From the NCBI GenBank assembly GCA_023381255.1, contig JAMCTX010000006.1, positions 1 to 34,618 of the forward strand: a stretch of DNA of 34,618 bases. Reading direction: 5' to 3'. This stretch comes from Nitrososphaerota archaeon (GTDB lineage Archaea; Thermoproteota; Nitrososphaeria; Conexivisphaerales; UBA164). The notes under the pieces are model-generated. The model searched no databases. It saw only the letters and a program-made list of their open reading frames with translations, and had not been told where the DNA came from. Shown piece after piece: positions 1-34,618 of the stretch. Position 1 is the stretch's first letter. Each line of letters starts with the position of its first letter. A program made the translations under genes and the position numbers.

Positions 1-81
1 TTCGTGAACATGGCCAGGGAGATGGTGATTAAGGTATCACTGTACAACATGTTCATGAGGATGACCCATGATGGGGTATAA
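1..81 (+). pseudogene. Transposase C-terminus (partial, runs off the left end)
   Basis: Frame 1 reads 26 codons from the first base to a TAA at 79-81. The peptide has the pattern REMVIKVSLYNMFMRM followed by a short tail, like the last helix of DDE transposases of the IS4/IS5 type, where a glutamate-containing helix ends in K...YN. The same peptide is encoded inward at the right end. The 46 bp between the stop and base 127 would be the 3' non-coding tip of the element. The family name is a guess; the transposase nature is moderately supported. Confidence 0.6.
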
Positions 82-127
82 CATTAAAGCAAGATTGCAG
101 CAGAATAATCAGTAATTGGACACAGCA
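1..127 (+). repeat. Left copy of 127-bp terminal inverted repeat (insertion-sequence end)
   Basis: Bases 1-127 are the exact reverse complement of 34492-34618, checked base by base. Identity stops at base 128. The repeat holds a transposase C-terminus and, at its inner edge, the sequence TTGGACACAGCA, which I take as the outer tip of an insertion sequence. The two copies face inward. An identical-length overlap at both contig ends also fits a de Bruijn assembly that broke at a repeated element. Confidence 0.9.
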
Positions 128-186
128 CGAAAGTGTCTATTTATATATTTATTACGCCGGCAGCTAATCTTGCTAAGGGGCGTGAA

Positions 187-213
187 GGCGGTTGTTTTCC
201 CAAAACCATTGCC
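187..213. other. Hairpin-forming sequence of unknown role
   Basis: GGCGGTTGTTTT and AAAACCATTGCC can pair over 11 of 12 positions (two G-T pairs, one mismatch) around a CCC loop. It lies in the 204 bp between the insertion-sequence tip and the first gene, and is followed by CCCC then TTTT. It could be a terminator or a remnant of an older element. I see no convincing gene in 128-331. Confidence 0.35.
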
Positions 214-331
214 CCCCTTTTAACTAACGCCGTTGTAAATTTTATAGTGCTTTTTTGCATATTTTTAAGTGACTATTTAAGACAATTTGTGTTATGTTTA
301 TATTTGATAAAAATGTTCCCTGATGTAAGAG

Positions 332-1042
332 TTGACGGTTAAACTTATTTCAATCGATGTAGATGGCACGATAACTGACAAAGATGGCCTCATAAACACC
401 AAAGCTATCGACCTGCTCAGGAAAATAATGTCGTTGGGTATTCCCGTGTTTTTGAATACTGGAAGAAGTGTGTGGGAAAACTATACGCTTTCTCATTTTT
501 TAGGGTTTAGCAAATTTGGAATATCTGAAAATGGCGGCGTTATATTCTATAAGGAACCCACACGCGTAGTCGTGCTTGGAGATATCAGCGACGCTTATCA
601 GGCATATGCTGTTTTAGCAAAAGAAATTAATGGGGTGATTGTAAATCAAAGAATGCCCCGGTTAACTGAGATTATACTCGAAAGAAACATGGATCTTGAC
701 GTGGCAAATAAAATATTACATAAATATGGCGTTAATGCAAAAATAGTAGATAGTGGCTATGCTTATCACCTTTCATCGGCACATATAAATAAGGGGTATG
801 CCCTAAAAAATCTTTGTAAAATGCTTGATATTAAAAGCAGTGATGTTGCAAGCATAGGCGATAGTGCTGTTGATATACCAATGTTAGACGCTTCCGGTAT
901 TTCGTTTTGGGTTTCTAAAAATATACAGTTATTAAAGGATGGTGGTTTAGATGACCGGGTGGTTGTATCGCCCGAACCGGGCCCTCAGGGCGTGATTTAT
1001 GCTGTAGACTGGTTAATAAAAAATGATAAGCTATCTATCTGA
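332..1042 (+). CDS. Phosphoglycolate phosphatase-like HAD hydrolase (archaeal type)
   Basis: This HAD-superfamily phosphatase of 236 residues opens with the catalytic motif I DVDGTITD at residues 9-16. It ends with motif IV GDSAVDIPML near residue 176; the conserved lysine before it (NKGYALKNL) is also present. The cap between them is of the small alpha/beta C2B kind, as in the archaeal phosphoglycolate phosphatases related to Thermoplasma TA0175 and to sucrose-phosphate phosphatases. It probably removes phosphate from 2-phosphoglycolate or a similar small metabolite in the cytosol. The start is TTG at 332, since an in-frame stop lies at 326 just upstream. A TATA-like TTTATAT at 297-303 fits a near-leaderless transcript. 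The gene overlaps argS by 20 bp, so the two are likely cotranscribed. Substrate is not provable from sequence. Confidence 0.8.
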   Translation: MTVKLISIDVDGTITDKDGLINTKAIDLLRKIMSLGIPVFLNTGRSVWENYTLSHFLGFSKFGISENGGVIFYKEPTRVVVLGDISDAYQAYAVLAKEINGVIVNQRMPRLTEIILERNMDLDVANKILHKYGVNAKIVDSGYAYHLSSAHINKGYALKNLCKMLDIKSSDVASIGDSAVDIPMLDASGISFWVSKNIQLLKDGGLDDRVVVSPEPGPQGVIYAVDWLIKNDKLSI

Positions 1043-2870
1043 GATAAACGACATAAGGCTGGCCTCGGAAAATGCTCTAAAAGACATTGGGCTTCAAGTT
1101 AATTTTGCCGTTTCTGAAACGACGATGCCAAGTTTTGGTGATATAACTACAAATGCGGCGTTTGTAATTTCAAAAGCCAAAAAAATTCCCCCCTCAGATG
1201 CAATTGCCCTCTTTTTAGTTAACTTCAAGCCTAAATCTCAAAAATTCTTGGAAGTTGTTCCTCACACCAGCGGGTTTGTAAATTTTTGGCTTAAAACCGA
1301 ATTTTTTAATAAGTTTATAAACGAAGTTATTGCTCAACATGGATTTGGCGATATAGATGTTGCCCAAAAAAAGATAGCTATAGAACATACCAGTGTAAAC
1401 CCAAATAAGGCGCTGCATGTTGGACATGCTAGAAACGTTATAATTGGCGATACATTTTACAGGTTACTTAAACGGCTCGGGCACCGCGTTGCTGTGCTAA
1501 ATTATATAGATGATACAGGAGTTCAAGTTGCAGATTTGTTAATTGGATTTAAAGAAATGGGTTTTAGCGTTGATGGAGATGGTCAAAAGTATGACCATTA
1601 CTGCGGCGATGTAGTTTATGTTAAAGCCAACAAAGTCATAGAAAATGATTTGCGCCTAAAGGAAGTCAGGTCAAATATCCTTAAGGCGCTAGAGGCCGGG
1701 GATGAAACATACAAATTTGCCAATCGTATCGTGTCACGCATTGTTAGTGAACAACTGAAAAGTGCTTGGGCGCTGGGGGCAAGATATGACCTTCTAAATT
1801 GGGAAAGCCATTTTTTGCACGCGGGATATTGGAATGAAGTTTTTGATATTCTAAAGTCAAAAGGGGCTGTTCAATATGTCTCCGAAGGGAAAAATGCCGG
1901 CTGCTGGGTTCTAAAGGGAAAAAAGGTTCTGATAAGGAGCGACGGCACTGCAGTTTATACAGCCAAAGATATAATTTATGCAGCTTGGAAACTTGGCATA
2001 GTAAATGATAGATTTGGGTACGATTTTTTTGCAAACCAGTGGGATGGCACTTCACTGATTACTACTTCCTTGGATAAAAAGGGCGTTAAATCTTATAATC
2101 CGGCAGACATAAGTTATATCGTAATAGACCAAAGACAGGAGCCGATACAGCAGATGATTAAAGAAGTAGTTGAAGCCGTTATTCCCGATAAAAAATATAA
2201 AATTATTGCCTATGGCCTTGTAGCGTTATCCAAGAACACTGCTGAAAAAATTAATGCAAATATAGAAAACGAGAAATTTGTTCATATGTCAGGACGCAGT
2301 GGGGTCTTCTTCAATTTAGATGACCTTTATTTTATGGTAAAGGGGGCGGCCATGGAAATAATTAATAAAAGAAATGCGCCGCTAGAAAACAAAGAGCGCG
2401 TGGCCGAAGGGATAGCTGTTTCTGCTATAAGGTACTCCCTTTTAAAAATAGATCTAGATAAACAGATAGTTTTTGATATTGACGATGCGCTTAAGCTTGA
2501 AGGGGACACCGGCCCGTATTTACAATATTCTTTGGCCAGAGCCATGAAAATTATAGAAAAATTGGGTCCACTCAAGATCCCCTGTGATATTGGAGTTTTA
2601 AATTCTGAAGAGGAAAGGGCTTTGCTGCTAAGCTTAACCAAATTTGATTATGAGCTTAACAAATCATATGAAACCGTTTCCTTATCTACAATTGCCAACT
2701 ATGCCCACGAACTTGCGGTGCAATTCAATATTTTTTATGAAAAACATAGAGTTATAGACGAAAAAAGCGAATTAGTAAAAAATGCTAGGGGTTGCTTGGT
2801 TTTGGCGTTCACCTACATAATGACGGATCTGTTTCAGGTATTGGGAATTCCGGTTTTGAAGGAACTTTAA
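1023..2870 (+). CDS. argS: Arginyl-tRNA synthetase
   Basis: Class I aminoacyl-tRNA synthetase that charges tRNA-Arg with arginine. The protein has 615 residues, a normal length. An N-terminal tRNA-binding (Add1-type) domain covers about residues 1-115. The HIGH signature is HVGH at 132-135, inside the ArgS-typical NPNKALHVGHARN. The Rossmann core follows, and an all-alpha anticodon-binding DALR domain covers about 480-615 (TGPYLQYSLARAMKI at its start). The second signature appears as HMSGRSG at 421-427 in place of KMSK, so the lysine usual after MSGR in archaeal ArgS is a serine. Lysine 129, just before HIGH, may compensate, as described for ArgS lacking KMSK. The ATG at 1023 lies inside the end of the upstream phosphatase gene, indicating translational coupling. 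It converges on the DUF371 gene with only 7 bp between them. Confidence 0.96.
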   Translation: MISYLSEINDIRLASENALKDIGLQVNFAVSETTMPSFGDITTNAAFVISKAKKIPPSDAIALFLVNFKPKSQKFLEVVPHTSGFVNFWLKTEFFNKFINEVIAQHGFGDIDVAQKKIAIEHTSVNPNKALHVGHARNVIIGDTFYRLLKRLGHRVAVLNYIDDTGVQVADLLIGFKEMGFSVDGDGQKYDHYCGDVVYVKANKVIENDLRLKEVRSNILKALEAGDETYKFANRIVSRIVSEQLKSAWALGARYDLLNWESHFLHAGYWNEVFDILKSKGAVQYVSEGKNAGCWVLKGKKVLIRSDGTAVYTAKDIIYAAWKLGIVNDRFGYDFFANQWDGTSLITTSLDKKGVKSYNPADISYIVIDQRQEPIQQMIKEVVEAVIPDKKYKIIAYGLVALSKNTAEKINANIENEKFVHMSGRSGVFFNLDDLYFMVKGAAMEIINKRNAPLENKERVAEGIAVSAIRYSLLKIDLDKQIVFDIDDALKLEGDTGPYLQYSLARAMKIIEKLGPLKIPCDIGVLNSEEERALLLSLTKFDYELNKSYETVSLSTIANYAHELAVQFNIFYEKHRVIDEKSELVKNARGCLVLAFTYIMTDLFQVLGIPVLKEL

Positions 2871-2877
2871 AATTAAG

Positions 2878-3294
2878 CTAAGCTGTTGTTATCTCCATTT
2901 TTCCTAGGCTGGTTGCATCTTTCAGTGTTTTTATGATGTCCCTTGGTATATTGATCGCGGATGCCGTGCTTTTTATGGCCGCTGTTCTTGCAGAAATATA
3001 ATCGCTTTTTCTTATAACAAGCTCCATAGGATCACTTAGGCTCAAACCGTTGCTTCCATAACCCTCAAACGAAAACCTTGACTTGCTTACTGTTATGGTA
3101 AAAACAATTTTTTTCCCCTCTTTTATATCGCCTTTTAGCCACGCAGGAAAATCTGATACTGATGCGCTTGCGTTTACGCCTATTATGCAATCTCCTTTAG
3201 GGCTCAGATGTTTCTCTTTTGTAATTTCAAGGGTGGTTCTGTGAAGGGCCAGAATGTTTTGATGCCCGTAAAACTCAATTTCAAACCGGGCCAT
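2878..3294 (-). CDS. DUF371 family protein
   Basis: Archaeal conserved protein of 138 residues matching the DUF371 pattern: an N-terminal GHQNILALHRTTLEITKE stretch, then GDCIIGVNA, then a C-terminal helical region. The family is archaea-specific and of unknown function. The invariant H, T-E and GDC residues suggest a binding or catalytic site, but no reaction is known. It starts two bases after the stop of the polyprenyl synthase gene on the same strand, so they are almost certainly one transcript. No signal peptide or membrane segment is visible. Confidence 0.85.
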   Translation of the reverse strand: MARFEIEFYGHQNILALHRTTLEITKEKHLSPKGDCIIGVNASASVSDFPAWLKGDIKEGKKIVFTITVSKSRFSFEGYGSNGLSLSDPMELVIRKSDYISARTAAIKSTASAINIPRDIIKTLKDATSLGKMEITTA

Positions 3295-3295
3295 T

Positions 3296-4111
3296 TTAAT
3301 AATCTCTGAGGGTTGTAAGTATCTCCGTTAAAAGCGTTTTGGCATAGTTGTCACTTATTAGTTTTATTTCATTTTCTGCTGCTTTTTCAAAAGAATTAAT
3401 AATGTGCCCAAGGCTATTTAAATCCGTGTCCAAAAAAGTTATGATTTCTGTCCTTCCTTTTTCAATGTCCTTTAGATCGTCTTTTATTTGGTAAATGACA
3501 CCAAAGTTTTTTCCTAGGTCTTCCATGGCATAGCTAAGCTCAGTTTTTTTGGATAACAGTGCCCCTATCTTGGCAGACGCTGCAAACAAAGATGCTGTTT
3601 TTTCGTTTATAATTTGCAGATATTCTTCCAGCTGTATTTTTCTGGGTTTGTTTGTTAAATTTAATTCCCTTGCTTCCCCGCGGCTCATTTCTATGCTTGC
3701 CCGAGAAAGTGCCGCAAAAATTTCCGGTTTATTATATTCATTTACAATTTTTATAATAATTCCAAATATATAATCTGCAACCAAAAGCGTGTTCTCAAAC
3801 CCAAATTTTATATAAAATGGATTGCTTCCCCGCCTTAAAATCTCTCTGTCAATTACATCGTCGTGTATTAACGATAATGAATGCATAAGTTCAATGGCTA
3901 TTGCAGCATCAATGGGGTCTTTGTCTATGCCCAGCCCTCTGTTTACCAAAATTGCCAATAATGGCCTTATTCTTTTGCCATTTAAAAGGCCATATTTCAT
4001 CTTTTCATATAAAACATCATCGTGAAATTGTAGTAACCTGTTATCTATCTCACTATCGAAATTAGGCATGATATCATTGCTAAGTTTTGTTATTAATTCC
4101 GCGAAATTCAT
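3296..4111 (-). CDS. Polyprenyl diphosphate synthase (GGPP/FPP synthase family)
   Basis: Trans-type isoprenyl diphosphate synthase that lengthens allylic diphosphates with isopentenyl diphosphate. GKRIRP at 45-50 and the first aspartate-rich motif HDDVID at 83-88 bind the substrates through magnesium. The second aspartate-rich motif YQIKDDLKD lies at 207-215. At 271 residues it is shorter than the usual 300-350; the region after the second motif is trimmed. It probably feeds the ether-lipid pathway together with GGGP synthase at 14981-15736, but product chain length cannot be read safely. A TATA-like stretch at about 4140-4150 suggests its own promoter, separate from mcm upstream. DUF371 follows immediately. 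Confidence 0.9.
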   Translation of the reverse strand: MNFAELITKLSNDIMPNFDSEIDNRLLQFHDDVLYEKMKYGLLNGKRIRPLLAILVNRGLGIDKDPIDAAIAIELMHSLSLIHDDVIDREILRRGSNPFYIKFGFENTLLVADYIFGIIIKIVNEYNKPEIFAALSRASIEMSRGEARELNLTNKPRKIQLEEYLQIINEKTASLFAASAKIGALLSKKTELSYAMEDLGKNFGVIYQIKDDLKDIEKGRTEIITFLDTDLNSLGHIINSFEKAAENEIKLISDNYAKTLLTEILTTLRDY

Positions 4112-4193
4112 TTATGTTCATTATATTCTTTTTATCTATTATTAAATTTTAATGGTATTTTATATCATTTAATTCTGATTGTGGTTCGCTAAT

Positions 4194-6236
4194 TCAAACC
4201 AGACTGTATTTGCCCCACGCCTTCTCGTAAATCTGGCCATTCCTAAGCATTATTGTTATAATTCTTACGGCATCCTCATTGGTAAATTTACCGGTTTTTA
4301 TAAGTTCGTCTATTATGGTCTTTTCTTCAACTGGTTCGTTTTTTGGGCCACAAAGTTTTGCAAATGTTTCCAGAGCTATTTGCAGTTGTGACCTTTCGCT
4401 TGCTGGCTTTCCTTGCAATATTCCACCAATATCAAACTTTCTGGTTCTTACGTCTACCCCCACGGTTTCAAGCATAGATTTAACAAGTTCTAGTGCTCTT
4501 GTCGCATCCTCTGCATCGGCGTTTTCTTTGAGTAATAATCTTGCGCGGGCCAGCGTCAGCCTTACAAGCGTTTCCAGTTGCCTTGCAGTTATTGCTATTG
4601 TGCCTTCTTGACTTGACCCCCTCATTTCCAGATAGAATGCTTTAATTTTATCTGATGCTTCTTCTGAAAGCTTGGGGTTTGCCCTTTTTACATATTCCAA
4701 GTATTTTCTCAATAAATTAAACTCTATTGGGGGCTGATATGCATAATCGCTTTTTTTTCGTATTTCCAATATATGTTCGGCTAACTTTTCGTCTGCTTCC
4801 CTGTTTGGCAAATCTCTGATAATAAATATCAAGTCAAATCTGTTCAAAAGAGGCACGGGCAGGTTAATGTTTTCATACAAGTTTTTATATGTATCATATT
4901 TTCCCAGCAGGGGGTTAGCCGCTGCCACTATTGAAGTTCTTGCATTGAGTGTGGCCACTATTCCTCCCTTGGCAACACTGACGGTTTGTTGTTCCATAAC
5001 CTCATGAAGAACGCTCCTGTCTTCAGGCTTCATTTTATCAAACTCGTCTATACACGCTATTCCCTGATCCGCTAGCACAACTGCTCCCGCTTCGAGCATC
5101 ATCATGCCGTTTGCTTCTTTTACAACTGCTGCAGTAAGTCCGGCAGCCGTAGATCCTCTTCCGCTTGTATACAGGGCTCTGGGTGCTAACCTAGACACAT
5201 ATTTCAAGAGCTCTGACTTTGCGGTGCCTGGGTCACCTACAAGTAAAACATTAATATCCCCCCTTAAAGCTTGACCATCAGGAAGAAAGACTTGGGGCGA
5301 TCCAACCGACATTAAAAGCAAGGCTTCCTTTATTTCATTATGCCCATATATGCCTGGCGCCAAAGAGAATATAAGGTTTCCATATATGTCTGGTGTTTTA
5401 GCAAGTTCCTTGATTTTTTCTTCGTCCTCAAGGGTTATTTCTATTCTTTCGTTGGATCGGCTGAGTTCCTCGATATAAAGCCCCTCTAGCTTTATCTTAA
5501 ATAGGCTCGATTGTATCATTTTTTTGTTCTTTTCTCCCTCTGCCCTTATAATGCCGGTTACTATAATTCTGTCGCCAGGCCTAGCAACATTTACGACGTC
5601 GCCGTCAATATCAATGTCAATGTACTGCGGCAGTTGGCCCGGCGGCAGTTCTTCTGGAAGCTCCTGTATCCTCAACACCTGAAAATCAGTAAAGATGCTC
5701 TTGGTGCGATCTAGGTCAAAATTCCTTGTTTCATTGCATTGCGAACACTTGGAAGGTTGTTTCAATGAAGTTCCTTTTTGAATTACATGAGTTACGTGTC
5801 CGCTTGGACATACAAAGGCTGCCACCTTCAAAAGCGGCATTATTTCTGAGGTTCTTACAACCATCCCACCCAGAGATATTAGTTTATCAATATGCTTTGA
5901 AGTTATATTTCGAAGGTTTAGCCTTTCAGGAAGTCCTCGAATTCTTACTTTAAATTCCCTCTCAATGGATTGTGCATAGTCAAAGTTCTCTATTTTTATG
6001 GCTTCAACGGCGGCCTTTGTGCATTCTTCTATGGCTGGGCCTGGTGCCTCTGCTAGGGAAACTGCCAGTTCCGGATCAAATTTGATTATGTCTTGGTAAT
6101 TTATTACAATCGAACGTTTCTGTTCTGAAGCAAGCCTTGAAATTTGTTCTCTGTATATTAATCGGCCATCCTGGGACCTATAGCTTTTTAAGAAAAATTC
6201 AAATTGGTCATATAGCTTTGATTCTGTGTATACCAT
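4194..6236 (-). CDS. mcm: Replicative DNA helicase MCM
   Basis: Minichromosome maintenance helicase of 680 residues, the core of the archaeal CMG-like replicative complex. The N-terminal domain carries a zinc-binding region with C143, H147, C164 and C167, so one ligand is His in a C-x3-H...C-x2-C arrangement instead of four cysteines. The AAA+ core shows Walker A GDPGTAKS at 334-341, Walker B CIDEFD at 395-400, sensor 1 AAANP at 438-442 and the arginine finger LLNRFD at 463-468. A C-terminal winged helix covers about 610-680. The start shares one base with the stop of the upstream gins gene (TAATG), a sign of translational coupling. It lies on the strand leading away from the replication origin at 7.3-8.0 kb. 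Confidence 0.97.
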   Translation of the reverse strand: MVYTESKLYDQFEFFLKSYRSQDGRLIYREQISRLASEQKRSIVINYQDIIKFDPELAVSLAEAPGPAIEECTKAAVEAIKIENFDYAQSIEREFKVRIRGLPERLNLRNITSKHIDKLISLGGMVVRTSEIMPLLKVAAFVCPSGHVTHVIQKGTSLKQPSKCSQCNETRNFDLDRTKSIFTDFQVLRIQELPEELPPGQLPQYIDIDIDGDVVNVARPGDRIIVTGIIRAEGEKNKKMIQSSLFKIKLEGLYIEELSRSNERIEITLEDEEKIKELAKTPDIYGNLIFSLAPGIYGHNEIKEALLLMSVGSPQVFLPDGQALRGDINVLLVGDPGTAKSELLKYVSRLAPRALYTSGRGSTAAGLTAAVVKEANGMMMLEAGAVVLADQGIACIDEFDKMKPEDRSVLHEVMEQQTVSVAKGGIVATLNARTSIVAAANPLLGKYDTYKNLYENINLPVPLLNRFDLIFIIRDLPNREADEKLAEHILEIRKKSDYAYQPPIEFNLLRKYLEYVKRANPKLSEEASDKIKAFYLEMRGSSQEGTIAITARQLETLVRLTLARARLLLKENADAEDATRALELVKSMLETVGVDVRTRKFDIGGILQGKPASERSQLQIALETFAKLCGPKNEPVEEKTIIDELIKTGKFTNEDAVRIITIMLRNGQIYEKAWGKYSLV

Positions 6237-6766
6237 TAAATTTCACTCAGCATTCTCAACTTCCAATATTCCACGGTTTCCCTTATTTCTTGGAAAAAGA
6301 TTGATTCCTCGGGTGTTAGGGTGCTGGAGAGCTTTTCGTACTGTACCCCCTGCAGAGCAAGTTGCACTATTTTATTCATTCTTAAAGTTACAAGATCCAT
6401 TGCATACATTCGTATTTTGTCTGCCTCCGTTTTTTCTTTGTATGAAAGTAGTGCTTTAAATTTAACATAAAAATCTGGCTTTATGCTGCTTAATTGATAT
6501 TGCCCGATCAATTTTTCCCTGTTCAAAGAATTAAGCACTTCATTTTCAAACTCCTCACTCATAATTCTTGCGTGTCCTGCTTTTACCATCAGCGTGCCTA
6601 GCCAAGATTCCACGTCTATTATGTCTCCCTGTTTTGGTTCGTTTATCCCAAATTCTCTAAATATAAAGCCGTCTATATCGCTTGTTACTTGAACTTTTAT
6701 TTTGTAAAGTTCTTCGGTTTTACTGATTAATTTCAGTGAACTGAGTTTTTCATATGTTTTTAACAT
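6236..6766 (-). CDS. GINS complex subunit (BA domain order, Gins23-like)
   Basis: Component of the archaeal GINS complex, which links the MCM helicase to the rest of the replisome. The protein has 176 residues. A small beta-rich B-like domain lies first (about residues 20-65, with EPKQGDIIDVESWLGTLMV) and an all-alpha A-like domain last (about 85-176, with LRMNKIVQLALQG and SSTLTPEES). That order matches archaeal Gins23; Gins51 has the reverse order. The position directly upstream of mcm, with TAATG overlap, is the classical archaeal gins-mcm pairing. A TATA-like element at 6792-6799, 33 nt upstream, may give it its own promoter. Assignment rests on context plus domain pattern; sequence conservation in the family is low. 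Confidence 0.75.
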   Translation of the reverse strand: MLKTYEKLSSLKLISKTEELYKIKVQVTSDIDGFIFREFGINEPKQGDIIDVESWLGTLMVKAGHARIMSEEFENEVLNSLNREKLIGQYQLSSIKPDFYVKFKALLSYKEKTEADKIRMYAMDLVTLRMNKIVQLALQGVQYEKLSSTLTPEESIFFQEIRETVEYWKLRMLSEI

Positions 6767-6791
6767 AACTGGGAGTTATTTAATTTGGTTC

Positions 6792-6799
6792 TTTATAAT
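6792..6799 (-). promoter_or_regulatory. TATA-like box before gins
   Basis: ATTATAAA on the minus strand, 33 nt before the gins ATG at 6766. It suggests gins-mcm can be transcribed without the winged-helix gene. Confidence 0.4.
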
Positions 6800-6800
6800 T

Positions 6801-7280
6801 TTAATCCTCTGCTGCCCTTCTTTTGTTTAATACCTTTAAAAGTTCAGGATGATAGTAAATCCATTCTTTTCCCCTTTTTTCCCTTACTAGCAACCCTTTA
6901 TCTGAAAGCCTCCTCAAATATGTTGATATAATGCTAAGCTTAATGCCTTCATTGAATTTGTCTTCATATGCTTCTAAAATGGTTTTAGAAGAAAATTTTT
7001 TTGTTGAAAAGTCGTTTATAATTTTTTCGATTCTTTTGATTATTGAGTTATCTGTTACTGGTGTTTTCTTGCTTTCAGATTCAGAAATAATTTCGTACAT
7101 ATCAAGAAGCCTTATTATTTTATCTCTTGAAACACTTCCCTCCAGTTTAAAAAAGTATTTAGCTCCGCCGTTATCTTCGAACTCTAATTTAATGGCCTTG
7201 CGCTGCAAATCTTGCGGTATGTTAACTTTAAGGGCATAAAAACCATTAACAGCAAAAATTGTTAACTTGTTATCAAACAA
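6801..7280 (-). CDS. Winged-helix protein next to the replication origin
   Basis: I do not recognise a named family. The 159-residue protein has a beta-strand-rich N-terminal half (about 1-60) and a linker rich in S, E and K. A clear winged-helix DNA-binding domain occupies about 90-150 (recognition region LSIISTYLRRLSDKGLLV, wing REKRGKEWIYYHPE). The start is TTG at 7280 with a TATA-like octamer 33 nt upstream. It is the first gene of the wHTH-gins-mcm series running away from the origin. It could be a transcription factor for replication genes or a replisome-associated protein; the sequence does not decide. Confidence 0.7.
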   Translation of the reverse strand: MFDNKLTIFAVNGFYALKVNIPQDLQRKAIKLEFEDNGGAKYFFKLEGSVSRDKIIRLLDMYEIISESESKKTPVTDNSIIKRIEKIINDFSTKKFSSKTILEAYEDKFNEGIKLSIISTYLRRLSDKGLLVREKRGKEWIYYHPELLKVLNKRRAAED

Positions 7281-7305
7281 TCCACTTACTTAATTTGACA
7301 AACTA

Positions 7306-7313
7306 TTTTTAAA
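7306..7313 (-). promoter_or_regulatory. TATA-like box of the winged-helix/gins/mcm series
   Basis: TTTAAAAA on the minus strand, 33 nt before the TTG start at 7280. It lies within the origin region just outside the first ORB repeat. Confidence 0.5.
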
Positions 7314-7342
7314 TTAACATCTGTTAGCCGGGTTTGTTATCG

Positions 7343-7377
7343 CTGCAAGGGCTCCAGTGGAAATATGGGGGTTGTTT
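7343..7377 (+). repeat. Origin recognition box 1 (35-bp direct repeat)
   Basis: First of two identical 35-bp copies spaced 59 bp apart. The core has the dyad TCCAGTGGA at 7353-7361 and GGGGG at 7367-7371. Orc1/Cdc6 proteins bind such boxes with the winged helix on the dyad and the AAA+ domain at the G-run. Confidence 0.85.
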
Positions 7378-7391
7378 GGGGTATTTTACTG

Positions 7392-7721
7392 TTAATCTGC
7401 CCTGCAAGGGCTCCAGTGGAAATATGGGGGTTGTTTTGTCAAGGTTTTATAATCCGGTTTGGTAATGTTATCAATTAAAAATTTATATATAAAAGCTAAA
7501 AGGTCATCAACACACATCCGGTTATTATTCTTTGTTTTAACCTCACAGTAGGGTGGTTCATATACAACAAGATTCCTTTTTGTTCCGTGGTAGGTAACAG
7601 CTGTGAAATCTGTTTCAAGATCAAAAATTGTTAGCTGCCATCCGATATGAAAAATACCGGGTGTTGGCGCAACAAATTTTTCCTGGTCTTTTATACATCC
7701 AAAATTAAGGTTGTTCCACAA
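7392..7721 (-). CDS. Doubtful 109-residue reading frame inside the origin
   Basis: A TTG-initiated frame whose last 14 codons run through ORB 2, which argues against a functional protein. Residues 20-85 look protein-like (mixed charged and hydrophobic, several tryptophans and tyrosines), so it could be a decayed gene. I know no family match. The stretch 7440-7720 has no other explanation that I can see. Confidence 0.2.
   Translation of the reverse strand: MWNNLNFGCIKDQEKFVAPTPGIFHIGWQLTIFDLETDFTAVTYHGTKRNLVVYEPPYCEVKTKNNNRMCVDDLLAFIYKFLIDNITKPDYKTLTKQPPYFHWSPCRAD
7402..7436 (+). repeat. Origin recognition box 2 (35-bp direct repeat)
   Basis: Identical to 7343-7377, with dyad TCCAGTGGA at 7412-7420 and GGGGG at 7426-7430. 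The perfect match over 35 bp in non-coding DNA implies strong constraint or recent copying. Confidence 0.85.
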
Positions 7722-7765
7722 ATTTGATATTTTTCATTATGGTTGAGGGAGTTTTTTACAATTAG

Positions 7766-7789
7766 ATGTTTGGAAGCGCGGGGGTTGTT
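7766..7789 (+). repeat. Degenerate origin recognition box
   Basis: TGGAAGCGCGGGGGTTGTT at 7771-7789 matches the right part of the perfect boxes (TGGAA, four bases, GGGGGTTGTT). The left half of the dyad has decayed. Confidence 0.5.
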
Positions 7790-7850
7790 GTAATATCTAA
7801 ACCTATAAGATAATAAAAAATTATCATCCCGTTGTGGTTTGAAATATCTC

Positions 7851-7874
7851 CCTACCCGTTTTTTTCCACTGCAT
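7851..7874 (-). repeat. Degenerate inverted origin recognition box
   Basis: The minus strand reads GCAGTGGAAAAAAACGGG, resembling CCAGTGGAAA plus a short G-run. Its inverted orientation relative to the other boxes would place it on the far side of a bipartite origin, just before the AT-rich block. Confidence 0.4.
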
Positions 7875-7930
7875 CCATTGAACGGGTCTATACCAAAATT
7901 TCATGTCTATTTTTATTGACTTTTGGTTTT

Positions 7931-7958
7931 ATATTTTATATTTTATATTTTATATTTT
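7931..7958 (+). repeat. AT-rich tandem repeat, probable DNA unwinding element
   Basis: Four perfect tandem copies of ATATTTT lie between the degenerate boxes and the box at the start of orc1. Flanking bases are also almost pure A+T (7921-7980). Such a block beside ORB sites is the expected place of first strand opening. Confidence 0.65.
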
Positions 7959-7960
7959 CT

Positions 7961-7968
7961 TTTATATA
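7961..7968 (+). promoter_or_regulatory. TATA-like box of orc1/cdc6
   Basis: TTTATATA just after the AT-rich repeats. With the 29-33 nt spacing seen for other genes here, transcription would begin near 7990-7994, just downstream of the ATG at 7988 and upstream of those at 8012 and 8018. Confidence 0.5.
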
Positions 7969-7990
7969 ATTAGGTTTAATAATAAATATG

Positions 7991-8012
7991 TTCCAGTGGA
8001 AATCTGGGGGTA
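7991..8012 (+). repeat. Origin recognition box 3 at the start of orc1
   Basis: TCCAGTGGA at 7992-8000 followed by GGGGG at 8006-8010, one base different in spacer sequence from boxes 1 and 2. It sits in the leader or first codons of orc1/cdc6, so initiator binding could repress its own gene. Confidence 0.75.
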
Positions 8013-8017
8013 TGGGG

Positions 8018-9226
8018 ATGGATAGTTCTGATATAGTAGATAAAGTATTTGAAAAGGCCACTAAAGGAGATCGTTTGATCACCAACCCGGACGTATTAAA
8101 ACTTGATTACATACCTAATAAAATACTTTATCGTGACATTCAGACGGAGAAAATAGCTTCAGTTTTATCACCAGTTCTAAATCTGGTTAAACCATCAAAT
8201 TTGTTTATTTATGGTAAAACCGGTACAGGAAAAACAATGGTCACAAAGTTTGTCATGAATGCATTGGAAAACAAGAAGAAAGACAACAAAACGGTTATCA
8301 GTTATATAAATTCTAGAACCAGCGGCACCATATATAGAGTCCTGTCAGACATTGCATATACATTAAAAATTAAGGTTCCATTTACAGGATTGTCAGTTAG
8401 TGAAGTACAAAAAAGAATTTTTGAATATTTAAAAGAAAACGAGATAAAACTTCTATTAGTATTAGATGAAGTTGATTTCTTAGTAAATTCACCACTAAAA
8501 AAAGATGGTGGGAATGACTTATTATATGAATTAACAAGATATGGAAGTTACGCCAACTCAAATAGCTTCATATCTATAATAGGAATTTCTAATGATATAA
8601 AATTTAAGGATTACCTAGAATCCAGGGTTTACAGCAGTTTACATGACGAAGAAGTTTTTTTTCCGCCATACAGTGTTGAAGAATTAAAAGACATACTTAA
8701 AGAAAGAGCCAGCATTGCATTTATTGGCAATGCGATAACAGAAGACGTTATTAATTTAATAGCCGCCCGTTCAGGAGGAGAACACGGCGATGCCAGAAGG
8801 GCGGTAGATTTGCTAAGAGTTGCCGCAGAACTGGCAGAAAGAGAAAACGCTAAAAAAATAGAAATAAGACATGTTCAAGAAGCTTCAAAAAACATGGAAC
8901 AGGATAAGGTTAGCGAAGCAATTTCTTCCTTACCAATTCAGGAAAAGCTTGTTATGTTAACAATAGCATCTTTAAAAGAGGCCGAAAATACCGGCCACAT
9001 TTATATCAAGTATTTAAATACCTGTGAAAATTTAGGAATACAGCCATTAACACAGCGAAGGGTGAGCGCAATCATAAACGAATTGGATATGCTTGGCTTA
9101 ATAAGTGCACCAGTTATTAATAGGGGCAGATATGGCAGGTCAAAAAAAATTAGCTTGGCTTTGGATAGAAATACAACCGTCAAAATAATTAAAGAAGACG
9201 AAGTGCTAAAAAACCTGAGCATATAA
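8018..9226 (+). CDS. orc1: Origin-binding initiator Orc1/Cdc6
   Basis: AAA+ initiator that binds ORB repeats and recruits MCM. Counting from 8018, Walker A is GKTGTGKT at 66-73, Walker B LVLDEVD at 147-153, and sensor 2 GDARRAVDLL at about 257-266. A C-terminal winged-helix DNA-binding domain fills about 290-402. An in-frame ATG exists at 7988, but that version would encode the ORB box as its first codons and would start at or before the predicted transcription start. The ATG at 8018 (or 8012) gives the usual N-terminus (MDSSDIVDKVF), so I chose it. The gene abuts the origin and diverges from gins-mcm. ORB 3 over its leader suggests autoregulation. Confidence 0.95.
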   Translation: MDSSDIVDKVFEKATKGDRLITNPDVLKLDYIPNKILYRDIQTEKIASVLSPVLNLVKPSNLFIYGKTGTGKTMVTKFVMNALENKKKDNKTVISYINSRTSGTIYRVLSDIAYTLKIKVPFTGLSVSEVQKRIFEYLKENEIKLLLVLDEVDFLVNSPLKKDGGNDLLYELTRYGSYANSNSFISIIGISNDIKFKDYLESRVYSSLHDEEVFFPPYSVEELKDILKERASIAFIGNAITEDVINLIAARSGGEHGDARRAVDLLRVAAELAERENAKKIEIRHVQEASKNMEQDKVSEAISSLPIQEKLVMLTIASLKEAENTGHIYIKYLNTCENLGIQPLTQRRVSAIINELDMLGLISAPVINRGRYGRSKKISLALDRNTTVKIIKEDEVLKNLSI

Positions 9227-9291
9227 ATTAACAAATAGAAACTAACTCAATAGAAAAGCTTAAGATGGGGGCATTCAATATGCGAGCTTAT

Positions 9292-9573
9292 ATGCCGCAC
9301 AATAAGGGTTACCGAAGAAAGACAAGGCAGCTTTTGAGTTCAGAAGGCAAAAGGGGGTTATCTTATTTATTAAATGAATATAAGGTGGGTGACAGGGCGG
9401 TAATAAAAATTGACCCCGCGCAGCACAGAGGAATGCCTCATAGAAGATTCCATGGAAAAGTGGGCACAATCAAGCAAATAGGGAAAAGGTCTGTTTCATT
9501 AAATGTAATGATTGGTAATAAAGAAAAGAACATTTATACAAGGTATGAGCACATAACGCCATTCAAAGGCTGA
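9292..9573 (+). CDS. rpl21e: Large-subunit ribosomal protein L21e
   Basis: Archaeal/eukaryotic ribosomal protein of the 60S/50S-type subunit. The start MPHNKGYRRKTR and the block KVGDRAVIKIDPAQHRGMP followed by FHGKVGTI are the L21e signature (SH3-like barrel). In-frame ATGs at 9265 and 9280 would add 9 or 4 residues; 9292 gives the family-like N-terminus and a length of 93, near the usual 95-100. It is followed six bases later by rpoF, the conserved archaeal pair. The DUF655 gene that usually comes next lies instead at 23726-24286. Confidence 0.92.
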   Translation: MPHNKGYRRKTRQLLSSEGKRGLSYLLNEYKVGDRAVIKIDPAQHRGMPHRRFHGKVGTIKQIGKRSVSLNVMIGNKEKNIYTRYEHITPFKG

Positions 9574-9579
9574 TTTTCA

Positions 9580-9900
9580 ATGACTAAAATAAACAAGGCC
9601 TCCAAGATAACAATGCACGAAGCCAAAGAGCTTTTGTCAAAAAACCAAGAAGAGTTGGATGACTTGCAGCGAAGAACTTTGGAATACTTGAACACGTTCT
9701 CAAAATTGCCCCCGGAAAAGGCCAGGTCTTTTGTTAACAGGCTTGTTAATGAGGCATCGCTGGACGAAGATGTTGCAATTCAGCTTGTTAATATTTATCC
9801 TGGCACGGCAGAAGAAATAAGAACATATCTCGTAAGTTGGAAAAAACTGGTTACTACTGAAGCACTGGAAAAAATATATAACATTTTACATAAAAACTGA
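9580..9900 (+). CDS. rpoF: DNA-directed RNA polymerase subunit F (Rpb4)
   Basis: Archaeal Rpb4 homologue, which with subunit E' (Rpb7) forms the stalk of RNA polymerase. The 106 residues show the family pattern RRTLEYLNTFSKLPPEKAR at about 31-49, then a leucine-rich helix pair, then IYPGTAEEIRTYL and a C-terminal LEKIYNIL. It follows rpl21e by six bases, the common archaeal arrangement. Sequence conservation is modest, but pattern plus neighbour make the call firm. Confidence 0.88.
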   Translation: MTKINKASKITMHEAKELLSKNQEELDDLQRRTLEYLNTFSKLPPEKARSFVNRLVNEASLDEDVAIQLVNIYPGTAEEIRTYLVSWKKLVTTEALEKIYNILHKN

Positions 9901-9936
9901 TTATATTGAACGCAAAATAAAAACACCATCAGCAAA

Positions 9937-9944
9937 TTTATTAA
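9937..9944 (+). promoter_or_regulatory. TATA-like box of the XPF-type nuclease
   Basis: TTTATTAA 29 nt before the GTG start at 9966. Confidence 0.45.
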
Positions 9945-9965
9945 AAAGCATGGCAAAAACTGCCT

Positions 9966-10649
9966 GTGACTGAAATTGTTGTTGATTATAGAGAACAAGC
10001 ATCCGAATTGCCTAGGATTCTTGGTGAACTGGGGCTCGAAGTCAGCTTCAGGCAACTTGGCATTGGAGATTATATAATATCTGAGGACCTGGCTATAGAG
10101 CGCAAGACGGTTCATGATTTTATATCATCCATTTTTGACGGCCGCCTGTTTAGACAAGCAGACGACTTGAGCAATAATTACAAAACGCCAATTATCTTAA
10201 TAGAGGGGGATATGTCCCTTACTTCTCAAATATTGAATAATCCCAAAATTTATTATGGAGCACTAGCAAGCTTGATAATAAATTTTAATATAAAAACAGC
10301 TTTTGTGCCAACCGTTGAAGAAAGCGCAATATTTATAGAAAGATTGGCATTTAATTTTAAAAAAGGACAAAAACCTAGAATTATATATAAACAGAAAGCA
10401 GTAACAACAGACGACGATCAGATATATTTAATTTCTTCATTGCCAGGGATTGGGCCCAAGCTTGCGGAGAAAATGATTATGATATTTGGGTCTCCATCAA
10501 ACGCATTTAACGCCAAATTATCAGAATTGGCTAGGGTTATCGGCCCCACAAAGGCTAGGAAAATAAAAAAAGTGCTTGAATATAACAGGAAGAAGCCAGA
10601 GGGCAACTCTCAAATTAAACTAAATCCAGATCAAAATGAAACACAGTAA
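9966..10649 (+). CDS. XPF/ERCC4-type structure-specific endonuclease (short form)
   Basis: Short archaeal XPF homologue of 227 residues without the helicase half found in euryarchaeal Hef. The nuclease domain holds GDY at 34-36 and the ERKxxxD signature at 45-51, with D7 in VVDYRE and the downstream FDGRLFRQ all in place. A tandem helix-hairpin-helix domain follows (LPGIGPKLAEKM near 153-165, ELARVIGPTKARKIKKVL near 184-201). Enzymes of this kind cut 3'-flap and fork structures and often bind the sliding clamp PCNA through a C-terminal peptide; the tail here is polar and shows no obvious clamp-binding motif. The GTG start at 9966 fits the TATA spacing of this genome. Confidence 0.92.
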   Translation: MTEIVVDYREQASELPRILGELGLEVSFRQLGIGDYIISEDLAIERKTVHDFISSIFDGRLFRQADDLSNNYKTPIILIEGDMSLTSQILNNPKIYYGALASLIINFNIKTAFVPTVEESAIFIERLAFNFKKGQKPRIIYKQKAVTTDDDQIYLISSLPGIGPKLAEKMIMIFGSPSNAFNAKLSELARVIGPTKARKIKKVLEYNRKKPEGNSQIKLNPDQNETQ

Positions 10650-10700
10650 AAAATAGTATGCGAAAGGGTTAAAAAAAGGGCATTTTAAAATGACATAGCG

Positions 10701-10985
10701 TTGCCAAAAAAGAGAAAAAGTAGGGGAAGGAGTAAGGGTTCAAAGGGAAGAAGTGAATACGTCACGTGCAGTTCGTGTGGGGCTCGAGTTCCGCGCGATA
10801 AGGCCAAAAAAGTAACAGTCAGAGTACCTCTGGTTGACTCGGCACTGGCTAAAGAACTGCAAGCAAAGGGCGCAATTATTCCATATACTGTTGCTACAAA
10901 ATATTACTGTATTTCGTGCGCGGTGCATATGGGCATAGTCAAAGTTAGGTCCAGAGATGAAAGGAAATCAGAATCCATGAGATGA
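10701..10985 (+). CDS. rps26e: Small-subunit ribosomal protein S26e
   Basis: Zinc-binding ribosomal protein of 94 residues with the S26e layout: a basic N-terminus (PKKRKSRGRSKGSKGR), CSSCGARVPRDKA with the first Cys pair at 23-26, and YYCISCAVHMGIVKVR carrying the second pair. It starts with TTG at 10701, supported by an A/T-rich TATA-like element near 10668-10677. S26e is found in eukaryotes, TACK and Asgard archaea and some DPANN archaea, and is lacking in most Euryarchaeota, so it is a clue to lineage. Its TGA stop overlaps the ATG of folP in an ATGA junction. Confidence 0.92.
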   Translation: MPKKRKSRGRSKGSKGRSEYVTCSSCGARVPRDKAKKVTVRVPLVDSALAKELQAKGAIIPYTVATKYYCISCAVHMGIVKVRSRDERKSESMR

Positions 10986-11824
10986 GCGTCTCCTATCTTG
11001 GGAATGTTAAGGTAGGCTTGGGAGAAACAGTAAAGCTAATTGCAGCTATTAACTTGAGTCCAGAGTCCTTTTTTGTGGGTTCTGTGGTGACCAAAGGGGA
11101 GGAGTTAGAAAAAAAGGTATTATCAAGCATTAGCGAGGGTGCAAGCATAATTGATCTGGGCGGAATGAGCACCGCGCCTTATAGAAAAACCTTTGTAAGT
11201 GAATCAGTTGAACTAGACAGAATTTTATGGGCGCTTGACGCAATAAAAAATTTAAATATTAAATCAGAAATATCTATAGACACTCAAAGGAATAAAATCA
11301 TGGAAGAATCGTTGAAAAAAGGCGCCTCAATTATAAATGATATAAGCGGATTATCAGATAGAAGGGCGGCAAAAATTATAAAAGACTATGGCGCATCGCT
11401 AATATTGTGCGCGGCTGGTAACGCGCACGGCGTAAGTGACCCAGGTGGGTTTGTTGTTAACGCGATAAATAACTCTTTAAATAACGCCTTAAATGCAGGA
11501 ATAGAGCCTAATAAAATAATAATCGACCCCGCCATAGGATTTTTTCGAAACTCTTTGCTTCCAAGCCATGATTGGGATGCGGTAGTTATAGCTAACATAG
11601 AAAAGATAAAAAGAAGGGTTGGTTTTCCAATGCTGGTTGGCGTTTCAAGAAAATCATTTATTGGTTTTATAACAAAGGACGAGGACCCAAGCAAGAGACT
11701 GGCTGGCTCTTTGGCCGCAGCAGCAATTTCGGTTATAAATGGGGTCGACGCCATCAGGACACACGACGTTGCGGAGACAGCAAAGGCGGTTAAGGTTGCA
11801 GAGTACATAAGATCTAAAACATAG
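10982..11824 (+). CDS. folP: Dihydropteroate synthase-like TIM-barrel protein
   Basis: Pterin-binding TIM-barrel enzyme of 280 residues. Conserved strand ends are visible in order: LIAAINLSPESFF (15-28 region), DLGGMSTAP with the invariant D-x-G-x-x-S, ISIDT near 98, IINDISG near 117, IIIDPAIGFF near 179, GVSRKSFIG near 220, and IRTHDV near 260. In DHPS these bind the pterin diphosphate and p-aminobenzoate-like substrate. In archaea homologues serve folate or methanopterin-type cofactors; which applies here is unknown. ATGA overlap with rps26e indicates cotranscription. Confidence 0.88.
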   Translation: MSVSYLGNVKVGLGETVKLIAAINLSPESFFVGSVVTKGEELEKKVLSSISEGASIIDLGGMSTAPYRKTFVSESVELDRILWALDAIKNLNIKSEISIDTQRNKIMEESLKKGASIINDISGLSDRRAAKIIKDYGASLILCAAGNAHGVSDPGGFVVNAINNSLNNALNAGIEPNKIIIDPAIGFFRNSLLPSHDWDAVVIANIEKIKRRVGFPMLVGVSRKSFIGFITKDEDPSKRLAGSLAAAAISVINGVDAIRTHDVAETAKAVKVAEYIRSKT

Positions 11825-11875
11825 GTTTTAAAAATAAGATTAAATATTTACAGTTCGCTGGTTTATTAAAAGAAA

Positions 11876-14014
11876 TTGAGCGAATTTAAATTAAGGGTTG
11901 TTGATGCACTGCCCCGAGATACCGGCAAATACCGCGTTAGGATTCCAGATAAATTAATTAAATTAATGAAATTAAAAAGAGGGGATATTATAACAATAGC
12001 AGGAAAATCTTTGACCGCCGCCTATGCTTTACCGCATTATGACAAAGACACTGAAACAATAAAGATGGATAATATAACAAGAAAAAACGCAGGCACAGAA
12101 ATCGGAGATTATGTTACAATAAAGCGGACCGGCTTGCAGGAAGCGCTCCAGATACAAGTTGAACTTAATAATCCAAGTTTAAAACTAGATAAAAAAGCAC
12201 TTGAAGCCGTTTTTAAAAAAAATCTTAGCGGCATTCCTGTTATTGAAAACAACATTTTAGAAACAAAGTTTATGGGAAATACAATAACATTCTTGATAAC
12301 ATCTACCAACCCCAAGGGGGCAGTTAAAATAACCAGCAAAACAAAAATTCTGCAGGGCCATAAAAAAAGGACCGAAAACGGGGCATCATATCAGGATGTA
12401 GGTGGATTAAAAGATCAGTTACAAATGCTCAGAGAAATGGTGGAGTTGCCTCTAAAATACCCCAAATTATTCAAGAAAGTTGGAATAGAGCCGCCCAGGG
12501 GAGTTCTGCTTTATGGTCCGCCCGGATGTGGCAAAACCCTTCTTGCAAAGGCGCTTGCAAATGAAACGGATGCAAGCTTTTATTCAATAAATGGCCCAGA
12601 GATAATGAGTAAGTATTATGGAGAAACTGAAGCTAAATTAAGAGAAATATTCAAGGAAGCCAAAAAGAACGCGCCCAGCATAATCTTTATCGACGAACTG
12701 GATTCTATAGCACCCAAAAGAAGTGAGGCATTTGGGGAAGCAGAGGTTCGCGTGGTGGCGCAGCTGTTAACATTGATGGATGGGTTAAAGGACCGCGGTG
12801 ACGTAATTGTGATAGGTGCAACTAACAGAGTCGAAGACGTTGACCCCGCCTTAAGGCGTCCAGGAAGGTTTGATAGGGAATTGGAGATTGGAGTACCAAA
12901 CGAAGACGGAAGATTGGAAATTTTAAATATTCACATCAGAGGCATGCCATTGGAACACACGGTTGATCTCAAAAAATATGCTAGAATGACGGCAGGATAT
13001 AGTGGGGCTGATTTGGCTGCACTGTGCCGTGAGGCGGCATTCAATGCCATTAGAAGAATTACACCACAAACCTTGGAGGAAAAAAAACTCGTTGAAGAAA
13101 AAATTAACACAGTATTTGTAACTGATTCGGATTTTATTAATGCCTATAGGCAAATTGTTCCCACAGCATTAAGGGAACTGTATTTTGAGATTCCAAAGAT
13201 TTCTTGGAATGACATAGGGGGTTACGAAAACCTAATATCTAAATTAAAATTAAACGTAGTAGAAGCCATAGAAAACATAGAAAAATTCAAGAAAGTTGGA
13301 ATAGAGCCGCCCAGGGGAGTTCTGCTTTATGGTCCGCCCGGATGTGGCAAAACCCTTCTTGCAAAGGCGCTTGCAAATGAAGCAAAAGCAAACTTGATAA
13401 CAATCAAAGGGCCAGAGATCCTAAGCAAGTGGGTTGGAGAATCAGAAAAAGCAGTAAGGGAAATCTTTAGGAAAGCAAAATCTTCAGCGCCATCTATTAT
13501 ACTGTTAGATGAAGTAGATTCCATTACTAAAATAAGGGGATCAAATCAGGACTCCATCGAATCAATTGTAAGTCAGCTTATAACAGCAATTGATTCACTT
13601 CAGCCTGAGGATTTGGTATTTATAATTGGGACTACAAACAGACCAGACTTGATCGACCCCTCATTGCTTAGACCAGGAAGGTTTGATTTGCTAGTGTATG
13701 TTGGCCCCCCAAATGCGGAAGAAAGAAACAAAATTTTAACCACGTTTATAAAAAAAACACTAGTAGAAGAAAAAATAGACATTAATAAAATCGTCGAAAA
13801 AACAGAGGGCTATTCTGGAGCCGACCTAAAATCACTGGTAAGGGAAGCAGGGCTTGTTGCTATTAGCAGAGGATCAGAAAAAATTGAGTTAAAAGACTTC
13901 AGTGAAAGCTTACAACGAGTAAAACCAACGTTGACACCGGCGCTCCTAAAGTTTTATGATGAAATAAACAAACACATTGAATCCAGATTCACCCAATCAT
14001 CAGTTTATACTTAA
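11876..14014 (+). CDS. Cdc48/VAT-type AAA+ unfoldase
   Basis: Double-ring AAA+ ATPase of 712 residues, the archaeal Cdc48/p97 (VAT) type, which unfolds proteins for the proteasome. An N-terminal double-psi barrel plus a second small domain cover about 1-170. D1 has Walker A GPPGCGKT at about 214-221, Walker [15 protein letters not shown] and the arginine-finger region [10 protein letters not shown]2 repeats Walker A at about 486-493, with Walker [11 protein letters not shown] and LRPGRFDLL. The start is TTG at 11876, with a TATA-like TTAAATATT about 31-36 nt upstream. A 97-bp stretch is identical in D1 and D2 at nucleotide level, which points to recent gene conversion. It lies alone between folP and the HIT gene. 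Confidence 0.96.
12469..12565 (+). repeat. 97-bp internal direct repeat in cdc48, copy in D1
   Basis: Identical base for base to 13285-13381 and in the same reading frame. It encodes residues 199-230, covering the segment before Walker A, Walker A itself and the following helix. Confidence 0.95.
13285..13381 (+). repeat. 97-bp internal direct repeat in cdc48, copy in D2
   Basis: Second copy, residues 471-502. DNA outside the repeat diverges at once on both sides, including synonymous sites, although the two AAA domains are homologous throughout. Confidence 0.95.
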
Positions 14015-14090
14015 CTAGCCTTAAAAAACTACATATAGTTTATAAAATTATTAATGACTTTAAAAATGTAGGAGTTAGCGTTTAAAAAGA

Positions 14091-14098
14091 TTTAAATT
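14091..14098 (+). promoter_or_regulatory. TATA-like box of the HIT gene
   Basis: TTTAAATT 31 nt before the ATG at 14122. Confidence 0.5.
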
Positions 14099-14121
14099 GG
14101 AACTCATTTTAATATGATAAA

Positions 14122-14595
14122 ATGAAGGTAGTTTGGGCACCATGGAGAATTGATTTTATTGAAACTGCACCAAAAAATTGTATATTCTGTGATGCTATTA
14201 AGGCAAATAAAAAGTTTGATAGAGAAAATTTAATCTTATACCGCGGTAAAAGCAGTTTTATTATAATGAACAAATACCCCTACAATAACGGCCATCTTAT
14301 GTTTGTGCCTATAAGGCACATTTCAAAAATATCAGAGTTAACAAAGGGAGAATTGGCAGAAATTTTTTCAATGGTTAATCAAAGCGAAAAATGTTTAAAA
14401 GAAAAATTCAAGCCCCACGGGTTTAATTTTGGTGCCAACATTGGGGAGGATGCTGGAGCGGGATTTGAACACTTGCACTTCCATTTGGTTCCACGCTGGA
14501 GGGGAGACACCAATTTCATGCCGGTTATAGGCGAAGTAAAAGTTTTGCCAGAGCATCTGTATAGGACATATGATAAATTGAAGGGCTGCTTTTAA
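14122..14595 (+). CDS. HIT-family nucleotide hydrolase/phosphorylase
   Basis: Histidine-triad protein of 157 residues. The catalytic triad HLHFHLVP sits at 117-124, with the middle histidine H119 as nucleophile. The conserved N-terminus (WAPWRIDF, then CIFC at 20-23) is typical of the subgroup related to mycobacterial Rv2613c, an Ap4A phosphorylase; the Cys pair often helps bind zinc. The enzyme likely cleaves a dinucleoside polyphosphate or AMP conjugate in the cytosol. Which substrate is unknown. It stands alone with its own leaderless-type promoter. Confidence 0.88.
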   Translation: MKVVWAPWRIDFIETAPKNCIFCDAIKANKKFDRENLILYRGKSSFIIMNKYPYNNGHLMFVPIRHISKISELTKGELAEIFSMVNQSEKCLKEKFKPHGFNFGANIGEDAGAGFEHLHFHLVPRWRGDTNFMPVIGEVKVLPEHLYRTYDKLKGCF

Positions 14596-14721
14596 TACAA
14601 GAATAAATAGGTTAAAGCTAATAAAAAGCCGGCGTAATAAAATCCTAAAGCACAAATCATACCATATCAAATAGGGAAAAGCACAAAACTCCTTCCAGAT
14701 AAAGGGGCAAGACAATAACCA

Positions 14722-14729
14722 TTTATATA
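14722..14729 (+). promoter_or_regulatory. TATA-like box that decides the start of the Elf1-like gene
   Basis: TTTATATA 32 nt before the ATG at 14754. It argues against the more upstream in-frame ATG at 14730, which lies next to the box. Confidence 0.55.
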
Positions 14730-14753
14730 ATGGCTATAATCCAATTTATGATA

Positions 14754-14984
14754 ATGACAAGGAAAAAGAGGAGAGTTGTAAAACCAGTTAGAAGAGCAAT
14801 ACCAGAGATCTTAAGGTGCCCAAAGTGTGGTTCAATATCTGTAAAAGTTATTAAAAACGAAAGCGGCTGGACAGTAATATGCGGAAACTGTGGCCTAAAA
14901 TACCAAAAACCAGCCTCAGAACAAGAATACATAGATGTTTATAACGAATTTGTAGACGCATTTAATTCAGGGAAAATATCATGA
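14754..14984 (+). CDS. Elf1-like zinc-ribbon transcription elongation factor
   Basis: Small basic protein of 76 residues with a zinc ribbon: LRCPKCGSISVKV and, about 20 residues on, VICGNCGLKYQ, preceded by a basic tail (MTRKKRRVVKPVRR). This is the layout of archaeal homologues of eukaryotic Elf1, which binds RNA polymerase during elongation; the acidic C-terminal helix (YIDVYNEFVDAF) is also typical. In-frame ATGs at 14730 and 14748 exist, but promoter spacing and the basic start favour 14754. Its TGA overlaps the ATG of GGGP synthase. Confidence 0.8.
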   Translation: MTRKKRRVVKPVRRAIPEILRCPKCGSISVKVIKNESGWTVICGNCGLKYQKPASEQEYIDVYNEFVDAFNSGKIS

Positions 14985-15736
14985 ATAAGGAAAATCAGAT
15001 AGGAACCGTTGAGTCATACTTGAACCATAGAAGGAAGGAGAAGGCATTATGTCTACCATTGATAGACCCGGTAAACCAAAAATTGGATTCACTAATTAAC
15101 ACGGTTAATGAGCTCGAAAAAAATGGCGCTGATGCTTTGCTGGTAGGAGGATCGACCATGGTTGACGTGACATTTTTAGATGATGTGATATTAAAAATCA
15201 AATCGATATCACATATGCCCGTGATATTATTTCCCAATAACATAACAGGTATTTCAAAAAATGCTGACGCAATACTGTTTATGATGCTAATGAATTCCGA
15301 AAATACATATTACGTCGTAGAGGCCCAAGTCTTAGGATCTGGATTGATTTACAAATATCACATAGAACCTATTCCTGCTGGATATATCGTGATAAACGCT
15401 GGTTCAGCGGTATCTCACATAGGTCACGCTCGGCCTTTACCTAACAACAGGGAAATAATTTCACTTTATTCCTTGGCCGCTAAATATTTTGGTTTTAGAT
15501 TATTATATCTTGAGGGGGGATCAGGCACTGCTGAGCCAATTTCGTCCAATATAGTAGAGGCTGCAAAAAAATATTTCAACGGGTTGTTAATTGTTGGAGG
15601 TGGCATAAAGGATAAAGAAACTGCCGCCTCCTTATTAAAAGCTGGTGCTGACGGACTAGTAATAGGGAATTTGTTAGAAGAAAAAGGTGGCACAGAGAGA
15701 TTCAAAGAGATCTCAAATTTATTAAAATCATACTAG
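14981..15736 (+). CDS. Geranylgeranylglyceryl phosphate synthase
   Basis: TIM-barrel prenyltransferase (PcrB/GGGPS family), which makes the first ether bond of archaeal lipids from glycerol-1-phosphate and geranylgeranyl diphosphate. The 251 residues show LIDPVN near 27, GADALLVGGST near 49, a PVILFPNN strand, YIVINAGSAVSHIG, LYLEGGSGTAEP near 175, LIVGGGIKD, and the C-terminal phosphate-binding GADGLVIGN. It probably consumes the product of the prenyl synthase at 3296-4111. It overlaps the Elf1-like gene by 4 bp and, tail to tail, overlaps the next gene by 9 bp. Confidence 0.93.
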   Translation: MNKENQIGTVESYLNHRRKEKALCLPLIDPVNQKLDSLINTVNELEKNGADALLVGGSTMVDVTFLDDVILKIKSISHMPVILFPNNITGISKNADAILFMMLMNSENTYYVVEAQVLGSGLIYKYHIEPIPAGYIVINAGSAVSHIGHARPLPNNREIISLYSLAAKYFGFRLLYLEGGSGTAEPISSNIVEAAKKYFNGLLIVGGGIKDKETAASLLKAGADGLVIGNLLEEKGGTERFKEISNLLKSY

Positions 15737-16081
15737 CATCGCGTCTATTATTTTATCCAAGTTATCTAGCGCAGAATCAGAATAAACCCCTTGTTCTGAT
15801 AGTTTTTTTAGGGCTTCAGCTACTTCAAGCAAGTTAGGTAGATATTCTTTTTTGAGGAACCCAACATAAAACCCAAGTATAAATGTGTATAATGATTCTT
15901 TTATATTTGTGCGCCCCTGCTTTCTAATTGTAGAAACTTCTCCGCTTGGTTTAGATTTCATTGCTTCAATTTCTTGGTTGGTAAACACGCGTTCTGCTAA
16001 CAACAATGAAACACTAACCGCCTGAACCTGCAATTTTGTCAAGCTGGATCTTTTCACTATTTCATCAAAATATATGTCCAT
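15728..16081 (-). CDS. Small helical protein, possible HTH, unknown function
   Basis: I do not recognise a named family. The 117-residue protein appears all-helical. Residues 12-70 have the feel of a helix-turn-helix region (LTKLQVQAVSVSLLLAERVF, then NQEIEAMKS, then a basic TIRKQGRTNIKES), similar in outline to sigma-4/LuxR-like domains. The C-terminal half is two amphipathic helices. Its ATG at 16081 has a TATA-like TATATAAA 29 nt upstream. It diverges from the kdp regulator across 100 bp, so it might regulate or be coregulated with the kdp genes; this is inference. Confidence 0.6.
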   Translation of the reverse strand: MDIYFDEIVKRSSLTKLQVQAVSVSLLLAERVFTNQEIEAMKSKPSGEVSTIRKQGRTNIKESLYTFILGFYVGFLKKEYLPNLLEVAEALKKLSEQGVYSDSALDNLDKIIDAMLV

Positions 16082-16102
16082 AAAACCTTTTAGCTATATA
16101 AT

Positions 16103-16110
16103 TTTATATA
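16103..16110 (-). promoter_or_regulatory. TATA-like box of the small helical gene
   Basis: TATATAAA on the minus strand, 29 nt before the ATG at 16081. It shares a 100-bp divergent region with the kdp promoter. Confidence 0.5.
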
Positions 16111-16152
16111 GTTTGTGTTAAACCCGCAATTACTCACCTATAGACAGCAAGA

Positions 16153-16160
16153 TTTAATAA
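16153..16160 (+). promoter_or_regulatory. TATA-like box of the kdp operon
   Basis: TTTAATAA 29 nt before the ATG at 16182. kdpA and kdpB follow with gaps of 4 and 6 bp, so this is the likely sole promoter of the three genes. Confidence 0.5.
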
Positions 16161-16181
16161 TTAATATGTGATAAACTAGTT

Positions 16182-16667
16182 ATGATTGATATCACGATTA
16201 TATCAGATATCACAACAATGATTGCTTTAATACTTTCAATAATCGCGATATCATATGTTATTAATTATAAACAAAGAATAAAAGACCTTGAATTGATAAG
16301 TGATGTGATAACCCTCCAAAATAACAAAATAGCAGATATTGCTTGGAAAGTTGATCTTTTATCTAAGAAAAACCTTTCTAGCGGTGACATTAAGCCCATA
16401 AGTTCTACCACGCCAGACGAAAACCTAAAACCTTTAACGGATAAGGATGAGACAAATGAACACCAAGCAAAAGAATTGGAAAGCGTTATAATAAATAGCC
16501 TAAGGAATCGTGAACTATCTAGCTCTGAGATACAGGCCCTAGTGGGTAAAACAAGAGAGCACGTAAGCCGAACACTAAAAAAGATGGTTGTAGAAGGTAA
16601 GTTAGAACGCGACGAGTCGCATAAACCTTATAAATACAGGTTAATTTCTAAAAACGGTCTAGAGTGA
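16182..16667 (+). CDS. Membrane-anchored winged-helix regulator upstream of kdpAB
   Basis: The 161-residue protein starts with one hydrophobic membrane segment (about 7-28: IISDITTMIALILSIIAISY). A coiled-coil-like stretch and a flexible Ser/Thr/Asp-rich linker follow (about 65-92). A winged-helix domain occupies about 95-158 (LSSSEIQALVGKTREHVSRT as the HTH, KPYKYRLI as the wing). It ends four bases before kdpA, so it is cotranscribed. No KdpD/KdpE sensor pair is present. I infer a one-component regulator tethered to the membrane that senses turgor, K+ or the pump itself and acts on its own operon. This role is unproven; tethered winged-helix proteins occur in many archaea. Confidence 0.75.
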   Translation: MIDITIISDITTMIALILSIIAISYVINYKQRIKDLELISDVITLQNNKIADIAWKVDLLSKKNLSSGDIKPISSTTPDENLKPLTDKDETNEHQAKELESVIINSLRNRELSSSEIQALVGKTREHVSRTLKKMVVEGKLERDESHKPYKYRLISKNGLE

Positions 16668-16671
16668 ATTT

Positions 16672-18225
16672 GTGTTGATATCACCAGGAAGCACCGATGA
16701 TCTTTTTATACTCTTGATATTTATAATTTTGGTGATATCATTATCTTATCTTTTAGCTTTGTTCGAAAATCATGTATTTTTTGGCGGTCAAAATTTAGTT
16801 AATAAGATTTTAATGGCACTGAAGATGTATAATGAAGAAATGGGTTGGGGTACCTATTTTATATCAATGATGTTGGTTAATCTCTTAGTTGTGATTATTG
16901 CTGGTATTATACTTGTTACATCACTTTATCCCGGATATCACATCACATCATCTCTGTTATTTAATACACTTGCATCTTTTATTACGAATACAGACTTGGA
17001 ACATTTTGCAAGCGAATTTACAATTACATCTTATGGAGAGGCCTTTGCGCTACAATTCCTTGAGTGGATCGCGCCTGCTACTGGATTATCCGCAGCAATA
17101 GCATTTATTAGATCAATAGCTTATGGCAAAATCGGTAATTTTTTCAAAGATATATTATCATCACTCTTACTTGTTTTCTTACCTATATCGTTAATTTTAT
17201 CATTAGCATATATAGCCCTAGGAGTGCCCCAAACATTCTTATCAATAATAAAGGTTCCAGAACCCCTAGGTCCCATAAGTTCACTGCTGCCCATTATGAC
17301 GTTGGGTAATAACGGGGGCTCTTATTATGCCCTTGGTTCAGCCATAGCTTTGCAAAACCCGAATATTTTAACAAACTTAGTTGAATCTGTATCCATGCTA
17401 GTGTTTCCGTTTTCGCTTTTCTGGCTTTTTGGATTTAATCTAAAAAATAAAAAAGAGGGTTTATATTTGCTTACTGCTTCGTTATTAATCTTTTTGATAG
17501 CGTTTGTCGTTACGATGTACGAGCCGCTGGCGCTTTTTCCATTTAGGATAGGCCAGTTTAACACTAAAATTCTTACAACGGCATCTATTTTTTCAAATAC
17601 GGGATTATTGTCAGCACCGCTAAATGGGCTAAGTCATCACGCCTTGGCAATATATATTGTGGGAATGGCAGTTGCAATGGCCCCCGGCTCAATTGGCACT
17701 GGTTTTATCAGCATTGAAGTTTATGCAATTTTGGCTATATTTTTCATAAGTTTAATGTCCGGGCGCATGCCTGAATATTTAAATTTTAAACTAAATGTAA
17801 AAGAAATACGGCTCTCTTCTTTTGCATTCCTTTTGCATCCGATTCTAATTTATGCCGGTATTTTATTTGCCATTTTTATTTTACCAAAAAATCTATTCCC
17901 ATACCTAGGTACAGGCTTTACTCAGGCTTTGTGGGAAATAGTAAGCGCCGCCCAAAACAACGGCTCAGATTTTTATGGGGTTCTGGGAAATACGGCCGCA
18001 TTAAATTACTTAACCGGGGTCATAATGATTTTGGGAAGATATTTGTTTTTAATGATTGGGTTATTAATAGCAAACGAATTTATAAATAAGAAAAAAAATC
18101 AATCAACAACAAAAATAAGGACGGATACACCCTCATTTAGCATTACACTGGTAACATTTATATTTCTTTTAGTTATCATAACTCTATTGCCATTACTGGT
18201 TCTTGGTCCAATGGCAAGTTGGTGA
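16672..18225 (+). CDS. kdpA: Potassium-transporting ATPase subunit KdpA (divergent)
   Basis: K+-translocating subunit of the Kdp pump, 517 residues, about ten membrane segments. The four pore loops of the family can be matched: FITNTDLEHF (near 104), TLGNNGGSYYALGSA (near 212), FSNTGLLSAPL (near 309) and NNGSDFYGV (near 431). They correspond to NTNWQ, GTNGGGFF, the TTS/CGAV loop and NNGSAF of bacterial KdpA. Loops one and three depart most from the bacterial form, so ion affinity may differ. The start is GTG at 16672, four bases after the regulator; a TTG one codon on is possible. kdpB follows after six bases. Large inserts and extra domains are absent. Confidence 0.9.
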   Translation: MLISPGSTDDLFILLIFIILVISLSYLLALFENHVFFGGQNLVNKILMALKMYNEEMGWGTYFISMMLVNLLVVIIAGIILVTSLYPGYHITSSLLFNTLASFITNTDLEHFASEFTITSYGEAFALQFLEWIAPATGLSAAIAFIRSIAYGKIGNFFKDILSSLLLVFLPISLILSLAYIALGVPQTFLSIIKVPEPLGPISSLLPIMTLGNNGGSYYALGSAIALQNPNILTNLVESVSMLVFPFSLFWLFGFNLKNKKEGLYLLTASLLIFLIAFVVTMYEPLALFPFRIGQFNTKILTTASIFSNTGLLSAPLNGLSHHALAIYIVGMAVAMAPGSIGTGFISIEVYAILAIFFISLMSGRMPEYLNFKLNVKEIRLSSFAFLLHPILIYAGILFAIFILPKNLFPYLGTGFTQALWEIVSAAQNNGSDFYGVLGNTAALNYLTGVIMILGRYLFLMIGLLIANEFINKKKNQSTTKIRTDTPSFSITLVTFIFLLVIITLLPLLVLGPMASW

Positions 18226-18231
18226 TGACAG

Positions 18232-20289
18232 ATGGAACTTAAAACGGTCGCATCATTGCTTGGGGAATCATTTAAAAGGCTATCCCCGACTTATTTGTAT
18301 TTAAATCCAGTGCTGTTTATGACGGAAATTTCTTTCATTATTGTTGCTCTTTATATGCTGGTTACAAAATCTTTTTCCTTATTTTACATTTCGGTTCTTT
18401 CGCTTATTTTTATTACGGTTTGGTTTGGAACTTTTGCGGATTCCTTAGCCGAGTTTCAGGCAAAAGCTACCGCAAAATTCCTAATTTCTGTAACGCAGGC
18501 TAACCTAGCCAGGAAAATTATGAACGACAATTCCTCAGAAATACTGATTAAACCAGAAGAGCTAGTAAAGGGTGATATAATACTAGTAAATAGCGGAGAA
18601 ATTGTTCCCGTAGATGGCGTAATCATTGATGGGGCTGCTGCAATAGATGAATCTCTGGTTTCTGGCGAGTCAATACCTGTAATAAAATCCGTAAACGACG
18701 AAGTTGTGGCCGGCTCAAGGGTTTCTAGTGACTGGTTAAAGATAAAGGTTGTAAAACCGGTTGGTGAATCATATGTATCAAAAATAGCCGATATGATCGA
18801 GAAAACAAAAAGGCCGAAGTCCCAAAGCGAACAAGAGCTCAATCTAATATTATATGTCCTAACCGCCATCTTTACGGTGGTAATCATAGCACTTTTTGTA
18901 ATTGTTGGTGCACTGGGCTATAGGCCAAACCCCGCAATATTGTTGGCATTCTATGTTTGTTTGTTGCCAACGACAATCGGGGCATTACATGAGGCCATAG
19001 GCATATCTGGAATTGCGCGCATGTGGAAAATCAGAGTAATATCAAAATCTGGTAGGGCCATTGAATCAGCAGGAGACGTAGACGACGTTTTACTAGATAA
19101 AACCGGCACAATAACCATAGGCAGGAGAGAACCTATTAGTATTTTACCATTTAACGGCATTCAGGTAGAAGATGTAGCGCGAGCGGCATTCATCGCATCT
19201 TTAAATGATGATACACAAGAAGGCAAGTCTATTATTAGGTTTTTGCAGAACTCGGGATACACTCCAGACAATTTGGATTCAATTATTACATCCACCTATG
19301 AAGAATTTTCAGCAAAAACAAGGAAAAGCGGCACTTATTACAAACCGTCCACTTGGGGTGGCAAAGAGATGCGCGGGAAATTGCACATCATCAGAAAAAG
19401 CGATCTAAACGGCATATATCTAAATGACGAAATACCCGTATTCAAAGGTGCGCCCGACGTCATGAAAAAGATCTTTAGCGTTCCTTCTGACTTTGATAAA
19501 ACAGTAGAAGATATTGCCAAAAAAGGGAACTCCCCGTTGATAATTTCATATGGAGATAAGATTATAGGGGTAATTGAATTAAAGGACATAATAAAACCGG
19601 GCGTCAAAACCCAGATTGAGTCTCTAAAGAAAATGGCTATAGAGCCAATCATGGTAACGGGCGATCATCCACTAACTGCAAGAAATATAGCAAACGAAGT
19701 AAGTATAAATGAAGTGATAGCTCAGGCCAAACCTGAAGACAAGTACAAGAAGGTCCAAGCAGAACAGGACAAAGGTAAAACTATAGCAATGGTAGGAGAT
19801 GGCACCAATGATGCACCGGCCCTCGCTAGGGCAAACGTTGGGTTGGCCATGTATCAAGGAACAGAAGTTGCAAAAGAAGCCGCAAATATGGTAGATCTTG
19901 AATCCGACCCTTCTAAAATTATAGATGTAATCATGATAGGGAAGCAAATTCTTATAACCCGCGGTTCAATAGCGACATTCAGTATAGCTAACGATTTAGC
20001 GAAGTATTTTGTCATACTTCCAGCCATGCTTTCCACAATTTCCGCGTTATCCTACCTTAATATTTTAAAATTGCCCCCTCATGTTTCTGTGATTTCCGCC
20101 CTGATTTATAATGCAATAATAATACCAGCTCTAATACCCTTGGCCATTAAAGGCATAGGGTTCAAGCCAGACAATCCAAATAAAACATTCCTAAAAAATA
20201 TGCTTATTTATGGATTGGGGGGAATGGTTTTACCATTTATAGCTATAAAACTAATAGGCATAATTCTAATGTTACATATAGTTTTGTGA
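18232..20289 (+). CDS. kdpB: Potassium-transporting P-type ATPase subunit KdpB
   Basis: Catalytic P-type ATPase subunit of the Kdp pump, 685 residues, normal length. The actuator-domain loop reads SGES at 144-147 (usually TGES; the last Ser corresponds to the inhibitory phosphorylation site known in E. coli). The phosphorylated aspartate is D289 in DKTGTIT. MVTGDHPLTARNIA is near 475, and GDGTNDAP spans 522-529. Seven or so membrane segments flank these domains. No heavy-metal-binding domain is present, and DKTGTIT plus pairing with KdpA make the identity firm. The stabilising subunit gene kdpC would normally follow directly; the next 132 bp are non-coding and the next frame is not KdpC. Confidence 0.95.
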   Translation: MELKTVASLLGESFKRLSPTYLYLNPVLFMTEISFIIVALYMLVTKSFSLFYISVLSLIFITVWFGTFADSLAEFQAKATAKFLISVTQANLARKIMNDNSSEILIKPEELVKGDIILVNSGEIVPVDGVIIDGAAAIDESLVSGESIPVIKSVNDEVVAGSRVSSDWLKIKVVKPVGESYVSKIADMIEKTKRPKSQSEQELNLILYVLTAIFTVVIIALFVIVGALGYRPNPAILLAFYVCLLPTTIGALHEAIGISGIARMWKIRVISKSGRAIESAGDVDDVLLDKTGTITIGRREPISILPFNGIQVEDVARAAFIASLNDDTQEGKSIIRFLQNSGYTPDNLDSIITSTYEEFSAKTRKSGTYYKPSTWGGKEMRGKLHIIRKSDLNGIYLNDEIPVFKGAPDVMKKIFSVPSDFDKTVEDIAKKGNSPLIISYGDKIIGVIELKDIIKPGVKTQIESLKKMAIEPIMVTGDHPLTARNIANEVSINEVIAQAKPEDKYKKVQAEQDKGKTIAMVGDGTNDAPALARANVGLAMYQGTEVAKEAANMVDLESDPSKIIDVIMIGKQILITRGSIATFSIANDLAKYFVILPAMLSTISALSYLNILKLPPHVSVISALIYNAIIIPALIPLAIKGIGFKPDNPNKTFLKNMLIYGLGGMVLPFIAIKLIGIILMLHIVL

Positions 20290-20391
20290 ATGTAAAGAAT
20301 ATAAAATTAATCCTTTTTTAAAAAGTATTACATACAAGTAAAACAACAACTCCCAACACTTTAGGAAGTAATACATCGTCCAATAAAAGGT

Positions 20392-20399
20392 TTTATAAA
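20392..20399 (+). promoter_or_regulatory. TATA-like box before the TnpB-like ORF and ClC gene
   Basis: TTTATAAA 30 nt before the ATG at 20422. It shows that a new transcription unit starts after kdpB. Confidence 0.55.
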
Positions 20400-20421
20400 T
20401 AAAAATACACACATATAAACA

Positions 20422-21006
20422 ATGACAACAACTACCAGGGTAAAATTATATCCAACAGAAGGGAAAAAAACGCTGTTGGAAAGGGGCTTTGGCAGTTGCG
20501 GGTTTGTGTATAACAATTTAATTGTAGAACGATATAAATATTATATTACATGCAAAGACCCCGAAAAATTTTCCCTAGACTGTCTGGATGCACAGAGGGT
20601 AGAAAGCAACCCTACAAAGGCAATAACCGGCATATCACAGCAAACCTTAACTCAAAAATCAGGGCGAAATGGGCATTTGTACGAAAAAACCCTGCTAAGG
20701 ACAGGTGCGTTAGAACCATCATATAAAACGAACTCCAATTTTAGTTGCATAAAGGGCGGCGCGAAACGGTTATACCGCATATACAATCAAGATAAATACG
20801 AAGTTGCCATTGACAGGGACACGGGCGCAGCAAAAATTATAGCTAGCATGAACCCGATGACAACAAGATCTGTACTGCAAAAACCCGTGCTTGCTAAGAT
20901 TACTTCGTTGGATTTATATAAATTGTATACATACGGGCAGTCGCCAGTCGCTAAAGCAGAAATAGGCTCGGGCGCTTTTAGAAATGGAGTAACTAAGTAT
21001 GAATAG
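20422..21006 (+). CDS. TnpB N-terminus-like protein, coupled to ClC gene
   Basis: Intact 194-residue frame with its own promoter. The first 40 residues (RVKLYPTEGKKTLLERGFGS followed by CGFVYNN) match the N-terminal pattern of IS200/IS605 OrfB/TnpB proteins, the ancestors of Cas12. The rest, rich in K, R, T and S, cannot be assigned; an NSNF...KGGAKR segment vaguely recalls the TnpB wedge region. No RuvC aspartate/glutamate motifs and no C-terminal zinc ribbon are present, so it cannot be a TnpB nuclease. No membrane segment is visible, so it is not KdpC. Its stop lies 8 bp inside the ClC gene. Options: a truncated transposon gene read in frame by chance, or a domesticated fragment. Confidence 0.5.
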   Translation: MTTTTRVKLYPTEGKKTLLERGFGSCGFVYNNLIVERYKYYITCKDPEKFSLDCLDAQRVESNPTKAITGISQQTLTQKSGRNGHLYEKTLLRTGALEPSYKTNSNFSCIKGGAKRLYRIYNQDKYEVAIDRDTGAAKIIASMNPMTTRSVLQKPVLAKITSLDLYKLYTYGQSPVAKAEIGSGAFRNGVTKYE

Positions 21007-22669
21007 GCTGGACATAAAAGGAATTAAAAATTGGATTATTCCCCTTGTCATCGGGGCCATAGTTGGACTAGCCGCATCATTAACTTATGCCGGTTCTCTA
21101 TATGTTTGGTCAATATTTCATGTTGCAATATACAGGCTTCCAAAACTGGTATTCCCATTTATTCTACTTTCATTTCTTTTATCCAGTTTACCTGTCAGAA
21201 TGTTCCTTAAAAGACGCCCAAAGGACACATTTGATTCAATTTTAGAATATTATCATACAAACCCAAACTCTCTTAATTTGAAAGAGACTTTAATATACTC
21301 TATTTCATCACTGTCTTCATACATTTTTGGGTCACCAGTTGGTCCAGAGGGGGCTGCGGCCGTTATGGGCGCCGGCATTTCAAATAAAATTAAATCCGTA
21401 TTTGGAACTTCGATTTCTTCCCAAACAATAATTTTGACTGGGTTGGCTTCAGGATTTACAGCCATATTTAAAACACCACTTAGTGGTTTTTTACTGGCGC
21501 TTGAATTACCATATAAAGGCGATCTTGAAAAAGAACCTTTTTTATCAGCCGCGCTTGCAACAGCAACTTCTTATTTGGTATCGCTGGCATTAAATACGCC
21601 CCCGATAATTTATATACAAATCAGCAAATTCCCCACCATAAATATAGTGGTGGTTGTTGTTTCTCTTATTTTTGGGGCAATTTTAGGTTTTATAAGTATA
21701 GGGTTTGTTAAACTTTACAGAGGATTTAATTATGTTGCAAATTACTTGATGAAAAAAGCGAGTTTTCCTATACTGATTCTAATAGGCGGATTGATGGTTG
21801 GATTAATTGCCTATTTCGAGCCTTATTCTGTTGGTCCCGGAATAGACCTGTTAAACTTAACGCTAGCCGGGGGCATAGGTCTTTATGCAATAATGGCAAT
21901 TTTGGTAGCTAGGGCCAGCACCGTCCTGATATCATTTAACTTTGGATCGAGCGGCGGCTTTTTTTTGCCATCAATAGAAATAGGTGCGCTATTAGGTTAC
22001 TTAATAGGCACACTTGTAAATCCAACTTATGCAATATACTATGCTCTATTAGGCATGGCCGCCATGGCGGCTGGCGTAAACAAACTGGTTCTTGTGCCTG
22101 TAACATTTATTTTGGAAGTGGTTGGAGCGCAAATAGCCATTCCAGTTCTATTAACGTCAATTGCAAGTTACTTTATCTCAATGAATGTCGGTATATATGA
22201 GTATCAACCCAAAAACAAGCTAGACAAAGGCAACTTTGCGCTTGAAAAATTTTACGCAAAAGCAGAAAAACAAAACCCAGAAATTTTAGAAGCAATAAGG
22301 GCTTTAGACATAATGAACCACAACCCAATCTATATAGAACACAATAAAACAGTTAAAGACGCTTACAATATATTAAAGTCCAAAGCGCTAAAAGTATTGC
22401 CAGTAGTAAACACAAATGGATTATTTGAAGGATTCATAAGCATAGATTATCTGGCTAATTTACCCACCAGAACATTTACAATTGCAATTAATAACCTTGA
22501 AATCAGAAAGGGCATAACCGTTTTGGAAACAGAAAATCTAAAGAACATAATTGAAAGGATGCTAAATGGAGAGACGGATCATTTATTTGTAATAGATAAA
22601 GGCGGTATTTTAAAGGGTGTTATAACTGAAATGGATATAATAAGATACATGATCAAGTCTATTACATGA
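20999..22669 (+). CDS. ClC-family chloride channel/antiporter with CBS domains
   Basis: Membrane protein of 556 residues. About ten to twelve membrane helices in the ClC fold fill residues 10-400, and a pair of CBS nucleotide-binding domains fills about 430-556 (VKDAYNILKSKALKVLPVVN and DHLFVIDKGGILKGVITEMD). The gating-glutamate motif reads GPEGA with E117, in place of the usual GREGP. The helix-N GxFxP motif appears as GGFFLP. The early GSGIP loop that supplies the central chloride-binding serine is not recognisable (KDTFDS lies there). It may therefore carry Cl- or another anion with altered selectivity. ATG at 20999 overlaps the preceding ORF by 8 bp, so translation is probably coupled. 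Confidence 0.88.
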   Translation: MNRLDIKGIKNWIIPLVIGAIVGLAASLTYAGSLYVWSIFHVAIYRLPKLVFPFILLSFLLSSLPVRMFLKRRPKDTFDSILEYYHTNPNSLNLKETLIYSISSLSSYIFGSPVGPEGAAAVMGAGISNKIKSVFGTSISSQTIILTGLASGFTAIFKTPLSGFLLALELPYKGDLEKEPFLSAALATATSYLVSLALNTPPIIYIQISKFPTINIVVVVVSLIFGAILGFISIGFVKLYRGFNYVANYLMKKASFPILILIGGLMVGLIAYFEPYSVGPGIDLLNLTLAGGIGLYAIMAILVARASTVLISFNFGSSGGFFLPSIEIGALLGYLIGTLVNPTYAIYYALLGMAAMAAGVNKLVLVPVTFILEVVGAQIAIPVLLTSIASYFISMNVGIYEYQPKNKLDKGNFALEKFYAKAEKQNPEILEAIRALDIMNHNPIYIEHNKTVKDAYNILKSKALKVLPVVNTNGLFEGFISIDYLANLPTRTFTIAINNLEIRKGITVLETENLKNIIERMLNGETDHLFVIDKGGILKGVITEMDIIRYMIKSIT

Positions 22670-22768
22670 CATACAGCCGGAAGCGGATTTATTATATTTA
22701 GAAGCACAAGACCCAATTGAGTAAACATATACCATTTAAAATGAGGGCAGGGTTGATAACACCGATGC

Positions 22769-23722
22769 CTACACGGTGTGGAACCCCAAATTAATCCATC
22801 CCAGCTTTGGGATAATTTTGAGGTTTTGGTCATTATCTCTAAAAAAGGCATAAGGCTTTCCATTCACTACATGGCCTATTTTATGCATCGTAACCATATT
22901 CTTTTTTGCTAATTTTTCGACTAAAGGCGCACTATCATGTCCTGCTGTCAGCACCATCTGGTATTCCTCACCACCAAACATCACATCATCATAAACATTT
23001 CGTTTTGAATGATCCAGCATCCTATAAACTGTTTTAGATACTGGAAGCTCTTCTATTATGAACGATCTATTACTCTGCGAGGCCATTTCATTTAACGTAT
23101 ATGCTAAACCGTCGCTTGAATCCATCGAAGAATTTACATAACCGCTTTCTATTGCCTGCACTGCAAAACTGTACGGCGGTTCCACGTTATAGACCTGCTT
23201 AAGTGCCAACGCCCTAATTCTATCATCGAGGTGTTGATGCAAAAGAAGATGATCTAACCCGGCTTTGGTCAAGCCAAATTCACCGGTAGCATATATAACA
23301 TCTCCATCTTTGGCTCCGCCGCGGCTTACTTGTCTCTTGTAGGTGCCAAGCAAAAGACAATCCACAATTAAATCGTCTGATTCATTGACGTCACCACCAA
23401 CTAGTTTGAATCCGTATTTTTTTGCAGCATATTTAGTTCCATTTATTAAATCCTTTATGTCTTTATCAGACAGATTTTTTGGGAAAGCATAGGAAAACAG
23501 GCCATAGACAGGGCGCACGCCCTTTACCCCAAAATCCGAAATGGTAGAAGCAACAGCCTTTTTTCCTATCTGAAAAAAAGTAATGCCTGGGGGAGCATCC
23601 GTGCTTCCTACAAGCATATCGACTTTTAAAGCTGTTTTGTTTGGAAGGTATGCAACGTCGTCATTTAGTTTGCTAGATTTAAAGACATTCCGAATGTAAT
23701 TTATAATTTCTATTTCGTTCAA
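22769..23722 (-). CDS. thiL: Thiamine-monophosphate kinase
   Basis: ATP-dependent kinase of the PurM/ThiL fold that makes thiamine diphosphate. The protein has 317 residues. Visible family marks are NDDVAYLP near 20, VDMLVGSTDAPPG near 34, DFGVKGVRP with the metal-binding D, GGDVNESDD near 109, the MDSSDGLAYTL loop near 198 and FGGEEYQMVLT near 249. The start is TTG at 23722, three bases after the DUF655 stop, so the two form an operon. No other thiamine gene is in the window. Confidence 0.93.
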   Translation of the reverse strand: MNEIEIINYIRNVFKSSKLNDDVAYLPNKTALKVDMLVGSTDAPPGITFFQIGKKAVASTISDFGVKGVRPVYGLFSYAFPKNLSDKDIKDLINGTKYAAKKYGFKLVGGDVNESDDLIVDCLLLGTYKRQVSRGGAKDGDVIYATGEFGLTKAGLDHLLLHQHLDDRIRALALKQVYNVEPPYSFAVQAIESGYVNSSMDSSDGLAYTLNEMASQSNRSFIIEELPVSKTVYRMLDHSKRNVYDDVMFGGEEYQMVLTAGHDSAPLVEKLAKKNMVTMHKIGHVVNGKPYAFFRDNDQNLKIIPKLGWINLGFHTV

Positions 23723-23725
23723 CGC

Positions 23726-24286
23726 TTATATTTGCTTCACAAACAAATATATCTGTTGATTCCCTTTTATTTCGTCCATTATTCTTTCAGTTAGCCTTTT
23801 TGCCGGGTCTTTAAGACCCACCCTTTCCTGTATATCTTTGAAACTCGTAAATGGCCTTTTTTCCTTTTCCTTTATTATTTCTAACATCAATGTTTTACCT
23901 ATCCCTGGGATCAACTCTAGTGCATTTAGTCTGGGAGTAATAGGCACAGACAGGTTAAAGAAGTTTACAAAGTTTTTTTGATTATCACTTACTATTAGTT
24001 CTACTGCTTGTGGCAAAGTGTTTTTTGCTACTGGTGAAAGCTCATCATATTTTAATCTGCCCAGAACGCTTAGAACTTTGCTGCGATTCTCCTTACTGAT
24101 ATTAATCTTTTCCATTATTACAAAACTGGAGCCAGGAACTGCCAAAAGCTCAAGCAACATAAAATAATCAGCACCGATAGTTTCCAATATTGTTCCATAT
24201 TTGTTTTTTAGCGTTTTTGCTTGAGTGTTTAATCTAAAATCTAGAACATATCCTAAACTTTCGTATTTTTTTTGTTGGTTTAACAA
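23726..24286 (-). CDS. DUF655 family nucleic-acid-binding protein
   Basis: Archaeal DUF655 protein of 186 residues. It opens with YESLGYVLDFR (an OB-like strand pair), has YFMLLELLAVPG near 40 and LSPVAKNTLPQAVELIV near 78. It ends with a helix-hairpin-helix (LELIPGIGKTLMLEII near 126) and a conserved PFTSFKDIQERVGLKDP. The fold suggests RNA or DNA binding; function is unestablished. In many archaea it follows rpl21e-rpoF, but here it lies about 14 kb away beside thiL. Start TTG at 24286 is 32 nt from a TATA-like TTTTATAA at 24311-24318. Confidence 0.88.
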   Translation of the reverse strand: MLNQQKKYESLGYVLDFRLNTQAKTLKNKYGTILETIGADYFMLLELLAVPGSSFVIMEKINISKENRSKVLSVLGRLKYDELSPVAKNTLPQAVELIVSDNQKNFVNFFNLSVPITPRLNALELIPGIGKTLMLEIIKEKEKRPFTSFKDIQERVGLKDPAKRLTERIMDEIKGNQQIYLFVKQI

Positions 24287-24625
24287 TCTGCATACTATAT
24301 TTTGCCGCCGTTATAAAAGCTTAGCTTTTACACAGGGCAGCAAGAATGCTACGCTTTATCATAAAATGGCAAATCTTATTTCTGAGTGGCATAAAAGATC
24401 AAGAGTAATTTGTTGCGGGGACAGCCGGCATTTTTCATGGGGTCTGACGGTTAAAAATTTTTTATAGCAAAACCCATTTAACACTTGCTTCGCACCACAG
24501 AATGAAACAAAATCTTGCTATATATGAAGCAACCCCCGCGAGGTTAAAGTTGTTCGCATAATACAAAAAACAGTTGGCCCTTTTGGGTCGCAACCCATAA
24601 AAAAGGATCAAGTTATTAATATAAT
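24287..24625. other. Divergent intergenic region without a recognisable gene
   Basis: This 339-bp gap holds the DUF655 promoter on the left and, near 24595-24605 (CATAAAAAAGG), a likely promoter of the MFS gene on the right. A small hairpin TGGGT-CGCA-ACCCA lies at 24584-24597. The plus-strand frame through 24362-24467 is open, but I find no family resemblance. I see no tRNA or repeat here. Confidence 0.5.
24311..24318 (-). promoter_or_regulatory. TATA-like box of DUF655-thiL
   Basis: TTTTATAA on the minus strand, 32 nt before the TTG start at 24286. Confidence 0.5.
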
Positions 24626-25891
24626 GTGCAGCAAAACGTCAGACCCAGTTGGTACAGGTTTCTTATACCATACTATGCTACACAGGAAGTTATTGTAAAC
24701 ATAGTTCCTCTCTATATACTGTTTTTAAAAGGAAATGTGTTAGACGTAGGTTATGCCACAGCCCTGTATAGCATAGTTCCAATCATCTCATCTATAACAG
24801 CAGGAAGATTGGCCGATTTATACGGGAAGAGAAAAATAATCATTTTAATTAGCGTCCTGCTTCAATTCTTAGGCTATATTATAATGGTGTTTGTAAAAAG
24901 CATAATAGCCATAACAATATCTTATACAATATTTTCCTTGGGATTTTCTTTTGCTATACCAGTAATAGGGCTACTGCTTACTGAAACTCTCCCGAAAAAC
25001 CAGTGGGGAAAAGGCAACTCATTTTCATTCATATACATGGTTGTGGGGTATATCACGGGAATGATACCCACAATCCTAATGTTGTTGCTGGAGCCATTTG
25101 CGTATGCCCTTTATATACCAATTATATTCCTGATAATTTCGGCCTTATTTGCATTAAAATTTATTAAAGACCCGGAAATTACCTTTGAGCGCAGAAGTGA
25201 GGTAAACAACTTCAACGCATTTCTCCACAGAATTTTAAAACAGCCAGTTATAACACTTCGTACGCCAAAACTTGACGACTTTAGAATAATAAAAAAATCA
25301 TTTAGCTCTGCTTTTTCGCGGGACCTTCCTGTGATAATGGTTTCTGCAACGATTTTCTTTTTTGCCACAAACCTGTTTTTTACATCATATACTCCATATC
25401 TTGCATCTAACAGTATTCCTTATTGGATGATTTTAGTTGCAAATACATACATACTTCTAATTAATTCTGCAGGCATGATTCCGGCAATTAGAAAGAGGGC
25501 GGAGGGGGCTGATGTCAGATATGTTGTAGATATGTTGTTCGTCAGAACCATTGGGGCACTGGGCGCTTCTATAGCTGCAACTTATTTGTTTGGGATTTCC
25601 GCGTTTTTTTCTACATTTATTATGTTTACGATATTGGGTATGGCATACACCCCAATATATATAGGCGTAAGTTCCTTGCTTTATTATAATTTACCTTCTA
25701 CAAATCAGGGAGCAACTCTGGGGGTTTACAGCTCCCTTACAAACCTTGCCCTGTTTTTTGGATCAATTCTTTCTGGGGTTGTATCCTATTATCTTGGCTA
25801 CAGCCTAACATATTTTGTGTCTGCAATATTCTTTTTAATCGCATCGATAGCCCTAGAATGGCACTTTAGAGTTTTAGAACGGGAATACTAA
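24626..25891 (+). CDS. Major facilitator superfamily transporter
   Basis: Membrane transporter of 421 residues with about eleven to twelve hydrophobic segments in two bundles split by a cytosolic loop at about 185-235. The MFS signature between helices 2 and 3 appears as GRLADLYGKRK at about residues 60-70. The C-terminal bundle has the proline/glycine-rich helices seen in drug and sugar efflux types. Substrate cannot be told. The start is GTG at 24626. It stands between the thiL operon (divergent) and the carbamoyltransferase gene. Confidence 0.85.
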   Translation: MQQNVRPSWYRFLIPYYATQEVIVNIVPLYILFLKGNVLDVGYATALYSIVPIISSITAGRLADLYGKRKIIILISVLLQFLGYIIMVFVKSIIAITISYTIFSLGFSFAIPVIGLLLTETLPKNQWGKGNSFSFIYMVVGYITGMIPTILMLLLEPFAYALYIPIIFLIISALFALKFIKDPEITFERRSEVNNFNAFLHRILKQPVITLRTPKLDDFRIIKKSFSSAFSRDLPVIMVSATIFFFATNLFFTSYTPYLASNSIPYWMILVANTYILLINSAGMIPAIRKRAEGADVRYVVDMLFVRTIGALGASIAATYLFGISAFFSTFIMFTILGMAYTPIYIGVSSLLYYNLPSTNQGATLGVYSSLTNLALFFGSILSGVVSYYLGYSLTYFVSAIFFLIASIALEWHFRVLEREY

Positions 25892-25950
25892 TTCTGATGC
25901 CTTTAAGGTAACGCTTTTAAGTTAATAAAAAAAGGGGTTTACGACGGAAA

Positions 25951-27003
25951 ATGAGTCTACCAAATTATGTAGGAGTTTGGAAAGGAAGAGATTTTCTGAA
26001 TACACAGGACTACACGCAGGAAGAAATCCACATGATATTAAACGCAGCAGACGATTTGAGAAACAAATTTAGGTCAATGGTACCAACACCTTACTTGCCA
26101 GGAAGAACTGTTTTCTTAATGTTCTATAACGAGAGTTTAAGAACCAGAAATAGCATGGAAGCTGGCATTTTCCAGTTAGGCGGTCACGCCCACTTTATAA
26201 GAGCATCAGATGTTTATACGCCAACGCTGCCAGAAGACAGGGTCCCATACAAGACTGAAGATATTTCAGATGTAGCTAGGGTATTGAGCAGATTTGGCCA
26301 AGCTATTGCAATAAGAATGTATGCAGATGCAGCAAAGTGGATAATTGGAAGGTCAAACAAGATAATAGGCCTATTTGCCAAAAACGCCACAATACCAGTA
26401 ATAAATATGGAGGACGACATGTATCATCCGCTGCAGGCGCTTGCAGACATGCAGGCAGCTAGGACGGTAAAACCAAAGCTTAACGGCAAGAAATTTGTCA
26501 TGTCATACGCATACTCAGGTGGATTAAAGCCACTTGCGGTGCCGCAAAGCACTGTTCTGGCCGCAACACAAATGGGCATGGAAGTTGTAATAGCACAGCC
26601 AAAGGGATTTGAACTTGATGACAGGGTAGTTAAGGCAGCACAGGAAAACGCTAATCGCTATGGCGGGAGCTTCAAAGTAGAATATGACATGAAGACAGCC
26701 TTTGAGGGTGCCACATTTGTGTATCCCAAGGCATGGTCGCCAAAAGAATTTATGGAACCATATGGTCCAAAGACAGATCCTGAGGCAGCAAAGCAATACC
26801 AGGCAAAATACAAAGACTGGAAGGTATCAATGGATCTATTAGAGAAATCAGGCAATCCATATTATATGCACTGCGGTCCAGCAGATAGGGGCCAAGAAGT
26901 AGACGACGAAGTGCTCGACAGCTACGAGAATTCACTGTACTTCGACGAAGCCGAGAACAGACTGCATACAGAAAAAGCAGTAATGTCCATGGTAATGCCG
27001 TAA
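25951..27003 (+). CDS. Knotted aspartate/ornithine carbamoyltransferase family protein (YgeW-like)
   Basis: Carbamoyltransferase-fold enzyme of 350 residues. The carbamoyl-phosphate loop is SLRTR at 62-66 (as in N-acetyl- and N-succinylornithine carbamoyltransferases, versus STRTR in OTCase and YgeW), and HPLQ at 159-162 is intact. The proline-rich stretch KPLAVPQS at 193-200 marks the knotted branch, and VYPKAWSPKEFM with YKDWKVS closely recalls YgeW. The usual HCLP motif is HCGP at 308-311, removing the leucine that normally contacts the substrate. Codon use looks more optimised than in neighbours, suggesting high expression. No arginine or ureide genes are near. The second substrate is unknown. 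Confidence 0.85.
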   Translation: MSLPNYVGVWKGRDFLNTQDYTQEEIHMILNAADDLRNKFRSMVPTPYLPGRTVFLMFYNESLRTRNSMEAGIFQLGGHAHFIRASDVYTPTLPEDRVPYKTEDISDVARVLSRFGQAIAIRMYADAAKWIIGRSNKIIGLFAKNATIPVINMEDDMYHPLQALADMQAARTVKPKLNGKKFVMSYAYSGGLKPLAVPQSTVLAATQMGMEVVIAQPKGFELDDRVVKAAQENANRYGGSFKVEYDMKTAFEGATFVYPKAWSPKEFMEPYGPKTDPEAAKQYQAKYKDWKVSMDLLEKSGNPYYMHCGPADRGQEVDDEVLDSYENSLYFDEAENRLHTEKAVMSMVMP

Positions 27004-27007
27004 AAAT

Positions 27008-27036
27008 TCCCTTTTTTTATTTAATTTTTTGTTATA
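27008..27036 (+). terminator. T-rich transcription terminator after the carbamoyltransferase gene
   Basis: Several runs of T (up to seven) directly after the stop codon, the usual archaeal intrinsic termination signal. Confidence 0.45.
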
Positions 27037-27135
27037 GAATATCCTTTTGACAATAAAAGTTATATTCAAATGCAAAAAGCTCAAAGAGAATGACAGGATC
27101 TTTTGGCAATTACAAATCAAAAATGTTGCATTAAG

Positions 27136-27143
27136 TTTATAAG
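27136..27143 (+). promoter_or_regulatory. TATA-like box of the suf operon
   Basis: TTTATAAG 30 nt before the ATG at 27166. It fixes the sufB start there and excludes an upstream TTG at 27103. Confidence 0.55.
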
Positions 27144-27165
27144 AACAAAATATTATAACAGTGTT

Positions 27166-28554
27166 ATGAGTTTTGAAGTGGACCTTGATAAATATAATTT
27201 TTCTGTCTCAACTGATTACAATTATGTATTGCCACGAGGGCTAAATGAAAGCACTGTAAGAGAAATGTCCAGGCTTAAAAACGAGCCTCAATGGATGGAA
27301 GACTTGAGATTAAAGGGGTTGCATGAATTTATCGGCAAAAAAATGCCTGCTTGGGGGCCCGAATTGAGCGATTTGGATTTAAATAAGGTAATTTATTATG
27401 CCAAACCAACAGACAATCAGGCAAAAAGTTGGGAGGACCTTCCACCGTCTATCAGAGAAACTTTCGAGAGGCTTGGTGTTCCTGAAGCCGAAAGAAAATT
27501 TCTTGCTGGAGTAGGGGCACAGTTCGAATCTGAAGTAGTTTATCATAATTTAAAGAAGGAACTTGAAAGTCAGGGCGTAATTTTTAGTGACATGGACACT
27601 GCTGTAAGGGAATATCCTGAATTGGTTAAAGAATATTACAACAAAATTATACCTGTTTCAGATAACAAGTTTTCAGCTTTAACTTATGCGGTATGGAGTG
27701 GCGGAAGCTTTGTTTATGTGCCCAAAGGCGTAAGGCTTGAGAAGCCAGTATACGCCTATTTTAGGTTAAATGCCCCAGATGTAGGAAACTTTGAAAGAAC
27801 GCTAATAGTTGCAGAAGAAGATAGTTATGTACATTATATTGAGGGATGCACCGCCCCCCTATATTCTGGATCGACCTTGCATGGCGGCGTAGTGGAGATA
27901 GTGGCAAAGAAGGGCGCGCATGTGCGATACACTACCATACAAAACTGGTCAAGGAACGTGTTTAATCTAGTGACCCAAAGGGCGCACGTTTATGAAAATG
28001 GTAAGATGGAGTGGGTGGATGGAAACATGGGGAGCAGGGTTACAATGAAATATCCATCAATATATTTGTTAGGCAGGGGGGCTAGCGGAATAATTAACTC
28101 CATGAGCATAGCGTCAAAGAATCAGATAATTGATTCTGGCGGAAAAATTTACCACAATGCGCCTGACACAAGTTCAACAATTACCTCCAAAGGCATTTCC
28201 ATGAAAGGAGGCATTACCACGTACAGAGGGCTTGTATATGTAGCCCGTAATGCTGAGAACGCAAAAAGCGCAGTCAGATGCGATTCGCTTATGATGGATG
28301 AAAATTCCAGATCAAATACATATCCTTATGAAGTTGTTAATGAAAATTCAGCAACGGTTGTGCATGAAGCATCCGCTGGAAGAGTGGGCCAGGAGCAACT
28401 CTTTTATTTAATGAGCAGAGGTCTTAAGGAAGCTGATGCGCTGTCGTTGATAGTTATGGGATACATGGATCAGTTTACAAAAGAAATACCGGTAGATTTT
28501 GCCACAGAGCTTTATAAGTTGATATCCCTAGAACTAACTGGTGCAGTTGGTTGA
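27166..28554 (+). CDS. sufB: Fe-S cluster assembly scaffold SufB
   Basis: Scaffold protein on which Fe-S clusters are built in the SUF system. With the ATG at 27166 it has 462 residues, the usual length. SufB marks include YAVWSGGSFVYVPKGVRLEKP, the beta-helix core, YTTIQNWSRNVFNLVTQRA, and near the end AVRCDSLMMDE, whose cysteine matches the essential C405 of E. coli SufB. The tail has VVHEASAGRVGQEQLFYLMS. An upstream in-frame TTG at 27103 would add 21 residues without family resemblance and lies before the promoter. It is first of sufB-sufD-sufS-sufU, with all junctions overlapping. sufC, which normally accompanies sufB, is absent here. Confidence 0.96.
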   Translation: MSFEVDLDKYNFSVSTDYNYVLPRGLNESTVREMSRLKNEPQWMEDLRLKGLHEFIGKKMPAWGPELSDLDLNKVIYYAKPTDNQAKSWEDLPPSIRETFERLGVPEAERKFLAGVGAQFESEVVYHNLKKELESQGVIFSDMDTAVREYPELVKEYYNKIIPVSDNKFSALTYAVWSGGSFVYVPKGVRLEKPVYAYFRLNAPDVGNFERTLIVAEEDSYVHYIEGCTAPLYSGSTLHGGVVEIVAKKGAHVRYTTIQNWSRNVFNLVTQRAHVYENGKMEWVDGNMGSRVTMKYPSIYLLGRGASGIINSMSIASKNQIIDSGGKIYHNAPDTSSTITSKGISMKGGITTYRGLVYVARNAENAKSAVRCDSLMMDENSRSNTYPYEVVNENSATVVHEASAGRVGQEQLFYLMSRGLKEADALSLIVMGYMDQFTKEIPVDFATELYKLISLELTGAVG

Positions 28555-29552
28555 ACGCAAAAAATGTAACAGACGATATAGTAAACACTTTTAAAAATTA
28601 TCCTTTTGAGACGCACCAATTATTTTTAAAGAGTTATTTACAGCCAAGCGTTGACCCGCTAGGGCTAAATTCTGGCACAGCAAACATAACATACAGCATA
28701 AATCCGATTTATAAAAAGTATGAAATAAAGGAAGAATATTATGACAAAATGTATTTTTTAAACGCTTTAATTAAACCCGAAGTTACATATTTCAATTTAA
28801 AGGAAAAGCGGCTGGAGATTCGGGCTATAGCTAAAGAGGGGTTAGCGGGCCTGGCTCAGGAGGTGGAGGTTGATGGTGAAAAGACGTCTACCGTGTTGAA
28901 CCTTATGGAAGCCAGCAGCAGCGCATTTTTAAGCGACGTTGAGATTTTTAAAATCAAAAAGAATGCAACATTAAAACATCTCAGAGTGATAAATGGTGGG
29001 AATATCGCGTCAAACACATATTATTTTCTAGAAGATGGAGCTAGGGTAGAAATAACAGAGCTTGCTTCTAAAGTTGATTATTTTAGGCTCAAGTCAAACA
29101 TCATAGAAACGGGGACTGGCGCGTACTCTGAGGCCTATTATGGCTACGATACTGGAAACGCAGATAAGATTGACGCTACAGCGTTGATTGTCCTGAACGC
29201 AAGAAACACCCAAGGCAACGCATATCAGCGGGCAGTAATGAGAGGTGCGTCTAGGATTTACCAGAAAGCCTTGGTTTACAATACTAAGGATGGCCCTGGG
29301 GGCAGATCTTACATAGAACAGAAAGCACTTTTATTGAGTGAAAACTCCTATGCTAACAACATACCAGGGATGCAACTGGATTCAAATGACATAATGGCAA
29401 AACATTCAGCAGCAACGTTTAGCCTAAGCGAAGACCAGCTGTTCTACATCATGTCAAGAGGACTGGATAAGGACACATCTATACAAATTTTGGCGGAAGG
29501 GATTTTAAGACCGATAAAGGACAAAATAAATAGTGAAAGTAATAATGATTGA
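28551..29552 (+). CDS. sufD: Fe-S cluster assembly protein SufD
   Basis: Paralogue and partner of SufB in the SufBCD complex, 333 residues. The beta-helix fold is followed by the conserved MAKHSAATFSLSEDQLFYIMSRGL, whose histidine matches the catalytically important H360 of E. coli SufD. The N-terminal helical part is short. It starts with TTG at 28551, overlapping the sufB stop by four bases, and its own stop lies inside sufS, so translation is probably coupled. Confidence 0.93.
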   Translation: MNAKNVTDDIVNTFKNYPFETHQLFLKSYLQPSVDPLGLNSGTANITYSINPIYKKYEIKEEYYDKMYFLNALIKPEVTYFNLKEKRLEIRAIAKEGLAGLAQEVEVDGEKTSTVLNLMEASSSAFLSDVEIFKIKKNATLKHLRVINGGNIASNTYYFLEDGARVEITELASKVDYFRLKSNIIETGTGAYSEAYYGYDTGNADKIDATALIVLNARNTQGNAYQRAVMRGASRIYQKALVYNTKDGPGGRSYIEQKALLLSENSYANNIPGMQLDSNDIMAKHSAATFSLSEDQLFYIMSRGLDKDTSIQILAEGILRPIKDKINSESNND

Positions 29553-30741
29553 AGACCTGAATTCTATAAGGTCAGACTTCCCAATATTTGAATTTAATCC
29601 AAAACTTGTCTATATGGATAGCGCAGCAACTAGTCAGAGGCCTAAAAAAGTCATAGATAAAGTAGCCGAAGTTTACACCCAGTACAACTCTAATGTGCAT
29701 AGGGGCATTTATTCAATGGCAGAAAAAGTTACTGAGGAATACGAAGATGCAAGAAAGGAAATAGCTGCCTTTCTTGGAACTAGCGCCGAAGAGTTAATTT
29801 TTACTAAAAACACGACGGAATCGCTTAACCTTGTTGCATATATGCTTCTGCCAAAACTAAAAAACGGTGTCATAACTATCACAGAGCTGGAACATCACAG
29901 TAATATTTTGCCGTGGAGAAAGGTAGCATCGTTAGCAAACGCAGAAATCAAAACAGTGGCCGTTGATCAAGAAGGAAAAATTAATGAAGCAGATTTTGAA
30001 AAAAAAATTTCCGGAACTTCGGTATTTTCATTTGCCCACGTATCTAATGTTGCAGGAACAACGTTAAATGCCAAAAAAATGATCAGAACGGCAAAAGCAG
30101 AAGGAGCAATAACGGTTGTGGATGGGGCGCAGGCAGCGCCTCATATAAAGCTTAATTTACACGACATGGGCGCCGATTTTTATGCGTTATCAGGTCATAA
30201 AATGCTTGGACCCACTGGTATAGGTATTTTATATGGAAATAAAAAATTGTTAGAAGATTTGGAACCGCCGTTTAGCGGGGGCGAGATGGTTAAAGAAGTT
30301 CATGCAGAAGGTCAAGAATGGAATGATGTGCCTTGGAAATTTGAGCCAGGGACTCCAAATTTTGCCGGGGCAATTGGGTTTGGGGAGGCGGTGAAATATC
30401 TGGAAAAAATAGGCATGGGTGATATAGAATTATACGAAAAAAAATTGGGACGGGCGCTTGTAGAAGAACTGACAAAAATTGACGGTCTTGAATACATTGG
30501 TCCCATGGAAAACAGAGCATCATTGCTTTCATTTAAACTAAGGGGCTATCATCCGCACGACATTGCAGCATTTTTGGACACACGGTCAATAGCCGTAAGA
30601 TCAGGATTCCATTGTGCTCAGCCTTTGCATGAAAAATTTGGTTTTTTTGACGGAAGCGCTAGGGCAAGCCTTTACTTTTATAACAATATGGAAGAAATAG
30701 AATCGCTAGCTCGCGCATTAAAAGAATTGGTGAAATTATAA
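29533..30741 (+). CDS. sufS: Cysteine desulfurase SufS
   Basis: PLP-dependent class V enzyme that takes sulfur from cysteine for Fe-S clusters. Counting from the GTG at 29533, the PLP lysine is K223 in SGHKMLGPTG and the persulfide cysteine is C361 in RSGFHCAQPLH, the group II (SufS) form. TITELEHHSNILPW carries the cofactor-stacking histidine. An ATG at 29545 would shorten it by four residues and reduce the overlap with sufD from 20 to 8 bp; both are possible. The last base is shared with the sufU ATG. SufS and SufU partner in sulfur transfer. Confidence 0.96.
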   Translation: MKVIMIEDLNSIRSDFPIFEFNPKLVYMDSAATSQRPKKVIDKVAEVYTQYNSNVHRGIYSMAEKVTEEYEDARKEIAAFLGTSAEELIFTKNTTESLNLVAYMLLPKLKNGVITITELEHHSNILPWRKVASLANAEIKTVAVDQEGKINEADFEKKISGTSVFSFAHVSNVAGTTLNAKKMIRTAKAEGAITVVDGAQAAPHIKLNLHDMGADFYALSGHKMLGPTGIGILYGNKKLLEDLEPPFSGGEMVKEVHAEGQEWNDVPWKFEPGTPNFAGAIGFGEAVKYLEKIGMGDIELYEKKLGRALVEELTKIDGLEYIGPMENRASLLSFKLRGYHPHDIAAFLDTRSIAVRSGFHCAQPLHEKFGFFDGSARASLYFYNNMEEIESLARALKELVKL

Positions 30742-31142
30742 TGAGCTACTTTTTTATAGAGAATATAATGGATCATTATAAGAACCCGCGTAACATGAAA
30801 GAGATTAAGGATGCAAATTCTGTTTTTGGCGACAGCAATCCAACGTGCGGGGACACGGTTAAAATCTTTCTCAAAGTTAATGAAGGCAAAATAGACGACA
30901 TAGGATTTCAAGGGCACGGCTGTGCGTTATCTATGGCATCATCTTCTCTGTTAACAGAAATGGCCAAGGGTTCTGAATTACAAGAAGCATTAAAAATAAC
31001 AGAAAACGATCTAATGAAGGAGCTGGGCATTACAGAACTTGGACCAAATCGCATCAAGTGCATTGCACTGCCGGTGAAGACGCTAAAAATGGCTATAATT
31101 CAATATTTATCTAAGGCAAATCATGCGGGGGGTGGGACTTGA
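30741..31142 (+). CDS. sufU: SufU/IscU-like sulfur-transfer protein
   Basis: U-type protein of 133 residues accepting sulfur from SufS. Zinc/cluster ligands are C36 (PTCGD, with D38), C61 (GHGCALSMAS) and C107 (RIKCIALPV). The R-x-K-C form at the third cysteine is the SufU type, while IscU has H-C. The insertion typical of Gram-positive SufU is present only in reduced form. The last six codons (H A G G G T) and the stop lie on the opposite strand of the tRNA-Leu 3' end, an overlap of 19 bp, so the original C-terminus was probably different. Confidence 0.92.
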   Translation: MSYFFIENIMDHYKNPRNMKEIKDANSVFGDSNPTCGDTVKIFLKVNEGKIDDIGFQGHGCALSMASSSLLTEMAKGSELQEALKITENDLMKELGITELGPNRIKCIALPVKTLKMAIIQYLSKANHAGGGT

Positions 31143-31237
31143 ACCCACGAAGGCCTACGCCAGCAGGTCTTGAGCTTGGACAGCTTCCAAATAGATCATA
31201 ACTACTGCCCCCTTTGACCTGGCTCGGGAACCCCCGC
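31124..31237 (-). tRNA. tRNA-Leu (anticodon CAA) with an intron
   Basis: Minus-strand cloverleaf with a long variable arm and discriminator A73, as expected for Leu. Acceptor GCGGGGG pairs with CCCCCGC, the T-arm is GTGGG-TTCAAGT-CCCAC, the D-stem is CCC/GGG with AGCCAGGTCAAA, and the variable arm has a GGC/GCC stem. The anticodon loop CTCAAGA (anticodon CAA) forms a perfect GCAGG/CCTGC stem only if 29 nt at 31176-31204 are removed. CCA is not encoded. Precursor length is 114 nt, mature about 85. A TATA-like box lies 33 nt upstream. Confidence 0.88.
31176..31204 (-). other. Probable tRNA intron at a non-canonical position (30/31)
   Basis: The 29-nt insert interrupts the 5' strand of the anticodon stem, between positions 30 and 31, instead of the usual 37/38. 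It ends in a hairpin TTGGA-AGCTG-TCCAA. Removal restores five perfect pairs. A strict bulge-helix-bulge could not be drawn by hand, so the splice motif may be relaxed. Confidence 0.6.
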
Positions 31238-31262
31238 AATATCTTTTTAGTAAAAATATGGG

Positions 31263-31270
31263 CTTTTAAA
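31263..31270 (-). promoter_or_regulatory. TATA-like box of tRNA-Leu
   Basis: TTTAAAAG on the minus strand, 33 nt upstream of the tRNA 5' end at 31237. It lies in the 185-bp gap to hisC, which otherwise holds no feature I recognise. Confidence 0.45.
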
Positions 31271-31422
31271 TTTAATCCTAATAAAAACACGCGTGTTTGA
31301 TTGCCTGTATATCATACAAACCAAAAATGTAATTATAGTATAACAACGCGTTAAATGTGATAGGCCTGCAAGACGGTGCAAAAAATGGCCGTATTAAAAG
31401 CATGTTTTATAAGGGTCAGCCA

Positions 31423-32502
31423 TTAGCACTTGCTGAGGCCATTTATCAGGTAAGGCAGATTAGATATCATTTTGTAAGGAGCCACAGATAGCCTTATAGG
31501 ATTTTTATAGTCCATAAAAGGCCTTATAATTCTTGTTATATAACCGTATTTTAAAAGTTCTACGTAAACGTCATTGTTTGGTTTGCAAGTGGAAATTGTT
31601 ACAAAATATGTTGCGGTTGGGGTCCTTGCCACACCGGGCTCCAATTCATTCAGAAATTTTTTCATTGTGTTTTGAGCTTCCATCCATTTGGATTTAAAGT
31701 ATGGTAGCTTCTGTAACAGGTTAATAGATACTATGGCGCCTAAAGTGGAAACTACAAAAGGCAACTGTGCCTTTTTAAGATTAAGTGTAAGGTTGGCGTT
31801 GGCCAGCAAATAACCCACCCTCAAACTGGCGATGCCAAAAGACTTGGACATGGTTCTTAAAATAATTAGATTGTTATATTTATCAATCAACGACGCAAAA
31901 CTTTTTCCCAAGAACTCCGTATAAGTTTCGTCAACTACGACCAATCCCTTACTCCTTTCAATAAGCTCCTTTAGTTGTTCATCGTTTACGGCGTGCCCGG
32001 TTGGATTATTTGGGGTGCAAACAAAAGTTATGCTGGGGCTTGCCGCAATCAACTTATCAATATTCATTGAAAAATCTTTAAGATACGGCACTTCCACAGT
32101 CTTTATTCCCCTGAGTGTAGCGCTTATCCCATAATACGAGTAGGTAGGAACCGGATACGCGATGCCTCCATGTGGTCCAAATAAAGAAATTAATAAATCC
32201 ATTAATTGGTCTGCGCCAGATCCCAATAAAACGGAGTCTGGCTTGACGCCAGTATATGATGCCAGCGCTTCCTCCAATCTGGTGGGTTCATCCTTCGGAT
32301 AGAGCCGCGGATCAAGCTCTTTAATAGCAACATTAAATATTGATTTTAAGTATGAGGATGGTACAAAGAGATTCTCGTTGGATTGCAGGTTTGCAAATTT
32401 TTTTATGTTAATGTTATAGTGTTTGGTCACCTCACTAGCGGAAATTCCTCCCTGATATGCTGGCTTTTTTGATAATTCCTCAACTGTGTCTTTCCACGAC
32501 AA
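31423..32502 (-). CDS. hisC: Histidinol-phosphate aminotransferase-like enzyme
   Basis: PLP-dependent fold-type I aminotransferase of 359 residues. Family marks are LQSNENLF near 39, CTPNNPTGH at 162-170, DETY at 191-194, the PLP lysine K220 in MSKSFGIASLRVGY, and a C-terminal arginine region (RIIRPF). HisC catalyses the glutamate-dependent amination of imidazole-acetol phosphate; relatives act on tyrosine/phenylalanine or cobalamin precursors. The neighbour hisD favours histidine synthesis. It begins with TTG right after the hisD stop. No other his gene is in the window. Confidence 0.85.
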   Translation of the reverse strand: MSWKDTVEELSKKPAYQGGISASEVTKHYNINIKKFANLQSNENLFVPSSYLKSIFNVAIKELDPRLYPKDEPTRLEEALASYTGVKPDSVLLGSGADQLMDLLISLFGPHGGIAYPVPTYSYYGISATLRGIKTVEVPYLKDFSMNIDKLIAASPSITFVCTPNNPTGHAVNDEQLKELIERSKGLVVVDETYTEFLGKSFASLIDKYNNLIILRTMSKSFGIASLRVGYLLANANLTLNLKKAQLPFVVSTLGAIVSINLLQKLPYFKSKWMEAQNTMKKFLNELEPGVARTPTATYFVTISTCKPNNDVYVELLKYGYITRIIRPFMDYKNPIRLSVAPYKMISNLPYLINGLSKC

Positions 32503-33828
32503 TTATTCGTATTCACCCATTTGCCTAGATTCCATTGCATATTTGTGAGATGGAAAGCCCTCATAAGATGCCATTGTTTTAACAGTATCAATCATATTTT
32601 TCCATCCAGTTAAAGTTATTTTTTCATATGTAACAGACCTCATAAAATTCATAACATTTAAACCAGAATACATCTTTGCAAAGCCATTAGTTGGCAAAGT
32701 AGAATTCGGTCCTATTCCATAATTGCCGGCAGAAAATGGCGTATTTATTACTATTGTGCCTGCCCTGAGCGTTTCTTTGTATCTGTTAAAAATTTTATTT
32801 GCGTTTTTACTTTCTATGGCTAGGTGTTCAGGGGCAAAATCATGGACAAATTTTACCAACTCATTCATTGTATTAAAAACTATTGCACCACTGTATTTAT
32901 GACCACCAGAAATTAAAAAGCCTTTTCTTGGCTCAGGAACTTTATTCACGAGGTCATTCATTAGATTTATGACATCTGATGCAAATGCCTTAGATGTTGT
33001 TAAAAGCAACCCTATAGAATCTGGTCCGTGTTCCGCCTCATTTAATACATTCCACGCCACTTTTAATATATCAGCATTTCCATCAGAAATTACCATCCCC
33101 TCACTGGGGCCAGCGGGCAGGTCTATTTTTACAGCATCATTAACAAGCATCTTTGCCATAAAGGTATATGGGCCTCCGGGGCCTGCAACCGTATCCACTT
33201 TATGAATTCTCTTTGTGCCGTATGCAAAGGCAGCTATAGCATGGGCCCCCCCAGCAATATAAAATTCGTTTGCTCCCCCAACTACGCCTGCCACTATGGA
33301 CGCAGGGTCCATTTCTAGCCTGTTTTCATGTGGCGGGCTAGCAATGGCTATCCTTTTTACCCCGGCCACGTTTGCAGGAACCGCCAGCATCAACGAAACA
33401 GACGGAAAAGACCCCTTGCCAGAAGGCACATATAGACCAGCCGAATCTACAGGAAAATGCATCATCCCGGCATAAACCCCCCTTTGTGTATTTATGATGT
33501 AATCTCTGGGAAGCTGCCTCCTATGAAATTTTTTTATGTTAACTGCCATTTTTTTTATTGCAAATATAACATGCGGGTCAACTTTATTCCATGAAAGTTT
33601 AACAGTTTCCTTGTCAACAACTATTTCACTCTCTTTTATGCTCTTCCCTATCTGCTGGCTGATAAATTCAGCAATGGCTTCATCCCCCCTTTCTTTTACA
33701 TCTTTAATTATTTTTTCCACTGATTGCTTTACGGAAATAATTTCTGGGGTAGATCTTTCAATTATTTTATTTAAGGCTTCTTTATCAAGAGACGAATATT
33801 CATAAACCCTAAATGGTCCATCTTCCAT
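32503..33828 (-). CDS. hisD: Histidinol dehydrogenase-like protein (altered metal site)
   Basis: NAD+-dependent HisD family, last steps of histidine synthesis. From the ATG at 33828 it has 441 residues; an ATG at 33840 would add four. I prefer 33828 because a TATA-like box lies exactly 31 nt before it. Using numbering from 33840: catalytic pair E338-H339 in FAPEHLA, zinc ligand H271 in EAEHGPDS and H432 in PSHKYAM are kept. The other two ligands of E. coli HisD, Q259 and D360, are replaced by E268 and N373. Similar changes occur in HisD-like paralogues acting on other alcohols. GGAHAIAAFAYGT and VAGPGGPYT are typical. Function in histidine synthesis is likely from hisC but not certain. Confidence 0.82.
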   Translation of the reverse strand: MEDGPFRVYEYSSLDKEALNKIIERSTPEIISVKQSVEKIIKDVKERGDEAIAEFISQQIGKSIKESEIVVDKETVKLSWNKVDPHVIFAIKKMAVNIKKFHRRQLPRDYIINTQRGVYAGMMHFPVDSAGLYVPSGKGSFPSVSLMLAVPANVAGVKRIAIASPPHENRLEMDPASIVAGVVGGANEFYIAGGAHAIAAFAYGTKRIHKVDTVAGPGGPYTFMAKMLVNDAVKIDLPAGPSEGMVISDGNADILKVAWNVLNEAEHGPDSIGLLLTTSKAFASDVINLMNDLVNKVPEPRKGFLISGGHKYSGAIVFNTMNELVKFVHDFAPEHLAIESKNANKIFNRYKETLRAGTIVINTPFSAGNYGIGPNSTLPTNGFAKMYSGLNVMNFMRSVTYEKITLTGWKNMIDTVKTMASYEGFPSHKYAMESRQMGEYE

Positions 33829-33851
33829 TAAACATTGCATTAAAAATCTAC

Positions 33852-33859
33852 CTTTTAAA
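33852..33859 (-). promoter_or_regulatory. TATA-like box of hisD-hisC
   Basis: TTTAAAAG on the minus strand, 31 nt before the ATG at 33828 and only 19 nt before the ATG at 33840, so it favours the shorter protein. Confidence 0.5.
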
Positions 33860-33879
33860 CTCAGTGGCCAATTAGCAGC

Positions 33880-33950
33880 CTCGCCTAGGTACTTTTACCA
33901 AATCGGTGAACAGGCTTGGGCTAAAAGCCAAAGCCTGCAGGCATGCCACA
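33880..33950 (-). other. Structured element with two hairpins upstream of hisD
   Basis: On the minus strand CAGGCTT-T-GGCT-TTT-AGCC-C-AAGCCTG (33937-33911) forms an 11-bp hairpin with one mismatch. It is followed by GGTA-AAAG-TACC. The minus strand also reads GCGMPAGFGF, stop, PKPVHRFGKST, stop, which recalls decayed transposase tails of the IS605 OrfB kind. It could be a transposon-end or omega-RNA remnant, a small RNA, or a regulatory leader. Evidence is structural only. Confidence 0.35.
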
Positions 33951-34075
33951 TCCCTTAATCCACTGATGTTTAATGGTGATGGCAGTAATTTAAATACATG
34001 TTAAATTTCAACCAACAATGCCTGCATAAAGCAGTTAACGTCGTTTATTAACAAAAAATTGTAGGTCGCAAAACA

Positions 34076-34083
34076 TTTTTAAA
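34076..34083 (+). promoter_or_regulatory. TATA-like box of the DUF5679 gene
   Basis: TTTTTAAA 31 nt before the ATG at 34107, implying a leaderless transcript. Confidence 0.55.
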
Positions 34084-34106
34084 GGCGTTAAGCATCTTAT
34101 ATGTAA

Positions 34107-34253
34107 ATGGTACAAGCATATTGTGTAAAGTGTAGAGCAAAAAGAGAGATTAAAAATCCGAAGCAAGTTACCATGAAGAATGGCAAGCCTGCAATTACAG
34201 GAACATGCCCAGTTTGCGGTACAAAGCTATTTAGAATAGGTGCTACTTTATAA
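34107..34253 (+). CDS. DUF5679-like zinc-ribbon small protein
   Basis: A 48-residue protein. Two Cys pairs, YCVKC at 5-9 and CPVCG near 34-38, are separated by the conserved KREIKNPKQVTMKNGKPAI. This matches small archaeal and bacterial zinc-ribbon proteins of the DUF5679 type, whose role is unknown; nucleic-acid or ribosome binding is a reasonable guess. It is followed by T-runs and has a well-placed TATA-like box. It is easily missed because of its length. Confidence 0.85.
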   Translation: MVQAYCVKCRAKREIKNPKQVTMKNGKPAITGTCPVCGTKLFRIGATL

Positions 34254-34256
34254 AAT

Positions 34257-34281
34257 TTATTTTTTTGTAATTTTTGTATTA
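34257..34281 (+). terminator. T-rich terminator after the DUF5679 gene
   Basis: Runs of seven and five T follow the stop within 30 bp. The remaining 34282-34491 has no gene I can support. Confidence 0.4.
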
Positions 34282-34491
34282 GTTTAACCATCTTCTATTA
34301 TTGCCAAATAATTCTCAGAAATTAACAGAATTAACTTTGCCAAACTTTAGCAGTTGTTCAAGCAGGCACTTTTCAATGAAAATGATATCAAAGCATTTTA
34401 ATGAAAAGGCCAGCCAGTATGAAAAATAGCTAACGTCATGGGCAATTGATAAGCATCAACCAAAACTGATAGTGGGTTGTGCAGCATTATA

Positions 34492-34618
34492 TGCTGTGTC
34501 CAATTACTGATTATTCTGCTGCAATCTTGCTTTAATGTTATACCCCATCATGGGTCATCCTCATGAACATGTTGTACAGTGATACCTTAATCACCATCTC
34601 CCTGGCCATGTTCACGAA
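34492..34618 (-). repeat. Right copy of 127-bp terminal inverted repeat (insertion-sequence end)
   Basis: Exact reverse complement of bases 1-127. The inner edge begins TGCTGTGTCCAATTAC, the presumed tip of the insertion sequence. Confidence 0.9.
34538..34618 (-). pseudogene. Transposase C-terminus (partial, runs off the right end)
   Basis: Same 26-codon peptide as at the left end, read on the minus strand with stop at 34538-34540. The two transposase genes point toward each other across the window. Confidence 0.6.

Follow-up and report, generated by a model that had tools for sequence, protein, structure and literature searches.

ORBs and an AT-rich element beside orc1

Does the gap upstream of an orc1/cdc6 gene in a draft genome of the archaeal class Nitrososphaeria hold a chromosomal replication origin and, if so, of what design? 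The DNA analyzed here (the window, 34,618 nucleotides) is the entire contig C6 of a draft of 1,280,612 bp in 25 contigs, estimated to be 85% complete. Its Orc1 is 89% identical to the Orc1 of a draft labeled "Nitrososphaeria archaeon," the closest named relative. Searches for RNA families, tRNAs, and terminators returned none. At 16672-20289, the window carries adjacent KdpA-like and KdpB-like genes, assigned to potassium uptake from their translations alone.

Origin recognition boxes (ORBs) were scored with a weight matrix (PWM) built from the ORBs in 30 class genomes, with orc1 identity down to ~40%, and scanned upstream of each orc1; at the threshold used, the window yields exactly four hits. 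The features of the gap are as follows:

7343-7377, plus strand: ORB 1, first box of the distal tandem pair (PWM score 36.7), a 35-mer identical to ORB 2 and conserved in class relatives
7402-7436, plus strand: ORB 2, partner of ORB 1 in the pair at a start-to-start spacing of 59 bp, conserved in class relatives
7489-7848: lineage-specific insert of 360 bp, containing a decayed coding repeat and a weak box at 7771-7789
about 7850-7885, minus strand: inverted ORB at the left edge of the AT-rich element (PWM score 25.7), with a counterpart in 28 of 30 genomes
7886-7981: AT-rich candidate duplex-unwinding element, containing 4.6 copies of TTTTATA at 7927-7958
7982-8016, plus strand: ORB bounding the AT-rich element on the right, at the start of orc1 (PWM score 28.8)
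8018-9226, plus strand: orc1/cdc6 initiator gene, with AAA+ and winged-helix domains (Pfam Cdc6_C, 1.3e-25; Cdc6_lid, 4e-22)

A first-pass annotation had described five boxes here, three strong and two weak. A repeat search recovered the two identical 35-bp repeats and the third box at orc1, and the tandem 7-mers noted at the time proved to be the TTTTATA array; four of the five boxes stand. Since the weak box at 7771-7789 lies inside the lineage-specific insert, scores below the PWM threshold, and is not conserved in relatives, we rejected it as an ORB, and it is probably a chance match. The inverted box, also regarded as degenerate, is real and a conserved core box; its conservation in class relatives makes it a regular member of the set.

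The 19-bp ORB core, TCCAGTGGAAATNTGGGGG, has three exact matches in the window, where 0.03 would be expected even when up to three mismatches are allowed. Further copies of the repeat elsewhere in the draft had been seen as a possible objection to an origin, and the search found just one other match, at C3:29246 and with three mismatches, so that within the 85% complete draft the ORB cluster is confined to this locus. The dyad plus G-string layout, which had been taken for the ORB design, is indeed close to the common archaeal ORB motif of DoriC/Ori-Finder 2, TCCA[CG]T[TG]GAAA[TC][GA]AAGGGGT (PMC4164010): the window boxes, TCCAGTGGAAATATGGGGGT, match this consensus in both dyad and G-string, but depart from it at a few spacer and G-string positions, and class relatives share a TGCAANGGC-like left flank. 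The AT-rich element is flanked by ORBs of opposite polarity (minus at 7850, plus at 7982), and positions 7927-7990 hold the most AT-rich 60-mer of the window, at 95% AT. A shorter form of the TTTTATA array is present in the genus-mate G001.

The solved chains closest to Orc1 are 2qby_A (Sulfolobus Cdc6-1, 3.7e-102) and 2v1u_A (Aeropyrum ORC1, 7.5e-91), both ORB-binding initiators; the window Orc1 is of the ORB-binding type. Its homology begins near Met 8018, not 7988, and the fourth ORB therefore lies just upstream of, or over, the orc1 start, a position that would suit autoregulation of orc1. A second, divergent Orc1/Cdc6 gene occurs at C8:20997-22049 (locus L046), around which the PWM scan found no convincing ORB; it possibly marks a second origin of another type, or encodes a regulator.

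Conservation of the box plan and strand asymmetry

The PWM scan showed that box order (+ + - +), spacing, and polarity are kept in most of the 30 class genomes, the common plan being two ORBs directed toward orc1, followed by an inverted one, then AT-rich DNA, and a last ORB at the start of orc1. Where the pair was found in relatives, its start-to-start spacing was 59-68 bp (59-62 bp in most). Family f3 (G012, G015, G017, and G019) has a spacing of 61-68 bp, and its pair is inverted, as a single block with the neighboring winged-helix gene. The scan detected one distal ORB instead of a pair in G011, G014, and G016, and it detected no inverted box in 2 of the 30 genomes (G003 and G008). Nearly all relatives that have ORBs at orc1 carry a box between -14 and -75 relative to the orc1 Met. 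Beyond the class, a + - + set occupied the gap between orc1 and the winged-helix gene at 17/17 loci scanned in other classes of the phylum, and Sulfolobaceae-type genomes carry - + (+) boxes, whose polarity on the two sides of the AT-rich element is the same.

Because of the 25 contigs of the draft itself, strand asymmetry was read at the orthologous site in two complete relatives, G036 and G012, half of each chromosome being sampled in 20-kb pieces. In G036 (1,607,695 bp, orc1 at 1,534,108), gene orientation reached an extremum at 1,530,000 and the opposite one at 730,000, and the strand-corrected third-position skew had its extrema at 1,530,000 and 730,000, coinciding with the orientation splits. 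In the sampled half of this genome, PWM hits scoring at least 20 were confined to its origin. In G012, where orc1 lies at the start of the record, gene orientation turns over at 20 kb and again at 820 kb; its strand-corrected skew was weaker, with an extremum ~64 kb off that was not significant by permutation. Raw GC skew was uninformative in both relatives (permutation p 0.49-0.59), and skew within the window tracks gene direction and is no proof of an origin by itself. The turning points in G036 and G012 are those of an origin and an opposite terminus.

Together, the uniqueness of the boxes in the genome, their class-wide conservation, an Orc1 of the ORB-binding type, and the turning points in G036 and G012 support the earlier reading of the gap as an archaeal ORB-type origin. 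We conclude that 7209-8017 is very probably the orc1-linked chromosomal replication origin of this class Nitrososphaeria archaeon and, going by its sequence features, an ORB origin of canonical type from a new lineage.

A predicted winged-helix gene and a second repeat motif

The gap had been placed between divergent helicase/GINS genes and the initiator gene. The initiator side of that description is correct; the immediate divergent neighbor is a gene for a predicted winged-helix protein, with GINS and MCM following it only in this genus. An in-frame extension of the winged-helix gene to 7280 is broken by stops in relatives. The MCM gene of G001 (L057 8466-12080, C185) contains an in-frame, intein-like insertion after EVMEQQ, giving 1204 aa in total, which the window MCM does not have.

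The 135-aa protein passes no Pfam or NCBIfam cut-off, its best family matches being Penicillinase_R at 21.7 bits (cut-off 22.6) and CopY_TcrY at 27.1 bits (cut-off 121.95). Its winged-helix domain is predicted confidently (~90 pLDDT) and the remainder less so (mean 74), while the fold matches are generic (ArsR, MecI, and PadR-like), none with E below 1e-3. With no family model above its curated cut-off and a related fold only, we did not assign the protein to the BlaI/MecI, ArsR, or PadR repressors. A profile of the family (A2, 25 members), run on 151 phylum genomes, detected the gene in 101, nearly always in single copy. Of the 46 class genomes in which both it and orc1 were located (circular ends joined), 45 have the two side by side, and in the sole exception both genes lie at contig edges. 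In 20 of the 42 genomes outside the class that carry it, it and orc1 diverge from a gap of less than ~1 kb. At L219, L221, L226, and L230, where the ORBs adjoin the winged-helix gene and not orc1, a conserved gene of ~99 aa, helix-turn-helix-like (...YGSIYRTSKITKISRPQLYRYL...), lies across the gap, at a distance of ~0.9-1.5 kb upstream from the winged-helix gene.

The same side of the origin carries short repeats:

6801-7208, minus strand: gene for the predicted winged-helix protein of 135 aa, origin-linked across the phylum
7220-7225: TGTTAA repeat
7246-7251: TTAACA repeat
7259-7276: TTGTTAACTTGTTATCAA dyad with TGTTAA inside, the sole zero-mismatch match of the pattern in the genome
7314-7319: TTAACA repeat
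7390-7395: TGTTAA repeat between ORB 1 and ORB 2

The dyad is well kept, with 15-16 of its 16 positions matched in 8/8 family members tested. Taken alone, the window cluster is weak (five repeats in 450 bp vs. four elsewhere in the window), and the weight of the motif is comparative. Across the 30 class genomes, TTAACA/TGTTAA was seen 221 times in the gap between the winged-helix gene and orc1, against 29.5 expected, and it is the most enriched 6-mer there, in 27 of the 30. For 16 genomes of other classes, the top gap 6-mer was TTCACA/TGTGAA, with 81 occurrences against ~9 expected. The combined motif, TTMACA, is densest next to the winged-helix gene, at 30 per kb, and thins to 3.1 per kb in the AT-rich core; outside that core it runs at 14-30 per kb. 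No TTAACA cluster in the half of G036 that was sampled is denser than the one at the origin, which ties for first place. A second cluster in that genome, at 419 kb (L140 19380-19700), consists of dense TTGTTATGCCTAACA-type repeats of a different form beside a putative tRNA gene and is possibly the attachment or origin region of an integrated element.

The best reading of these patterns is that the winged-helix protein would bind the TTMACA repeats as a second origin factor. Extended to the phylum, this gives a two-protein origin system, with Orc1 on the ORBs and the winged-helix protein on TTAACA/TTCACA, the latter gene and motif having been lost together in Sulfolobaceae-type lineages, a proposal that we advance tentatively and regard as falling only a little short of probable. 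Instead, the repeats might be bound by another protein, such as a chromatin protein or the second Orc1, the winged-helix protein being an ordinary regulator linked to them by chance. Such a binder is quite possible, though somewhat doubtful: the winged-helix fold is generic, DNA binding by this protein is itself a prediction, and Sulfolobus UBP is a precedent for a chromatin-type protein with an origin motif of its own (PMC12141716), but the motif follows the gene. Where the winged-helix gene is absent, TTMACA stood at chance in 7/7 ORB origins (8 seen, 8.1 expected), although these are mostly of one family, in which common descent could explain the absence; where the gene lies elsewhere in the genome, TTCACA was seen 20 times against 2.2 expected.

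Genomes in which the two genes have parted also bear on whether the repeats are simply the promoter or operator of the winged-helix gene, unrelated to replication, as their peak density between that gene and the first ORB might suggest. In G173, G178, G138, G081, G118, and G074, the ORBs are at orc1 together with 3-7 TTCACA, and the winged-helix gene has neither ORB nor motif upstream in the first five, and no ORB but one TTCACA and one TTAACA upstream in G074. Conversely, in eleven further separated genomes (e.g., G119, G127, and G147), the ORBs adjoin the winged-helix gene, and orc1 had no ORB cluster in those of the eleven that were examined. Since the motif is kept with the ORBs in genomes with separated genes, it belongs to the origin and not to the winged-helix promoter. 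We therefore ruled against TTMACA as the operator of the winged-helix gene and consider that explanation unlikely.

Possible operator function and the lineage-specific insert

Could the ORBs themselves be operators, through which Orc1 controls only orc1 and the winged-helix gene, while replication begins at another site or through recombination? This account would fit the overlap of one box with the start of orc1 and the position of the pair, upstream of the winged-helix gene, and one report describes some archaea growing without origins, via recombination (PMC11005403). Against it stand the turning points seen across the chromosomes of G036 and G012, which fall at or close to the orthologous site, the conservation of the AT-rich element between opposed ORBs, and the persistence of the ORB cluster even where either gene has moved off, and we consider it very unlikely.

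The window departs from most relatives in the distance between pair and core. Alignment with G001 covers 7309-7488 and 7849-8030, at 81-82%, and not the 360 bp between them; at this point G001 carries a different sequence, longer and unrelated. Because this insert splits the pair from the core, the pair is 442 bp from the inverted box, compared to ~65-110 bp in most relatives, ~365 bp in G010, and ~1.56 kb in G001. The coding repeat inside the insert has a second decayed copy at 24367-24549 of the window, with stop codons and 44% amino-acid identity. An open reading frame at 7392-7721 (109 aa) was rejected as a gene: it has no Pfam match, crosses ORB 2, and fuses the decayed repeat to origin DNA, and the homologous frame in G001 has two stops. 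That the insert, with its decayed, repeated sequence and the distance it imposes, broke the origin in this species and left a remnant is highly improbable, given that orc1 is intact, as are the AT-rich element and each of the four boxes, and that G001 has the same boxes with an even longer insert. The retention of the boxes in G001 suggests that the distance between pair and core is tolerated.

Discussion

From the identity, conservation, and position of the boxes, we infer a sequence of binding, melting, and initiation at this very probable origin. Orc1 would bind the four ORBs, of which the inverted box and the box at the orc1 start, pointing outward on either side of the AT-rich element, would form the core for melting and helicase loading. 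The tandem pair at 7343-7436 would serve as an auxiliary Orc1 cluster, displaced from the core by the insert, and the ORB at the orc1 start may also allow Orc1 to repress its own gene. Less certainly, the winged-helix protein would act as a second origin factor, with its sites in the TTAACA repeats that lie between its gene and the core; it would load, position, or restrain Orc1/MCM or, alternatively, couple orc1 expression to initiation.

The core resembles Sulfolobus oriC1, with an AT-rich element between ORBs of opposite polarity and orc1 alongside; the -/+ core polarity recurs in Sulfolobaceae-type genomes, and the nearest solved Orc1, 2qby_A, is Cdc6-1. Unlike oriC1, the window has a distal tandem pair before the core and its last box over the orc1 start, and Sulfolobaceae-type genomes differ in having neither TTMACA repeats nor the winged-helix gene. 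In the ORB3-DUE-ORB2 core of S. islandicus, each ORB is individually required (PMC12141716). Nitrosopumilus maritimus has a single mapped origin (reviewed in PMC4010727). Nitrosopumilus-like genomes, of the same class, share the four-box plan and the TTAACA repeats; in contrast to them, the window has an insert between pair and core.

Sulfolobus WhiP is a winged-helix protein encoded beside oriC3 and thus offers a case of a winged-helix gene adjoining an origin, although the window has Orc1 and ORBs as well. In the profile search, A2 had no match in the sampled Sulfolobaceae-type genomes. A further parallel is Sulfolobus UBP, a strand-swapped saddle whose ucm motif lies inside the AT-rich element (PMC12141716): as predicted here, a second sequence-specific protein and its motif act at the origin besides Orc1 and ORBs. 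However, the window protein is a predicted winged-helix protein and TTMACA avoids the AT-rich core, and we rejected its identification as UBP on both points. Our search, which covered the open-access literature, found no report of this winged-helix gene or of TTMACA repeats at origins, nor, besides UBP and WhiP, of a second origin-binding factor in these archaea. The winged-helix gene and TTMACA repeats may be a new part.

With the origin described here, the standard ORB design reaches a lineage that has been little studied, and the comparisons show that this design, including box polarity, is common deep within one archaeal phylum. That the winged-helix gene and the motif track each other across ~100 genomes was unexpected. 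With a named gene and a named motif, simple binding and deletion tests come within reach in culturable ammonia oxidizers.
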